Positions 1 through 64,000 are shown, counted from the stretch's first letter. The stretch: DNA of 64,000 nucleotides from Candidatus Methylomirabilis sp. (GCF_028716865.1 NZ_JAQUOY010000017.1:1-64000); one strand, 5' to 3'. Notes: a model not told the origin generated them from the sequence alone. Numbers and translations: made by a program.

Positions 1-432
1 GAGGGTGCCGGTGGGCACAGCGGTATACATCCCTGTGACAGAGGTTGTCTGGTCGGCATTGACGGTCACCGTCTGTGGCGGCGGTGTGGTATAGCCTGCG
101 ATCGTGCCAAAGGAGACGGTGTGCGATTCAGCCAACACCGTGCCGCTCCAGGAGCCGGTGCCCCTGTAGATGCCGTCAACAACAATGTCTCCGCTGATCG
201 GGGTGGTCGTGACCGCGAGGGTGCCGGTGGGCACAGCGGTATACATCCCTGTGACAGAGGTTGTCTGGTCGGCATTGACGGTCACCGTCTGTGGCGGCGG
301 TGTGGTATAGCCTGCGATCGTGCCAAAGGAGACGGTGTGCGATCCGGTCGACACCGTGCCGCTCCAGGAGCCGGTGCCCCTATGGATGCCGTCAACAACA
401 ATGCCCCCCCTGACCGGGGTGGTCGTGACCGC
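1..432 (-). repeat. Tandem 216-bp repeats encoding PEGA-like units
   Basis: The sequence beginning gagggtgccg at position 1 recurs at 217 and, in more diverged form, its boundary recurs at 433, a period of exactly 216 bp (72 codons). Units 1-216 and 217-432 differ at only a handful of bases. The array lies in frame in the protease gene and continues beyond the window edge. Such near-identity suggests recent unit duplication or gene conversion, and copy number may vary between strains. Confidence 0.9.
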
Positions 433-1863
433 GAGGGTGCCTGATGTGATGATGGTAGTTGTAATGGTGACTTGGAAGCCGGTCGCGGTTGCGGCATCAA
501 CGGATACGGTGATCCCGGTCGCCGGATCAGTGAACGTCTCGCCGGGAGTCCACATCGCCCCCGCGTCATTCGGGTCCCAGTTGCCGTCAGGATCCACGAC
601 CTGGGCGCTGCCCCAATTAACGTGATGGATCACGACCGCTTCGCCGGGGGCATTGGTATCGTAGCCTGCAAAGCGCCGGGCCTCCACAGTGTAGAATTGT
701 GTGGTCGAGTCCCCGAACGGGATCTGCGCCATGAGGTAATTGCTGCCAGAGGCAGGCTGGCCTAGCCGCTCAATGGTGATGGTCTGGCTGCTGCCAGGCG
801 TCGGCACATACTTGCGTCCAGGCGGTATCCACCCAAGTTTGTCTTTGTGGTATGAGATGGTATGGGGCGGGTTGCAACGGTAGATGGGATCGAAAGAGAC
901 ACAAGTCCCGTTGCGCTGGCTCATCACGTCCCATGAAGAGTCATACGTTTGACCATACGGACCGGACGAGTGAGGGAGCCCAAAGCCGTGTCCCATCTCA
1001 TGAGCCATAAGCGCAGAATCGTACCCCCATGACGCGATCCACGTGGCCGCATAACCCTTGTCCTGCCCATCTCTACTCAACCACGTGCTCCCACCCCAGG
1101 AACAGCAATTGAGGCCACCGTTGAACACCAAATTGATGCCTGCGAATTTGGGGAAGAACACATCAGCATCGGCCACGGCGGTGCAGTCGTCCGCTAACTT
1201 GCCCAAGTAGGCAACTCCGGTGGCGTCGTCCACATAATAAGATCTCGGCTGGGGCAAATTGTACCAGCCCACCACCACACTCCCTGTGAGATTAATATTC
1301 TCGTAGGACGATTCTCTCCAGTAGCGATCCAGATACGACGCGCCCATCAGCGTGTTAAAGAAGCTTACATCATGAGGGGTCACGTCGGGCGAATCTGCGA
1401 AGCGGCAGAGGATGGTCACCCACGGCTGGGATCCCCCCGTCACTGCCAAGGAACTGACTTCAGCCCCGGCGGTTCCAGCATCCTCGGGCTGCTCGACCTC
1501 GATGGAGCGCGCCTGAATGGCTGGGCGTGGCTGCGCCGCTTGCATCCCCTCATGGCGCGCGCCCATCAGTTCCCCGACGATTTTCACTCGTTTGCGGTTG
1601 AGGGCCAGCGGACCACCAAACGGCCTGGTGAGAGCTTCGTCCAATGCTACGGACGTCCATTGCCCCTGGTCGTCGATCATCGCAATTGCCTGCACCGCAT
1701 CTAGGTTTGAGCCCGGAGGCGGGTCCCCCCAGGTCACCTGAAACCGCCCAGACAACGCCTCCTGTTGCGCTGCGACCGACTGAGGCGCCATCGCATACGC
1801 CACCATCAAGATGGCCAGGAGCAACGCCATCCATCTCGCGGCGATCCGACCACATGCCCGCAT
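1..1863 (-). CDS. Secreted zinc metalloprotease with C-terminal PEGA repeats (partial, runs off left edge)
   Basis: The frame is open from an ATG at 1863 with a GGAGGAG ribosome site to the window edge (621 codons, no stop). A basic N-terminus and hydrophobic stretch form a signal peptide ending near VAAQQ. Residues about 42-92 form a domain shared with the next gene upstream. Near residue 287 is HEMGHGFGLPH, the HExxHxxGxxH zinc site of metzincins, followed about 20 residues later by WDVMS, a plausible Met-turn. From about residue 477 the protein consists of 72-residue PEGA-like repeats (GTLAVTTTP...), which usually anchor or space surface proteins. I infer an exported, cell-surface or secreted protease; its substrate is unknown. 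The missing C-terminus may hold more repeats. Confidence 0.88.
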   Translation of the reverse strand, partial: MRACGRIAARWMALLLAILMVAYAMAPQSVAAQQEALSGRFQVTWGDPPPGSNLDAVQAIAMIDDQGQWTSVALDEALTRPFGGPLALNRKRVKIVGELMGARHEGMQAAQPRPAIQARSIEVEQPEDAGTAGAEVSSLAVTGGSQPWVTILCRFADSPDVTPHDVSFFNTLMGASYLDRYWRESSYENINLTGSVVVGWYNLPQPRSYYVDDATGVAYLGKLADDCTAVADADVFFPKFAGINLVFNGGLNCCSWGGSTWLSRDGQDKGYAATWIASWGYDSALMAHEMGHGFGLPHSSGPYGQTYDSSWDVMSQRNGTCVSFDPIYRCNPPHTISYHKDKLGWIPPGRKYVPTPGSSQTITIERLGQPASGSNYLMAQIPFGDSTTQFYTVEARRFAGYDTNAPGEAVVIHHVNWGSAQVVDPDGNWDPNDAGAMWTPGETFTDPATGITVSVDAATATGFQVTITTTIITSGTLAVTTTPVRGGIVVDGIHRGTGSWSGTVSTGSHTVSFGTIAGYTTPPPQTVTVNADQTTSVTGMYTAVPTGTLAVTTTPISGDIVVDGIYRGTGSWSGTVLAESHTVSFGTIAGYTTPPPQTVTVNADQTTSVTGMYTAVPTGTL

Positions 1864-1876
1864 GGTCTCCTCCTCT

Positions 1877-2503
1877 TTATTCCAACGCGATCGACAAGAC
1901 CCGGACTGCTCCAGGGGGCGCGGTCACCTTTTCCCCCACGATTGTCACTCGTTTGCGGTTAAGAGTCAGTGGTCCACCGAACGGTTTGGCTATCTCCTCA
2001 TCTAGGAGCAGCTCAGTCCATTGGCCTTGGTTGTCTGTCAGCACATACCGAGTCTTGTCGTTCCATATCACCGTGAACCATCCAGATAACGACACTGCTT
2101 CCGCTTTGGCAGCGGACGCACTTGCAATCATCGCGCCCAAGCTCCCCCGTGTGCGCTCCGGAGCGCCTGCGAACGCGGACCAAGACAGGTAAGGCGCTCC
2201 GGTTGGCAGGCAGGCGCTCGCAGCGTTGCGCCACAGCCCTCCCCTCGGTGTCCCGGCAAGCAACATCGGCAGCGCGTGGAGTCTGTGTTCCCTTTGGGGT
2301 AGTATCGGTTGATGGACGAGGTGATCATCGTCGAGACCCATCCCGCGGAAGACACGATCCGAAGGGACGGAGGCAAGAGACGACGAGGAGAGGCAGGCCA
2401 TCAGAAGGCACATGAGTGCGAACCCGCCCATAAGACAGATGCTCCATTGAGACCGTTTTTTAGCTATCCGCCGCAATATCCTACACCTTGGTTGTGAGGC
2501 CAT
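1877..2503 (-). CDS. Small exported protein sharing the protease N-terminal domain
   Basis: This 208-residue frame ends 13 bp before the protease start, so the two are probably co-transcribed. Its last 65 residues (WFTVIWNDK..., FGGPLTLNRKRVTIVGE) match the protease N-terminal domain (FGGPLALNRKRVKIVGE) at both protein and DNA level. The N-terminus has a basic stretch and hydrophobic segment ending LLMACLSS, which could be a lipobox. The middle, residues about 45-120, is compositionally odd and could be non-coding. An alternative start close to the conserved domain, where SASAAKAEAVS resembles a signal-peptide cleavage region, is possible. The family is unknown to me. It may be an inhibitor or propeptide-like partner of the protease, but that is inference. 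Confidence 0.6.
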   Translation of the reverse strand: MASQPRCRILRRIAKKRSQWSICLMGGFALMCLLMACLSSSSLASVPSDRVFRGMGLDDDHLVHQPILPQREHRLHALPMLLAGTPRGGLWRNAASACLPTGAPYLSWSAFAGAPERTRGSLGAMIASASAAKAEAVSLSGWFTVIWNDKTRYVLTDNQGQWTELLLDEEIAKPFGGPLTLNRKRVTIVGEKVTAPPGAVRVLSIALE

Positions 2504-2694
2504 GGAGAAGGTCCGGTCAAAACGTGGCGCCGCGGTAAACTTCCTTCAGCAACTCCGGGGCGTGAGTAGATTCAACAAGCGTGTTCGATTGTGCCCATGG
2601 GGAACACTGCGCTTCGTGTCGTAGGGGCATCAAAGACCCTCTCTTTGCGGACAGTTCTATCCGAAACTGGGGGCTACGTCACGTTGCGGGGAAG

Positions 2695-2721
2695 CCTATA
2701 AAGCTACCTCCCCTCTGTCAA
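2695..2721 (-). promoter_or_regulatory. Possible promoter for the protease operon
   Basis: On the minus strand TTGACA (2721-2716) is followed after 15 bp by TATAGG (2700-2695). The spacing is short for a sigma-70 promoter. It lies about 190 bp upstream of the small exported protein gene, right next to the left end of the insertion element. Confidence 0.3.
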
Positions 2722-2737
2722 GCCAAAAATACTGGTG

Positions 2738-4090
2738 TGTGGTAGCAAAGTAATTCTGTCAGGGGTTAATAGCCATGTGATTATGTCAGGCCATGGACAC
2801 CATAGCGCTGACGATGAGAGAACAACAACGAGTCGCTGTTATTGAACGCGTGTTTCGCGGGGAGCTGACGATGGCAGAGGCGGCCATGGTGCTTGGGGTC
2901 TCCGAGCGTCAGAGCTTTAGGATCAAGGCCCGGATCGGAAAGGAGGGCCGCGGGGTGATCCATGGCAATCGCGGCCGGTCCTCGCTTCGGAAGCTGCCAG
3001 TGAAGACGCGCCACCGCATTGTGGAGCTCGCCCGGACCAAGTATCGCGGGTTCAACGACCACCACCTGACCGAGAAGCTCGCCGAAGTGGAAGGGATCAC
3101 CGTCTCGCGGGAGGCGGTGCGCCAGATCCTGCGATGCGAGGGGCTCGCGTCCCCCCGCAAGCGCCGGCCCCCTCGACACCGCGCTCGACGAGTGAGACGG
3201 GCCGCGGAGGGGATGCTTCTGCAGGTCGATGGGAGCCCGCATGACTGGTTGGAGGGCAGAGGCCCCGCCCTCACCCCTGGTCGGGGCGATCGATGACGCC
3301 ACAGGTCAGGTCCCCTGGGCCGTCTTTGTGGACCACGAGACCACGTGGGCCTACCTGCAGCTGTTCTGGCGTATCGGTATGCAGCAGGGGCTCCCGCAGG
3401 CCGTCTACGCCGATCGGCACTCGATCTTCTGGACGGACCGGGCGCCGACGCTGGAGGAGCAGCTTGCGGGACAGCGGCCCCTGACGCAGGTGGGCTGAGC
3501 CTTGCACGAGCTGGGCATCACGCTGATCCCGGCCGGCTCCCCGCAGGCCAAGGGCCGGGTCGCGCGGTTGTGGGGGACCTTCCAGGACCGGCTGGTCAGC
3601 GAGTTGCGGCTGGCGGACGCCACGACCCCGGCGGAGGCCCAGGCCGTTCTCGATCGCGTCCTCCCCCAGCACAACCGCCGATTCGCGAAGGCTCCCGCCG
3701 AGGCCGTGCCAGCCTGACGACCGGTCGACCGGTCGCGCCTCATCCAGACCCTCTGCTTCAAGTACCGGCGGGTGGTGGCCAAGGACAACACGGTGGCGTT
3801 CCAGGGGGTCGTCCTGCCCTTGCCCAAGCGCTCGCCCTTCGTCTCCTGGGCTCATAAAGGCGTCGATGTCCACGTGCTCCTGGATGGTTCGGTGGAAATT
3901 TACTTCCAACACGACCGTCTTGCCCGGTTTGACTCCACAACGACTTGCACAATTAGCCTACAGCGCACGAACGGACGTCGGGAGATATCGAGGTATGGGC
4001 CGGATACCACGACCGCAGCTCAACTCTATGCGCACGCACCCTGACATTTTCACGTTGCTGTTAGCCTGACATATTGACATTGCTACGACA
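2738..4090 (+). mobile_element. Decayed insertion sequence, ISNCY-like
   Basis: Imperfect terminal inverted repeats bound the transposase. The left end TGTGGTAGCAAAGT (2738) and the complement of the right end TGTCGTAGCAATGT (4090) match at 21 of the first 26 positions, and both carry two TGTCAGG blocks. I could not identify a target-site duplication. The transposase is broken, so the element should not move by itself. Confidence 0.75.
2793..4044 (+). pseudogene. Broken DDE transposase, ISNCY-like
   Basis: The N-terminal part (helix-turn-helix region with GELTMAEAAMVLGVSERQ, then HGNRGR) runs from 2793 to about 3260. The frame then shifts to that of VGAIDDATGQVPWAVF. A TGA at about 3496 stands where an Arg codon is expected (TQVG*ALHELGITLIPAG), and another TGA follows EAVPA at about 3716. 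The tail from 3717 resumes in the same frame to 4044. The first two catalytic acids are visible (QVDGS, YADRHS). The third motif reads GRVARLWGTFQDRL, where related transposases have GRVERLWG, so the catalytic Glu also appears lost. Family assignment rests on these motifs. Confidence 0.85.
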
Positions 4091-4153
4091 GTAAGCAAGC
4101 GCGGTCGGGTCAGGCTGAGGTACCCGCGTTCGTAGCCGCGCGAAGTAGCCGGC

Positions 4154-4468
4154 TCATCGGGGATGCCCGGCCTCCTCTGCCAGGACCTTTTTTCCGTACT
4201 CTGTGACGTGGAACCACGGCAGGTTCTGATTCGACGAGTTCATCCCAGGGGCGACGATTCCTTCGATAAGCAACTGCCAGAAGACTTCAGTCACGTGGAA
4301 GGCTAGGACCTGAGGCTCGCGATTGTTGTTCGCGTACTCGACGAATCGTTGATAGGCATCGCCCGTCGTATTGAGCTGATTGGCATTCGGATCAGAGCGC
4401 AACCAATCAAAGAAGATACGACGGACCGCCGACCAATCCGGATGAGCGGGGTTATAAGGCACGGGCAT
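4154..4468 (-). CDS. Hypothetical protein, probably C-terminally truncated
   Basis: This 104-residue protein starts at an ATG with GGAGAAC upstream (MPVPYNPAHPDW). A longer frame to 4630 exists, but its extra N-terminus looks non-coding. The segment WFHVTEYGKKVL resembles the start of a longer family in which FHLTEYGRKVL is followed by more than 100 further residues. Here the frame stops 15 residues after WFHVT, 64 bp from the IS end, which suggests the 3' part was lost. Function is unknown. Confidence 0.5.
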   Translation of the reverse strand: MPVPYNPAHPDWSAVRRIFFDWLRSDPNANQLNTTGDAYQRFVEYANNNREPQVLAFHVTEVFWQLLIEGIVAPGMNSSNQNLPWFHVTEYGKKVLAEEAGHPR

Positions 4469-5131
4469 CGTGAGTTCTCCGCGTTGTCTAACTTCAATTA
4501 CACGGACCGCCCTAGTGTGTTTAAGTCTGACAGCCTTACCATCTAATCTGGCATCAGGTTCACTTGGGTCTGAGCAGGAACTCCGGGTCCATTGGCGCCT
4601 TGCTGCGCAAGAGTGAGCATGGAGCAGCATCCTTAGTCAGAATTGGCAGAACCGCCTCGACGTCCACGGGTAGCAAGCAGTCCAGCCCGGGGGCATGCAT
4701 CGGCGTCGTACTCACCCCACTATGACCCAGCAGTCCTGGACCGTGCTTAGCACCCATCTATCAACAGACAGGCACATGCGGGTGTAGGCGGCAGAAAGCG
4801 AGCTTCGCTGGCGGCACCGATGGAGGAGTAAGCACGACAAGGGTCCCTTTCCTTGCCCTCTGATGAGAGGGGTGGTGAATTGTCCTCGTTTCAGTGGGGT
4901 TGCCCATGCCGTCCTCCCTGCTTGGACTACCTGGGGCAGGCGGCAGCCAGGTCCCTCCACGAGAAAGAAGGGTAGCTAACGATCTCTTGCGCTAAATCGG
5001 GGAGGCGGTCAAGCATTTTGTGGTAGCGAAAAGGGAGCCGGCCTCAGCTAAAGTGTAGCTCTTCCCTCAGCCACGGCACGCTGGCAGCCTCGTGGGCCTG
5101 TGGGGCTTGAGTTGTGTCAATGTCCCTCCGG
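4469..5131. other. Gene-poor spacer with integrase debris
   Basis: Apart from the integrase remnant at about 4685-4785 I see no credible coding sequence, RNA gene or repeat. The short frames here lack ribosome sites and recognisable sequence. Confidence 0.5.
4685..4785 (-). pseudogene. Fragment of a tyrosine recombinase C-terminus
   Basis: Read in the minus direction, three frames in succession give pieces resembling the end of phage or integron integrases: CACLLIDGC (compare SFATHLLEAG), then STVQD, then LLGHSGVSTTPMH (compare VQELLGHSDVSTTMIYTH). At least two frameshifts and one stop separate them. The catalytic Tyr is not recognisable. I see this only as old debris of an integration event. 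The match rests on a short stretch, mainly LLGHSGVSTT. Confidence 0.45.
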
Positions 5132-5359
5132 CTATTCAGCCTGCGCCGTTCGGCCCTCGGCTTCCCTCACCGCCCCTTCGATGTCCCACACGCGTACCTG
5201 CCGGCCACGTGCGCGGAGAATAGGCTCGGCCATCCGCTGGAGGCGCACCACCGCCCACACCTTCTCTGGAAACGGCAGCCCGGCCAGTTTGTGCCGACGC
5301 TGCTCCTTCGCGGCAAACAGCCGTGTTACCTCGGGACTCAGGGGTTCCACTGGGTCCAT
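5132..5359 (-). CDS. Small partner of nucleotidyltransferase (putative antitoxin-like protein)
   Basis: This 75-residue protein starts 22 bp inside the end of the upstream nucleotidyltransferase gene (5338-5835), so translation is probably coupled. It is charged, with no membrane segment or DNA-binding motif that I recognise (MDPVEPLSPEVTRLFAAKEQ). Comparable small proteins accompany AbiEii/MNT-type nucleotidyltransferases in toxin-antitoxin-like pairs. Which partner would be the toxin cannot be told from the sequence. Confidence 0.6.
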   Translation of the reverse strand: MDPVEPLSPEVTRLFAAKEQRRHKLAGLPFPEKVWAVVRLQRMAEPILRARGRQVRVWDIEGAVREAEGRTAQAE

Positions 5360-5835
5360 CGGCTTTCTAATCCGTGCCGTCCGAGTACGCCCATCAGATA
5401 GTCCCGATCGAGATGAGCCTGATCGAGGAGCAGGCGTACCCGCTCACGGTCCTTATCCCGACCGGTCTGGAGCGCGGCGGCAACCAGATGCTCCGCGCGT
5501 AACACGCGAGTGGGCGTGGCCTCGTAGAGCGTCTCACGCGCTTCAGTCAAGGCCTCCTCCAGTAGCGCATTGTAGGCTGGCAGAAACTGTACCGGCACTC
5601 CCTCGATATTCATGCACTCGTCCTCTTCGCGATAGCCCCGCGCGCGAAGTGCCCCATACAGTGGTTCCAGCGTCAGGAGACCACCAGGAGTCTGAGGCAG
5701 CGCGACAAACACGTCGAGATCGAATGTCAGCAGCGGCTCGGCGTAGAACGTGGCAGCCATCGCCCCACCGATGGCATAGCGGCTGATCACCCCGGCCTGC
5801 TCCAGGTCATTCAGGACTCGTAGCGTGGCTTCCAT
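5338..5835 (-). CDS. Nucleotidyltransferase, AbiEii/MNT-like
   Basis: This 165-residue protein carries the pattern YAIGGAMAATFYAEPLLTFDLDVFV near residues 20-45, matching the GG...T.DLDV nucleotide-transfer motif with its two metal-binding acids (DLD). The family transfers nucleotides and is often the enzyme of a toxin-antitoxin pair. The overlapping downstream small gene supports a two-gene module. It lies in a debris-rich region between the IS element and the methionine salvage operon, consistent with acquisition. Confidence 0.75.
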   Translation of the reverse strand: MEATLRVLNDLEQAGVISRYAIGGAMAATFYAEPLLTFDLDVFVALPQTPGGLLTLEPLYGALRARGYREEDECMNIEGVPVQFLPAYNALLEEALTEARETLYEATPTRVLRAEHLVAAALQTGRDKDRERVRLLLDQAHLDRDYLMGVLGRHGLESRWTQWNP

Positions 5836-5910
5836 GTCTGCCTGTGCGCTTCTTGCGGCGATGGGGTCTCGCGCAACCCCAATGGCTGGAGGTCGTTCCA
5901 GCGTCTTGCC

Positions 5911-6432
5911 TCAGGTCTCGTCGTAAATGGCCGCCCAACCGGCGGGGTCCTGGAAGAGGCGAATGCACTTGATTCGACGATCCTCGGCCAGTGTAAACCA
6001 GTGGCGGGTGCCCGTAGGCACGGTGATCAGATCGCCGGGACCGACACTGACGTCGAAGTAGCGGCCACTTCGCCCGCGGATCGTGAAGATGCCGTGGCCA
6101 TCGACCACGAACCGTACCTCGTCTTCGCTGTGATGATGTTCCCGGCTGAACTTCCCGAGTAGGCTCTCCAGGTCGGGGGTCTTTTCCCAGAGGACAACGA
6201 TATCGGCTGCGACGTACCCCCCTTCGGTCTTGAGCTTCTCCAGGTCGCTGTCAAACGTCGCCAAAATCTCCGCCTTTTCGGCATCGGTCAGGGCGTAGTT
6301 GTCCCGCAATCCACCGCATAGCTTCGACACATCCCAGTTGCGGTAGAGGAGGCCTTCCCCGTCGAGAAAGCTCGCCATCTCTACCGGCGCCTCGATGCGC
6401 CGGTTGTCGCGGTGTAGCCTGATCGCCGTCAT
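5911..6432 (-). CDS. mtnD: Acireductone dioxygenase
   Basis: This 173-residue cupin has the metal-binding motif HHHSEDEVRFVV near residue 98 and the second His in TGTRHWFTL. The enzyme cleaves acireductone with O2. With Fe(II) it gives formate and the methionine precursor 4-methylthio-2-oxobutanoate; with Ni or Co it can give CO. Its ATG overlaps the stop of mtnB by four bases, so it is the last gene of the four-gene mtnW-X-B-D operon. It is the O2-requiring step of the pathway. Confidence 0.93.
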   Translation of the reverse strand: MTAIRLHRDNRRIEAPVEMASFLDGEGLLYRNWDVSKLCGGLRDNYALTDAEKAEILATFDSDLEKLKTEGGYVAADIVVLWEKTPDLESLLGKFSREHHHSEDEVRFVVDGHGIFTIRGRSGRYFDVSVGPGDLITVPTGTRHWFTLAEDRRIKCIRLFQDPAGWAAIYDET

Positions 6433-7091
6433 CCTTCACCTCCCATCCGGAGCAGGTATTCAAACATGAACTCGAAGGCCTCGATGTGCCGCTTGGCCTG
6501 GAAGGGATTGGCCCCCCAGACATACAGTCCATGGCGCCGGATCAGGATCCCCGGCACTCTCGGGTCCGTAATCCGCTCCGCTACGGCCTCTGCCAGGGCA
6601 GGAAGCTTAAACAAATTCTCCACAACGGGAACCCGGATCTCTGCTGCCTCTTCCCAGATGTCGAGCCCTTTGATCATCTCAAGATCCCGGAGCACAACCG
6701 CGCCTTGGGAGGAGAAGCGGTCGGCAATCAGATTATTCCACACCGTGTGCACATGTAAGACACATCCGCACCCGGTTGCCTGATAGATGCGGGCGTGAAC
6801 CACCGTCTCGGACGACGGGCGCGGTACGGCTTTGCTCCCCACAAGCTGAAATCCTGGCTCCACCGGTTGAAGCGATTCGTTCACCAGAACAAAGTCGGCC
6901 GCCGTCATCGCCTCTTTGTCCCGACCGCTGGCGGAGACGACCAGTAAGAGCGGCTCGCCAGGGGCGCTAACCCGAGCCGAAAGGTTACCGCTGGTCGCGG
7001 GGAACCATCCCCGTCTAGCAAAACTGACCGTAATCTCGACCAGCGCTGTCAGGGCTGGCTCTGTGGCTTGGTGCGCTGTTGTCATCCGCAC
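6429..7091 (-). CDS. mtnB: Methylthioribulose-1-phosphate dehydratase
   Basis: This 220-residue protein belongs to the class II aldolase family. The zinc ligands are visible as HVH in GCGCVLHVHTVWNN, with a further His in RRHGLYVWG and the RPSSETVVHARIYQ segment. It converts 5-methylthioribulose-1-phosphate to the diketo phosphate used by the next enzyme. It overlaps mtnX by 10 bp on one side and mtnD by 4 bp on the other, a tightly coupled operon. Confidence 0.92.
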   Translation of the reverse strand: MRMTTAHQATEPALTALVEITVSFARRGWFPATSGNLSARVSAPGEPLLLVVSASGRDKEAMTAADFVLVNESLQPVEPGFQLVGSKAVPRPSSETVVHARIYQATGCGCVLHVHTVWNNLIADRFSSQGAVVLRDLEMIKGLDIWEEAAEIRVPVVENLFKLPALAEAVAERITDPRVPGILIRRHGLYVWGANPFQAKRHIEAFEFMFEYLLRMGGEG

Positions 7092-7750
7092 ACCTCCGCC
7101 CCCACACGGTCGAGTACCGCCATGACATCGTAGAAGGTCTCAAACGGCTCATAGGTAATTCCGGCTTCCCGGCACTTGACGACCAACAGGTCGCGGGCCA
7201 TGACCAGGTCGGCCAGCCTGGCCGCTGGCAGGTCCGTGACCCCGTCCCCCACCACCACCCTGCGATACTGCGCTGACGGAAAGCGACGCATGATGCTGGG
7301 CTTGCACATCCCGCAATCGGCCCGGCAGTGCTCGTCGCACCCGTGAGGCCAGAGGATGCGTACCGTAGGGCCGCTCACGTCGCTTCCGTTACAATAGATC
7401 TGATCTCGTGGCAGGATCCCCTCCAGGATGGGGTAGATAAAGAAGTCGATCCCTCCACTGGTCAGTAAAAACCGGTGGTCATGGACCCGACAATACTCCA
7501 AAAACTCTCGAAGTCCGGATCGCAGCGTGGCGATCCGCCGAGCATACGCCACCATCTCCGGGACGCGGGACGAAGGGATCTGGGCAAAGAGGCGACCGAC
7601 CCCCTCCCGCACGCTCACCGTCCCGGCGATGATCGCATCACGCACCGCCTCCCATCCCGGCGGGCCAAAGGCCCTGAAGAGGGAGACGATGACCTCCTGC
7701 TCTGCGGCCGTCCCGTCGAAGTCGCAGAAGATGACTGTCTGCCGGCTCAT
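7082..7750 (-). CDS. mtnX: 2-hydroxy-3-keto-5-methylthiopentenyl-1-phosphate phosphatase
   Basis: This 222-residue HAD-family phosphatase has the nucleophile motif CDFDGTAAEQE near the N-terminus and the late acidic motif VVVGDGVTDLPAARLAD. It removes the phosphate after the enolase step to give acireductone. The separate enolase-plus-phosphatase arrangement (mtnW with mtnX) is the Bacillus-type route, in contrast to the fused MtnC enzyme. A cluster of Cys and His (CDEHCRADCGMC) is a feature of many MtnX-like proteins. Confidence 0.9.
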   Translation of the reverse strand: MSRQTVIFCDFDGTAAEQEVIVSLFRAFGPPGWEAVRDAIIAGTVSVREGVGRLFAQIPSSRVPEMVAYARRIATLRSGLREFLEYCRVHDHRFLLTSGGIDFFIYPILEGILPRDQIYCNGSDVSGPTVRILWPHGCDEHCRADCGMCKPSIMRRFPSAQYRRVVVGDGVTDLPAARLADLVMARDLLVVKCREAGITYEPFETFYDVMAVLDRVGAEVCG

Positions 7751-8973
7751 GCCGAAAACTCTTTAGGGATTCGGGCCTTGCCGCTACCCCACTGGTCAAG
7801 GGCCGCCCGTAGATCGCTGCTCCCTGTGGCTGCCTCTTCCAGAGGAATACCGGCCACGCTGGCGGCGATTGCCGCGCGGAAGGCCCGCCCACCCGCAGCC
7901 GCGCCGCTCGGATGAGCGTGGATGCCTCCGCCGGCGTTGACCACGACATCGAGGCCGAAATCGTCCATAATGTGCGGCACCAGGCCCGGGTGGATCCCCG
8001 CTGACGGGACCGGAAAGGTTCGGCGGTGGGGCAGGCCGTCCTTGTCCGTAAGTCGCCCAGCCAGATCCAGAGCCTCGGACCGTTCCAGGGCCATCCCACC
8101 ATAAGGGGACGGGAATAGGACCAGGTCGGCCCCGGCCAGCCGCATCAGCGTCCCCAACAACAGTGACGCGGCGATGCCGTAGTCGCCAGAAGGATAGAGC
8201 GCTCCGGCCAGCGCCGGGTGGGCCACGAGTGGGACGGTAATCTCCGGATCCTCGGCCAGCCGATGCAAGAGGTCAAATCCGTAGGGCAGGACATTGATGA
8301 GCAACGCATTCGCACCAAGCCGCACCGCCCGTCGGGCCTTCTCGGGAAGCCGATGCACCGGACCGGTCAGGTTGATCGCATACAGGACGACTTGGCCCGT
8401 CTCTCGTCGCGCTCGCTCGGCCGCTTGCAGGCACGCCTCCAAACGTTGCTCGAAAGGCGCGTCTGTATCGTTAAAGAAGATCTCGTCATCTTTGATCAGA
8501 TCGACGCCGCCCAACGCCTGCTGGAAAAAACCCTCGGCCAGCTCTTGGAGTGTAAGCCCCAGGCAGGCCTTGAAGATGCTCATGAGCAACGGCCGACTAT
8601 GAACTCCGAGTCTCGCGCGCACCCCTTCCACTCCAAGCTTCGGCCCCGGAAAGGCGGCGGCGAAGGTCGGCGGCAGGGCGAGATCAACCAGGCGGATCTT
8701 CCCATCCATCGAGAGTTTGCCGAAGGTGGCAGTCAGCAGTGATGGGAGGTCCGGCGTGAGATTCGCGAGCGGGTAGGCGATACGAATCAGGCCCGCCTCG
8801 ACCGTCACCACGCGGCCGGCATGGCGCTGAAGGGCCGTCTGTCTCTCGACCGACAGACCGGGCCAACTCCCGACCGTCATACCCAGCGCGATCGTCTCCG
8901 CCTTCTTCGTCCAATCGCCTCCGCCGGCGAGACGATAGGTCGCAATGACGTAATCGTTCCAGGTGTTGTCCAC
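7747..8973 (-). CDS. mtnW: RuBisCO-like 2,3-diketo-5-methylthiopentyl-1-phosphate enolase
   Basis: This 408-residue protein is a form IV RuBisCO-like protein. The loop GVDLIKDDE carries the Lys normally carbamylated in RuBisCO and the two metal-binding acids, and the rest follows a large-subunit-like barrel. The neighbouring mtnX, mtnB and mtnD make the enolase role likely in place of CO2 fixation. It is the first gene of the operon. mtnA and mtnK, needed to produce the substrate, are not in this window. Confidence 0.9.
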   Translation of the reverse strand: MDNTWNDYVIATYRLAGGGDWTKKAETIALGMTVGSWPGLSVERQTALQRHAGRVVTVEAGLIRIAYPLANLTPDLPSLLTATFGKLSMDGKIRLVDLALPPTFAAAFPGPKLGVEGVRARLGVHSRPLLMSIFKACLGLTLQELAEGFFQQALGGVDLIKDDEIFFNDTDAPFEQRLEACLQAAERARRETGQVVLYAINLTGPVHRLPEKARRAVRLGANALLINVLPYGFDLLHRLAEDPEITVPLVAHPALAGALYPSGDYGIAASLLLGTLMRLAGADLVLFPSPYGGMALERSEALDLAGRLTDKDGLPHRRTFPVPSAGIHPGLVPHIMDDFGLDVVVNAGGGIHAHPSGAAAGGRAFRAAIAASVAGIPLEEAATGSSDLRAALDQWGSGKARIPKEFSA

Positions 8974-9283
8974 GTCTGCGTGTCCTCCTGGGGATCTTCA
9001 TCCCAATAAACAGAGACCTGTCTGCACGCGAAGGAGAATAGCACACGAGCCTTTCAGGTTCAATTTACCGGCCATACCCAACAACAGCGATAGACGTTGC
9101 TGAGACTCGGCTGTGAGCCCGTCACATCTGTTCGAGCTTGAAGGGTGGTACTATTTGGCATATTATTACCATCACCTTGTGGGTGAAAAGGCTTGTAGTC
9201 ATTCACCCCCATCATATTCGCTCCCAATACGTCCACTGGGTACTTTCACCTCATTTCTGTCTCTGTTTTGGGGCGAGGTCTTC
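8974..9283. other. Divergent intergenic region between mtnW and the mod operon
   Basis: This 310-bp spacer must hold the start signals of two divergent operons. I see no recognisable SAM riboswitch upstream of mtnW. The right half is one copy (9130-9279) of a repeat that recurs after the restriction gene. A frame in line with mod runs through it, but its translation looks like non-coding sequence. Confidence 0.55.
9130..9279 (+). repeat. Left copy of a diverged direct repeat flanking the restriction-modification operon
   Basis: The stretch begins GTTCGAGCTTGAAGGG and ends near TCTGTCTCTGTTTT. It matches 15686-15808 in the same order and orientation: an identical first 16 bp, then about 70 % identity by eye with one length difference of roughly 27 bp. 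A hairpin (GGGTGAA...TTCACCC) lies in the middle. Confidence 0.7.
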
Positions 9284-10915
9284 ATGGCGCAACTACAGTT
9301 TAAGGGCAAAACGTTCGTACAGAATTATCATTTGCTGGTGAAGTATCACGAACTTGTCCCGGTCAAGGCCAAAAGCCTGACGGATCGGGTGACTCTCCAT
9401 GACAACCTGATTATCCACGGCGACAACCTGAAGGCCCTCAAAGCTCTCCTACCACTCTACGCCGGGAAAATCAAATGCGTTTACATCGACCCCCCTTACA
9501 ACACCGGCAACGAGAGTTGGGCCTATAACGACAACGTGAGTTCCCCGATGATGCAGGAATGGCTGGGCAAAGTCGTTGACCGCGAAGACTTGACCCGCCA
9601 TGACAAGTGGCTCTGCATGATGATGCCGAGGTTGAAGTTGCTCCGCGAACTGATGATCGAAGATGGCGTCATTTTCTTATCGATTGATGACAACGAGCAG
9701 TATCGTATCAGAGCGCTGATGGATGAGGTGTTTGGCGAAGACAACTTTGTCGAACAGTTCATTTGGAAGAAAAGCTATGGGGGTGGAGCAAAAGAAAAAT
9801 ACGTTGTCCGTCAGCACGAGTATTGTCTGATGTACGCACGAAACAAGCAGAACGTCCCCGACTTGTGGCTGCCGCCCGACGAGGAGGCAGAAGCGCGGTA
9901 CTACAAATACCGCGACTCCAAATTTGCGGAACGCGGGCCTTACAGGATCAAGCCTCTGGAAGCAACAAAAAGTATGGATCAAAGAGAGAATTTGGTCTTT
10001 CCGATCAAAGCTCCCGATGGAAGCGAGATTCGGCCCAAACGCCAATGGTGGTGGAGTCGAGACCGCGCAGAAAAAGCGCTTGCACAAGATGAACTTGTTT
10101 TTACGAAAACAGACGATGGCTATTCGGTCTCATACAAACAGTACCTGATCGATGAGGCTGGCGAAAAACGGGGGGCCAAGCCATTTTCTATAATTGACAA
10201 AATCTATACACAAGAGGGCACGGCAGATTTGCGCAGTGTTTTCGATGACCAAGTTGTTCTTCAGTTCCCGAAGCCAGTCGGCTTGATTAAGCACCTTCTC
10301 CGAATCGCCACTTCTGCGGAGAGTTCTGACCTAATTCTTGATTGCACCGGCGGTTCTGGTACGACAGGTCATGCAGTCTTGTCGCTCAACGCTGAAGATG
10401 ATGGCAACCGCCGGTTCATCCTAATCGAGTGCGAAGACTATGCGGATTCCATTACAGCGGAGCGTATTCGCCGCGTAATCAAAGGTGTGCCGACATCGAA
10501 GGATGAGGTTCTGAAGAAGGGCCTCGGCGGGTCGTTCAGCTTCTTCAGGCTCGGCAAGGCCATCGAACTTGAAAGCATCCTCGATGGCGACGGCTTACCG
10601 ACCTACAAAGAACTTGCCCGTTACGTGTTTTACACGGCGACCGGTGAGGAATTCGACGAAAAGGCTGTTGACGAGAAGAAGCATTTTATCGGTGAGAGCC
10701 GAAATTATCAGGCGTTCCTCTTCTACGAGCCGAACATTGCAAAGCTGAAAAATCTAGCGCTGACGCTGGACATGGCAAAGAGCCTGCCGCCCTTGAAGAA
10801 GGACAAGCGACGGTTGGTGTTTGCGCCGACCAAGTATCTGGATCAAGAGCACCTTGACCAACACCGCATTGACTTCGCGCAGTTGCCTTTTGAGATTTAT
10901 GAACTGACGAGGTGA
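9284..10915 (+). CDS. Type III restriction-modification methyltransferase (Mod)
   Basis: I chose the ATG at 9284 (GAGGTC upstream, MAQLQFKGKTF) instead of the longest frame from 9113, because the extra 57 residues are encoded by a repeat. The 543-residue product has the amino-adenine methyltransferase motif DPPYNTGN near residue 69 and the SAM-binding motif DCTGGSGTTG near residue 352. DPPY before the SAM motif is the beta-class order typical of Type III Mod. The region between them should contain the target-recognition domain. It would methylate one strand of the recognition site and guide Res. It ends 3 bp before the ATPase gene. Confidence 0.9.
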   Translation: MAQLQFKGKTFVQNYHLLVKYHELVPVKAKSLTDRVTLHDNLIIHGDNLKALKALLPLYAGKIKCVYIDPPYNTGNESWAYNDNVSSPMMQEWLGKVVDREDLTRHDKWLCMMMPRLKLLRELMIEDGVIFLSIDDNEQYRIRALMDEVFGEDNFVEQFIWKKSYGGGAKEKYVVRQHEYCLMYARNKQNVPDLWLPPDEEAEARYYKYRDSKFAERGPYRIKPLEATKSMDQRENLVFPIKAPDGSEIRPKRQWWWSRDRAEKALAQDELVFTKTDDGYSVSYKQYLIDEAGEKRGAKPFSIIDKIYTQEGTADLRSVFDDQVVLQFPKPVGLIKHLLRIATSAESSDLILDCTGGSGTTGHAVLSLNAEDDGNRRFILIECEDYADSITAERIRRVIKGVPTSKDEVLKKGLGGSFSFFRLGKAIELESILDGDGLPTYKELARYVFYTATGEEFDEKAVDEKKHFIGESRNYQAFLFYEPNIAKLKNLALTLDMAKSLPPLKKDKRRLVFAPTKYLDQEHLDQHRIDFAQLPFEIYELTR

Positions 10916-10918
10916 AAC

Positions 10919-12214
10919 ATGATTAAGCGAATTGAGATAGAGGGCTATCGGTTACTCGACAGCTTCGCCGCAGAGTTGCGGCCGCTAACGGTGGTTATCG
11001 GCGCGAACGCAGTCGGTAAAAGCACTTTACTTGACTGTCTTCAGTGTATTGCACAATGCTCTGATTTGCCTCTCAACACGGCCATCGGTTGGCATTGGGG
11101 AATGAACTCCTTACTGAACGCGGCCAGAAAAGATCGCAAGTTAAGCTGGCGGATCACATTCAGCAAACCGAAGGATCCGTTTTGGAGCCGCCTACCTCTT
11201 GATGACAGCCAAGCGTTTATCTACGAGGTTATCCTTCAGGGTGACGTGCAGGGACAAGCCCAGGCACAATACGAAGTCCTTCGTACACGCGAACCATACC
11301 AAGGCTACGCTGAAGCTTTCAAGTATCTGGAGGCGACACTATTTCGCAGGCAAGTCTACAGCCGCGAGCATCGCAAGCTTATGCCCTTCGATGAAGCGAT
11401 GCCGCCTTCGCAGCAGGTTCACGAGACGGGAACAGAATCCAAAAATGGAAGCGATCTCGGGTTGCCACCTGCGGCTCAAGAGCCCGCCCTGATGCTTTCG
11501 CAGATCAGGTTCTTCAATGAGTTCCCGATCCCTTCGTCCGCACGAGTGCTCCTCGCGAACATGACGTTTTATCCAGGCTTTGACGTGACTAGATTCTCAG
11601 GTCTTCGAACCAAGGCGGCAGAAATCAAGCCGATGACCATGCTTGCTCTGAATGGCGAGAATCTCGGAACCGTCCTACATGAAATCCTCACGCGGTACGA
11701 CTACCGACAGGCCGCGACCGATATCCGCGAATTTCTCAAGGCCGCTTACCCGGCATTTGAAGAAATCCATTGCGACACTACCCTAGGCGCGCCCGCTCAA
11801 GTTCTTGTCCGTGTGAGAGAAAAAGGGATGGAGCGGTCTATGGAGATGTGGGAGCTTTCCGATGGCATGTTGAGATTCTTGTGTCTGGCCTCGGCCCTGT
11901 TGAATCCGATTCCGCCACCCTTCGTTGCACTAGACGAGCCTGAAAGCGGATTGCATCCACGGCTTTTGCCTGTAGTGGCCGACATGATCAAAACAGCGTC
12001 GGAGCGAACGCAGGTACTTGTTACCACCCACAGCCCCGATCTCCTGAATCGGTTTAGCATTGATGATGTGGCCGTGATGTCACGCGGCGAGGATTTCAAG
12101 GCGGCATGGTGTCGTCCATCTGATCGAAAGACTCTAGTGGAAATGTTGAAGGATGTTGCAGGGGAAACCCTCGGCGATCTTCATCGCTCGGGCGAATTAG
12201 AGGCTATCGGATGA
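10919..12214 (+). CDS. SMC/RecF-like AAA ATPase within the restriction-modification operon
   Basis: This 431-residue protein starts MIKRIEIEGYRLL, typical of AAA_15/AAA_21 ATPases related to OLD and RecF. Walker A is GANAVGKST (residues 28-36), a signature-like LSDGMLRFL lies near 313, Walker B is FVALDEPESGLHP near 334, and VLVTTHSPDLLNRF follows as the H-loop. The central part should form the coiled or lid insertion. It overlaps the next gene by ATGA. ATPases of this type paired with Toprim or DUF4276 proteins are known in phage defence and DNA-end sensing systems. A role in regulating or assisting the Type III enzyme is inference. Confidence 0.85.
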   Translation: MIKRIEIEGYRLLDSFAAELRPLTVVIGANAVGKSTLLDCLQCIAQCSDLPLNTAIGWHWGMNSLLNAARKDRKLSWRITFSKPKDPFWSRLPLDDSQAFIYEVILQGDVQGQAQAQYEVLRTREPYQGYAEAFKYLEATLFRRQVYSREHRKLMPFDEAMPPSQQVHETGTESKNGSDLGLPPAAQEPALMLSQIRFFNEFPIPSSARVLLANMTFYPGFDVTRFSGLRTKAAEIKPMTMLALNGENLGTVLHEILTRYDYRQAATDIREFLKAAYPAFEEIHCDTTLGAPAQVLVRVREKGMERSMEMWELSDGMLRFLCLASALLNPIPPPFVALDEPESGLHPRLLPVVADMIKTASERTQVLVTTHSPDLLNRFSIDDVAVMSRGEDFKAAWCRPSDRKTLVEMLKDVAGETLGDLHRSGELEAIG

Positions 12215-12891
12215 AGGTGTGGGTCTATGTTGAAGGCGAGTCAGACCGGATCGCCTTAAACGCTCTGTGGGCGAAATGGAGAACTGCCCTGCGTCAAGCT
12301 GGCTGGGGCGTTCAATTGATACCGCTAGACGACAAGAGCCGCTTCTTCCGCAAGATTGGACCACACGCCACCGAAAAGCTCTTGGCGGACCCCCTTGATC
12401 TCGTTGTGGGACTACCGGATTTTTATCCGAACCAGCCTTTTGTCGGCACCCCGAACCAGCATGCTACCGTAAATGACCTCGTTAACCTTCAGCGCAAACT
12501 TGTCCAAGACACAATCACTCAAAAAGGCTTGGATGCAGCAAACCTCATTCAGCGCTTTCATCCATCTTCCTTGACGCATGATCTGGAGATGTTGCTCTTG
12601 GCAGCCCGTGATCAACTTCGTGCGCACTTGGGAACAAGCGATCACTTGGGGCACTGGCGACATCCCGTGGAAGATCAGAACCAAGACCAGCCCCCGAAGC
12701 GTGTTGTACAAACGCTGTATCTTCGAAAGAAAGGTCGCGCGTACCGGGACACGAAAGACGCAGCGGCAGTATTAGGTACGGTGACTGACCTCCAGCAGAT
12801 TCTTCATTCGGAATCCGGACAGTTGCAGTGTCCAGTGTTCAAGAACATGCTTGATTGGATCGGTACAAAAACAGGGGTCCCAGCCTGCTGA
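12211..12891 (+). CDS. Toprim-like DUF4276 protein, partner of the ATPase
   Basis: This 226-residue protein begins MKVWVYVEGESDRIALNAL, where VEGESD resembles the acidic Toprim motif. It later has LVVGLPDFYPNQ and THDLEMLLLAA, which fit the HEFEALL-type motif of DUF4276. Its start overlaps the ATPase stop, as expected for a two-component ATPase-nuclease pair of OLD or PARIS type. It lacks its own ATPase domain. Nuclease activity is plausible but not shown. A 25-bp gap leads to the restriction subunit. Confidence 0.7.
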   Translation: MKVWVYVEGESDRIALNALWAKWRTALRQAGWGVQLIPLDDKSRFFRKIGPHATEKLLADPLDLVVGLPDFYPNQPFVGTPNQHATVNDLVNLQRKLVQDTITQKGLDAANLIQRFHPSSLTHDLEMLLLAARDQLRAHLGTSDHLGHWRHPVEDQNQDQPPKRVVQTLYLRKKGRAYRDTKDAAAVLGTVTDLQQILHSESGQLQCPVFKNMLDWIGTKTGVPAC

Positions 12892-12916
12892 AATCAGCTT
12901 GTGGCGCATTCAGATT

Positions 12917-15457
12917 ATGCAGCTAAAAGAATACCAGCAAAGAGCGTTGGCCGGGATCAGGAGTTACCTCGAACTTCTGGCCGATCTGAAGAAGAAGGCC
13001 GAAGGCATAACTGATCGAGACTTGGCCTTTGACTTTGCGGCGAAGGCATGGGAAAAGGCTAAACTTCCGCGCCGGTATCTGCCGCGCAAGAACGGGCTGG
13101 GCCACTTATTGCCGACGTTTTGCCTAAAAGTCCCGACAGGCGGCGGCAAGACGCTCTTGGCAGTCAAGACGGTTGACCTTGTGAACACCGTTTACAGGAG
13201 GCGACAGACCGGACTTGTGCTCTGGATTGTGCCGACAACGCAAATTTACCGGCAGACGATTCAGCACCTGAAAGACCGGGACCACCCTTACCGCCAGCAC
13301 CTCGACATTGCGAGCGGAGGACATACGCTGATTCTCGAAAAGACGGACCACTTTGCCCCGCTGGATGTGCAGGAACGTCTTGTCGTGCTGATGCTCATGC
13401 TTCCATCGGCGAACCGGAAGACGAAAGAGACCTTAAAGGTCTTCAAGGACAGTGGCGGTTTTCAGGACTTTTTCCCGCCAGAGGACGACATTAAGGCCCA
13501 AGAAGCCACGCTCAAACGCTTCCCGAATTTGGACACCTACGAGAAGCAAAGTGGATTTTGGGGGCGGCAGATCAAAACGTCATTGGGGAACACGCTCAGA
13601 ACACTTTCGCCGGTCATTATACTCGACGAAGGGCACAAGGCTTACAGCGAGGGGGCGCAGGAGACTTTGCGCGACTTCAACCCCTGCCTGATTGCCGAGC
13701 TTTCGGCGACGCCGGTTCAAAGCAATATCCTCGTGGACATCACAGGCCGAGAACTGCACCACGAGGAAATGATCAAGTTGGATCTCCACGTCGTGAACAA
13801 GGCAAGCCCGGACTGGAAGGACACCCTGCTTGCCGGGGTGAACAAGCGGAATGTGTTGGAGGAAAAGGCCAAGGAGTACGAGGCGAACACGGGCATACAC
13901 ATCCGCCCGATTTGCCTGATTCAAGTTGAGCGCACAGGGAAAGATCAACAGGGCGGACGCTGGATTCATTCGGAGCAAGTCCGGGAACATTTAACGAAGG
14001 TGATGGGCATCCCGGCGGAACAGATCGCGGTAAAAACAAGCGAAAAGGATGAACTCAAGGAAGTTGACGACGTGGGCGGGCTTCTCGGGCGGGACTGCAA
14101 AGTCCGCTACATCATCACTAAGCAGGCACTTCAAGAGGGTTGGGATTGCTCGTTCGCTTACGTGCTCGTGATTCTGACGAATCCATCTTCACAGAATGCC
14201 TTAACCCAGCTTGTCGGTCGTATTCTGCGACAACCCTACGCGCGGAAGACCCAACTCCGGGAACTTGACGAAAGCTATGTGTTTTGCTTCCAGCAACGCG
14301 CCAATACATTACTGGAAAGCATTCGCGACGGCTTTGCCCAGGAAGGTTTGGGCGATTTGCGAGGACATATCGCCACCGAAGACGAACGCGGCGGTATGAC
14401 CGGCGATGACATGGACCGGCTTTTCGACATGCGCGAGCACTTCAAGCAGGCCGCAGGCCGAACGATTCTTCCGGTTTTCGTGGTCAAGAACAGCCACGGC
14501 TGGAGGCCCGTCAACTACGAAATGGACATTGCGGCCCGGATTCCGTGGGATGAAGTGACGTTGAGGCCGGTCATGCAATTGACTCTTTCCGAGTACGAGA
14601 AGAAAGACGTTGAGATCGGCGTCACGCTGACCGAGGACAGACATCGAGTGATCGAAGCTAGAGGCATTCATGATTTGAGGGAGGGCGGTATCCGCGTTGA
14701 TCCGGTCTTCATGACGCGACAAATCGGTGACATCGTGCCGAACCCCTGGCAAGCACACGAATTCGCCAAGCGGGTCTTGAATCATTTCTACACGATGGGC
14801 GGCAAGCAGGACGCTGAGCGGCTTATTGCTAATAACTTTGTTTTCCTGATCGAAGAACTACGGAAGCAACTTGAAGCTGAGAAAGACCGACTGGCCGAGC
14901 GGGTCTTCTGTTCGATGCTGGAAAAGGATGAGCTTCGCTTCCTGATCATCGGCAACAACCTCGACTGGTCTTTCCCGAAGTCCATAGCGATCAAGCCGAC
15001 TTCAAAGATTCTGACAAAGGAAAAGGGCGGGCAACTTGAGTTTAGTCTTTACGAGGCGGTGCCGGAGGATGACTTCAACGAGACCGAGAAAGCGGTTGCC
15101 TGGTATCTGGAAAACCAGCATCGGCTTTTCTTCTGGTTCCGAAATCGCGCAAGGCATGACTACTCGATTCAGGGATGGCGGGAGCACCGCATTTATCCCG
15201 ACTTCATTTTCACGGCGACCGACAGGAACGCTCACACGGATTACGAGCGCGTTTACGTGGTTGAAACCAAGGGTCTGCACCTGAAGGACAACGCCAAGAC
15301 CAATTACATCCGCAAAGTGTTCGACATCTGCACGCGACAGGCGAAGTCCAGAAACTGGAACGAACTTGGCCTTGAGATGAAAGACAAGGTGCTCCGCTTC
15401 GAGGTTCTGGATGAGGATGAATGGGAAGCGAAGCTGAACGAGGTATTGCTGGAATAG
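12917..15457 (+). CDS. Type III restriction enzyme, Res subunit
   Basis: I start at the ATG at 12917 (MQLKEYQQRAL). A frame from 12851 would overlap the previous gene, and no strong ribosome site decides between them. The 846-residue product is a superfamily 2 translocase with Walker A VPTGGGKTLLA near residue 72, DEGHKAY near 236, SATPVQSN, QEGWDCSFAYVL and LVGRILRQPYARKT (motif VI). A C-terminal PD-(D/E)xK nuclease site is seen as YPDFIF...YVVETKG near 761-784. It cuts DNA away from unmodified sites in complex with Mod. Confidence 0.92.
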   Translation: MQLKEYQQRALAGIRSYLELLADLKKKAEGITDRDLAFDFAAKAWEKAKLPRRYLPRKNGLGHLLPTFCLKVPTGGGKTLLAVKTVDLVNTVYRRRQTGLVLWIVPTTQIYRQTIQHLKDRDHPYRQHLDIASGGHTLILEKTDHFAPLDVQERLVVLMLMLPSANRKTKETLKVFKDSGGFQDFFPPEDDIKAQEATLKRFPNLDTYEKQSGFWGRQIKTSLGNTLRTLSPVIILDEGHKAYSEGAQETLRDFNPCLIAELSATPVQSNILVDITGRELHHEEMIKLDLHVVNKASPDWKDTLLAGVNKRNVLEEKAKEYEANTGIHIRPICLIQVERTGKDQQGGRWIHSEQVREHLTKVMGIPAEQIAVKTSEKDELKEVDDVGGLLGRDCKVRYIITKQALQEGWDCSFAYVLVILTNPSSQNALTQLVGRILRQPYARKTQLRELDESYVFCFQQRANTLLESIRDGFAQEGLGDLRGHIATEDERGGMTGDDMDRLFDMREHFKQAAGRTILPVFVVKNSHGWRPVNYEMDIAARIPWDEVTLRPVMQLTLSEYEKKDVEIGVTLTEDRHRVIEARGIHDLREGGIRVDPVFMTRQIGDIVPNPWQAHEFAKRVLNHFYTMGGKQDAERLIANNFVFLIEELRKQLEAEKDRLAERVFCSMLEKDELRFLIIGNNLDWSFPKSIAIKPTSKILTKEKGGQLEFSLYEAVPEDDFNETEKAVAWYLENQHRLFFWFRNRARHDYSIQGWREHRIYPDFIFTATDRNAHTDYERVYVVETKGLHLKDNAKTNYIRKVFDICTRQAKSRNWNELGLEMKDKVLRFEVLDEDEWEAKLNEVLLE

Positions 15458-15685
15458 AGTCGTGGTAGGTCGCTTTGCAGAGCTTTGATAAATGGAAAGA
15501 TCAAACGCTAGCAGCCGCCCTCGTAGCGCCCCGCGCAACGTCCAGCACTGCCGGTGGATGCCGCCAAAGCGCGCAAGCGTGGCAATCCGTGTGTGCCGGG
15601 CCACGAGCGCCTGAAGCCCCAAGACAAGCCGTACTCCGCCATGAGGGCTAAGCCCCTTTATGCGTAGCCAGCGGTTCGTTTGTCC
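15458..15685. other. Spacer downstream of res
   Basis: About 230 bp without a recognisable gene or RNA. I see no clear terminator hairpin with a T-run. The right repeat copy begins at 15686. Confidence 0.5.
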
Positions 15686-15808
15686 GTTCGAGCTTGAAGG
15701 GCAGCCTCGTATAGGTTAAAGGGTTTGTGGTCGCCACGCCCTTTATATCCGCTCCTCATGCGGCCCACAAGGTTTTTGCTTCATTCCTATCTCTGTTTTT
15801 GGACCAGG
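15686..15808 (+). repeat. Right copy of the direct repeat flanking the restriction-modification operon
   Basis: It begins GTTCGAGCTTGAAGGG, identical to 9130-9145, and shares further blocks such as ATATCCGCTCC and CTCTGTTTT in the same order. The right end overlaps the tail of the sulfate-binding protein remnant. A hairpin AAAGGG...CCCTTT lies in the middle, close to where the left copy also has a hairpin. Confidence 0.7.
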
Positions 15809-15972
15809 CCGATGGATCTGACCATAGATGCCGCCGTCTTCAAGGTGCCTCTTCTGGGTCTTCTGCCAGCCCCAAAAGAGTTCGTCGATGATGAATAGTT
15901 TTACTTTCGGGAGCTGCTTGGCGTTCTTGGTCGCGACTGATGTGAGGTGTGGGCGGTAGTAGTGGATGAACG
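15743..15972 (-). pseudogene. Tail of a sulfate/thiosulfate ABC transporter binding protein
   Basis: The minus-strand translation contains IHYYRP, then KNAKQLPKVKLFIIDELF, WGWQKTQKRHLEDGGIYGQI. This matches the end of CysP/Sbp proteins (NYYRPRD..., FPKVKLFTIDEVFGGWQKAQ, HFADGGIFDQIY). Only about the last 60 residues remain. Upstream the frame runs into the duplicated aldo/keto reductase tail, so the 5' part was deleted. No intact sulfate transporter gene lies in the window. Confidence 0.7.
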
Positions 15973-16021
15973 TGTCACCGATGCTGGCGCTAGACGACAG
16001 ATGAGAAAGGTCTGGCTCCAC

Positions 16022-16198
16022 CTACTGATAAAAGTTTCTGGCCCAGGCGTGAGTCCTCAGCGCAGCGAGCTCCTCAGGTAGCAGCGGTTTACTGTCGGAG
16101 ACCGAGCAGTTGGCCTCCACATGCTCGGACCGGCGCATCCCCGGGATCACGGTTGAGACCGCCGGGTAACTCAGGCAGAACTTGAGGGCAAGCTGCGC
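16022..16198 (-). pseudogene. Duplicated 3' fragment of an aldo/keto reductase gene
   Basis: This stretch matches the last 59 codons of the intact gene at 18012-18980. Both share CCTACTGATAAAAGTT at the stop, GAGCAGTTGGCCTCCACA, and GGGATCACGGTTGAGAC. The homology extends beyond the stop, from about 15979 versus 17970. It ends at AGCTGCGC, where the copy continues into a TAACCCGACCTACG repeat half instead of coding sequence. Confidence 0.85.
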
Positions 16199-16268
16199 TA
16201 ACCCGACCTACGGCCTGTTGTCCAAAAGCACATCTCGCAGGCGATCCGACTGGTCGAAAGGTTGGGCG

Positions 16269-16586
16269 TCACGCGGTCTTCTGCGGCACAAGGCGTACTT
16301 GAAGCTCACACCCCACAGCCTTGGCATATCGCTTGAGCGTGGCGAGCGACGGAGCGTGCTTTCCGGCCGATTCGAGCCTGGAGACCGCGCTCTTCGTCGT
16401 ACCCATCCGTTCTGCGACGGCGTCTTGCGTCAGACCTGCACGGGATCGTGCTTTGAGCATTTGGTTGGCTACCTGGTACTCAAGCGCAAGGGCGTCGTAC
16501 GCTTCGATGAATCCCTTGCGGGTTGCCGCCTTGGCAAGGAATTCCTTATGGCTATGGCGGATGGGCTTAAATTTCAGTTCAGGCAT
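16269..16586 (-). CDS. XRE-family antitoxin, HigA-like
   Basis: This 105-residue protein has a helix-turn-helix in its C-terminal half (GLTQDAVAERMGTTKSAVSRLES, about residues 50-72). The N-terminal helix region presumably binds the toxin. Its start overlaps the toxin stop by 8 bp, giving the toxin-first order of HigBA-type modules. Such antitoxins repress their own promoter and neutralise the RelE-fold toxin. It is intact. Confidence 0.8.
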   Translation of the reverse strand: MPELKFKPIRHSHKEFLAKAATRKGFIEAYDALALEYQVANQMLKARSRAGLTQDAVAERMGTTKSAVSRLESAGKHAPSLATLKRYAKAVGCELQVRLVPQKTA

Positions 16587-16905
16587 CTGATACCTCCTTC
16601 AGGCGCTTGCGCGCCAGCTTCAGTTCTCGATCGGGCGTATGCTGTGACTTCTTGAGGAAGGCGTGCAGCACGACGACCCGTTTGCCGACGAGAAAGCAGT
16701 AGAACGCCCTGCCAACGCTCGAACGCCCGCGAGGCCGAAGCTCGAACAAGCCATCACCAAGAGCTCGCGAGTACGGAAGCCTGAGCGTTGGTCCATATTC
16801 GGTCAGCAGTTCGACCAAGCGCGCGTAGTCCGCGAGGACGTCCACAGGCCACGACTCAATCTCGTGGAGTACCCGCTCGTGGAAGTACTCGATCTCGAAG
16901 GACAT
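16579..16905 (-). CDS. RelE/HigB-like toxin (Gp49 family)
   Basis: This 108-residue protein fits the phage Gp49-like HigB family: EYFHERVLHEIESWPVDVLA at the start, then LPYSRALGDGLFELR and RAFYCFLVGKRVVVLHAFLKKSQHTP, with the basic residues typical of the ribosome-dependent mRNA nuclease fold. It is the first gene of a toxin-antitoxin operon with the XRE gene. It lies between gene fragments, consistent with horizontal gain. Confidence 0.82.
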   Translation of the reverse strand: MSFEIEYFHERVLHEIESWPVDVLADYARLVELLTEYGPTLRLPYSRALGDGLFELRPRGRSSVGRAFYCFLVGKRVVVLHAFLKKSQHTPDRELKLARKRLKEVSDA

Positions 16906-17042
16906 AATGGCATGTTAGCATATACGCGAACTCAGAGCAACGCGCACTACCCCTGATGTTCAACTGTCGAGTGAGCCGCTCTTGGAGTCCACAAAGACCG
17001 TCAGCGTTCAGCTTCTGATACGCCTTTCGCCGTGGCCGAGTT

Positions 17043-17068
17043 GTCGGGTTACGCTGCGCTAACCCGAC
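17043..17068. repeat. REP-like palindrome
   Basis: GTCGGGTTA and its exact complement TAACCCGAC flank an 8-bp loop CGCTGCGC. The right half with its flank (GCTGCGCTAACCCGACCTACG without the first base here) recurs at 16192-16212, exactly at the break of the duplicated reductase fragment. The rest of the 16906-17199 spacer shows no gene. Confidence 0.75.
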
Positions 17069-17199
17069 CTACGATCCGATAAGACTCAATTCAAGCAATA
17101 GACACGACAGACGCTTTTCTGGGAAATTATCGACCCTGGCGTCCAGCGAGATCGCCATTACGTTCTCCCAGGGAAGACAATGGACCCCTCACGCTCGAG

Positions 17200-17478
17200 C
17201 TAACCAGTTGCTCGCTTGCGGGGAGCGCGTGTTAAACGAGGCGATTGAGGCTTTGCGTACGAGTCTACATAGGCATCAACAAGTCGGCGAATCATGCGTT
17301 GGTACTGCGTATTGTGTTTGGCTGCCTCGGATTTGAAGAAATCAACACTTTTTTTGCTGAGAGCGATGGTGACCTTCACTCCTTGCTCTCGGAACGCGAG
17401 ATCCGAGGGGGGAGGCAGGAAGTCTCGAATGACTTTGGCCTCGAAAGGTTCATCGGTATATTTGATTTTTGTGCTCAT
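17200..17478 (-). CDS. BrnA-like antitoxin
   Basis: This 92-residue protein has the pattern VTIALSKKSVDFFKSEAAKH followed by YQRMIRRLVDAYVDSYA, typical of CopG-type ribbon-helix-helix antitoxins of the BrnA group. It begins 29 bp inside the end of the brnT reading frame, the usual BrnT-BrnA order. It is intact although its toxin gene is interrupted, so it may persist as an orphan repressor. Confidence 0.75.
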   Translation of the reverse strand: MSTKIKYTDEPFEAKVIRDFLPPPSDLAFREQGVKVTIALSKKSVDFFKSEAAKHNTQYQRMIRRLVDAYVDSYAKPQSPRLTRAPRKRATG

Positions 17479-17740
17479 AAATGGCCTTGCCTTTCCGCCA
17501 GTAACCGGCGCCGAAGATACGAATCACACCTCCGCGATAGGTAAAGCGGACAGTCAGAATGCCGCCCTCGACCTTGCCGAAACAGAAATAGCGCTTCTCG
17601 TTCTTACTGTGAGCAAGGTCTTCCGCGATGACACGATGAGGGTCGGCGAAAGCGTATTGAGCCAGGGAGAACGGTACCCCATGCTCAAGCTGGTTTTCAG
17701 CATCTTTGTTGGGATCTCATTCAAACTGTACCTTTTTCAC
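17450..17740 (-). pseudogene. BrnT-like toxin gene interrupted by TGA
   Basis: From a GTG at 17740 the frame reads KKVQFE, then TGA (17719-17717), then DPNKDAENQLEHGVPFSLA... to YWRKGKAIYEHKNQIYR. BrnT proteins have FEWDP.K at this place, so TGA replaces the expected Trp TGG, a single-base change. The rest of the frame is open and well conserved (RIFGAGYWRKGKAIYE). No obvious restart codon follows closely. I regard it as recently inactivated, though readthrough or a sequencing error is possible. Confidence 0.75.
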
Positions 17741-17772
17741 TGGGCAAGCTTAACACAGGATTCGGGATTACA

Positions 17773-17788
17773 CCATATGAATATATGG
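17773..17788. promoter_or_regulatory. Palindromic operator candidate upstream of the BrnTA module
   Basis: CCATAT-GAAT-ATATGG is a perfect 6-bp inverted repeat 33 bp upstream of the brnT start, with a further CGTATGATATGG just beside it. Ribbon-helix-helix antitoxins commonly bind such AT-rich palindromes to repress their own operon. Confidence 0.45.
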
Positions 17789-17842
17789 CGTATGATATGG
17801 TTGAATCTACTGAGAGTTCATTCCAGGCGGCTTGCCGCGAGT

Positions 17843-17938
17843 GCGTTATACCGGCGGAGGCCGGTATCCAGAAAGGTCCGACTGGATTCCCCCGTATCAA
17901 GTACGGGGCAGGCTTGTCACGCACGGAATGACGAGCCA
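17843..17938. repeat. Dispersed palindromic repeat of the ATACCGGC...GAATGACG type
   Basis: It contains a perfect palindrome ATACCGGC-GGAG-GCCGGTAT (17848-17867), then CTGGATTCC, a second hairpin CCCCGTA-TCAAG-TACGGGG (17890-17908), and CGGAATGACG. This pattern, whose complement translates to WIPASAG, recurs in many unrelated bacterial genomes as an intergenic repeat. Confidence 0.7.
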
Positions 17939-18011
17939 GAACAGCGGACGCTACCCCGCAGCCTGATGTCGATGCCGCGTAGACGACAAATGAGAAAGGC
18001 TTGGCGCCCGC

Positions 18012-18980
18012 CTACTGATAAAAGTTCCTGGGCCAGGCGTGGGCTTTCAGGGCGGTGAGCGTCTCGGGATCAAGCGGCTTACTGTCGGAGGCCGAGCAGT
18101 TGGCCTCCACATGCTCGGGCCGGCGCATGCCGGGGATCACGGTTGAGACTGCCGGGTGGCTCAGGCAGAACTTGAGTGCGAGCTGCGCCACCGTCTTGAT
18201 TTCCCCCTCCAGCAGCGGTCTGAGTCGATCAACGCGCTCGCATGTCTCACGCAGCCGGTCCCCACGGAAATAGAAACTCTGAACCGAATCCTTGAGGAAG
18301 GTCGTGTCCGGAGTGAGCCTGCCAGTCAGGCCCCCTTCATCGAAAGGGACCCTGGCGATCACGCCAATGTCATACTTTCGACACAGGGGGAACAGGTCCT
18401 CTTCCGGGGATTGGTCAAAGATATTGTAGATCACCTGGACGGTATCGATCAGCCCGGACCTCACAAGCTCTAGCGCGCTGCCTGGCTGATGATCGATAAT
18501 TGAGACTCCAAAGAATCGGATCTTTCCCTGCTGCTTTAATCGATATATCGCCTCTTGCCACTCCGGCTCACTGAGCCATTCATCTCGCCAGACGTGGAGC
18601 TGCTGCAGGTCGAGGTGCTCTGCTTCGAGGTTTCGGAGGCTCTCTTCTGTGTGCGTGATGATCCAATCCGCGGGAAAAGCCTGCCGCGCTGTGGTCCCCG
18701 GTTTGGGCGGCCAGCCGCCGCTTTTCGGTGGAACCTTGGTGGCGACAAAGACACGGCGACGAACTTCCTTGAAGGCCCTGGCGATCAGTCGTTCGCTGTG
18801 CCCATTGCCATAGGCGTGCGCGGTATCGATAAAGGTGAGGCCCAACTCCAGCGCCCTCGCCAAAGCCCTGACCGAGAGGGTGTCGTCGGTTTCGCCCCAC
18901 CACCCCTTGCCGATCCCCCAGGCCCCAAAACCGATCTCCGATACCTGAACGCCTGTGCGTCCAAGCCTGCGATGCTCCAT
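18012..18980 (-). CDS. Aldo/keto reductase
   Basis: This 322-residue protein has the family pattern MEHRRLGRTGVQVSEIGFGAWGIG at the start, FIDTAHAYGNGHSE (catalytic Asp and Tyr), VATKVPP (Lys) and later QLHVWRDEW, where the usual catalytic His is seen. It should reduce carbonyl compounds with NADPH. The substrate cannot be told. A decayed copy of its 3' end lies 2 kb away at 16022-16198. Confidence 0.88.
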   Translation of the reverse strand: MEHRRLGRTGVQVSEIGFGAWGIGKGWWGETDDTLSVRALARALELGLTFIDTAHAYGNGHSERLIARAFKEVRRRVFVATKVPPKSGGWPPKPGTTARQAFPADWIITHTEESLRNLEAEHLDLQQLHVWRDEWLSEPEWQEAIYRLKQQGKIRFFGVSIIDHQPGSALELVRSGLIDTVQVIYNIFDQSPEEDLFPLCRKYDIGVIARVPFDEGGLTGRLTPDTTFLKDSVQSFYFRGDRLRETCERVDRLRPLLEGEIKTVAQLALKFCLSHPAVSTVIPGMRRPEHVEANCSASDSKPLDPETLTALKAHAWPRNFYQ

Positions 18981-19032
18981 GCGGGGTCCCCCTAGGATCT
19001 AAGAGCGATCTTGGATCTTATCGGCGAACTGG

Positions 19033-19569
19033 TCAATTAGCGCAAGGTCCTTGCGTCACCTCCGCCCTTCCAACCAAGACCGCGTAGGACTCTTTGACGA
19101 GCGATTGCGGATCGATCCCCAGCACCCGCTGCACGTCCTGGACCTCGTCGGCGACCAGCGGCAGCTCTCCCGGCTCATCGACAGTCCCTTGAAGCTCAAC
19201 AAAGCTGCCCAGCCCTTGCACCTTGTCAAGGTGGACCCGGACGCTGCCGATCACAAACGTCTCGCGCCGTTTCGCAACCACCACACTGACCCCAAGTGCT
19301 GCGGTCAGGATCGCCTTCAGGGCTTCAGGATCCTCGACCGGATACAGCTCGTAGTGGCTTTCCTGCGCCCCGGCCACATCCTCTCGCACATAACGGATCA
19401 ACTCAGCGCCCGCCTCGAGCGACTCCCGAAGCTTGAGGCGGCCATAGCTGACGCTGAAATAGGTATCGACCTGCCGCTCCGGCTCCTGGCCCTCCGCGCC
19501 GAGCGACTCACAACGCTCTCGCAGCCTTCCAAGATCTTCGCAGCGCGCCTTCAGCTCGATGTTCAGCAT
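19033..19569 (-). CDS. CYTH-domain protein (class IV adenylate cyclase / triphosphatase fold)
   Basis: This 178-residue protein begins MLNIELKAR, the ExExK-like signature of CYTH proteins, and has the alternating charged strands expected of the tunnel fold (KLRES, LIRYVRED, VRVHLDKVQGLGSFVELQG). Members hydrolyse inorganic triphosphate or thiamine triphosphate, or make cAMP; the reaction here cannot be decided. The gene starts 3 bp after the preceding small gene and is probably co-translated with it. Confidence 0.82.
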   Translation of the reverse strand: MLNIELKARCEDLGRLRERCESLGAEGQEPERQVDTYFSVSYGRLKLRESLEAGAELIRYVREDVAGAQESHYELYPVEDPEALKAILTAALGVSVVVAKRRETFVIGSVRVHLDKVQGLGSFVELQGTVDEPGELPLVADEVQDVQRVLGIDPQSLVKESYAVLVGRAEVTQGPCAN

Positions 19570-19572
19570 TGG

Positions 19573-19782
19573 TCAGTTCCTCATCGCGCGGACCTGCCCC
19601 TCGAACCGGGCGTCCGGTTCCACCCGAAACTCCTCCCCGCACTTTTGGCACTTGCCCCACCATGAGCGATCCGGCTGTCTGGCCAGGGTGACGGCGCCAC
19701 AGACCAGCTTTCCGGCAATTCGATGAAGCGTGATAGCGACGAACTGTTCTTCCACTGTCTCCCCGCCCCCCCGGGGCATCAC
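19573..19782 (-). CDS. Small protein with a Cys pair
   Basis: This 69-residue protein contains KLVCGAV and WGKCQKCGEEFRVEP. The CxxC with a second, more distant Cys suggests a partial zinc ribbon. It ends 3 bp before the CYTH gene. Function is unknown. Confidence 0.5.
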   Translation of the reverse strand: MMPRGGGETVEEQFVAITLHRIAGKLVCGAVTLARQPDRSWWGKCQKCGEEFRVEPDARFEGQVRAMRN

Positions 19783-19854
19783 ACCATCCCCGCTCTTTCA
19801 TTTTATCCCATGAAGCGGAAAAAACAACTCGCTGATCGAACGGCGGCCTCCCCC

Positions 19855-22233
19855 TCAGGCGGTCGCGTCTGAACTCCCCGGTAAGCGCCCGGCAGGCGCG
19901 TGAGCATCGATGGCTGTGCGGATTGCAGTAGCCAGGTCGGCCTTAGAAAACGGCTTCCGAACATAACCGGCAACTCCCGAGCTTTTCAGGCTATGCTGAA
20001 TCTCGTCCGGGGCATAGCCGGTGGCGACCAGCACCCTGATGTCAGGGTTGAGGGCGCGCAGGGCAGGGATCAGGTCTGCCGCCCCCATCCGGGGCATAAT
20101 GGCGTCGGTAAGGACCAGGGCGATGTCGGGGTGCGCTTGGAAGATCGCTAGCGCCTCGACGCCATCTGCGGCGCTGAGGGCAGTGTATCCAAGGTCACTC
20201 AGGAGGACCTCTCCCAACTCTCGGGCCATCGGGTTGTCCTCCACCAACAGGAGCGTCTCGGTCCCCAGCGGCAGCGCCTTCGCGAGCGATGGCGTAGCTT
20301 CTGCCGGAGCGGAAACCAGAGGGAGGAAAATGTGAAAGGTGCTCCCTTGGCCTTCGGCCGTCTCCACCTCGATCCAACCCTCGTGCTGGTGAACGATCCC
20401 GTAGACCGAGGCCAGACCCAAGCCGGTCCCACTGCCGGGCTCCTTGGTCGTAAAGAAGGGCTCGAAGATTCGGTCCCGGATAGCAGCCGCGATGCCGGTC
20501 CCGGTATCGACCACAGTCAGACGGGCGAAGGCGCCCGACCGACGCTCCGGGTACCTATCCAGGCTCGTCTCGATAAACGTAACCGACGCTAGCCGAAGGG
20601 TCAGGGTCCCACCCTGGGGCATCGCATCACGGGCGTTGTTGGCAAGATTGAGAATAATCTGCTGCACCTGGGCGGCATCTGCGTTGACCACGAGGGGCTC
20701 GTGGGCCGGCTCCAGCGTGATGGTAATCGTCTCGGGAAGAGTTCGCTGTAACATCGTCGCCGTCTCTGTGAGCGGCACGTTCAGATCAAGCGGATTGCGT
20801 TGCAGCGGGGCCTTCCGCGCAAAGCTCAGCACCTGACTCACAAGACTCGCGGCTCGGCGGCCTATCTGTGGTACGCGGCTGAGACGACGATATGCCTTGC
20901 TTTCCGGGGGCATCTCCCCCAAGGCGAGTTCCGAGAAGCCGATAATCCCGTTCAGGAGATTATTGAAATCGTGTGCGATCCCCCCAGCCAAGAGGCCGAC
21001 AGCCGCCAGCTTCTGCGACTGGCTGAGCTGCTCTTCGAGGCGTCTGCGCTCAGTGATGTCGCGTTTGATGGCGATGAAGTGGGAAATGTCTCCTCGCTCG
21101 TCCCGGACTGCGGTGATGGTTTGGTCCTCGGTGTAGAGGCTGCCATCCTTGCGGCGATTGACGATCTCGCCTTGCCACACTCTCCCGGACAGGATGGTCT
21201 CCCACAAATTCTGATAGAACGTCTGATCGTGTTCGCCGGACTTGAGGATGCGCGAGGTCCGCCCGATCGTCTCCTCCGCACTATAGCCTGTCAGCTCGGC
21301 AAAGGCCGGATTGGCCCAGATGATCGTACCGTTGCAATCGGTAATGATAATGCCGTTCGCAGTCGCCTCCAACGCCATGGCCTGAAGCCGGAGTTGCCCC
21401 TCGGCCTGCTTGCGCCCAGTGATATCCACCATGACACCGACGACGCTGTCAATACCGCCACCCCCATCACGCAGCGGCATCGTCCAAAGGCTGATATCGA
21501 TCGGAGAGCCGTCTTTCTTCTGACGAACAACTTCGATGCCGGCGAGCGTTTCCCCTGCCAGCGCCCGACCGAGAAGGACCAGATGCTCCTGGTGTTTGTT
21601 CGGAGGGATGATGGGGTGCGGGCGTCCGAGGACTTCTGCTTTTTGCCAGCCGAAGATTCGTTCCGCTGCTCGGTTCCACAACCTAACAGTGCCTTCGCGA
21701 TCCAGAACGGTAATGCCCATTGGCGAGGCCTCAATCACCGCCATAAGAAGGTCGTGCGTCTTGCGCAGGGCGAGCTCCGACCGCTTATGCTCGGTCACAT
21801 CGCGTAGGATCCCCTGGAAGCCCACCACCCTGCCATCCTCCAGGATAGGAACCGGCTTCACCTCAACGAACGCGCGCGCTCCATCCGGGCGCATAATTTC
21901 AGTCGCTACGGCCTCAGTCGGGGTCCCGGTCTGCACGTCGCGGACGAATAGCTCTTTGATGCGGTTCAGTTCAACGGGGGTGATGAGTTCGAAGAAGCTG
22001 CGGCCTACGAGTTGTTCCGGGGTTTCAACGCCATGGATCCTGGCCAGCGACCGGTTAGCGAAGGTGATGACTCCCTGAGCGTCCACGACGAACAGCCCGT
22101 CGCTTACCTCGCTGACAAGCGCGCGATATTTTGCCTCGCTTTCCCGCAGGGCCTTCTCCGCCCGCCGGTATTCAGCGATTTCGGCGCGCGGCGCTTGATT
22201 CGGTATCGTCGGCTCTTCGGATCGCACTGGCAA
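19855..22233 (-). CDS. PAS-containing hybrid sensor histidine kinase
   Basis: This 792-residue protein has three PAS/PAC domains (about residues 22-145, 150-280 and 282-400), each ending in a DVTE/DITGRK/DITERR hinge. The kinase core has the phospho-acceptor His in [13 protein letters not shown] near residue 420 and ATP-binding motifs NARDAM, DTGTGI and [13 protein letters not shown]-terminal receiver domain ([17 protein letters not shown] with the acceptor Asp near 709, and Lys in VRKPFS) makes it a hybrid. There is no membrane segment, so it likely senses a cytoplasmic signal. No separate response regulator lies next to it. Confidence 0.93.
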
Positions 22234-22290
22234 TCCCCCTTCTGCGTGTGAGGGGCGAATTGGAATAAGAATCGACTGCAGGGTTAGCGA

Positions 22291-24081
22291 CTACGGTGTG
22301 CGCGGCGGCTCGGCGGCGTTCACGGGGACGCTGAGGCGGCTGAGCCGCTGGCGGAGCATTTCATGCTCCTGCCGAATCTGGACGGGTAGGCGCGAGGCAA
22401 GCCGGTCGAAAAACAGGCCCTGCTCCTCCTGCTCTGCCGCCCAGGCATCGCCATCGATCCTCAACAGCTCATCCATGGCTCCGGCCGGCAGCCTTAGCCC
22501 TTCCAGGTCCAGCGCATCAGATGTGGGAACGAAGCCGATAGGGGTCTCGACGGCCTTGCCCTGGCCTTGCACTCGCCCCAGGATCCACTTGAGGACGCGA
22601 ATGTTTTCGCCAAAGCCGGGCCAGAGGAAGCGGTCGTTCTGGTCGGTCCGAAACCAGTTGACATGAAAGATCGCAGGAGGATGAGCGATCCGCGGACCCA
22701 TGTCAAGCCAGTGGGCGAAATAGTCAGCCATATGATAGCCACAGAATGGGATCATCGCCATCGGGTCGCGTCGGGTGACCCCGACCGCACCAGACTGCGC
22801 GGCTGTCGTCTCAGAGGCCATGCCGGCCCCGACGAAGACGCCATGCTGCCAACTATATGATTGGTAAACGAGTGGCGCCACCCGGGCGCGGCGTCCGCCG
22901 AAGATGATCGCTGAGATGGGGACGCCCTCCGGATCCTCCCAGTGAGGGGAGATCGACGGACACTGCCTGGCGGGAAGCGTGAAACGCGAATTAGGATGAG
23001 CGGCCGCCCCCTCTCCAGGCGTCCAAGGGTTGCCGCGCCAATCAATGAGGCCATCGAGCGGTGTCGCGTCTTTTCCCTCCCACCACGGCTCTCCCTCCGG
23101 GGTGACGGCCACGTTGGTAAAGATCGTGTTCCGACCGACCGCAGCCATGATGTTGGGATTGGTCTTGACGCTGGTGCCGGGCGCAACACCGAAGAATCCA
23201 GCCTCCGGATTGATGGCCCGCAGCCGTCCGTCTGGCCCGATGTGCATCCAGGCAATGTCATCGCCCACGGTCCACACCTTGTAGCCAGAAAGCTGTAGAG
23301 GGGCGACAAGCATTGCCAGGTTGGTCTTGCCGCAAGCACTGGGAAAGGCGGCCGCCATATAGGTGACCTGCCCCGATGGATCTTCCAGCCCGATAATCAG
23401 GGTGTGCTCGGCTAACCAGCCCTCCTCTCGACCGATCCAACTGGCGATGCGAAGGGAGTGGCATTTCTTTCCCAACAGGGCGTTGCCCCCATACCCCGAT
23501 CCGATGCTCCAGATGAGACGCTCCTCCGGAAAGTGAAGGATAAAGCGGCGGTCCGGGCTCAGGTCTCCGAGCGAATGCAGACCGCGTACAAAGCCGTCCG
23601 AGTCGCCGAGTCGTTCAAGTGCGATCTTCCCCATACGGGTCATGATCCGCATGTTGACGACGACGTAGGGGCTGTCGGTCAGTTCCACGCCGACCTTGCT
23701 GTAGGGAGAGCCGGGCGGACCCATAAGATACGGGACAATAAACATCGTCCGACCCCGCATGCTGCCCTCAAAGAGCTTCCCAACCTGCTCGCGCGCTTCC
23801 TTTGGCTCCATCCAGTTATTGGTCGGGCCCGCATCTTCCCTGCGAGACGCGCAGATGAAGGTCAGGTGTTCGGTCCTGGCCACGTCCGACGGATGGCTCC
23901 GATGCAGGTAGCACCCGGGGTAGCGCTGATGGTTCAGGCCAGTCAAGGTCCCGTCGCGAAGCATCCCCTCAATCAGGACCTGATGCTCCTCCTCTGACCC
24001 ATCGCACCAGTGGATACGGTCGGGTCGGGTCACCCGCGCCACCTGATCCACCCACTGCTCTAACGCTCTATATTGGGGCAT
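22291..24081 (-). CDS. pckG: Phosphoenolpyruvate carboxykinase (GTP)
   Basis: This 596-residue protein matches the GTP-dependent PEP carboxykinases in length and motifs: FPSACGKTNLAML near residue 249 with the hyper-reactive Cys, VGDDIAWMHIGPDG, NPEAGFFGVAPGTS and the C-terminal FLWPGFGENIRVLKWI. It converts oxaloacetate to phosphoenolpyruvate at the start of gluconeogenesis. It stands alone, with a 57-bp gap to the kinase gene downstream. Confidence 0.95.
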   Translation of the reverse strand: MPQYRALEQWVDQVARVTRPDRIHWCDGSEEEHQVLIEGMLRDGTLTGLNHQRYPGCYLHRSHPSDVARTEHLTFICASRREDAGPTNNWMEPKEAREQVGKLFEGSMRGRTMFIVPYLMGPPGSPYSKVGVELTDSPYVVVNMRIMTRMGKIALERLGDSDGFVRGLHSLGDLSPDRRFILHFPEERLIWSIGSGYGGNALLGKKCHSLRIASWIGREEGWLAEHTLIIGLEDPSGQVTYMAAAFPSACGKTNLAMLVAPLQLSGYKVWTVGDDIAWMHIGPDGRLRAINPEAGFFGVAPGTSVKTNPNIMAAVGRNTIFTNVAVTPEGEPWWEGKDATPLDGLIDWRGNPWTPGEGAAAHPNSRFTLPARQCPSISPHWEDPEGVPISAIIFGGRRARVAPLVYQSYSWQHGVFVGAGMASETTAAQSGAVGVTRRDPMAMIPFCGYHMADYFAHWLDMGPRIAHPPAIFHVNWFRTDQNDRFLWPGFGENIRVLKWILGRVQGQGKAVETPIGFVPTSDALDLEGLRLPAGAMDELLRIDGDAWAAEQEEQGLFFDRLASRLPVQIRQEHEMLRQRLSRLSVPVNAAEPPRTP

Positions 24082-24116
24082 CTCGTCTCCCTAGAGTTGT
24101 GCCTCGCAAATCTCTT

Positions 24117-24205
24117 TCCATTCCGTTCGTGGTGAGCTTGTCGAATCCATGAACGGAACTCATTGAAATACTACGCCCTTCGGCGGGCTCATGGCGAACG
24201 GAATG
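24117..24205. repeat. Dispersed repeat with GAGCTTGTCGAA / CTTCGGCGGGCTC arms
   Basis: The sequence CCGTTCGTGGTGAGCTTGTC...CATGAACGG and CCCTTCGGCGGGCTCATGGCGAACGG forms an interrupted inverted repeat. The same type occurs near 45117-45225 (CCTTCGACAAGCTCATGGCGAA and GTGCTGAGCCCGTCGAAG). It is a common intergenic repeat in diverse bacteria. Confidence 0.6.
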
Positions 24206-24261
24206 TACAAAGACGCGTTGGATACGCTATGCCAGCAAGTCAATTTCCGATAATAACGAAA

Positions 24262-24336
24262 TGGCTCCCCGGGTAGGACTCGAACCTACAACCTAGCGGT
24301 TAACAGCCGCTCGCTCCACCGTTGAGCTACCGGGGA
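24262..24336 (-). tRNA. tRNA-Asn (GTT)
   Basis: The complement folds as a cloverleaf: acceptor TCCCCGG/CCGGGGA-type pairing, D-arm GCTC...GAGC, anticodon loop CTGTTAA with GTT, and T-arm TAGGTTCGAGTCCTA. The CCA end is encoded (TGG at 24262-24264). Confidence 0.95.
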
Positions 24337-24472
24337 ATCTTAAGAACCCTAGAATTATATATAGCGGTCAGCAAAGAGCTGCCGACTGAAAACCGGAAAT
24401 GGTCGCTAATTGCCTAAGTTATAGCGTATTTGGTAGATACGAGCAACGACTTTTTGGCGCGCCACGATCGCC

Positions 24473-25072
24473 TTACACCTCACGCCGCCCCTCCAACGAC
24501 TTGGAAAGCGTCACTTCGTCGGCGTACTCCAGGTCACTGCCCATCGGCAGGCCGCGAGCGATTCGCGTGATCCGAATGGCCAATGGCTTCAGCAGGCGCG
24601 AGAGGTACATCGCCGTCGCCTCACCCTCGACGTTCGGATTCGTGGCCAGGATCACCTCTTTGATCTCCCCTCCATCCAGGCGCTGCAGAAGGGCCTTGGC
24701 CGTGAGCTGATCGGGACCGCGTCCCTCCAGCGGCGACAGCGACCCCCCCAGCACGTGGTACCGCCCCTTGAAGCTGGCAGTCTTCTCGATAGCCCACAGG
24801 TCGTTGGCCTCTTCCACCACGCACAGCGCCGATCCGTCTCGAGTCGGGTCGGCGCAAATGGGGCACTGCTCGCCCTCAGAGATGTTGTAGCAGACGGTAC
24901 AGCTCTGGATCCGCTCTTTCAGCTCGATAATGGCCTGGGCCAACGCCACCGCCTCCTCCTTGGTGGCCTTGAGGAGGTGGAAGGTCAGGCGTTGGGCAGT
25001 CTTGGGGCCGATGCCGGGAAGGCGGACCAACTCGCCGATCAGCCGGACCAGGGGCGGGGCATAGCGGGCCAC
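24473..25072 (-). CDS. recR: Recombination protein RecR
   Basis: This 199-residue protein starts at GTG. It has the helix-hairpin-helix LPGIGPKTAQRLTFHLL, the four-Cys zinc finger CTVCYNISEGEQCPIC near residue 57, and a Toprim domain starting LCVVEEANDLWAIEKT. It loads RecA at gaps together with RecO and RecF. It is 7 bp after ebfC in the conserved dnaX-ebfC-recR order. Confidence 0.95.
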   Translation of the reverse strand: MARYAPPLVRLIGELVRLPGIGPKTAQRLTFHLLKATKEEAVALAQAIIELKERIQSCTVCYNISEGEQCPICADPTRDGSALCVVEEANDLWAIEKTASFKGRYHVLGGSLSPLEGRGPDQLTAKALLQRLDGGEIKEVILATNPNVEGEATAMYLSRLLKPLAIRITRIARGLPMGSDLEYADEVTLSKSLEGRREV

Positions 25073-25079
25073 GGCTGCT

Positions 25080-25394
25080 CTACACCAGCCCCGGGGGCAG
25101 TCCCAGCCCGCCGGTCAGCCGACCCATCTCCTGGTTCATCAACTCGCGAGACTTTCGAAGCGCCTCATTGGCCGCCGCCACAACGAGGTCCTGCAGCATC
25201 TCCAATTCGTCCGGGCCGGCGACCTCTGGATCGATCTTTACCTCGACGACTTCGCCCTGACCGTTACAGACGACCGTAACCATCCCACCGCCCGCAGTTC
25301 CTTCAACCCTTTTTGTCGCAGCCTCCGCCTGAATCTTTTCCATCTCAGCCTTCATTCGCTGAGCCTGCTTCATCATGTTCCCGAAGTTCTTCAT
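25080..25394 (-). CDS. Nucleoid-associated protein, YbaB/EbfC family
   Basis: I choose the ATG at 25394 with GGGAG upstream (MKNFGNMMKQAQRMKAEMEK), giving 104 residues; a GTG 18 bp upstream is possible. The family forms a dimer that binds DNA. The core VEGTAGGGMVTVVCNGQGEVVEVKIDPEV region is typical. It is encoded between dnaX and recR, as in many bacteria. Confidence 0.92.
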   Translation of the reverse strand: MKNFGNMMKQAQRMKAEMEKIQAEAATKRVEGTAGGGMVTVVCNGQGEVVEVKIDPEVAGPDELEMLQDLVVAAANEALRKSRELMNQEMGRLTGGLGLPPGLV

Positions 25395-25412
25395 CTCATT
25401 CTCCCACACGCC

Positions 25413-27170
25413 CTATTCGGGCTGTTTCGTCCTGACCCGAACGACTTGGCCGTCAAACAACTCCACGGCCCGGCGCACCAGGGGATGACCCCGTAGCGCC
25501 TCCTGATCAGATGGCGCCATCTGCTGCTCCGGGGCGGCTATCTGCCGGGGCTCGCGCGGCGCGCGGCGCGCCTCGCTCGATCGCGGAGGCTGACGCAACT
25601 CGCTCTGGCCTGTGGTGAGCCCGGCCGAACCGCCCACCACAGGCGGATTGTCTGGCCTGCTGAATCGAAACTCAACCGTCAGGGGCCGCTCAAAGGCTTC
25701 GGTCGCGGCCGCAGCGACGAGGCGCCGGTTTTCAAGGTCGTTCAGCGTTGATCGCGCAAAGGGCGTCCCGTTTTCGAGCATCACAATGAGCCTGTCTCCC
25801 TCAAGCGCCACTCCTTTGGCCTCGGCGAGCAACGCGGTAAGCGACCGCTTCTTCCGTTCCAGCAGTCGCGTGATGCGGGCCCAGCCTTCCTGAGGACCCT
25901 GAGCGCTGTCGGCAGGAGGGAGGGGCGCAGCTTCAACCTGGGGGCGGGGGGCAAGGGGCGGGGGAGCGAGGGGAGCGGCGATCAGGGGGAGCGGCGCGAG
26001 CCCCGTGGCGGTTGTCCGCCCGGCCAGCAATTTTTCCTCCAGGGCGGACAGGCGATCCAGGAGCGTCTCAAGGGTTTGGAGTGACCGGGCCTCTGTCGCC
26101 TCGACCAGCGCCATCTCCAGGACAAACCGCGGATGCGGAGCGCGCCGCATCTCGAACTCGGCCCGGCTCAGGACCTGAAAGATCGTTTCAAGGTCTGCAA
26201 GCGTCAGGGCTGCCGCCTGTGAGCGAACCGTTTCCGGCGGCACGCGGCTTAACTGCAGCAGTGGGGTGGGGTCTTTGCTTACTTTTGAGATCATCAGATC
26301 GCGCAGGTGGGCCAGCAGTTCCTGGCAGAACCGCTGAAGGTCGTCCCCCCGGGCGCTGAGCGACTCAACGACCGCCAGGGCGAGTCCGCCGTCACGCTCG
26401 ATGATCGCCTGGGTCGTCTGCGCCAGCAGCTCCCCCTCCACCAGCCCCAACACGACTGCGACGTCCTCCTCGCTCACCTCGTTCCCGCTATAGGCGATGA
26501 CCTGATCCAGCAGGCTTTGGGCGTCTCTGAGGCTCCCCTCTGCGGCGCGGGCAATCGCCTTCATGGCGCCGTCTGACACGGTCGCCTCTTCCTCACAGGC
26601 GATCTGCTGAAGCCGCGGGAGAATCTCTTCCTGTCCCAGCCGCCGAAAGTCATGACGTTGGCAACGCGAGAGAATGGTCGGTGGGATCTTGTGCGCGTGG
26701 GTCGTCGCCAGAATGAAGATCACCCCGGGTGGCGGCTCTTCGAGCGTCTTCAGCAACGCATTGAAGGCCGGCTCGGTCAGCATATGGACTTCATCGATAA
26801 TGATCACCTTGTGCTTATCGCGCGAGGGGGCATACCGCACGATCTCGCGCAGCTCCCGGACCTCGTCGATCCCGCGATTGGAGGCGCCGTCGATCTCCAG
26901 GCAGTCGACTGAGCGGCCCGCCGCAATCGCGTTGCAACTCGCGCACTCGCTGCACGGGTCGGGTGTGCGGCCCCGCTCGCAGTTGACGGCCTTCGCCAGG
27001 ATGCGGGCGGTCGTCGTCTTCCCGACCCCGCGCGGACCCGTAAAGAGCAGGGCGTGGGCGATGCGATCTTTGGCGATCGCGTTCTTCAGGGTCTGGGTGA
27101 CCGCTCGCTGGCCCACCACCTCATCGAAGTTCCGGGGTCGCCATCGCCTGGCGAGAACGAGGTACGACAT
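25413..27170 (-). CDS. dnaX: DNA polymerase III subunits tau/gamma
   Basis: This 585-residue clamp loader ATPase has Walker [16 protein letters not shown] near residue 44, a zinc-binding cluster CSECASCNAI, Walker B IIIDEVHML and sensor region ATTHAHKIPPTILSRCQR. The C-terminal half is a Pro/Ala-rich linker followed by a less conserved tail. I did not see an obvious A-rich slippery site for making gamma. Confidence 0.95.
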   Translation of the reverse strand: MSYLVLARRWRPRNFDEVVGQRAVTQTLKNAIAKDRIAHALLFTGPRGVGKTTTARILAKAVNCERGRTPDPCSECASCNAIAAGRSVDCLEIDGASNRGIDEVRELREIVRYAPSRDKHKVIIIDEVHMLTEPAFNALLKTLEEPPPGVIFILATTHAHKIPPTILSRCQRHDFRRLGQEEILPRLQQIACEEEATVSDGAMKAIARAAEGSLRDAQSLLDQVIAYSGNEVSEEDVAVVLGLVEGELLAQTTQAIIERDGGLALAVVESLSARGDDLQRFCQELLAHLRDLMISKVSKDPTPLLQLSRVPPETVRSQAAALTLADLETIFQVLSRAEFEMRRAPHPRFVLEMALVEATEARSLQTLETLLDRLSALEEKLLAGRTTATGLAPLPLIAAPLAPPPLAPRPQVEAAPLPPADSAQGPQEGWARITRLLERKKRSLTALLAEAKGVALEGDRLIVMLENGTPFARSTLNDLENRRLVAAAATEAFERPLTVEFRFSRPDNPPVVGGSAGLTTGQSELRQPPRSSEARRAPREPRQIAAPEQQMAPSDQEALRGHPLVRRAVELFDGQVVRVRTKQPE

Positions 27171-27180
27171 CTGAAATCCA

Positions 27181-27256
27181 GGGTATAGGGTTTAGGGTAT
27201 ATAGGGTGTAGGGGGGGAGGGCCTGCTAGACCCTAAACCCTCCCCCCCTACACCCT
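27181..27256. repeat. Perfect 19-bp G-rich inverted repeat with G-quadruplex potential
   Basis: AGGGTGTAGGGGGGGAGGG (27203-27221) is exactly complementary to 27238-27256, separated by 16 bp. Upstream, GGGTATAGGGTTTAGGG and a fourth GGG run from 27181, which satisfies a G-quadruplex pattern. It sits between the SRP RNA gene and dnaX and may end SRP RNA transcription, although no T-run follows on the minus strand. Confidence 0.85.
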
Positions 27257-27325
27257 GTCTTAATTGGCCGTGCACCCGCCGTCGATCGCGGCTACCGGGC
27301 TGCACCAGTGACCGAGGTTCCGGCC

Positions 27326-27414
27326 GGGTTTCCCCGCGGCACAGGAGCCTGTTTGTTTACCGCTGCTTCCTTCCGGACCTGGCGGGGTTCACAAACTCTC
27401 CTTGCGCGGGACCC
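27326..27414 (-). ncRNA. ffs: Signal recognition particle RNA, small (4.5S-type)
   Basis: The minus strand contains the universal SRP domain IV core: CAGGTCCGGAAGGAAGCAGC, flanked by the helix GTTTGTGAACC/GGTAAACAAAC and an outer stem GGGT...ACCC. It binds Ffh to target ribosomes to the membrane. End positions are estimated from the outer stem and could be off by several bases. Confidence 0.9.
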
Positions 27415-27549
27415 AACCATCATCACGCCGATCGCTGGCCATCGCTCGAAGGCTTTAGACCTCGGGCGGGGATTCGATCCCGCTAGAGCGGATTGCGGGT
27501 ACAGGGCACCGCTAACTCCCCATCTAGCACGGCCAAGTCTTATTCCTGC

Positions 27550-28500
27550 TTATGGCAACTCAGGCTGCCTCATGTCGGCTTCCATCAACTGCTTGGCGTA
27601 TTCTGCAATCCCTTGATCGATCGGATACTTCGGAACATATCCGAGCTCCGCGCGCGCACGCGCCACATCAGCCTCGGTGTGCGGTTGATAGAATGGGTAC
27701 GGGTTATCGAAGTAGTCGGGATCACGATCCGTCCCCAGGGCTTTGTTTAGGAGTGCGATGACCTCATTGAACGAGGTGGGGCGCCCGGAGCCGACATTAT
27801 ACACGCCGCTGTGATTGGTCTCTGCGGCCAGCAGCGTCGCCTCTACCACGTCTTTGACATACACAAAGTCTCGTGCTTGCTCCCCGTGCTTAAAGATCCG
27901 CGGTCGCTTGCCCGCTCGAATCTGCTCCGCCAACTGATAGATCATGCTGGCAGCAGCGCCTTTGTGGGATTCGCCCGGCCCGTACACGTTGAAATACCGA
28001 AGCCCGACGACCCTCCATTCGCGTGAGGTGTCAGCGTAACGCCGAGCCAGATTCTCCAGGAGCGCCTTCGAAAAGCCGTACACATTGGCAGGGCGGGCAG
28101 CCTGGTCTTCTCGCATCCGGCCCGAGTGGCAGACACCGTAAGTAGCGGCCGACGAGGCATAGACAAGAGGTGTCTGGGAGAGGCGCGCAAACTCCGCCAC
28201 CCGCCGAAAGCCCTCCACGTTACTCCAGATCATCTGCCGCGCATCGGTGACGGTTGTATCGGTGATGGAAGCCAGGTGGAATACCACCCGAAATTCACCC
28301 GGCTGAAACCGGCCGAGGAGGTCTAACGACGCGAGGTCCTGGGCTACCAGGTCGCCTCGAAATCCAATCAGATTACTGAACTCGCCGGAGCGGAAATCAT
28401 CGACAATGGTGACCCGAATATCCGGGTATCGCCGCTCCAGTTCCAGAGCCAGATTCGACCCGATAAAACCCGCGCCACCAGTGATCAGAGCGCTTTCCAT
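27550..28500 (-). CDS. NAD-dependent sugar epimerase, ADP-heptose 6-epimerase-like
   Basis: I start at the ATG at 28500 (MESALITGGAGFIGSNLAL). A TTG 21 bp upstream is less likely. The 316-residue SDR protein has the NAD motif TGGAGFIG, catalytic YGFSK near 140, and LRYFNVYGPGESHKG...SMIYQL, which resembles ADP-L-glycero-D-manno-heptose 6-epimerase (HldD/RfaD). That role would belong to lipopolysaccharide core synthesis. UDP-sugar 4-epimerase is the main alternative. Confidence 0.82.
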   Translation of the reverse strand: MESALITGGAGFIGSNLALELERRYPDIRVTIVDDFRSGEFSNLIGFRGDLVAQDLASLDLLGRFQPGEFRVVFHLASITDTTVTDARQMIWSNVEGFRRVAEFARLSQTPLVYASSAATYGVCHSGRMREDQAARPANVYGFSKALLENLARRYADTSREWRVVGLRYFNVYGPGESHKGAAASMIYQLAEQIRAGKRPRIFKHGEQARDFVYVKDVVEATLLAAETNHSGVYNVGSGRPTSFNEVIALLNKALGTDRDPDYFDNPYPFYQPHTEADVARARAELGYVPKYPIDQGIAEYAKQLMEADMRQPELP

Positions 28501-28549
28501 CTTTACACACCTAACCCCCAACCCCTAAATCCCATACCCTGGTTTTTGA

Positions 28550-28639
28550 TGGCGGAGAGGCCGGGATTCGAACCCGGGGCAGAGTTTCCCCTGCTCACGC
28601 TTTCCAGGCGTGCCAGTTAAACCGCTCCTGCACCTCTCC
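28550..28639 (-). tRNA. tRNA-Ser (GGA)
   Basis: The complement has acceptor GGAGAGG/CCTCTCC, anticodon loop CTGGAAA with GGA, a long variable arm (GAGCAGGGGAAACTCTGC region) and T-arm CGGGTTCGAATCCCG. CCA is encoded. It reads UCC and UCU. Confidence 0.95.
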
Positions 28640-28648
28640 ACAAAACTT

Positions 28649-28745
28649 CAGGGTTTAGGGTATAGGGGGTAGGGTGGAGGGGGAACAGCTACGCTCTGAT
28701 CTCCGCCTTTGACCCTGAACCCTATGCCCTTCACCCTATACCCTG
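28649..28745. repeat. Imperfect G-rich inverted repeat between two tRNA-Ser genes
   Basis: CAGGGTTTAGGGTATAGGG at the left is matched by CCCTATACCCTG-type sequence at the right, with arms of about 30 bp that pair imperfectly. It belongs to the same family as 27181-27256. Confidence 0.75.
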
Positions 28746-28751
28746 TTTTTC

Positions 28752-28843
<92 letters not shown>

Positions 28844-28917
28844 ACGACAAACAGCGCACAGCCATCAGCCGTTAGCTTTCAGCTTTAGCTGAGGGCTGAC
28901 AGATGACAGCGTTCTGC

Positions 28918-29391
28918 CTATACCCTGCTGTTCTTCGCCCGTTTGGCGCGCCGGAGGACGCGCACATCCGCACGATCCTGGGCTCTGCCGGCTGCTTCTT
29001 TGGCCTGGATCAAATCGTCAAGCCCAAGATAGTAGGTCTTGACAGATCCAAAAATGGCCTCTGTCTTTCTCTTCCATGCCGCACCGAAGCTTCGGCACCC
29101 CGGTATCTGCGAGGCCAAGTCTATTCGAACCGGCGCAACCCCCAACTGGATAATCCACCGCGGGTCCGTCAAATCTGCGACCCCGTAACCCAGATCGACG
29201 TCTCCAAAGAAGTCTCGTAGCGCGTCGAGAGCCCTCTGGGCGTTCGCCGCAGTGGGGTCCAGCAGGATATCAAGATCCTTCGTGGCGCGCGGACGGGCGT
29301 GGAACGCGACCGCGTAGGCGCCGATCACCAGATACCGGACTCCATGGGCGTTCAATGCGGCGATGAACTCTTCGTAGTCTTGGAACGGCAT
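28918..29391 (-). CDS. Nucleotidyltransferase, MNT-like
   Basis: This 157-residue protein has YLVIGAYAVAFHARPRATKD followed by LDILLDP, the nucleotidyltransferase motif with DLDIL acids near residue 38. The C-terminal part (LGLDDLIQAKEAAGRAQDRAD) is typical of AbiEii-type enzymes. It overlaps the preceding small gene by 122 bp and forms a two-gene module wedged between tRNA-Ser genes. The pair could be a toxin-antitoxin or a housekeeping nucleotidyltransferase; the sequence does not decide. Confidence 0.78.
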   Translation of the reverse strand: MPFQDYEEFIAALNAHGVRYLVIGAYAVAFHARPRATKDLDILLDPTAANAQRALDALRDFFGDVDLGYGVADLTDPRWIIQLGVAPVRIDLASQIPGCRSFGAAWKRKTEAIFGSVKTYYLGLDDLIQAKEAAGRAQDRADVRVLRRAKRAKNSRV

Positions 29392-29575
29392 TGCGCCCCC
29401 GCGTTTGCAGACACGCTGTCAACGCCTCAGCGACGGCCTCCACACGCTCCTCTGGGGTGAGCTCTTCGTACCAGAAGCGAAAGTCTTCTTTCTCTGCTTC
29501 TCTCCACGGGACCTTCGCAATCGTCCAGATTCTGCCCTGGCCGTCGATAACCTGTCTGCGTTCGGTCATGCCCAT
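29270..29575 (-). CDS. Small partner of the nucleotidyltransferase
   Basis: The first 70 residues (MTERRQVIDGQGRIWTIAKV, FRFWYEELTPEERVEAVAEA) look like a conserved companion of such nucleotidyltransferases. The last 30 residues are encoded in the region shared with the nucleotidyltransferase, in another frame, and are Arg- and Pro-rich. The native stop may have been lost by a frameshift. ATG at 29569 (MTERR) is a possible alternative start. Confidence 0.6.
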   Translation of the reverse strand: MGMTERRQVIDGQGRIWTIAKVPWREAEKEDFRFWYEELTPEERVEAVAEALTACLQTRGRNAVPRLRRVHRRIERPWSPVSGDRRLRGRVPRPSARHEGS

Positions 29576-29612
29576 ACCCTCATACCCTACACCCTATACC
29601 CTGCTTTTAAAT

Positions 29613-29704
29613 TGGCGGAGAGGCCGGGATTCGAACCCGGGCTGCACCTTTCGGCGCAGACTCGCTTAGCAGGCGAGCACCTTCGGCCACTCGGTCACCT
29701 CTCC
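29613..29704 (-). tRNA. tRNA-Ser (GCT)
   Basis: The complement has acceptor GGAGAGG/CCTCTCC, anticodon loop CTGCTAA with GCT, a long variable arm (GCGCCGAAAGGTGC) and T-arm CGGGTTCGAATCCCG. CCA is encoded. It reads AGC and AGU. Confidence 0.95.
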
Positions 29705-29713
29705 GCATAACGA

Positions 29714-29809
29714 CAGGGGTTAGGGGATGGGGGGGTAGGGTGCAGGAACCCATCCACCATCACTTCACACTCTAACCCCTAATCTCTAATCCCTATCCCC
29801 CGCTCTTTT
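29714..29809. repeat. G-rich / C-rich inverted repeat between tRNA-Ser genes
   Basis: CAGGGGTTAGGGGATGGGGG at the left is countered by CTAACCCCTAATC and CCCTATCCCCCG at the right, an imperfect inverted repeat of the same low-complexity family. Confidence 0.65.
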
Positions 29810-29810
29810 G

Positions 29811-29896
29811 TGGCGGAGGGGGTAGGATTCGAACCCACGAGGCTTTCGCCTAACGGTTTTCAAGACCGCCGCCTTCAACCACTCGGCCACCCCTCC
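29811..29896 (-). tRNA. tRNA-Ser (TGA)
   Basis: The complement has acceptor GGAGGGG/CCCCTCC, anticodon loop TCTTGAAAA with TGA, a long variable arm (TTAGGCGAAAGCCTC) and T-arm GTGGGTTCGAATCCTAC. CCA is encoded. It reads UCA and, by wobble, other UCN codons. It lies 83 bp downstream of serS. Confidence 0.95.
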
Positions 29897-29905
29897 GTGA
29901 AAAAC

Positions 29906-29993
29906 AGGGTATAGGGATCTGGGGTTGGGGGCAAGGCAAATTCTCGACCCTCGAATACTATTCCCTGGCCCCTTATCCCCTAACCCCTGTTCT
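29906..29993. repeat. G-rich inverted repeat downstream of serS
   Basis: CAGGGTATAGGGATCTGGGG is matched by CCCCTTATCCCCTAACCCCTG at the right with imperfect pairing. It lies between the serS stop and tRNA-Ser(TGA), where it could end the serS transcript or link it to the tRNA. Confidence 0.65.
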
Positions 29994-31266
29994 TACTGAT
30001 CAGTTCAAGGCCATCCATGTACGGCCTGAGCGCCTCCGGAACCGTGACGGTGCCGTCGGCTTCCTGGAAGTTCTCTAGGATCGCCAGCCAGGTCCGCCCC
30101 ACCGCGACCCCTGACCCGTTCAACGTGTGCACATACTGCGGTGCCGCCTTGGGCGAGGGCCGGTAGCGGATATTGGCCCGCCTCGCCTGAAACGTCTCAC
30201 AGTTGCTGATCGACGAGACCTCCCGATATGCCTCCTGGCTCGGGATCCAGAGCTCGATATCATAGGTCTTTGCGGCCGCAAACCCCAAGTCGACCGTGCA
30301 GAGCGCCACCACCCGATAAGGCAGGTCCAGCCGCTGCAGGACCGTCTCCGCGTGCCGCGTCATCTCTTCCAGCGCGTCATAGGAGCGCTCGGGCTCTGCG
30401 AACTTCACCAGCTCCACCTTGTTGAACTGGTGCTGCCGCATGAGGCCCCGCGTATCTTTGCCGTAGGAGCCCGCCTCCCGCCGAAAGCAGGGGGTATAGG
30501 CGACGTAAGAAAGAGGCAGCGTTCCGGGCGGCAGGATCTCCTCGCGGTGAAGGTTGGTCACCGGGACCTCTGCCGTCGGGATCATGTAGAGCCCCTCGTC
30601 CTTGGTCTTGAAAAGCTCCTCGCCAAACTTGGGGAGCTGACCCGTCCCGCGCATGGCGTCGGCGTTCACCAGTAATGGCGGGAGGACCTCCGTGTAGCCG
30701 TGCTCCTTCCCATGCAGGTCAAGCATGAAGCCGACCAGCGCGCGCTCCAGCCTGGCCCCAACCCCCTTGAGGACGGCAAAGCGCGATTGTGCGATCGCGG
30801 CCGCTCGCTCGAAGTCCAGGATCCCCAGTGCCTCTCCGAGCTCCCAGTGAGATTTCGGCGCGAAGTGAAACTGACGCGGGACACCCCATCGCCTGACTTC
30901 AACATTATCCTCGGCAGATTTTCCGATCGGGACGGAAGCATGCGGCAGATTAGGGAGAAACAGCGCGGCTTCCTGTTGGATCTCTTCCTTTTCCTTGAGT
31001 TGTTTCTCCAGACCATTGAGAAGCGGCGCCTCTGTGGTGACTCGTGCGACGACGTCGTTTGTGTTTTTACCTTGTCGCTTGAGTTCGGCAACCTCTTTGG
31101 ACAGCTCGTTGCGCCTCTGCCTGAGCCTTTCCACTTCGGCGAGTATGGCTCGCCGCTCAACGTCGAGCTGAACAAACTCGTCAAAAATTGAGGGCGTAGC
31201 GCCTCTTGCTGCAAGTCGCTCGCGCACAATCTCGACGTTGTCACGAACATATTTCAGATCCAGCAC
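29980..31266 (-). CDS. serS: Seryl-tRNA synthetase
   Basis: This 428-residue class II synthetase starts MLDLKYVRDNVEIVRERLAA with the long antiparallel coiled-coil arm (about residues 30-100) that holds the tRNA-Ser variable arm. Class II motifs are seen as TPCFRREAGSYGKDTRGLMR (motif 2) and NGSGVAVGRTWLAILENFQ (motif 3). It charges the four tRNA-Ser species encoded immediately downstream on the same strand. Confidence 0.96.
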   Translation of the reverse strand: MLDLKYVRDNVEIVRERLAARGATPSIFDEFVQLDVERRAILAEVERLRQRRNELSKEVAELKRQGKNTNDVVARVTTEAPLLNGLEKQLKEKEEIQQEAALFLPNLPHASVPIGKSAEDNVEVRRWGVPRQFHFAPKSHWELGEALGILDFERAAAIAQSRFAVLKGVGARLERALVGFMLDLHGKEHGYTEVLPPLLVNADAMRGTGQLPKFGEELFKTKDEGLYMIPTAEVPVTNLHREEILPPGTLPLSYVAYTPCFRREAGSYGKDTRGLMRQHQFNKVELVKFAEPERSYDALEEMTRHAETVLQRLDLPYRVVALCTVDLGFAAAKTYDIELWIPSQEAYREVSSISNCETFQARRANIRYRPSPKAAPQYVHTLNGSGVAVGRTWLAILENFQEADGTVTVPEALRPYMDGLELISKNRG

Positions 31267-31364
31267 GGCCGTCCTTCTGGTCTAAGGTTTCCACCCGGGC
31301 ACCCGCCGCACCCGCCGCAGTCGCGTAGGCAGAGGGGTCACTATATCACGCCCCCCGACGTCTC

Positions 31365-33890
31365 TCAAGCCTCGTCGAGCGGATCCGCTTCCCCTCCCGG
31401 TTCTGGTAGGGGCTCCGACGCTGCCGGCTCTCCTTCGCCATCTTCGTCGCTCACCAGCCGCGTCACTGCGGCCACGCGATCGCTGGGCGTGAGTCCCTGC
31501 AGCCGCACCCCTTGGGTCGCCCTCCCGATGAGGCTGATCTCATCCACTCGCAGCCTCGTAATTCTTCCTTCCTGAGAAATCATCATGATCTGATCGCCGG
31601 GCCGCACCAGCATCATCCCAACCCCGGGACCGTTTCTGTCGGTGATCCGGATGTTGATGATCCCCTTGCCGCCCCGACTCTGCAACCGGTACTCTTCGGG
31701 GTCGGTCCGCTTGCCGTACCCCCGCTCCGTCACCGTGAGAACTGCCGCGCCCTGCGACACCACCTCGGCCCCAACCACCTCATCGTTCGCTTCCAGCGAG
31801 ATCCCCTTGACGCCGCGGGCCCCCCGTCCGACAGGCCGGACCTCGTCCTCTTTAAATCGGATCGCCATCCCCCCCTTGGTGCCAAGCAGGATCTCGTCGT
31901 CCCCTTTGGTCATCCGGACGGCAATCAACTCGTCCCCCTCATCCAGCGTAAGAGCAATAATGCCCCCGGCCCTTGGGTTGTCGTAGGCGTTGAGCTCGGT
32001 CTTCTTGATGATCCCCCGCTTGGTTACCATCAGAAGGTAGCGATCTACCTCAAATTGACGGATCGGGATCATGGTGGTGATTTTCTCCTCGGCCCCCAGT
32101 TGCAAGAAGTTGATAAGGGGCTTGCCTTTCGCCGCATGTCCGAGTTGGGGCAGTTCGTGCACCTTGAGCCAATGCACCTTCCCCTGGTTCGTGAAGAGCA
32201 GGAGGTAGCTGTGGGTCGTGGCGACGAAGAGGTGCTCCACGTAGTCCTCTTCTTTGGTCGCCATCCCGGTCATCCCCTTGCCTCCTCGGCGCTGGCTCCG
32301 ATAGACATTGAGGTTGCTCCGCTTGATATAGCCGCTATGAGTAATGGGAATGACCATCTCCTCGTCGGCCAGCATGTCCTCCAGCTCGATCTCCGCCGTC
32401 TCTTCGAGGATCTGTGTGCGGCGTGGGTCGGCATACGTCTCCCTCAAGGCCGCCAACTCCTCCTTGATGATCTGGCACACCAGGGCTTCGCTGGCCAGAA
32501 TGGCGCGGTACCGCTCGATGGCCGCTATGGTCTCGCTGTATTCGTCCTGGATCTTCTGTCGCTCAAGTTGTGTCAGGCGCTGCAGGCGAAGATCGAGGAT
32601 TGCCTGGGCCTGGATCTGGCTCATCCCGAACTGGTCCATCAACCCAGCGCGGGCGTCGTCCACCGAACGGGACCGGCGGATGAGGGCAATGACCGCGTCC
32701 AGATGGTCCAGCGCAGTCCGATACCCCTCCAAGATGTGGGCCCGTTCCTCGGCTTTCCTGAGGTCGAAGCGGGTCCGCCGAATGACGATGGTCTTCCGGT
32801 GATCGATGAAGTGCTGGAGCGTCTCCTTCAGCGCCAGCACCTTCGGCTGGTTGTCCACGAGGGCCAGCATAATCACGCCGAAGGTGGATTGCATTGCGGT
32901 GTGTTTATAGAGCTGATTGAGGATTGGGGGGGCCATCTCGTCCTTTTTGAGCTCGATGACGATTCGCATCCCCTCCCGATCCGACTCATCCCGCAAGTCT
33001 GAGATCCCCTCGATCTTCCGATCTCGAACCAGTTCGGCGATCCGCTCGATCAGCTTCGCCTTGTTCACCTGATACGGTAGCGCCGAGACAATGATACTCT
33101 CCCTGCCGCCCCTGCCCTTCTCCACAAACGCCTTCGCGCGCATCCGGACCAGGCCCCGGCCCGTCAGGTAGGCGTCCCGGATCCCGGCCCTGCCATAGAT
33201 ATAGGCGCCCGTTGGAAAGTCCGGCCCGGGCAGCACAGCCATCAGCCGATCCAGTGTCGTGGCCGGGTCCTCAAGCAGCAGCAGCAGAGCATCGACCGTC
33301 TCGCCGAGGTTGTGAGGCGGAATGTTGGTGGCCATCCCGACTGCGATTCCCGAGGAGCCGTTGACCAGCAGATTTGGCAGCGCTGCCGGCAGCAGCGTCG
33401 GCTCTTCGAGTGTATCGTCGAAGTTTGGCGCCAGATCCACCGTCTCTTTATCGATGTCCCGGAGCATCTCCTGGGCGATCTTCGCCAGCCGGACCTCGGT
33501 ATACCGCATCGCTGCGGGCGCGTCTCCGTCCACTGAGCCGAAGTTGCCTTGGCCATCGATGAGAGGGTATCGCATCGAAAAGTCCTGGACCAGGCGGACA
33601 ATCGTATCGTAGACCGCCGTGTCACCGTGGGGATGGTACTTTCCCAGGACCTCGCCCACGACGCGGGCTGCTTTCTTATGGGGGCGGCCCCAGGTAAGTC
33701 CCAGCTCTTGCATGGCATAGAGCACCCGGCGATGGACGGGTTTGAGTCCGTCCCGCACGTCAGGGAGGGCCCGGCCGATGATGACGCTCATGGCGTAGTC
33801 CAGATACGACCGGCGCATCTCCTCGTGGATGTCCGTGGGTCTGACCTCGCCCACCTGATTTAACGAGATGGGCTGTTGCTCCTCAGGCAT
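31365..33890 (-). CDS. gyrA: DNA gyrase subunit A
   Basis: I choose the ATG at 33890 ([11 protein letters not shown]) with AGGAG seven bases upstream; the longer frame to 33944 is less supported. The 841-residue protein has the active-site Tyr in [14 protein letters not shown] near residue 128, the breakage-reunion domain, and the GyrA box QRRGGKG near 531, which marks it as gyrase and not topoisomerase IV. The C-terminal beta-pinwheel ends in an acidic tail. Confidence 0.96.
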
Positions 33891-33920
33891 TCGTTTCTCC
33901 TGTTCCATACAAACGAAAAT

Positions 33921-33937
33921 GGCCCGATTTTCGGGCC
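33921..33937 (-). terminator. Hairpin between gyrB and gyrA
   Basis: GGCCCGA and TCGGGCC form a perfect 7-bp stem with a 3-base loop; on the minus strand ATTTTCGTTTG follows. The T-run is short, so it could be a weak terminator of gyrB or an attenuator in the gyrA leader. Confidence 0.5.
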
Positions 33938-33948
33938 TTGGCACAATG

Positions 33949-34045
33949 CGAGTTCAGGGTTGAGAGTTCATGGTTCATAGTCATGCCCCCCTTCTACTGA
34001 AAATCTGGGGTGTCCTCCGTCTATGAACTCTGAACTATGAACTAT
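33949..34045. repeat. GTTCATAG-type inverted repeat between gyrB and gyrA
   Basis: AGTTCATGGTTCATAG at the left is answered by CTATGAACTCTGAACTATG at the right, with several short GAACT/AGTTC units. It is a low-complexity spacer unlike either flanking gene. Confidence 0.6.
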
Positions 34046-34051
34046 TCAGTC

Positions 34052-36532
<2,481 letters not shown>

Positions 36533-37633
36533 TTAGATCCTCATCGGCATGATTACACAGGTATATCGCTTGTCATCCTTACCGGCAAATAACGCCGGGC
36601 TGAGCGGGTCCTGTAACCGGATCGTCGCCTGCTCCGTCGTAAGCACGCCCAGGAAGTCCAGGATGTATCGTGCGTTGAACCCCACACTCATCTCTTCGTG
36701 CTGATACTCGACGTCGAGGTGTTCTCGCGCCTCTCCAAGGTCGAGATTGACACAACTGAGCAGAAGTCTCCCTGGGGTGAGCTTCATTGTGGTGGGAAGG
36801 GCGCGCTCACCCAGGATAGTGGAAGTCCGGCGAAGCCCGGCCAGGAACGCCTCACGATTTACCGTGACCTCCTTGGTCGCATTTGCGGGGATGACCTGTT
36901 CGTAGTTGGGAAACTGTCCCTCAATGAGGCGCGCATCAATCAAGGTGTCATCGGTCTGGAGAAGGAGGTGATTGTCTGAGATCTCAATTTCGATCTCGCC
37001 GGGTTCTTCTCGCAAGAGCTTGAGCGTCTCGGCCGCGGCCTTCCGTGGAATAATCGCATCCATCGGGTTACCGTCTTTTAAAACGTCATCGTCTAAGTTG
37101 GTCATGGCAAGGCGATGGCCGTCAGTAGCCACCATCTTGACATCCTTTGGCGTCACACGGAAGAGGATTCCATTCAAGGTGTAGCGAGTCTGGTCAGAGG
37201 AAACCGCGAACAGTGTCCGTCGAATCATGTCGCGGAATAGGCGACGATCAAGGACAATCCCCTTCTGTTTAGGTTCGCGCATCGATGGAAAGTCGTCCCT
37301 CGATAGACCCTTAATCCTAAATTCTGAGTTTCCACATGTGATGGTCGCTGTGAGTTCCGTATCGACTACGAGGTCTACGGATGTAGCAGGGAGTTCGCGA
37401 ACAATTTCATACAGCTTTCTGGCTGAAAGCGCAACAGACCCCTCCCTCAAGACCTGCCCCGGCACCCGTTTCCGTACACCGACATCCAAATCCGTTCCAA
37501 ATACCGACAGATATGAAGAGGTGGATTCGAGAAGGAGATGTGAGAGGATGGGAAGACTTCGCTTGGTTTCTACAACAGCCTGGATCGGCCCGACGCCATT
37601 CAACAGATCGTCCCGCAACACCTTGATGTGCAT
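36533..37633 (-). CDS. dnaN: DNA polymerase III sliding clamp (beta subunit)
   Basis: This 366-residue protein has the three-domain clamp pattern: MHIKVLRDDLLNGVGPIQAV at the start, TDGHRLAM in domain two, and the C-terminal YTCVIMPMRI, close to the usual VMPMRL ending. GAGGTGAGGGG precedes the ATG. It tethers the polymerase to DNA. It is first in the minus-strand run leaving the candidate origin. Confidence 0.96.
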   Translation of the reverse strand: MHIKVLRDDLLNGVGPIQAVVETKRSLPILSHLLLESTSSYLSVFGTDLDVGVRKRVPGQVLREGSVALSARKLYEIVRELPATSVDLVVDTELTATITCGNSEFRIKGLSRDDFPSMREPKQKGIVLDRRLFRDMIRRTLFAVSSDQTRYTLNGILFRVTPKDVKMVATDGHRLAMTNLDDDVLKDGNPMDAIIPRKAAAETLKLLREEPGEIEIEISDNHLLLQTDDTLIDARLIEGQFPNYEQVIPANATKEVTVNREAFLAGLRRTSTILGERALPTTMKLTPGRLLLSCVNLDLGEAREHLDVEYQHEEMSVGFNARYILDFLGVLTTEQATIRLQDPLSPALFAGKDDKRYTCVIMPMRI

Positions 37634-38099
37634 GTACCCCTCACCTCTTCGAAAGTGTTGTATTACTATTCTTTGAATGAACTAAGTAAAAACTTAAAGA
37701 TCGGAGTAGTAATAGGACCCCTGGAAATGTGGATGAACCACCAAACCCCTAAACCTTCACGCCTTTCAATGGCTGATGCTATGTCAAGTGTTGTGTATAA
37801 ACGGTACATTCACTGAGGGCGTCAACAGCTATTAACAGACTACCCCCAGGAAATGACAACTTCCTAAATCTACTCACTTACACACACCTTGTCCACACCT
37901 GTTGAAAAACTCCTATAGCTTTAAATATCAGTAGTTAGCAAGGATTTCGACTAAACGGAGCAAAAAGAAAGCAATATCAGCCAACCTCGTCGTCCCCGTG
38001 CGCTATTTAGGCTTGACAGCAGCGATGCCGCAAGCTATATTGACCCTTGCTTTCATCATGAACGGGGGAATAAACCTTACTGCTCAATAGGAACTCATC
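37634..38099. other. Candidate chromosomal replication origin (oriC)
   Basis: This 466-bp spacer between divergent dnaN and rpmH is clearly more AT-rich than its surroundings. It has DnaA-box-like sites: TGTGTATAA (37792-37800, complement TTATACACA, fits TTATNCACA), TTGTCCACA (37889-37897) and TGTGGATGA (37728-37736, complement TCATCCACA), the last two with one mismatch. Gene strand bias switches here, and parS sites and gyrase genes lie nearby. A TTTAAATATCAGTAG stretch at 37920 may be the unwinding element. dnaA itself is absent from the spacer. Confidence 0.65.
38013..38041 (+). promoter_or_regulatory. rpmH: Sigma-70 promoter for rpmH
   Basis: TTGACA (38013-38018), 17 bp, TATATT (38036-38041), 58 bp upstream of the rpmH ATG. 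Both boxes and spacing are close to consensus, as expected for a strongly expressed ribosomal protein operon. Confidence 0.8.
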
Positions 38100-38234
38100 A
38101 TGAAACGGACATACCAACCCAACAAAAGTAAGCGAAAACGAACGCATGGCTTCCTTACTCGAATGAGCACCCCAAACGGCCGAAAGGTCATCAAGCGAAG
38201 AAGGGCAAAGGGGCGAAAAAGACTCACCGTGTAA
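38100..38234 (+). CDS. rpmH: Ribosomal protein bL34
   Basis: The 44-residue product [20 protein letters not shown]...LTV is a full-length L34, very basic. TAGGAAC upstream of the ATG is a weak ribosome site. It is followed by rnpA, yidD and yidC in the universal order, on the plus strand leaving the candidate origin. Confidence 0.97.
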
Positions 38235-38303
38235 TGTTGCCCCACGCTTCCGCTAGGCGCCGCCAACCCAATCATTCTCAAGCTCAAGAGATCGATCGGA
38301 GAG

Positions 38304-38669
38304 ATGCGACAACCGGAATCGGGCCGTGCAGCCCGGCCAAGAAGGGCTTTAAATACAAATTATTTTACTCTGTATGCAAGGTTTCCGTCAACTAAAAAAC
38401 AAGAGCTCAGGCTGGCTTTTGGAACACGTGCGGGCACTGCAACTGTTCGGAATAAAGCTAAACGCTTGGCGCGTGAGACATTTCGGCTCAACCGCCATCA
38501 GCTTCCCCAAGGCATTGAAATTGTGATTACCGCGAAGAAGGGCATTGGTGCGCTTAGCCGACGCGATATGAGAGGTCAGATCTTTGACCTTTTTGAGCGC
38601 GCACGCAGACTCTCGCCTTCCAGTTCCTCTGAAGCGGGTCGGCCAGATGACATCAGCGAACATCGCTAG
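38304..38669 (+). CDS. rnpA: Ribonuclease P protein component
   Basis: This 121-residue basic protein carries the conserved RNA-binding block TVRNKAKRLARETFRLNRH near residue 47, corresponding to the RNR motif of RnpA. It helps RNase P RNA bind pre-tRNA. The N-terminal 15 residues may be an extension. It overlaps yidD by 23 bp. Confidence 0.92.
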   Translation: MRQPESGRAARPRRALNTNYFTLYARFPSTKKQELRLAFGTRAGTATVRNKAKRLARETFRLNRHQLPQGIEIVITAKKGIGALSRRDMRGQIFDLFERARRLSPSSSSEAGRPDDISEHR

Positions 38670-38862
38670 AGGTATTCTGCTGGCGTACAAGACCATTGTG
38701 TCGCCGCTTCTTCCGCCGGCTTGCAGGTTTTACCCTTCTTGTGCCGATTATGCCCATGAGGCGATAGGCAGGTACGGATTGGCGCGAGGCCTGCTTCTCG
38801 CCGTACATCGTCTCGCCCGATGTCACCCGTGGTGCCAGGGTGGATACGACCCGGTGAAATAA
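38647..38862 (+). CDS. yidD: Membrane protein insertion efficiency factor YidD
   Basis: I choose the ATG at 38647 (MTSANIARGILLAYKTIVSP), giving 71 residues. The Cys-containing core CRFYPSCADYAHEAI and CHPWCQGGYDPV are family hallmarks. It is thought to aid YidC-dependent insertion at the inner membrane. It lies between rnpA and yidC as usual. Confidence 0.94.
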   Translation: MTSANIARGILLAYKTIVSPLLPPACRFYPSCADYAHEAIGRYGLARGLLLAVHRLARCHPWCQGGYDPVK

Positions 38863-38905
38863 GGGGCCACCTTTTCGGGCGCTTAGCCTCCGGAATAGGA
38901 GTTAC

Positions 38906-40570
38906 ATGTCGACACAAGTGCGGGCACTGTTGGCGGTCGCTCTTGCGACCCTGATTCTTTTTGGTGGACAGTACCTCCTGCCCCGCCGCCCCGAGGAGAC
39001 GCCGGATCCGTCGAAAAAGGAGGCCGTCCCCGCAGCGGCAAAACCCGCCGCGTCCCCATCGAGCGACGGCTCTTCTCTCTCGGGTCGGCTTCAGGAGCGG
39101 GAGACCTCGCCCAGGGCGCCGGAGCGGGAAGTGATCGTGGAGACGGGTGTCGTGAAGGCCATTTTGACGTCGCGGGGCGGGGCGTTGAAGAGTTGGCAGC
39201 TCAAACCGTATTCGGTTGCTGATGGGCAGGGGGTGGACCTCGTCGCGCTCCAACCAGAAGACCTGACGGGCCCGCTTACGGTATCAAGCGGGAGTGCGGA
39301 ACAACCGGCGCCACTGGACTTCGACATCGACAAAGCGCAACTCAACCTTCGCGGGTCGTCCGAGACCGGGTCGATTCTCTTGTCTTCGCGGGGAAACGGC
39401 CCGCTCCAGCTCTCGAAGCGCTTGACATTCAAGGGCAACAGCTACCGGGCTGAGGTTGAGCTCTCCTGGAAAAACGCCGGCAAGGAGCCGATGACTATCG
39501 CGCCGGAACTCGCGTGGGGCCCAGGGTTCTACAGTGGTCGCGACGACAGGCGCACGCGGCCGTTGCCGCCCACCAGTTGGGTAGACGGGCATCGCGTGAC
39601 GGACGACCTTGGAGGCCTCCAGGGCATCGCCACCCATAAGGGGCAAGTGTCGTGGACGGCCCTTCAGAATCTCTATTTTGCCGCAGCGCTCTTGTCCGGG
39701 GACAAAGGGAGCGTGGCGACAGTGCGCAAAGGGCCACAAGAGCGGCCGATTATTTCTCTCGCCACCCCCGCCCAGAGCCTTCAGCCGGGTGAGGAGCTGA
39801 CCCAGCGCTTCGCTCTCTATGGTGGGCCGAAGGATATCGACCAACTGAAGGCCGCCGGGTCGGATCTGACCAACATCGTGGACCTTGGGTGGTTCGATAC
39901 TCTCGCCCGTCCGGCGCTGCACCTCCTGCGCTTCCTGCATCGTCTCAGCGGTAACTACGGCGTCGCCATTATCCTGGTCAGCCTGCTGCAGAAGGTCGCC
40001 CTCCATCCTCTTACCGCGAAAAGCCTCCGGTCGATGCAAGCCATGAAATCCCTGCAACCAAAGATTGCCGCCATCACAGAGCGCCTCAAAAACAATCCGC
40101 AGAAGAAGCAGCAAGAGGTCATGGCGCTGTACAGGAAGCACGGGGTCAACCCGTTGGGTGGCTGCTTGCCTATGCTCGTTCAAATCCCGATTTTCGTCGC
40201 TCTGTACAACGCCCTCTCGAGCTCAGTGGAGATGTGGCAGGCCCATTTCCTCTGGATCAAGGACCTCTCTCAACCCGATGCGCTCTTCACGATTAATCTG
40301 TGGGGCTTACAGAACTATCCTTTTAACCTTTTGGCCATTTTCATGGGCGGCAGCATGTTCCTGCAGCAAAAAATGTCCCCCAGTGTGGGTGATCCGCAGC
40401 AAGCACAGATCATGCTGTACATGATGCCTGTCATGTTCATCGTCATGTTTTGGACCTTCCCCTCAGGGCTTGTGCTGTATTGGCTTGTGAACAACGTTCT
40501 CCAGGTGGGTCAGCAACACTGGCTGCAGAAGCAAGGGAAGCTCACGCTCCGTGGACCGGAGGCGGCCTAA
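38906..40570 (+). CDS. yidC: Membrane protein insertase YidC
   Basis: This 554-residue protein has an N-terminal membrane segment (VRALLAVALATLILFGGQYL), a Pro/Ala linker, a large periplasmic beta domain (about 75-340) as in Gram-negative YidC, and the five-span insertase core beginning GNYGVAIILVSLLQKVALHP with the conserved Lys-Arg rich loop. It ends with VLYWLVNNVLQVGQQ. It inserts proteins into the inner membrane and points to a Gram-negative envelope. Confidence 0.95.
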   Translation: MSTQVRALLAVALATLILFGGQYLLPRRPEETPDPSKKEAVPAAAKPAASPSSDGSSLSGRLQERETSPRAPEREVIVETGVVKAILTSRGGALKSWQLKPYSVADGQGVDLVALQPEDLTGPLTVSSGSAEQPAPLDFDIDKAQLNLRGSSETGSILLSSRGNGPLQLSKRLTFKGNSYRAEVELSWKNAGKEPMTIAPELAWGPGFYSGRDDRRTRPLPPTSWVDGHRVTDDLGGLQGIATHKGQVSWTALQNLYFAAALLSGDKGSVATVRKGPQERPIISLATPAQSLQPGEELTQRFALYGGPKDIDQLKAAGSDLTNIVDLGWFDTLARPALHLLRFLHRLSGNYGVAIILVSLLQKVALHPLTAKSLRSMQAMKSLQPKIAAITERLKNNPQKKQQEVMALYRKHGVNPLGGCLPMLVQIPIFVALYNALSSSVEMWQAHFLWIKDLSQPDALFTINLWGLQNYPFNLLAIFMGGSMFLQQKMSPSVGDPQQAQIMLYMMPVMFIVMFWTFPSGLVLYWLVNNVLQVGQQHWLQKQGKLTLRGPEAA

Positions 40571-41288
40571 CGGCGGGGGTGCCTTGCCAGAGCAGGCGGC
40601 CCAACAGAGCGTTGCTTGCCGCAGTGAGTTGTTGCGCCGCGGGCTCGACCACATCGGGCTTCGGTTGACGCCGGTACAGCACGAGGCGCTCAGCGTATAC
40701 TTGTCGGAGCTGCGACGCTGGGCCGCGCACGTAAACCTGACCGGGTTACGGTCTGAAGAAGCGATCATCCGCGAGGGGTTCCTTCGCTCCTTCGCCTACA
40801 GGGCGGCCTTCGAGCCCACACCGTTGATGAAAGCCGTCGACGTTGGATCGGGCGCGGGATTCCCCGGGTTGGTCCTCAAGATAGGCTACCCCGACATCGA
40901 CATGCTGCTGCTCGAACCCAGGCGCAGGCGAGCCACTTTTCTGCGTTCCATCATACGGCGACTGGAGCTTACCGGAATTCGCTGCATCCAGGCGAGGGTC
41001 GAGGAGCTGCACGGAAGCGCCGAGCATCAGGGCGGCTACGACGTCGCCTTCGCGCGGGCAGTGGGACCGGTTCCGGATGTGGCGCGCAGGGTGGAGCCGC
41101 TTCTGAAGCCTGGTGGGCGGTTGATCTTGCAGATGGGCCAAAGGACGCGCGGCTTGCTTCCGCTCGCGCGCCCGCTGCTTCGCGTATTAGGAATGAGGAC
41201 GCAACTCCTTGAGGTCCCGGCCCCCGATGTGGGGTATTCGCCAACCCACCTGCTCATCCTGGATAAATTGCCCCTTCTCGCCTCATAA
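40551..41288 (+). CDS. rsmG: 16S rRNA (guanine527-N7) methyltransferase
   Basis: This 245-residue protein overlaps the end of yidC by 20 bp; a start nearer MPEQ-like codons at about 40584 is possible. The SAM motif VDVGSGAGFPGLVLKI and the FARAVGPVPDVARRVEPLLKPGG region identify RsmG (GidB). It methylates G527 of 16S rRNA. jag, mnmE and mnmG, often found here, are missing. Confidence 0.92.
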   Translation: MDRRRPNGGGALPEQAAQQSVACRSELLRRGLDHIGLRLTPVQHEALSVYLSELRRWAAHVNLTGLRSEEAIIREGFLRSFAYRAAFEPTPLMKAVDVGSGAGFPGLVLKIGYPDIDMLLLEPRRRRATFLRSIIRRLELTGIRCIQARVEELHGSAEHQGGYDVAFARAVGPVPDVARRVEPLLKPGGRLILQMGQRTRGLLPLARPLLRVLGMRTQLLEVPAPDVGYSPTHLLILDKLPLLAS

Positions 41289-41304
41289 TGTTTCACGTGA
41301 AACT
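41289..41304. promoter_or_regulatory. parS site 1
   Basis: TGTTTCACGTGAAACT differs from the consensus 16-mer TGTTTCACGTGAAACA only in the last base. It lies directly after the rsmG stop, upstream of parA, and should be bound by ParB. Confidence 0.92.
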
Positions 41305-41518
41305 CCTCCCAATCCGTCGCTTTATTCCTGCCGCCGGCTGTGGTACTCTTTCCGATTAAGTGCAGGGCTCTTCCAGGAATCACGTGGATATGGCGGGAGC
41401 CTGAACAGCGCTTCAAGGGGCGGGAGAGTGATGGCTGTCTACCATATCCAGGAACCCATCGAAATATCGTTCACTCACACAAGAGCCGGAAGGGCCAAGT
41501 TTAATAGGGAGGGCAGCA

Positions 41519-42289
41519 ATGCGTATCATCGCCATTGCGAACCAAAAGGGTGGGGTCGGCAAGACGACAACGGCCGTGAATCTGGCCGCCTCTCTCGCGG
41601 CGGAGGAGCAGCGGACGCTCCTCCTCGACATCGACCCGCAGGGCAATGCCACGAGCGCATTAGGGGTCGCACGCGAGGCCACGCCGGCCGCCTATGACCT
41701 GCTCATGGGTGGGGCAAAGGTCGCTGAAGTGGTGCGGCCGACCCCGGCCCCAGGGCTGGACCTGGTTCCGGCTGGAGACCGCCTCATCGGGGCGGAGGTA
41801 GAGCTGGCCTTAAGCCCGCATCGTGAAGCTCGCCTGAAGGATGCGCTAAGCATCGGAGTGGAAGAGTATGCCTACGTGTTGATCGACTGCCCGCCTTCCC
41901 TTGGCCTGCTGACGGTTAACGCCTTGGCAGCCGCCCACTCAGTTCTGATTCCGCTTCAATGCGAATACTACGCCCTGGAAGGATTGGCCAGGATTATGGA
42001 GGCCATCACCCTCTGTCGGATGAGCCTCAACCCGGGCCTTCAGGTCGAAGGGATCGTCCTGACTATGTATGACATGAGGCTGAATATTTGCGAGCAGGTG
42101 GAGCAGGAGGTGCGGCGCCACTTTCCGCACGCAGTCCTGAGAACGGTGATTCCCCGAAACGTGCGACTGAGCGAGGCGCCCAGCTTCGGGAAACCGGTTC
42201 TTCTCTACGACAGCCGCTCGTCCGGGGCGGAGAGCTACCTTCGCTTAGCCAAGGAGATTATCGATGGTGCAACGCAAAGCCCTCGGTAG
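41519..42289 (+). CDS. parA: Chromosome partitioning ATPase ParA (Soj)
   Basis: This 256-residue protein begins [20 protein letters not shown], the deviant Walker A with its signature Lys, followed by [12 protein letters not shown] and [18 protein letters not shown]. It lacks the long N-terminal helix-turn-helix of plasmid ParA, so it is the chromosomal type. GGGAGGG precedes the ATG. It overlaps parB by 26 bp. Confidence 0.95.
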
Positions 42290-43103
42290 GGGGTTGGAGG
42301 CACTGATCCCCGGAGCCGATTCCTCCGGGGTCATGCAGGTCCGGATAGAGGAGATCGCCCCCGGCACATCTCAGCCACGCCACGCCATGAACGACTCCAA
42401 GCTCAACGAGTTGGCGGCCTCTATTAGGGCCCATGGGGTACTCTTGCCCATCCTCCTTCGTCGAGAAGGGGGTCGGTTTGAGGTGGTAGCCGGGGAGCGG
42501 CGCCTGAGAGCTGCACGGATGGCAGGACTCGACACAGTCCCGGCCCTGGTAAAAGAGCTGTCCAGTAGCCAGGCGCTGGAGGTCGCGTTGGTAGAGAACC
42601 TGCAGCGGGAGGACCTGAACCCGATCGAGTCGGCTGAGGCGTACTTAAGGCTTCAGGATGAGTTTGGGCTGACCCAGGAAGAGGTGGCCCGGCGTGTGGG
42701 TCGCGATCGCTCCTCGGTGGCCAACGCGTTGCGGCTCCTCAAGCTTCCAAAGCAGATCCAGGCCGACCTCGTTGAAGGCGCCTTGTCCGAAGGACACGCT
42801 CGGGCTCTGCTGGGGCTGGAGCGGGGGACCGACCAGATCAAAGCGCGCAATGAGGCGATCCGCAGAGGCCTGTCCGTTCGCGCCACCGAAGCGCTAGTCC
42901 GGCGGCTGAAACAGGCCGGCAGTCGGGAGCGTCGCCCGGCAGTAAGCGAACCGACGTTCCGGGCAGCCGAGGATGCCCTTCGGCAGGCGCTCGGGACCAA
43001 GGTTCGGATCTGCAGAAAAGGGGTGGGAGGGACGGTCGAGGTAGAGTTCTACTCGATGGAGGACCTCGAGAGGATCTACGAGCGCATCTGCGGGCGCGAC
43101 TGA
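42264..43103 (+). CDS. parB: Chromosome partitioning protein ParB (Spo0J)
   Basis: This 279-residue protein has the CTP-binding ParB/Srx domain ([20 protein letters not shown], then [13 protein letters not shown]) and the DNA-binding helix-turn-helix [20 protein letters not shown]. The C-terminal dimer domain follows. It spreads from parS and acts with ParA in origin segregation. Confidence 0.95.
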
Positions 43104-43111
43104 GTACTTGG

Positions 43112-43127
43112 TGTTGCACGTGAAACA
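43112..43127. promoter_or_regulatory. parS site 2
   Basis: TGTTGCACGTGAAACA matches the parS consensus with one change (T to G at position 5). It lies 9 bp after the parB stop, so parAB is bracketed by parS sites. Confidence 0.85.
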
Positions 43128-43141
43128 TTACAGGAGCGGGT

Positions 43142-43840
43142 TTGCATAACCGGGTGCTGAGGGCGCTGGTCTTCCCATTGGAAGATCGGGAATGGCTGTC
43201 GAAGATCGTGGTTGGCGGCAGCGTTGGACTGCTCTTGGAGGCCCTCTTTGTGACCCTTGGTTTCCTGCTTACCCGGGAATTCGCCATCGCGGGGTCCTTG
43301 CTGGCGCAAGCGACCAACTTCCCCGCGCTCGGCTTTGTGGTGCTGGTTTTTCAAGGCGCCCTGAAAGTTCCCCAAGCAGACTCGATGCCGTCGTGGAGGC
43401 AGTGGTCGGCCTTGTGTCTGAAGGGGTTGCTGCTGTTTATGCTCGGCATGGCTTACGAGGTCATTCCCCTTCTATTCATCGTCTCCGGCTTCGGCCTTTT
43501 GGCCCGAGGGGGTGTAGCGCTGGGTCTCGGCCTCGTCCTGATGCTGCTCGGAATGCTCGCCGGGATTACAGCCGGATTCTTTCTCCCGATGGGTATTGCG
43601 TGCTACCTTGAGGAGCGCCGGCTGGAAGCGGTCCTTCACCCGGTGGCGGTCTGGCTTAAGATCCGAAAAGTACTTGCCGAGTATGCGGCAGCGTACCTGC
43701 TGAGTATCGGCTCACTTATTGGGGCAGGCCTCATCGGAACCATCCCGGTTCTGGGAGCCCTGCTGTGGCCCTATCTGACGTTCTATCTCCTGGTGGTAGG
43801 TGCCCGCCTTTTTGGAGAGATCTGCTCGGTTGCTGGATGA
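43142..43840 (+). CDS. DUF4013 integral membrane protein
   Basis: The 232-residue protein starts at TTG with CAGGAGCGGG upstream (MHNRVLRALVFPLEDREWLS). It has about five hydrophobic spans, including VVGGSVGLLLEALFVTLGFL and GLVLMLLGMLAGITAGFF, and matches the DUF4013 pattern of an Asp/Trp-containing N-terminus followed by a loosely conserved membrane bundle. Function is unknown. It lies just downstream of parB and the second parS site. Confidence 0.8.
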   Translation: MHNRVLRALVFPLEDREWLSKIVVGGSVGLLLEALFVTLGFLLTREFAIAGSLLAQATNFPALGFVVLVFQGALKVPQADSMPSWRQWSALCLKGLLLFMLGMAYEVIPLLFIVSGFGLLARGGVALGLGLVLMLLGMLAGITAGFFLPMGIACYLEERRLEAVLHPVAVWLKIRKVLAEYAAAYLLSIGSLIGAGLIGTIPVLGALLWPYLTFYLLVVGARLFGEICSVAG

Positions 43841-43921
43841 GGGGCGCCCCCCTCCGCTGATGGCAGTCACAACTCTCGGCGTCTTAACGACAGCAGCAGA
43901 AGGCTCGGCCTTGAAGACAAC

Positions 43922-45091
43922 ATGAGTATCTATTGTGACTATAACGCCACTACCCCGATGCGTCCGGAAGTATTGGACGCGATGAGGCCATACTTCGATT
44001 CGCGCTTTGGCAATGCCAGTTCGAGCCATAGCCGGGGCAGAGAGGCCAAACTGGCCCTGGAAGAGGCGCGTGAAGCGATTGCGTCAGCGCTTGGGGCGCG
44101 GGAGAAAAAGAGCGTGATCTTTGTGTCTGGGGGAACGGAGGCGAACAACCTGGCCGTCAAGGGCGCGGCCTGGGCCGCCCGGGAACGGGGCCGCCACATC
44201 GTGACCTCGGCGGTGGAGCACCGGGCCGTCATCAGCGCCTGCCGGGCCCTGGGGGCGGAGGGGTTCGAGGTCACCTGTCTGGCGGTCGACGCAGAGGGGC
44301 TGATCGATCCGGAGACGGTCAAGCGAACCGTTCGGACCGACACCACGGTCATCTCCTTGATGCATGCCAACAACGAGACCGGAGTCATCTTTCCGATTGC
44401 TGAAATCGGGCAGCTTGCGCGGGAACGCGGTATCGTCTTTCACTCAGACGCCGTCCAGACGTTTGGCCGTCTTCCGGTCGATGTCGAAGCCCAAGGAGTC
44501 GAGCTGCTTACCATTTCAGGACACAAGATCTACGGGCCGAAAGGGATCGGGGTCCTGTATGTCCGTCCGGGAACAAAGCTCGTCCCTCAAATACATGGGG
44601 GGGAGCAGGAGCATGGCGTCCGGGCCGGGACAGAGAATGTGGCGGCGGCCGTCGGCATGGCCTGTGCGGCAAGGCTCGCACTCGAATCGATGCAGATCGA
44701 GCGCCACCGTCTGAAGATGCTCAGGGATCGCCTTGAGGCGGGTATTCTCGGCCGGATCACGGGGACGCGGCGGAATGGCGACCGGGATCAGCGACTGTCT
44801 AACACCTCGAACATCTCATTTCAAGGGGTTCGGGCAGATTCATTGCTGGTTGCGCTGGATCTCGAGGGGGTTGAAGTCTCCGCGGGCGCCGCCTGCGCCT
44901 CCGGCGCGCTTGAGTCGTCGCACGTCCTGCGGGCAATGGGCCGAAGGTCTGAGATTGATGGCGGCGGGATTCGGTTTTCGCTGGGCGCCGGGACGACGGA
45001 AGCAGAGATCGACCGCATCCTGGAGCTCTTGCCGCCACTGGTTGAGCGGGTCCGTGCTGCGAAAGTAGAGGGTATAGGGGGTAGGGTGTAG
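43922..45091 (+). CDS. Cysteine desulfurase (NifS/IscS type)
   Basis: This 389-residue PLP enzyme has DYNATTPMRPEV at the start, SGGTEANNLAVKG, HANNETGVIFPI, the PLP-binding Lys in ISGHKIYGPKGIG and the catalytic Cys in SAGAACASGALE. It takes sulfur from cysteine. mnmA follows 165 bp downstream, so the sulfur probably goes to tRNA 2-thiouridine; a role in Fe-S assembly is not excluded. A G-rich repeat overlaps its 3' end. Confidence 0.93.
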   Translation: MSIYCDYNATTPMRPEVLDAMRPYFDSRFGNASSSHSRGREAKLALEEAREAIASALGAREKKSVIFVSGGTEANNLAVKGAAWAARERGRHIVTSAVEHRAVISACRALGAEGFEVTCLAVDAEGLIDPETVKRTVRTDTTVISLMHANNETGVIFPIAEIGQLARERGIVFHSDAVQTFGRLPVDVEAQGVELLTISGHKIYGPKGIGVLYVRPGTKLVPQIHGGEQEHGVRAGTENVAAAVGMACAARLALESMQIERHRLKMLRDRLEAGILGRITGTRRNGDRDQRLSNTSNISFQGVRADSLLVALDLEGVEVSAGAACASGALESSHVLRAMGRRSEIDGGGIRFSLGAGTTEAEIDRILELLPPLVERVRAAKVEGIGGRV

Positions 45092-45230
45092 GGTAGAGCC
45101 TGCCCTACAAATCTCCGTTCCCCCTTCGACAAGCTCATGGCGAATGGTATGCTATTGAAAACATTGATCTTTTTCGTTTGTGCTGAGCCCGTCGAAGCGC
45201 GAGTAAGGGTGTACAGAATAGGCCTGGTGA
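45066..45230. repeat. G-rich repeat and GAGC...GTCGAA repeat between the desulfurase gene and mnmA
   Basis: AGGGTATAGGGGGTAGGGTG begins inside the 3' end of the desulfurase gene. It is followed by CCTTCGACAAGCTCATGGCG and, about 60 bp later, GTGCTGAGCCCGTCGAAG. Both belong to dispersed repeat families also seen near 24.1 kb and 27-30 kb. Confidence 0.6.
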
Positions 45231-45256
45231 AGGCATAAAAGACAAGAGCAAAATCC

Positions 45257-46360
45257 GTGAATCGTAAGCCGAGAGTCGTTGTGGCGATGAGCGGCGGGGT
45301 CGACAGCGCTGTCGCCGCCGCCCTGCTCCAAGAGCAAGGGTATGAGGTTATCGGGATCAGCCTGAAGCTGTTGTCTGAGGGGACAGGGAACGGCTCGGAG
45401 CGGGCCGATCGCTGTTGCTCTGTCAAGGATGCCGAGGATGCGAGGCTCGTAGCCGCGCAACTCGGGATCCCCTATTACGTACTGAATTATGAGTCGCAGT
45501 TCCATCGCGAGATCATCCAGGCGTTTACGGCAGGCTATATAGGGGGCCTGACGCCCAATCCCTGCGTGCGCTGTAATGAGCTGGTGAAGTTTGGATTTCT
45601 GCTCCGGCAGGCGGTGGGACTAGGGGCCGAGCACCTGGCGACGGGACATTATGCGCGAGTCGAGCAGGACCGTAAGAGCGTTCGCTTCGTGCTGCGTCGT
45701 GGGAGCGATTATGAGAGGGACCAAAGCTATTTCCTGTACAGCCTGACCCAGGAGCAGCTCGCTAGAATCTGCTTTCCCGTCGGTCATATGACTAAGGACC
45801 AGGTTCGAGAACGGGCTGCAGCCTACGGTCTACGGATCGCCGCCAAGGCCGACAGTCAGGATCTCTGCTTTGTTGGCCACGATTACCGGACCTTCCTCCA
45901 GGGGCGGTGTGGAGACCGTCTGAAGCCGGGCCCGATTACAGATCGTGCCGGTCGGATCCTCGGGCAACACAAGGGCGTGGCGCTCTATACCGTAGGTCAG
46001 CGTAGCGGTCTGGGGTTGGCTGGCGGCCCTTTTTACGTAATCCGGCTTGACTCGAGAACCAACGCGGTCATCGTGGGCAAGCGGGATGAATTGCTGCAAC
46101 ATGAATTCGTGGCCGACCAGCTTAACCTTATAGCGTGGGACCGCTTGAATGGGGAGCGGCCTGTCCTGACGAAGGTTCGCTCCCGCCAAGCTGCGATGCC
46201 GGCGACAGTGTTCCCTCTCGGCGATGGTCGGATACGGGTCCGATGGCAAGAGGCCCAGCCCGCCCCCGCCCCGGGCCAGGCGGCCGTATTCTATGATGCG
46301 GCGGAGCCCGACCTGCTCGTGGGCGGCGCCACCGTTGCGGCAGACCAACGGCCTCAATAA
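45257..46360 (+). CDS. mnmA: tRNA-specific 2-thiouridylase
   Basis: This 367-residue protein starts at GTG (MNRKPRVVVAMSGGVDSAVA) with the PP-loop SGGVDSAV. The catalytic Cys pair is seen in PNPCVRCNELVKFG and SQDLCFVGHDY, and GHYARVEQD lies between. It thiolates U34 of tRNA Lys, Glu and Gln, with sulfur likely supplied by the upstream cysteine desulfurase. Confidence 0.95.
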   Translation: MNRKPRVVVAMSGGVDSAVAAALLQEQGYEVIGISLKLLSEGTGNGSERADRCCSVKDAEDARLVAAQLGIPYYVLNYESQFHREIIQAFTAGYIGGLTPNPCVRCNELVKFGFLLRQAVGLGAEHLATGHYARVEQDRKSVRFVLRRGSDYERDQSYFLYSLTQEQLARICFPVGHMTKDQVRERAAAYGLRIAAKADSQDLCFVGHDYRTFLQGRCGDRLKPGPITDRAGRILGQHKGVALYTVGQRSGLGLAGGPFYVIRLDSRTNAVIVGKRDELLQHEFVADQLNLIAWDRLNGERPVLTKVRSRQAAMPATVFPLGDGRIRVRWQEAQPAPAPGQAAVFYDAAEPDLLVGGATVAADQRPQ

Positions 46361-46371
46361 GCGAGCGGCGA

Positions 46372-47595
46372 ATGCGGAAACAGATCGCGATTGGGCAATT
46401 ACGAATCGGGATGTATGTTACCAGGCTCGATAGGCCGTGGACAAAAACCCCTTTTTGGCGCCACAAGATGCGAATCGAGAGTTCCGAGCACATCGAGGCA
46501 TTGCGCGCCTGTGGCGTACAATTTGTAGAGATCGATACGGAGAAGGGGCTGGACCTTGCTCCTCAGAGCAGCGTTCGCACAACCACTCCTTCTGCGACTC
46601 CTACGACAGAGCACTCATTCTTACATCCGCCCCAGCCCCGGGGAGTCTCATTCGAAGAAGAGATGAGCAGTGCTAAAGAGGTGTATGGCCAGGCTAAAGT
46701 GGTAGTGGCCCAAGCCATGAGCGCCGCACGGCAAGATCGAGCGCTCGATGTCGAGGCGGTTAGCCAGGTGTCGGAGAGGATGGTGGAGAGCGTCCTCCGC
46801 AATAAGGATGCGCTTTGCAGCCTTTCGCGCCTCAAGAGCTTCGATGAGTACACCTTCTTCCACTCGGTTAATGTTGCTATTCTGGCTCTTGCGATGGGCC
46901 TGCATCACGAGATGTCCCGCGACGCCCTTTCCAGGCTCGGCTTGGGGGCATTACTCCACGATATCGGAAAGATGAGGGTTCCCGTGGACCTCTTAAACGC
47001 GCCTAGGCGGCTGGAGGAGGGTGAACGAGAGATTCTGAAGCAGCATGTCATGCGTGGCGCGGAGTACTTGTCGCAACATGCCGCCCTGTCGGAGGAGGTC
47101 TTCTGGCCCCTGCTGGAGCATCACGAGCGGCTGGATGGGACCGGCTACCCCGCCGGTCGGAAACGGAAAGATTTGAGTCAGTCCGGTCTGATCACAGGCG
47201 TAGCAGACATTTACGATGCCATCACCTCTGATCGTGTATACCACAAAGGGATACCCCCATTTCAGGCCATGCGAGAGCTGCATGGGCTGGCGCTTGACGG
47301 GCACCTCGATCTTCACGTGGTGAGAGGGCTCACTCAGTGCGTCGGCCTGTACCCCGTTGGAAGTTATGTGAGACTTTCGACAAGAGAAATCGGCGTGGTA
47401 AGTCGGCTGAACCACGCCGAACCCTTACTACCGACATTGCTCTTGGTCAGCAATGGGGGTGTCCCGTATCGACCACCGAAGCCCTTCGATCTCGCCCAGC
47501 AGCCCACACAACCCTTGTGCTATATTGTGACTCCGGTAGACCCACATCAGCTCGGCATTGACCCCAACCACGTATTGGGCGACCTGTCCGCATGA
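46372..47595 (+). CDS. HD-GYP domain phosphodiesterase with DUF3391 N-terminus
   Basis: This 407-residue protein starts MRKQIAIGQLRIGMYVTRLD with a DUF3391 domain (about 1-130). The HD-GYP domain has HSVNVAILALAMG, LLHDIGKMRVP and HHERLDGTGYPAG, all key residues present, so it should hydrolyse cyclic di-GMP. It starts 11 bp after mnmA and overlaps the next small gene by ATGA. Confidence 0.92.
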   Translation: MRKQIAIGQLRIGMYVTRLDRPWTKTPFWRHKMRIESSEHIEALRACGVQFVEIDTEKGLDLAPQSSVRTTTPSATPTTEHSFLHPPQPRGVSFEEEMSSAKEVYGQAKVVVAQAMSAARQDRALDVEAVSQVSERMVESVLRNKDALCSLSRLKSFDEYTFFHSVNVAILALAMGLHHEMSRDALSRLGLGALLHDIGKMRVPVDLLNAPRRLEEGEREILKQHVMRGAEYLSQHAALSEEVFWPLLEHHERLDGTGYPAGRKRKDLSQSGLITGVADIYDAITSDRVYHKGIPPFQAMRELHGLALDGHLDLHVVRGLTQCVGLYPVGSYVRLSTREIGVVSRLNHAEPLLPTLLLVSNGGVPYRPPKPFDLAQQPTQPLCYIVTPVDPHQLGIDPNHVLGDLSA

Positions 47596-47789
47596 TCTAT
47601 AGTCCGCCTGGGTTGAAGCCTATTGAGAACTCCACGCATTTCATGACTATTCATCCGGGGAGAAAGTGGATCGACATATCGGCGGGCGAGGCGGTTCGCG
47701 TCGTTCAGGAATACAGCCGTCTCGAGGCCACACTAGCGGCTCATCGCTCCCAAGTGGCCAAAAAAGGCTTGACAAATCTCAATCAGTAG
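47592..47789 (+). CDS. Small hypothetical protein
   Basis: This 65-residue frame overlaps the HD-GYP stop (ATGA), which favours translational coupling. Residues FMTIHPGRKWIDISAGEAVR are a strand-rich segment with a helical tail. I recognise no family. It could be real or chance. Confidence 0.4.
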   Translation: MIYSPPGLKPIENSTHFMTIHPGRKWIDISAGEAVRVVQEYSRLEATLAAHRSQVAKKGLTNLNQ

Positions 47790-47822
47790 GGCAAGCTTGA
47801 GCGCGTTTTCACGATCTTTAGA

Positions 47823-47862
47823 GCTGCCAGGTCCGACTCAAGGGATCCGGCAGCGCTTTTTT
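47823..47862 (+). terminator. Rho-independent terminator upstream of the atp operon
   Basis: GCTGCC and GGCAGC, extended inward by a further 5-bp pairing (GGTCC with GGATC, one G-U), form a hairpin followed by GCTTTTTTG. It ends the mnmA/HD-GYP transcript 9 bp before atpI starts, so the atp operon may have its own promoter downstream or be attenuated here. Confidence 0.75.
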
Positions 47863-47871
47863 GCCGGTGGT

Positions 47872-48282
47872 ATGAACGAGCGGGAGCAGTTCGTCCGAGG
47901 TACGCTGGTTGGCGCGCTTGGCCTCGTCGCGGCCGGGCTCGTCGGTTTTGGGCTGTTCGGGAAGTGGGATTGGGCCTTGGGCCTTGCCACCGGCGCGCTC
48001 GTCAGCCTGTTCAGCTTCAGACTCATTGTCCAAACCGTGGTCCGTCTCACCGAGCGCCAGGCGCCTCGGTCGCGTGGTCAACAGTACTGGTGGGTCCGAT
48101 CTATTCTTAGGCTCTTCGGAGTCGCCGTCATCGTCTTCTTCGTGATCGTTTACCTGCCTGTGAATCTGATCGGGATGGCGCTCGGCCTGCTGGCGGTTCA
48201 ACTTGGGATGGGCGGATATTTCGTCGTTCGTTCGTCGTTTTTGCACAGTAGCAATACCGGATTGGAGGATCAGAAGCCATGA
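47872..48282 (+). CDS. ATP synthase subunit I (AtpI-like)
   Basis: I choose the ATG at 47872 (MNEREQFVRGTLVGAL), because the longer frame from 47797 passes through a terminator hairpin. The 136-residue protein has four membrane spans (LVAAGLVGFGLFG; WALGLATGALVSLFSF; LFGVAVIVFFVIVYL; GMALGLLAVQLGMGGYFVV). AtpI aids c-ring assembly in other bacteria. Its stop overlaps atpF by 4 bp. Confidence 0.78.
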   Translation: MNEREQFVRGTLVGALGLVAAGLVGFGLFGKWDWALGLATGALVSLFSFRLIVQTVVRLTERQAPRSRGQQYWWVRSILRLFGVAVIVFFVIVYLPVNLIGMALGLLAVQLGMGGYFVVRSSFLHSSNTGLEDQKP

Positions 48283-48884
48283 CGAAGGATCGCATCCGGC
48301 TTATCGCGGTGACGGCCTGCTTTTTCCTTGGGTTGGCGCTTCTCGTGGCCTTCCCTGCATGGGCCGCCGAGGAAGCCCATGGGGGAGAGCAGCCCGGGAT
48401 CATCAACCTGAATAAGACATTGATCCTTCAGGTTGTGAACTTTCTCATTTTGATTGCCGTGCTGTACAAGTTCCTGTTCAAGCCGCTCACCCAGTTTCTC
48501 GCGACGCGGGCCGATGGCATCAAGCGTTCCCTGGAGGAGGCGAAGGCAGCCAGAGAGGCCGCGGCCCAGACCCAGAAGGAGTACGAAGCACAGATTCTCG
48601 CGACCCGGCGGGAGGCCGCCGCCATGCGGGAGTCGGCGATCCGTGAGGTCGAGGAGGAGCGGCAGCGACTGCTCAAGGTCTCGCGTGAGGAGGCCGCCCG
48701 TCTCGTGACCGAGGCCAAGGCGCAGATCGAGCAGGAGGTCAAAAGGGCGAAGGCCGAGCTTCGCGCGGAGGTAGTCGATCTCTCGCTTGGGGTCGCGGAG
48801 CGCGTCATCGCCCGCAGTCTTACCACCGATGATCATCGCCGTCTGGCGGAGCAGGTGGTGGCCGAGATTGGGAGCGGACGGTGA
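48279..48884 (+). CDS. atpF: ATP synthase subunit b
   Basis: This 201-residue protein has an N-terminal hydrophobic segment ending FPAWAAEEAHGG, a possible cleaved signal peptide. The usual b-subunit span (LILQVVNFLILIAVLYKFLF) and a long charged coiled coil to about residue 175 follow. It forms the peripheral stalk. The double N-terminus is seen in several split-type atp operons. atpB and atpE do not precede it. Confidence 0.92.
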   Translation: MTKDRIRLIAVTACFFLGLALLVAFPAWAAEEAHGGEQPGIINLNKTLILQVVNFLILIAVLYKFLFKPLTQFLATRADGIKRSLEEAKAAREAAAQTQKEYEAQILATRREAAAMRESAIREVEEERQRLLKVSREEAARLVTEAKAQIEQEVKRAKAELRAEVVDLSLGVAERVIARSLTTDDHRRLAEQVVAEIGSGR

Positions 48885-49432
48885 GAGCCAGCGGTCTCGC
48901 CAGAAGGTACGCCAAGGCGCTGGCAGACGTTGCGGCCGAGCAGCAACTGCTGGAGACGGTCGGATCTGACCTTCGCGCGGTTGTAGAGACGATGAAACGA
49001 ACTCGCGAGGTGGCGACCTTCTTTGCGAGTCCCGCCATCCCACTGAGCGATAAACGGCGCATCCTGCACACGATTGCGGAAGGGGTGGGGGTGAAGCCGC
49101 TTACCGCCAAATTTCTGAATCTGATCCTGGAGAAACGGCGGCTCCCGCACCTCGGAGAGATTGCCCTCGCCTATGAGGAACTGACCGATGAGCGGCTGGG
49201 TCGCGGAAAAGCCACAGTGACCTCAGCGATCCCGCTGTCCGAGCCGATCATTCACGGGCTCCAGGAGCGCCTCCGGATGGCGACGGGAAAAGAGATCTAT
49301 CTGGAGGCTCGAGTCGACCCCTCCATCGTGGGCGGGTTTGTTGCGCAAATTGGCAGCACCATCTACGATGGGTCCGTCAGGACACAACTGAAAAAGGTGC
49401 GCGAACACCTGCTGAAGAGCGAGTATCGCTGA
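48881..49432 (+). CDS. atpH: ATP synthase subunit delta
   Basis: This 183-residue protein starts MRASGLARRYAKALADVAAE, the typical RYAKAL pattern, and ends with VDPSIVGGFVAQIGSTIYDG, the conserved OSCP C-terminal motif. It links the peripheral stalk to F1. It overlaps atpF by 4 bp. Confidence 0.94.
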   Translation: MRASGLARRYAKALADVAAEQQLLETVGSDLRAVVETMKRTREVATFFASPAIPLSDKRRILHTIAEGVGVKPLTAKFLNLILEKRRLPHLGEIALAYEELTDERLGRGKATVTSAIPLSEPIIHGLQERLRMATGKEIYLEARVDPSIVGGFVAQIGSTIYDGSVRTQLKKVREHLLKSEYR

Positions 49433-49450
49433 CACTGAAAGGGTAGCGGA

Positions 49451-50977
49451 ATGGCGCAGATCAAAGCGGAAGAGATCACCGAAATTATCAAGCAGCAACT
49501 GGCCGGGTACGAGGCGCTCGTTGATGTCGCGGAGGTCGGCACCGTCATCGAGGCGGGCGACGGGATTGCTCGCATCTACGGCCTGGAAAAGGCCATGGCC
49601 GGCGAACTCCTGGAGTTTCCGCACGACGTCTTCGGCATGGTGCTGAACCTTGAGGAGGACAACGTCGGCGCGGTCCTGTTGGGCGAGGCGGAAGCGATCA
49701 AAGAGGGTGATCTGGTCAAGCGGACGGGCCGGATCGCCTCGGTGCCGGTGGGCGAGGCGCTGGTGGGGAGGGTGGTGAACGCTCTGGGCCTGCCGATCGA
49801 CGGCAAGGGACCGATCGACGCCAAAGAGCTTCGGCCCATTGAGCGGTTGGCCCCCGGGGTGGTGGACCGCCGACCGGTTAAGGAGGCGCTTCAGACCGGT
49901 ATCAAGGCCATCGATGCGATGATCCCGATCGGTCGGGGACAGCGCGAGTTGATCATCGGCGACCGGCAGACCGGCAAGACGGCGGTCGCGATTGACGCCA
50001 TCATCAACCAGAAGGGTAAAGACGTCTTCTGTGTCTACGTGGCTGTCGGTCAGAAGCGGTCTACCGTCGCCCAGGTGGTCAAGACGCTGGAAGAGGCCGG
50101 GGCTATGGCCTACACCACGGTTGTTGCGGCTACTGCCTCCGAACTGGCGCCGCTTCAGTATATCGCCCCCTATGCCGGCTGCGCGATAGGCGAGTATTTC
50201 CGCGACTCTGGGCGTCACTCCCTGTGCGTCTACGACGACCTGTCCAAGCATGCCCAGGCCTATCGCCAGCTCTCGCTGCTGCTGCGTCGGCCGCCCGGCC
50301 GCGAGGCCTATCCGGGCGATGTCTTCTACCTGCACTCGCGCCTTCTGGAGCGGGGGGCCAAGCTGAATGACGATCTGGGCGGAGGGTCGCTGACCGCGCT
50401 CCCAATCATCGAGACCCAGCTTGGCGACGTTTCGGCCTACATCCCGACCAACGTGATCTCGATCACCGACGGCCAGATCTATCTGGAAACCGATCTGTTC
50501 TTCGCCGGTATCCGGCCGGCCATCAACGTCGGCCTGTCGGTCTCCCGAGTCGGCGGCTCGGCCCAGATCAAGGCGATGCGGCAGGTGGCCGGTAAGCTCC
50601 GGTTGGACCTGGCGCAGTATCGGGAGATGGCCGCGTTCGCCCAATTTGGGAGCGAACTGGACAAGGCCACCCAGGCTCAGCTCAATCGGGGCGCGCGAAT
50701 GGTCGAGGTGCTGAAACAGGGGCAGTATGTGCCCCTCGAGGTCGAACGACAGATCCTCATTATCTATGCGGGAACGGCCGGCCACCTGGACGAGCTTCCG
50801 GTTGACACGGTCTTGCAATTTGAGGGGGTGTTGCACAAATCCGTCGAGGGGCGGTATCCAAGCATCTTTCAGGAGATCAGGGAAAAGCGCGAACTCAGCG
50901 ATGCCCTCCGCGCCCAGATGGACCAGGCGATTACCGAGTGCAAGGCCGAGTTTCTGGCGGCTCGAAAGGCGGCCTAA
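49451..50977 (+). CDS. atpA: ATP synthase subunit alpha
   Basis: This 508-residue protein has the Walker [16 protein letters not shown] near residue 170, RELIIGDRQ, the arginine finger region [15 protein letters not shown] and [12 protein letters not shown]. Its length and motifs are standard. It forms the non-catalytic nucleotide sites of F1. Confidence 0.97.
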
Positions 50978-51009
50978 GAGCAGGGGTTAGGGTTTAGAGG
51001 CGGCAGAGC

Positions 51010-51882
51010 ATGGCGACATTACGCGATATTAAGCGGCGCATTACATCAGTCAAAAGCACCCAGCAGATCACCAAGGCGATGAAGTTGGTGGCGGCAGCCA
51101 AGCTGCGCCGCGCCCAGGAGCGTATCCTGGAGGCCCGCCCCTATGCCTTCAAGATGCAGGAGGTACTGGCTAGCCTCGCCTTGAGAGCCGATCCTCAGTA
51201 TCATCCGCTGCTGTGCCGACGCGAAACCGGTAAAAAGATTATCGTGGTTATCGCCGCCGACAAGGGACTCTGTGGCGGGTTCAATAGCAATATCATGCGC
51301 CGGTCGTTGGAGTTGCTCCGCACAACACCCGGCGAAACGACCGTCACGCTGGTCGTCGTCGGGCGCAAGACGCGTGATTTCTATCGGCGCCGCCCCTATG
51401 CGATCCGGTCGGAACAGATCGGCTTTTTCGATCGGTTGGCGTATGACCATGCGGCCGCGTTGGGCCGAGAGTTGGCGAATGCCTACGTGGCCGAGGAGGC
51501 GGACGAGATCCAGTTGGTCTATAATGAGTTTAAGTCGGTCGCGACGCAGCGGGTCGTGGTGGAGCGACTGCTGCCCATCGAGCCGTTGCAAGCCCCTGAG
51601 GAGCTGGCCACCATCGACTTCATTTATGAGCCGTCGCCGAAGGCGATCCTGGAGGGGCTGCTGCCTAAACATGTTGAGGTGCAGGTGTACAGGGCGCTCA
51701 TGGAATCGTTGGCCGGTGAGTACGGCGCCCGGATGACCGCTATGGATGCGGCGAGCAAGAACGCCTCAGAGATGATCGACCTGCTGACGCTGCAGTTCAA
51801 CAAGGCGCGGCAGGAACGAATCACCAAGGAGCTGCTCGAAGTTGTCGGTGGGGCCGAGGCGTTGCGGGCGGCTAAGGGATAG
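51010..51882 (+). CDS. atpG: ATP synthase subunit gamma
   Basis: This 290-residue protein starts MATLRDIKRRITSVKSTQQI with the N-terminal rotor helix and ends RMTAMDAASKNASEMIDLLT with the C-terminal helix. DKGLCGGFNSNI is the conserved middle motif. It is the rotating shaft. A short GGGGTTAGGGTTTAG repeat lies just upstream (about 50982-50996). Confidence 0.96.
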   Translation: MATLRDIKRRITSVKSTQQITKAMKLVAAAKLRRAQERILEARPYAFKMQEVLASLALRADPQYHPLLCRRETGKKIIVVIAADKGLCGGFNSNIMRRSLELLRTTPGETTVTLVVVGRKTRDFYRRRPYAIRSEQIGFFDRLAYDHAAALGRELANAYVAEEADEIQLVYNEFKSVATQRVVVERLLPIEPLQAPEELATIDFIYEPSPKAILEGLLPKHVEVQVYRALMESLAGEYGARMTAMDAASKNASEMIDLLTLQFNKARQERITKELLEVVGGAEALRAAKG

Positions 51883-51919
51883 AGACGGCCGTCAGCTTGT
51901 GCTGAGCGCTGAAGACTGA

Positions 51920-53362
<1,443 letters not shown>

Positions 53363-53389
53363 GCCTGTCGCATAGGGCACGATAACGTT

Positions 53390-53818
53390 ATGGCAGAGCA
53401 ACAGAGTCAGACTTTTATGCTTGAGGTGGTGACGCCTCAGCGGCTGATCATCAGCGAAGAGATCGAGGAACTGATGGCCCCCGGCCAGGAGGGGTATTTC
53501 GGCGTCTGGCCCGGCCACACCCCGTTTATGACGACGCTGAAGATCGGGGAGCTGTCCTATACGCGGGGGCGGAAGGAGCGGTTTCTGGCCGTCAACTGGG
53601 GGTATGCCGAGGTCCGCCCCGACAAGGTGATCGTCCTGGTGGAGTCGGCGGAGCGGCCGGAGGAGATCGACCTGGCCAGGGCCGAACAGGCCAAGGTGCG
53701 GGCTGAAGAGCGGTTGCGCCAGTTTGGGGATGAAGCCATCGATCATGCCAGGGCCCAGGCCGCCCTTGAGCGGGCACTTGCCAGAATGGCAGTTGCCGCC
53801 AAGGGGAGACAATCGTAA
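53390..53818 (+). CDS. atpC: ATP synthase subunit epsilon
   Basis: This 142-residue protein has the N-terminal beta domain ([40 protein letters not shown]) and two C-terminal helices starting at [19 protein letters not shown]. It is the last atp gene, followed 10 bp later by the DAHP synthase. Confidence 0.95.
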
Positions 53819-53828
53819 GAGGAACGGC

Positions 53829-54845
53829 ATGATTATCGTCATGAAAACGGGTGCCCACGAGAGCCAGATCCAAGACATCATTCGGCGGATCGAGGCGCTC
53901 GGATATCAGGCCCATATCATTCAGGGGACACAGCGGACGGTTATCGGGGCCGTGGGGGATGAGCGTGGTAAGGATCGTCTGCAGTCGCTGGAGGTAATGC
54001 CTGGAGTGGAGACCGTAGTCCCGATCCTCCAGCCGTTCAAGCTGGCCAGCCGAGAGGTCAAGGGCGGCAAGAGTATTATCAAGGTGGGTGACCTGGAGAT
54101 CGGCGGACCGGCTGTCGTGGTTATGGCCGGCCCATGCTCAGTCGAAAGCGAGGCGCAAATGCTGCAGACCGCCCAGTCAGTCAAGGCGGCTGGAGCAAAG
54201 GTGCTTCGCGGAGGAGCCTTCAAGCCGCGCACCTCGCCCTATGCCTTTCAAGGTCTGGCCGAAGAGGGGCTCAAGTACCTGGATGTCGCGAGGGCGGCAA
54301 CCGGCCTGAAGATCGTGACTGAGGTCGTAAACCCGATGGATGTCGAATTGGTGGCGGCGTATGCCGACATCCTGCAGATCGGCGCTCGAAACGTCCAGAA
54401 TTTCGCTCTGCTGAAGCGGGCCGGCGAGGTCGGCAAGCCGGTCCTGCTCAAACGGGGGATGGCAACCACCATCAAGGAGTTCCTGATGGCGGCCGAATAT
54501 ATTCTGTCGGAGGGGAACTACGACGTGATCCTCTGCGAGCGGGGGATTCGGACCTTCGAGACCAGCACCCGCTTCACTCTCGACCTGAGCGCGATCCCGG
54601 TCCTCGGCAAGCTGACTCACCTGCCGCTGTTTGTGGATCCCAGTCACGGTACCGGCCAATGGGACTACGTAGCGCCGATGGCAAAGGCCGCGGTCGCCTG
54701 CGGAGCCGACGGGCTCATCATCGAAGTCCATCCAAACCCTGCGGAAGCCCAATCGGATGGCCTGCAGTCGCTGAAACCCCAGAAGTTCCAAAAGCTCATG
54801 GACGAATTACGCCCCGTCGCCGAGGCCGTCGGCCGCCGGTTGTAG
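53829..54845 (+). CDS. aroF: 3-deoxy-D-arabino-heptulosonate 7-phosphate synthase, type I beta
   Basis: I choose the ATG at 53829 ([20 protein letters not shown]), giving 338 residues. An N-terminal ferredoxin-like regulatory domain of about 70 residues precedes the barrel with [50 protein letters not shown] and [13 protein letters not shown]. It joins PEP and erythrose 4-phosphate as the first shikimate step. The fused domain in this subclass usually confers feedback inhibition by aromatic amino acids. Confidence 0.93.
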
Positions 54846-54953
54846 TAGCACCTTCCAAACGCAAGCTCGCCCCACTCCATTTCGCTATTAGCATTCGATT
54901 ACGTTGAGCATCAACCTCCGCTTTATGCTCGCCCATGACCCTGACTTCCTGCC

Positions 54954-55012
54954 AACCTTGACAACTCCGTAGAAACCAAAGAGAATTGCCGCAGTCCCAT
55001 GAAGCTTCAGGA
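54954..55012 (+). repeat. 59-bp repeat with promoter-like sequence, copy 1
   Basis: AACCTTGACAACTCCGTAGA... to CTTCAGGA matches 55840-55898 at 52 of 59 positions. It contains TTGACA, 17 bp, GAGAAT, a possible sigma-70 promoter. It ends 60 bp before the mntA start. The remaining 54846-55071 spacer has no gene. Confidence 0.85.
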
Positions 55013-55071
55013 CGGGGTTTGACGATTGCCTGTCATCAAGGCATCCTCAGTCAAGAGGCAGCGGAGGAAAC

Positions 55072-55374
55072 GTGCGCGCGAAAATCAATATCCCGAAAGA
55101 TAAACTCGCGGAGTTTTGTCGGCGCCATCAGATTCACAGGCTGGCGCTGTTCGGCTCGGTGTTGCGAGATGATTTTGCGACCGATAGCGACGTGGACGTG
55201 CTGGTGGAGTTTGAGCCGGGAGCGCGCATCGGATTGATCGGTCTGGCAGGAATAGAGAACGAATTGAGTCGCCTAATTGGACGAAAAGTGGACATGAATA
55301 CAGCCGGATGTCTCAGCCCCTATTTCCGAGAAGAAGTGCTTCACGAAGCGGAGGTTGCCTTTGAGCAGGCATGA
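55072..55374 (+). CDS. MntA-like nucleotidyltransferase antitoxin
   Basis: This 100-residue protein starts at GTG (RAKINIPKDKLAEFC). It has LALFGSVLRDDFATDSDVDV, the GSx10DxD motif of minimal nucleotidyltransferases. In MntA-HepT pairs it inactivates the HEPN ribonuclease by attaching AMP. It overlaps hepT by 14 bp. Motif residues are intact. Confidence 0.88.
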   Translation: MRAKINIPKDKLAEFCRRHQIHRLALFGSVLRDDFATDSDVDVLVEFEPGARIGLIGLAGIENELSRLIGRKVDMNTAGCLSPYFREEVLHEAEVAFEQA

Positions 55375-55707
55375 CGATCAGGTCAGCATGCGGCATATGC
55401 TGGACCACGCTCGCGAAGCGTGCGCAATAGCTCGCGGACGCAAGCGCTCCGACTTGGAATCCGACCGGATGCTGCAACTGTCCCTGACCCGTCTGGCGGA
55501 GATTGTGAGCGAGGCCGCATCGCGCGTGTCGATATCCACCCGAAAAAAATACCCTGAGATTCCTTTGGCCGGATATTGTTGGGATGCGCAACCGCCTTAT
55601 CCACGGATATGACATAGTGGACCTTGACCTACTTTGGGATACGGTTGAGACAGACCTTCAGTCGCTAATAGCTCAGTTGGAAGCTGTCTTTAAGGAATCG
55701 CAATAAC
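55361..55707 (+). pseudogene. HepT-like HEPN ribonuclease toxin, frameshifted
   Basis: The first part (LSRHDDQVSMRHMLDHAREA...KKYPEIPLA) runs from about 55361. At about 55570 the frame must shift to read DIVGMRNRLIHGYDIVDLDL...LEAVFKESQ and stop at 55705-55707. The HEPN catalytic Rx4H motif RNRLIH is intact in the second frame. Without a shift the protein ends at 55612 and lacks it. I think the toxin is inactivated, unless frameshifting occurs or the sequence has an error. Confidence 0.85.
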
Positions 55708-55839
55708 CAACGGTCAATGGTCCGTGCGCGAAACGGCCAAACGAAATACGTCAAGCTCGAGCAGAGACTGTTCCTGCCGTTCCGGTTGGCCATAATAGGG
55801 TTGCCGATCAGTGTTCGCCGGTGACGGTGCGCCCAAGAG

Positions 55840-55898
55840 AACCTTGACAACCCCTCAGAAACCAAAGAGAATTGCCGCAGCCCCGGGAAGTTTCAGGA
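55840..55898 (+). repeat. 59-bp repeat with promoter-like sequence, copy 2
   Basis: AACCTTGACAACCCCTCAGA... to TTTCAGGA is the second copy, 88 % identical to 54954-55012, 886 bp further on. It ends 47 bp before brnT. The rest of the 55708-55944 spacer shows no gene. Confidence 0.85.
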
Positions 55899-55908
55899 TC
55901 GGCAGTAG

Positions 55909-56467
<559 letters not shown>

Positions 56468-56488
56468 CGTCGTTAGCTAACAGCCACG

Positions 56489-57267
56489 ATGCTTATGTCG
56501 AAGATCGCCATGAAAACAATACTAACGGACATTGTGGTCCCGCTGCTGGTCGTATCTATTCCGTTTACTCCGAATATTTACGAGATGTTCACTAGGCCTG
56601 AGTTCCATTTCGTTTATGAGACGCAGTATCGAAAGAACCCCGTAATCGAGTGGAATCGGCAGCTTAACAGATTTGTTGATGGGCTGAATAAACTTCCAAA
56701 GCTCAGCGATGGCCCCATTCCGAAGCAGGTTGCGATACGCCTTGCCAGGGACATTTTTGAGGCATTGCCCGCCATGTTAGCCGACGACAGCTTCAAGCCG
56801 ATGGATAGTCAACCGTTAAAATCCTCAACGTATCGAAATACGATCTCCGCAACATTAAGGCTCACTTCGTAGGCTGTGTCGGGTTTGATTCGTACAAGAC
56901 CTACCCGGATTCGCTCGGAAGTCCTGAGAATCGAAATATTTCGCCCTCAGCCACCAGCGTAACCGTAACGGTCCGCTACGACAACCTTGCTCGTTCACCT
57001 GAGGGTTCCTCCCGGCCGGCGTTCATCACCTTCTATGGGGCGGACGCATCACAATGCAAACCAAAAGTCGAAGCCCAGCTTGCGAACGGAGATCTGGCCA
57101 CTGGTAAGGAGGTTGCCATTAGTAGTTATCTTGACGATGTGGAGTCTGCGCAGTGGAAGAGGGAGAGGTTGTCTGATACCGCCGTGAAGGTGTTCTTGGT
57201 TGCGGCCGTTGTCTATCTAACCTTCCAGATTCGAGGGCTGAAGAGGCGAGTGCGCAATATCAGCTAA
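56489..57267 (+). pseudogene. Two-span membrane protein, frameshifted
   Basis: The N-terminal frame (from 56489) has a membrane segment LTDIVVPLLVVSIPF and stays open to a stop at 56872. The sequence after about 56815 makes better sense in another frame: VKILNVSKYDLRNIKAHFVG, then an extracytoplasmic-looking stretch with TVTVRYDNLA and a C-terminal span VKVFLVAAVVYLTFQI ending at 57267. One base appears missing near CAACCGTT. Intact, it would be about 258 residues with a span at each end. I recognise no family. Confidence 0.65.
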
Positions 57268-57429
57268 GTACGGTGTCCAGTCGACGGCGCTGCGCGCCAT
57301 GCCTGATGCGTAGCGTTAGATAACTGCTTGGCAGGTCTCACCACAGCGCCGCCAACCTGTAGGATGGCTCATCTTGTCTGGTGGGCCGACACTGGTTGTA
57401 ATCATGGTAGATCATGCTCCTATCGAATC

Positions 57430-57813
57430 CTACAGCGTCGTCGCCACCAAGTCGATTTCGACGATGGCGCCGCGCGGCAGGGTAGCCACACCGACCGTCG
57501 AGCGAGCGGGCTTAACCTTGCCCAGGTATTCGGCATAGACCTCGTTCATCTGGGCGAAACTGCTCAGGTCGGTGAGATACACGGTGGCCTTGACGACTCG
57601 GTCGAGGGAGCTTGCCCCGGCCTCGAGGACGGCCTTCAGGTTTTCCAGGACTTGGCGCGTCTGGGCCGACACGTCGCCCTCGATCATCTTCCCGGTGGCC
57701 GGATCGAGCGCGATCTGACCGGAGGTGAAGAGGAACCCGTTGAACTTAATCCCTTGCTCATAAGGCCCAATAGCCTTCGGGGCCAGCTCGGTGCTCACGA
57801 CTTCACGCGACAT
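57430..57813 (-). CDS. RidA family reactive intermediate deaminase
   Basis: This 127-residue protein has APKAIGPYEQGIKFNGFLFT, SGQIALDP, and PARSTVGVATLPRGAIVEID, with the Arg that binds the imine carboxylate. It releases ammonia from 2-aminoacrylate and similar intermediates. It follows uvrC-oriented genes on the same strand with no clear functional link. Confidence 0.92.
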   Translation of the reverse strand: MSREVVSTELAPKAIGPYEQGIKFNGFLFTSGQIALDPATGKMIEGDVSAQTRQVLENLKAVLEAGASSLDRVVKATVYLTDLSSFAQMNEVYAEYLGKVKPARSTVGVATLPRGAIVEIDLVATTL

Positions 57814-57866
57814 CTATGCCCCCTCACTCTTACCCTCCCCCGCCATGGGGAGAGGGAAACAGTACA

Positions 57867-59669
57867 TTAGGCGCTCACGGCGCCGACAACGTCATGAATG
57901 GTTGTGGCTAGCGACTCGGAGATCCCGGCGGCACGCCGCAGTTCATCGATGCTGGCCTCGCGTAGGCGACGGAGGCTTCCGAATTGGGTGAGTAGCGCGC
58001 GTCTACGCTTGGCCCCGATCCCGGGAACGTCGTCCAGCAGCGAGCGGATCGCCGACTTGCCTCGCAGCGCCCGGTGATAGGTAATAGCAAACCGATGCGA
58101 CTCATCGCGGATCTGCTGAAGCAGTTGCCTGGCCCTGGACCGTTCCGGGAGCGCGATCGGCGTGGACCTGGATGGGTGAAAAACCAACTCCTCCTCCTTG
58201 GCCAGGCCCACCATCGGTAGTGCATGCAGCCCCAGCTCCCTCGCTACGCCGAGCGCGGCGTTGAGCTGTCCGCGACCGCCGTCAAGAAGCATGAGGTCGG
58301 GAAGCGGCATCTCCTCTGTCTTGTGCAGCCGTCGTCGCACCACTTCGGCTAGCATAGCGAAGTCGTCAGGCCCCTGCACCGTCTTGATCTTGTAGCGCTT
58401 GTAAGCTGATTTTTTTGCCTTGCCATCCTCCCAAACCACCTGGGAGCCGACCGCCAGCGTCCCCGAGATGTTCGAGATGTCGTAGGCCTCGATCCGTCTG
58501 GGCGGGGCCGAGAGGTCAAGCGCCTCCTGTAAATCCTTCAGGGCTTGCTCGCGACTCCGCGAGGATCGGAGCGACAGTGCCAGGGCCTCCTGCGCATTTG
58601 TCAGCGCCAACTGGACCAGCCGCGCCTTGCGCCCGCGCCGCGGGACCAGCAGCTCCACGCGGCGATTGGCCCGGGACGCAAGCCACGCCGCAATCAGCGA
58701 GGCGTCCTCCAGGGGGTGGGACAGCAGGATCTCCTGAGGGATGTCCCGTGCGCCGAGGTAGAACTGTTCGATCAACGAGGACAGCAGGCCGCCCATGGTT
58801 TCGGCTTTCAGCTCAAAGGTAAAGGTCTCACGGCCGATCAGCCTGCCTCGCCTGATCAGGAAAAGCTGGACCTGCGCCTCCCCACCTTCGGCGGCCAGGC
58901 CAAAGACATCCTGGTTCTCGCCCCTTGGCGAGATAATCCGCTGGCGCTCGAACACCTGGCGCAGCGAGGCGATCTGGTCGCGGTATTTCGCCGCCTGCTC
59001 GAACTGAAGCGCCTCGGCCGCCTGGTGCATCTGCGCCTCGAGTCGCTTCGTCAGTTCCTGATCCTTTCCCTCCAGCAGTAGCCGCGCCTGATCCACCAAC
59101 TCGCCGTACGCGGACTCACCGATCAACCCCTCGCACGGACCCACGCAGCGGCCCAGGTGGTATTCGAGGCAGAGCCGTCGACCTTTGATCGACCGGCACT
59201 TGCGGAGGGGGATCGTCTTATTCACGAGGGCCAGTACGTCCCACATCGCGGTCGTCGGGACATACGGTCCGTAATAGAGCGCGCCATCGTCCTTGATTCG
59301 TCGGACCACCCGCACCCAGGGAAACGGGTCTTTTAGGTCGAGCTTGAGGAAGGGGTAATGTTTGTCATCCTTTAGGATAATGTTGTAACGGGGCTTGTGG
59401 CTTTTAATCAGGTTACTTTCCAGGATGAGGGCCTCCAGCTCATTCGCTGTGATGATGAACTCCAGGTCGGCCACCTGCTCCAGCATGGGTCGAATCATGG
59501 GTCGATCGGGCGCGTCCGCCGCCTCAGTAAAGTAGGAGCCGACGCGCTTCCTCAGCGACAGGGCCTTGCCGATATACAGCACATGGCCTCGCCTGTCACG
59601 GAACAGATAGACGCCTGGCGCGTCCGGAAGACCCCGCACCTTTTCTTGAAGCCGATCGATTGCCTGCAT
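57867..59669 (-). CDS. uvrC: Excinuclease ABC subunit C
   Basis: This 600-residue protein has the GIY-YIG nuclease domain (GVYLFRDRRGHVLYIGKALS), a Cys cluster (CRSIKGRRLCLEYHLGRCVG), a UVR domain, the RNase H-like 5' nuclease domain starting EAYDISNISGTLAVGSQVVW, and C-terminal helix-hairpin-helix motifs DDVPGIGAKRRRALLTQF. It makes both cuts in nucleotide excision repair. Confidence 0.96.
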   Translation of the reverse strand: MQAIDRLQEKVRGLPDAPGVYLFRDRRGHVLYIGKALSLRKRVGSYFTEAADAPDRPMIRPMLEQVADLEFIITANELEALILESNLIKSHKPRYNIILKDDKHYPFLKLDLKDPFPWVRVVRRIKDDGALYYGPYVPTTAMWDVLALVNKTIPLRKCRSIKGRRLCLEYHLGRCVGPCEGLIGESAYGELVDQARLLLEGKDQELTKRLEAQMHQAAEALQFEQAAKYRDQIASLRQVFERQRIISPRGENQDVFGLAAEGGEAQVQLFLIRRGRLIGRETFTFELKAETMGGLLSSLIEQFYLGARDIPQEILLSHPLEDASLIAAWLASRANRRVELLVPRRGRKARLVQLALTNAQEALALSLRSSRSREQALKDLQEALDLSAPPRRIEAYDISNISGTLAVGSQVVWEDGKAKKSAYKRYKIKTVQGPDDFAMLAEVVRRRLHKTEEMPLPDLMLLDGGRGQLNAALGVARELGLHALPMVGLAKEEELVFHPSRSTPIALPERSRARQLLQQIRDESHRFAITYHRALRGKSAIRSLLDDVPGIGAKRRRALLTQFGSLRRLREASIDELRRAAGISESLATTIHDVVGAVSA

Positions 59670-59700
59670 GACAGCTAAAAGATGTCATAGGCGTCCGACA

Positions 59701-59758
59701 CTGTCAAGGTGCGCCGCCGCGCAAGACCCTTGACAGTGTGATGCCGAGGGCGTAGGCT
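59701..59758 (+). promoter_or_regulatory. Promoter with overlapping 9-bp inverted repeat
   Basis: TTGACA (59730-59735), 17 bp, TAGGCT (59753-59758) lies about 70 bp upstream of the small basic protein gene. CTGTCAAGG (59701-59709) and CCTTGACAG (59728-59736) form a perfect inverted repeat overlapping the -35 box. It could be an operator or paired divergent -35 elements serving uvrC as well. Confidence 0.6.
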
Positions 59759-59828
59759 GTTGCAGAGTTCTTGCGGCTTGGCCGAGGCCGCAAACGAGAA
59801 GGCAACGATTGCAGAAAGGAGATGATGA

Positions 59829-60020
59829 ATGGCGGGAAAGTTTCAACCGTATCGAGGGGAGAAGCGGCGAAAGGAAGTCGCGCGGAAGACTAAGCAGGAG
59901 GAGAAGCTCCGAAAGAGGCTGGAGAGGAAAGAGGGTATCTTGCCGGCCGGAGAGGGTGAACAGGAACAGGAAGAGGGTTCGCCTCCCGCCGAAGAACCAT
60001 CACCCCCTCCGGGCTCGTAG
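59829..60020 (+). CDS. Small basic coiled protein
   Basis: This 63-residue protein has an excellent ribosome site (AAAGGAGATGATGA). It begins MAGKFQPYRGEKRRKEVARK, a Lys/Arg/Glu-rich helix resembling short proteins of the KRRKELARKKKQEEK type, and ends in an acidic Pro-rich tail. It may bind nucleic acid or ribosomes. No firm family is known to me. Confidence 0.72.
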   Translation: MAGKFQPYRGEKRRKEVARKTKQEEKLRKRLERKEGILPAGEGEQEQEEGSPPAEEPSPPPGS

Positions 60021-60040
60021 TGCCTGGCGGGGTCAGCGCG

Positions 60041-61870
60041 TCATCGCCTCACGACACGCACCCGCTTCCGCTCTTGCCGGTCCAGCACCTTCTTGCGCAG
60101 CCGTAGACTCTTTGGTGTAACCTCCAGCAGTTCGTCTTCTGCCAGATACTCAACGCAATTGTCAAGACTCATCTGTCTCGGCGGTGACAGGCGCACCGCG
60201 ATATCGGAGGTCGAAGATCGCATATTCGTCAGGTGCTTCCGCTTTGCGACATTGACCTCCAGGTCTCGCTCCTTTGCCGCCTCGCCGACGATCATCCCTT
60301 CGTATGCCTCGGTCCCTGGTCCGATGAAGAGGAGTCCGCTTCCCTCCGCACTCGCCAGGCCGTACGCCGTGGCTACCCCCGCCTCCCACGCGACCAGCGA
60401 CCCACGGTCGCGCGCGCGAATTTCGCCGACCATCGGTTCATAGGCGTGAAACAGGCTGTTGAGCAGCCCGGTGCCGCGCGTCGCGGTCAGGAACGCCTGG
60501 CGAAATCCCAGCAACCCCCGCGTGGGGACCGTGAACTCATAGTGGACGAACCCCTGTTCACCCGTCCGCATATCCATCAGACGCCCTCGCCGTACCCCCA
60601 ACATCTCCATCACCAATCCTGCCTGCTCCTCCGGCACCTCGATGCTGACCCGCTCGAACGGCTCCAACCGCTCCCCGCTTTGCGGATCGGTCTGAAAGAT
60701 GACCTCGGGCCTCGAGACCTGCAGTTCATACCCCTCGCGCCGCATCGTCTCGATCAGGACGACCAGATGTAGCTCGCCTCGTCCGGCCACCAGGAAGCTG
60801 TCGGGGCTCTCGGTGTCATGGACCCTCAGGCTGACATTATGCTCGAGTTCCTTGAATAAGCGCTCGCGGAGGCTACGGCTCGAACTCCACCGCCCCTCCC
60901 GCCCCGCAAAGGGGCTGGTGTTCACGCTGAAGGTCATCTGCACGGTCGGCTCGTCTACCAGGAGCGGGGGAAGGGCCAGAGGGTTATCCTTGTCGGCGAT
61001 CGTCTCCCCGATCCCAATCTCCCCAAGACCAGTCACCGCCACGATTTCGCCAGCCTCCGCCTCCTCGACCTCGACTCGGTCCAACCCCTGATGTACAAAG
61101 ACCTGAGCTATCTTGCCGGGGTAGTAGGTTCCATCCTTCGCGATCCGGATGACTTCCTGAGCTCGGCGCAGACGGCCGGCGGACAGGCGACCGATGGCGA
61201 TCCGGCCCTTATAATCATCATAAGCCAGGAGGTTGACCAGCATCTGCGTGGGACCATCCGGCTCCACCACGGGGGGAGGCAGGGAGTTGAGGATGGTTTC
61301 GAACAGGGGCTGCAGGTCAGGGGCCAGTGAGGTTGGCGTATGGCCGGCCTGTCCACGGAGGCCGTCCGTATAGACGATCGGGAAGTCCGTCTGCGCTTCT
61401 GTTGCGCCAAGATCGATGAATAGATCGAAGGTGGCGTTGGTCGCGTAGTCGACTCTGGCGTTCGCGCGGTCGATCTTGTTGACAACTACAACAACCTTAT
61501 GATGGAGTTCCAGGGCCTTGCGCAGCACGAATCGGGTCTGGGGCATTGGCCCCTCCACGGCATCCACCAGCAGCAATACCCCGTCCACCATGTTCAGGAC
61601 CCGCTCGACCTCACCTCCGAAGTCGGCATGCCCTGGCGTGTCCACGATGTTGATTTTCACGCCCCCATAGGTTACGGCGGTGTTCTTGGCCAGGATGGTG
61701 ATGCCGCGCTCTCGCTCCAGAGGGTTGGAGTCCATGACCCGCTCGACCATCACCTGGTTGTCTCTGAAGATACGGCTCTGCTTCAGCATGGCATCCACGA
61801 GCGTCGTCTTGCCATGGTCCACGTGCGCGATGATGGCCAGATTCCTGAGATTGGTGCGCTGCTGTGCCAT
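60041..61870 (-). CDS. typA: GTP-binding protein TypA/BipA
   Basis: This 609-residue translational GTPase has [29 protein letters not shown] and [12 protein letters not shown], then EF-G-like domains and the BipA-specific C-terminal domain ([20 protein letters not shown]). It acts on the 70S ribosome, mainly in assembly or stress. Confidence 0.96.
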
Positions 61871-62334
61871 AATGTGCCTTCTTTGATGCGGTTATGGATC
61901 GTGCGACCTGTCTGCGTGCATCGCACAGGCAGGCGTGCCCGACAGTAGGCGGCACGAACGCAGGAAACGTATCTTACAGTCGAAAAACTCAGTGTGGGGA
62001 GGCGCGAGAAAGGTCAGAGCCCGAAGGGAAACCGGCTGCGGACCTGCTGGGGCCGTTCTAGCAGATGTGGCGCTTCAAGTTGCAACGGCACGAGTCAAAC
62101 ACCTCACGAACTCACAAGAGTGTATCGCAAATGGGCGAATTCGTCAAACAGGTTTCTGCATGGCACGGCATGAGATAGAATAAGAGGTTACGTTGCGTGA
62201 ATAGCAAGACTTTTCGGTTGCGCCGGAGGCTCGCCAGGCGTACGATGCGCCGGTACTAGTCTGCCGCGTGGCGCAGGCAGGCGCATGAGCGGTTCAGTCG
62301 ACGCTGAGACACACATGGAGGAGGAAGGATTAAG
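61871..62334. other. Spacer between typA and the FKBP gene
   Basis: This 464-bp spacer contains no convincing gene or RNA. The short frame at 61935-62183 lacks a ribosome site and recognisable sequence. Start signals for the two divergent neighbours must lie here. Confidence 0.5.
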
Positions 62335-62895
62335 ATGAAGATGACCCGATACGCATCGATGCTTGCAACGGCCACGGGGATGCTCCTTGCCCTGACGGCA
62401 GGGCTCGCGCTTGCCGAGACGCCTGAAAAGGCGACGACCCAAGTCAAGCCTGACAGCCAAGGAATTCAGAATGGCTCTACCGTCAAGCTTGAGTACAGAC
62501 TGTCGGACGAAAAGGGGGCAGTCTTGGATACTAATGAAGGGCAGGAGCCCTTGATCTACACCCAGGGGCAGGGGCAGATCATCCCGGGGTTAGAAAAGGC
62601 GCTGAACGGTCTGCGCGTAGGCGATACGAAGCACGTCGTTGTCAAACCCGACGAGGCCTATGGGCCGATCCGTCCCGAAGCATTCGTTGAGATCCCTAAA
62701 GAACGCATTCCGGAGAAAATGCAGACAGTCGGGGCTCACCTTGTGGCCCAGACAAAGGACGGGCAGCCCATGCACGCCTTTGTAAAAGAGGTTAAGGAGA
62801 AGACGGTCGTCTTAGACACCAATCATCCGTTGGCAGGGAAGGCCCTGACCTTCGACGTCAAGATCGTCGAGGTGGAGGCCCCTCAGGCTAAGTAG
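62335..62895 (+). CDS. Exported FKBP-type peptidyl-prolyl isomerase (SlyD-like)
   Basis: This 186-residue protein has a signal peptide (MTRYASMLATATGMLLALTA...LALAE) followed by a short linker and an FKBP domain with the SlyD-type insert-in-flap arrangement: KLEYRLSDEKGAVLDTN, QIIPGLEKALNGLRVGDTK and YGPIRPEAFVEIPKERIP. It should catalyse prolyl isomerisation in the periplasm or on the cell surface. AGGAGGAAGGA precedes the ATG. Confidence 0.92.
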   Translation: MKMTRYASMLATATGMLLALTAGLALAETPEKATTQVKPDSQGIQNGSTVKLEYRLSDEKGAVLDTNEGQEPLIYTQGQGQIIPGLEKALNGLRVGDTKHVVVKPDEAYGPIRPEAFVEIPKERIPEKMQTVGAHLVAQTKDGQPMHAFVKEVKEKTVVLDTNHPLAGKALTFDVKIVEVEAPQAK

Positions 62896-62963
62896 TCAGT
62901 GGCGGGATACGCTGATTTCGGAGCGCCGTCCCCGTAGTGAGGGGAAGAAAGAGGATAGGGGGA

Positions 62964-63254
62964 ATGAACCCGGGATCACTGGAAGTCTATTGCACGAACG
63001 AGAAGTGTAGCGACCACGAAGCGGATACGGGCGGCTCGGCTCCCATCGGCGAGGCGGGGAGGCATCGTCGCATGAACTACATGGGCAAGCGTCGAATTGG
63101 CGCCGCTCGAGCCTTTCTCTCGAGCCTCGTCATGTTCCAGTTTGATCCCGGCCTACATTCTCTTCCGCCAGGTAAGTATCACATCTTTCAGTGCTCCGCG
63201 TGCAACCGCGAGCGCATCTACCGTGAGCAGGGCGACCAGCTCACGGAGGTGTGA
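62964..63254 (+). CDS. Small protein with two Cys pairs
   Basis: I choose the ATG at 62964 with AGGGGGA upstream (MNPGSLEVYCTNEKCSDHEA). The 96-residue protein has CTNEKC near the N-terminus and CSACNRERIY near the C-terminus, a possible four-Cys zinc ribbon. Function unknown. Confidence 0.65.
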   Translation: MNPGSLEVYCTNEKCSDHEADTGGSAPIGEAGRHRRMNYMGKRRIGAARAFLSSLVMFQFDPGLHSLPPGKYHIFQCSACNRERIYREQGDQLTEV

Positions 63255-63266
63255 ACGTGGGTTTCT

Positions 63267-64000
63267 TCACTCAAGGTAGATGAGGCCCTGGCGGTCGATT
63301 TCGAGCAAATGCGTGCGGTTCTCGATTCCGAACTCGCGCCGCCAGCGCTCTCCCATACGTCGGCCGATCTCCTCACCATCCCCGCTGATCAGTGCCAGCA
63401 GCGAGGAGCCCGCGCCGCTCAGGCAGGTGGCTAGCGCCCCGGCCCGCCGCCCCTCCTCCAGAATCGCCTCCATCCCTGGGAGCAATGCGGCCCGGTACGG
63501 TTGGTGGAGGCGGTCTTCAGTTCCCGGTGCGAGCAGTTCGGGACGATCGGTGGCGAGGCCCGTGAGCAAGAGAGCTAAACGGGTTAGGTTAAAGACGGCA
63601 TCGGCAAACAGGACCTGCTTGGGAAGCACCTCCCGCGCGCGCTTAGTGGCGAGTTGGAGGTCCGGGATCACGACCACCGCCTTCAGGTGAGTGGGGACTG
63701 GGACCTTAGCGGCGACGACGCGACCCGCGACGATGGCGGAAACCGTGAGGCCTCCCATCAAGGCCGGCGTCACATTGTCAGGGTGCCCTTCGAAGGGGAG
63801 CGCTCTGGCGAGGAGTTCATCCGTCGAGAGTTCGACGCGGGCCAGACGACAGGCGGCGGCGATCCCGGCGAGACAGGCCGCGGCACTGCTGCCAAGGCCG
63901 CGTCCCAACGGGATTCGATTAATCTGGTGCACCCATAGCCCAGACGACTGAAAGCCCAAGTCTCGCAGCGTCTCCTGCGCTGCTCGAACCGCAAGGTTCC
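63267..64000 (-). CDS. thrB: Homoserine kinase (partial, runs off right edge)
   Basis: The minus-strand frame is open to the window edge (residues NLAVRAAQETLRDLG before the shown start). The GHMP kinase motif RIPLGRGLGSSAAACLAGIA and the C-terminal CLSGAGSSLLALI identify it, and EGHPDNVTPALMGGLTVSA is typical of ThrB. It phosphorylates homoserine in threonine synthesis. The N-terminal part (about 70 residues) is outside the window. Confidence 0.88.
   Translation of the reverse strand, partial: NLAVRAAQETLRDLGFQSSGLWVHQINRIPLGRGLGSSAAACLAGIAAACRLARVELSTDELLARALPFEGHPDNVTPALMGGLTVSAIVAGRVVAAKVPVPTHLKAVVVIPDLQLATKRAREVLPKQVLFADAVFNLTRLALLLTGLATDRPELLAPGTEDRLHQPYRAALLPGMEAILEEGRRAGALATCLSGAGSSLLALISGDGEEIGRRMGERWRREFGIENRTHLLEIDRQGLIYLE

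Follow-up and report, generated by a model that had tools for sequence, protein, structure and literature searches.

A probable travelling ATPase/DUF4276 gene cassette between mod and res of a Type III restriction-modification operon of Candidatus Methylomirabilis sp.

In the 64,000-nucleotide stretch of DNA from Candidatus Methylomirabilis sp. analyzed in this study (NZ_JAQUOY010000017.1; hereafter the window), a gene for an ABC ATPase and a gene for a DUF4276 protein are found between the mod and res genes of a Type III restriction-modification (R-M) operon. The explanation preferred here, with a probability of roughly two in three, is that this pair is an independent PARIS/HEC-01-like cassette that hitch-hikes on the promoter of mod-res and was gained without a scar between the mod stop codon and the res start codon. 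The earlier note on this DNA is partly supported: embedding of homologous pairs in operons for methylation-based defense is real and recurrent, and the dedicated combined Type III system that it had suggested is not supported.

The four-gene operon and its products

The features of the operon are as follows.
9284..10915, plus strand: mod, 543 amino acid residues, Type III beta-class N6 adenine methyltransferase (Pfam N6_N4_Mtase, 107.5 bits; PADLOC MTase_III, 511 bits)
10916..10918, plus strand: 3-bp spacer between mod and the ATPase gene, left edge of the putative cassette; G025 and L033 are homologous up to the mod stop codon
10919..12214, plus strand: OLD/PtuA/AriA-like ABC ATPase, 431 residues (AAA_21, 112 bits), divergent PADLOC HEC-01A
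12211..12891, plus strand: DUF4276 protein, 226 residues, probable Toprim-like nuclease, divergent PADLOC HEC-01B (PF14103, 26.1 bits)
12892..12916, plus strand: 25-bp spacer between the DUF4276 gene and res, right edge of the putative cassette; homologous again from the res start codon onward
12917..15457, plus strand: res, 846 residues, Type III restriction subunit with an SF2 helicase and a C-terminal PD...ETK nuclease motif (PADLOC REase_III, 581 bits)

The order of the genes and the gaps between them were as the earlier note had described. All four ORFs were intact and on the plus strand. The ATPase gene follows mod after 3 bp, the start of the DUF4276 ORF lies within a 4-bp ATGA overlap with the ATPase stop codon, and res follows after 25 bp, so spaced that the four genes would be transcribed as a single transcript. 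The res start at 12917 was also backed by G025 and L033, in which homology to the window starts at that very codon. The identities given to the gene products in the earlier note were likewise confirmed by Pfam and PADLOC matches and by intact motifs, with the term "Toprim-like" as the weak point. In Mod, the DPPY motif (DPPYNTG, residue 69) comes before motif I (residue 353), which is the beta-class order, with a variable target-recognition domain (TRD) between them; both motifs were intact. In Res, the Walker A motif (residue 73), DEGH (237), SATP, helicase motif VI (433) and the PD...ETK nuclease motif (760–786) were all intact. The features of Type III R-M were thus found in both, namely a beta-class N6 Mod with DPPY and motif I and a Res with an SF2 helicase and a C-terminal PD-(D/E)XK-type nuclease motif. 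Both mod and res are ordinary members of Type III R-M.

The ATPase possesses an intact Walker A motif (residue 28), an ABC signature LSDG (313), a Walker B motif (337) and an H-loop (369). Among 144 PADLOC families, its best model was HEC-01A (PDLC04175, 174.9 bits); the AriA profile of PADLOC scored 111.5 bits. Moreover, a profile built from the ATPase family matched the solved structures of OLD, GajA, PtuA and AriA. The predicted structure of the ATPase was of low confidence, and its usable part was the ABC/SMC-like core alone. An OLD-family ABC ATPase encoded by a separate gene, which is one of the features of PARIS/OLD class 4, was found in the window. The label of AbiEii toxin, which comes with PF13304, was rejected as an artefact of the family name.

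The DUF4276 protein was more divergent. Its match to PF14103 (DUF4276) was under the cut-off of 30.2 bits, that to the OLD-like Toprim family PF20469 was very weak (E 0.041) and that to HEC-01B was bare (PDLC04188, 16.3 bits, E 0.0015). Residues E8, D70 and E126 were conserved across its family, with DxY at the place where the Toprim triad has DxD. The AlphaFold model had a pLDDT of 36.8 and was unusable, no match was found when the solved structures in the PDB were searched by sequence, and no paper naming DUF4276 was found in the literature searched. Among the families listed, its matches were of the DUF4276/HEC-01B type only, with none to an AriB-type Toprim partner. Given the sub-threshold match to PF14103, the very weak match to PF20469, the conserved E8, D70 and E126 and the pair architecture, the protein is probably a Toprim-like nuclease. 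The label is reasonable in view of the conserved residues and the pair architecture, but it is unproven with a sub-threshold family match and an unusable model.

The same operon without the pair

The pair is absent from close relatives of the operon. In the complete genome of the congener G025 (locus L021), whose Res is 93% identical to that of the window at the amino acid level, 3 bp separate the TGA of mod from the ATG of res. The N- and C-terminal parts of its mod are conserved, with ends that are 84–86% identical to those of the window at the nucleotide level, and its middle is replaced, which by sequence comparison is a target-recognition swap. In L033, mod was 91% identical over its full length and res was 89% identical, and the two are separated by 144 bp that are unrelated to the pair. 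Between the window and L033, homology breaks off right at the mod stop codon and is regained right at the first codon of res. Three further congeners, whose Res proteins are 40% identical to that of the window, also lack the pair, which was found in none of the four congeneric Type III operons checked.

The Res family was also collected from a scan of a one-genome-per-species collection, which yielded 69 loci. Neither the ATPase gene nor the DUF4276 gene of the pair was found anywhere in the fetched DNA of these loci (0/69). Where mod was upstream of res, the gap between them was 60 bp or less in 51 of 67 loci. Other cargo was occasionally present in the same slot, such as a UvrD-like helicase (L052), a Bro-N/DinD-like protein (L056) and a DUF559 endonuclease-like protein (L059). 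The pair was rejected as a conserved component of Type III systems, given its absence from the 69 Res-family loci and the four congeneric operons. No repeats were found at the edges of the cassette; transposon insertion and insertion with a target-site duplication were rejected, as the edges lack repeats and the breaks fall exactly at codons. As the pair is absent from G025, L033 and the 69 Res-family loci, the simplest history suggested by these sequences is a scarless gain in the lineage of the window, at a position that now and then holds other genes, where gain rather than loss is a matter of parsimony among unrooted comparisons.

Homologous pairs in other genomes

The occurrence of the pair was surveyed in a different phylum, the one to which locus L061 (Deltaproteobacteria) belongs, with 395 genomes covered. 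A total of 88 DUF4276 matches were identified in 60 of these genomes, and the neighborhoods of 80 of them were read. An ATPase gene was detected directly upstream of the PF14103 gene in 75 of the 80 loci, most often with a 4-bp overlap. Thus, ATPase and DUF4276 form a real module.

Genes for methylation-based defense, of the Type I, IIG, III, BREX or Hma kind, adjoin 18 of the 80 pairs, and no R-M gene was detected adjoining the other 62. The hosts varied. For instance, the pair is between PglX and PglZ of BREX at L155, L161 and L166 and next to PglZ at L159, whereas it is between HmaB and HmaC at L202, with related DUF1156/DUF499 loci also found. Type I hosts were found at L157, L169, L181 and L229, Type IIG hosts at L172 and L225, and Type III hosts at L200, L211 and, as a fragment, L203; the neighbor at L177 was weakly PglX-like. 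At L211, the order is identical to that of the window (mod-ATPase-DUF4276-res), with Mod and Res that are unrelated to those of the window. No other clear instance of all four genes in this order was found outside the window. Hence the search for this order proposed in the earlier note succeeded at L211 and failed in the window's own Res family, and the possibility it had raised, that the pair is found only here by a unique chance event, is contradicted by an independent occurrence. In G026, which belongs to the genus of the window, the order is ATPase-DUF4276-mod-(small ORFs)-res. On the ATPase tree, the four Type III cases required four separate origins.

R-M-like genes accounted for 11 of the 152 immediate neighbors vs. 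5 of the 513 other genes nearby (p = 1e-4), a rough comparison whose references were few, came from outside the sample and were themselves chosen as neighbors of the pair in other genomes. The latter 5 genes were members of the same embedded operons. The first count, 26/152 vs. 8/513, was discarded as circular because its references were drawn partly from the same neighbors.

Other pairs were found in ordinary operons, such as the one at L120, which is flanked by NuoE- and NuoF-like genes, and pairs of ATPase and DUF4276 occur in viral or prophage DNA (L234 and L236). Searches for relatives of the window's DUF4276 protein found none among viruses and none on plasmids. Plasmid matches to the ATPase were enterobacterial proteins with 28–29% identity, and no R-M gene was annotated beside the one that was examined with gene annotation.

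The closest relative of the window pair found was at L208, with identities of 32% for the ATPase and 35% for the DUF4276 protein, the latter of which matches PDLC04189 with 29 bits. L208 was sister to the window on the ATPase tree (support 100/99), an exact position that is unsure because both are long branches. The L208 pair sits between carB-like and purF-like genes, outside any R-M operon. Its location in a housekeeping-type operon argues that hitch-hiking on a promoter is sufficient. The subfamily is rare: when a profile of the two DUF4276 proteins was run against 398 genomes of one phylum, only two weak partial matches came up, and a further phylum, sampled with 400 genomes, yielded none. 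Given that relatives of the cassette are found in many kinds of immune operons and sometimes in housekeeping operons, the pair looks, from these comparisons, less like a built-in part than like a travelling passenger.

Explanations, known systems and implications

Because pairs adjoin methylation systems more often than would be expected by chance, some functional partnership with them is possible. The pair could, for instance, monitor its host R-M system and fire once restriction fails or Mod-Res is bound by a phage inhibitor, in which case the embedding would be functional. The enriched adjacency, the range of hosts from Type I, IIG and III to BREX and Hma, and the ability of AriA of PARIS to sense the anti-restriction protein Ocr (PMC12409363; PMC12839542) all agree with such guarding. 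However, clustering in defense islands alone could raise adjacency, 62 pairs have no detected R-M gene beside them, and the nearest relative is in the carAB/purF-like operon. Moreover, the partners vary by lineage, with four origins for the four Type III cases, and none of the 69 relatives of the window R-M carries the pair. The pair may guard R-M, yet the pattern can be explained without such a role, and we consider it unlikely. No less doubtful is a broader form, in which HEC-01/DUF4276-type pairs would be general-purpose guards that were installed, repeatedly and each time independently, amid the core genes of Type I, IIG, III, BREX and Hma systems and sense failure or inhibition of the host.

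It is quite improbable that the pair is a dedicated regulator or subunit, which would control the activity or expression of Res, for instance by uncoupling translation of res from that of mod, or act in a Mod-Res complex. The cassette does part two genes that are closely spaced in most relatives, but close relatives with a near-identical Res manage without it and homologous pairs accompany quite different systems, or none. The combined Type III system of the earlier note is not supported under the refuting condition which that note itself had set, with the pair in 0/69 Res-family loci and 0/4 congeneric operons, gained at exact gene edges, and with its L208 relative outside R-M. Least probable of all is an insertion by chance, neutral or in decay and without a role in defense, the DUF4276 protein being inactive and the pair a selfish or housekeeping passenger. 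The divergence of the DUF4276 sequence, which scores under the Pfam cut-off, the rarity of its subfamily and the related pairs inserted in housekeeping operons (L120 and L208) would fit such an insertion. Nevertheless, both ORFs are intact, the ATPase motifs and E8, D70 and E126 are conserved, pairs are enriched near defense systems, and relatives of the HEC type are reported as protective (PMC12111858).

Embedded pairs of this kind were described before. HEC-01 stands for Hma-embedded candidate 01 (HEC-01A and HEC-01B in PADLOC; Payne et al., 2024, doi 10.1101/2024.01.29.577857, as cited by others), and HEC systems as a group are cited as confirmed to be protective (PMC12111858; PMC11411939). 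The window pair shares with HEC-01 the two-gene order of ATPase and DUF4276, the overlap, the embedding in a methylation-based defense operon and an ATPase whose best PADLOC model is HEC-01A. Different from HEC-01, its DUF4276 protein barely matches HEC-01B, and its host is Type III R-M rather than Hma, although Hma embedding names the group and may not define it. In PARIS (AriA/AriB, OLD class 4), an OLD ATPase holds a Toprim nuclease and releases it upon sensing a phage protein (PMC12409363). Similar to PARIS, the window has adjacent genes for a split OLD-family ABC ATPase and a partner predicted to be of the Toprim type; this partner, however, is a DUF4276 protein and the ATPase is nearer to HEC-01A. 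Pairs of OLD ATPase and nuclease inside BREX-type loci were found in at least 1242 taxa and described as backup effectors (PMC12839542). Like the window pair, they are lodged amid the core genes of a system based on methylation, as are the pairs at the PglX-pair-PglZ loci of our survey, whereas the window host is Type III R-M; the paper makes no mention of DUF4276. TgvAB of VPI-2 of V. cholerae is an experimentally proven two-gene defense system inside a Type I R-M operon and protects independently of HsdR (PMC11411939). It resembles the window in being a two-gene system within an R-M operon, but it is a GmrSD-like Type IV restriction system with proteins unrelated to the window pair and a Type I host. 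In canonical Type III R-M, mod and res are adjacent, as in nearly all relatives of the window operon. In the literature searched, where Payne et al. (2024) is represented by papers that cite it, no such pair was found described from a Type III host. With HEC-01, the BREX-embedded pairs and TgvAB as precedents, the window pair is a divergent example of an already known kind of embedded pair, in a Type III host.

As a travelling cassette, the pair would use the promoter of the mod-res operon, and the end of mod (GAGGTGA just before ATG) could provide the Shine-Dalgarno context for ribosome binding at the next gene. It would most likely work alone, as a second layer of defense. By analogy with PARIS (PMC12409363), the ATPase is the probable sensor and the DUF4276 protein the probable effector: an ATPase oligomer would keep the nuclease inactive until a phage product is recognized, and the nuclease, once released or activated, would cut nucleic acid and abort the infection, covering phages that escape restriction. 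We infer an anti-phage activity, a complex of ATPase and nuclease, a trigger and a nuclease substrate for the pair.

If the general-purpose guard role were true, it would extend here to Type III R-M. The window, G025 and L033 present one operon with three alleles between the mod stop codon and the res start codon, which are a two-gene cassette, 3 bp and 144 unrelated bp, respectively. For embedded defense genes in a Type III R-M host, they allow a clean comparison with near-isogenic empty sites. With these three alleles, the question of why defense pairs nest in immune operons, whether for a shared promoter or for functional guarding, is now directly testable.

Mod protein of the window

The two ends of the window mod were 84–86% identical to those of mod in the complete genome of a congener, which has the same operon without the ATPase + DUF4276 pair; its middle (window 9698-10408) was completely different. 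This difference in the middle of mod between the two genomes is a swap of the target-recognition domain. In addition, motif I of the window Mod (window 10340-10366) was DCTGGSGTT, and that of relatives was DSFAGSGTT or DSFAGTGTT.

Other genes of the window

Additional genes identified in the window were as follows.

5338-5835, minus strand: 165-aa ORF without Pfam match, resembling by eye a nucleotidyltransferase-type antitoxin
7747-8973, minus strand: RuBisCO-like protein, directly upstream of mod on the opposite strand
16269-16905, minus strand: Gp49/HigB-like toxin and HTH antitoxin genes, just downstream of res
17200-17478, minus strand: BrnA-antitoxin-like ORF (weak likeness, no obvious partner), just downstream of res
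28550-29896, minus strand: four tRNA-Ser genes close together (GGA, CGA, GCT and TGA)

The neighbors of the RuBisCO-like gene looked like methionine-salvage genes for a phosphatase, a class II aldolase-type dehydratase and an ARD-like protein.

Other genes in or near the space between mod and res

Near or in the space between mod and res, five other loci of the same Res family carried the following genes.

L034:274-840: 189-aa protein, resembling a nucleotidyltransferase by eye
L037:8879-9796: NotI-like protein, adjoining a truncated mod
L052:8455-10008: UvrD-like helicase
L056:7467-8339: Bro-N/DinD-like protein
L059:9266-9871: DUF559 protein

In the closest full-length relative, the mod-res interval (L033:9857-10000) was 144 bp of unrelated sequence that opened with a 12-codon ATG reading frame, the ribosome-binding context before the ATG being the same. 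This interval is possibly a remnant of another cargo gene.

ATPase + DUF4276 pairs at other loci

On a contig from a viral collection (L235:1793-10081), genes for a 1241-aa NTPase-like protein, an ATPase, a DUF4276-like protein and a 922-aa protein were in tandem, which looks like another embedded case. An ATPase + DUF4276-like pair was also tightly flanked by NuoE-like and NuoF-like genes (L120:8368-10136), and carB-like and purF-like genes flanked the pair at L208, the nearest relative of the window pair. Scarless insertion of the ATPase + DUF4276 module into housekeeping operons may be common.
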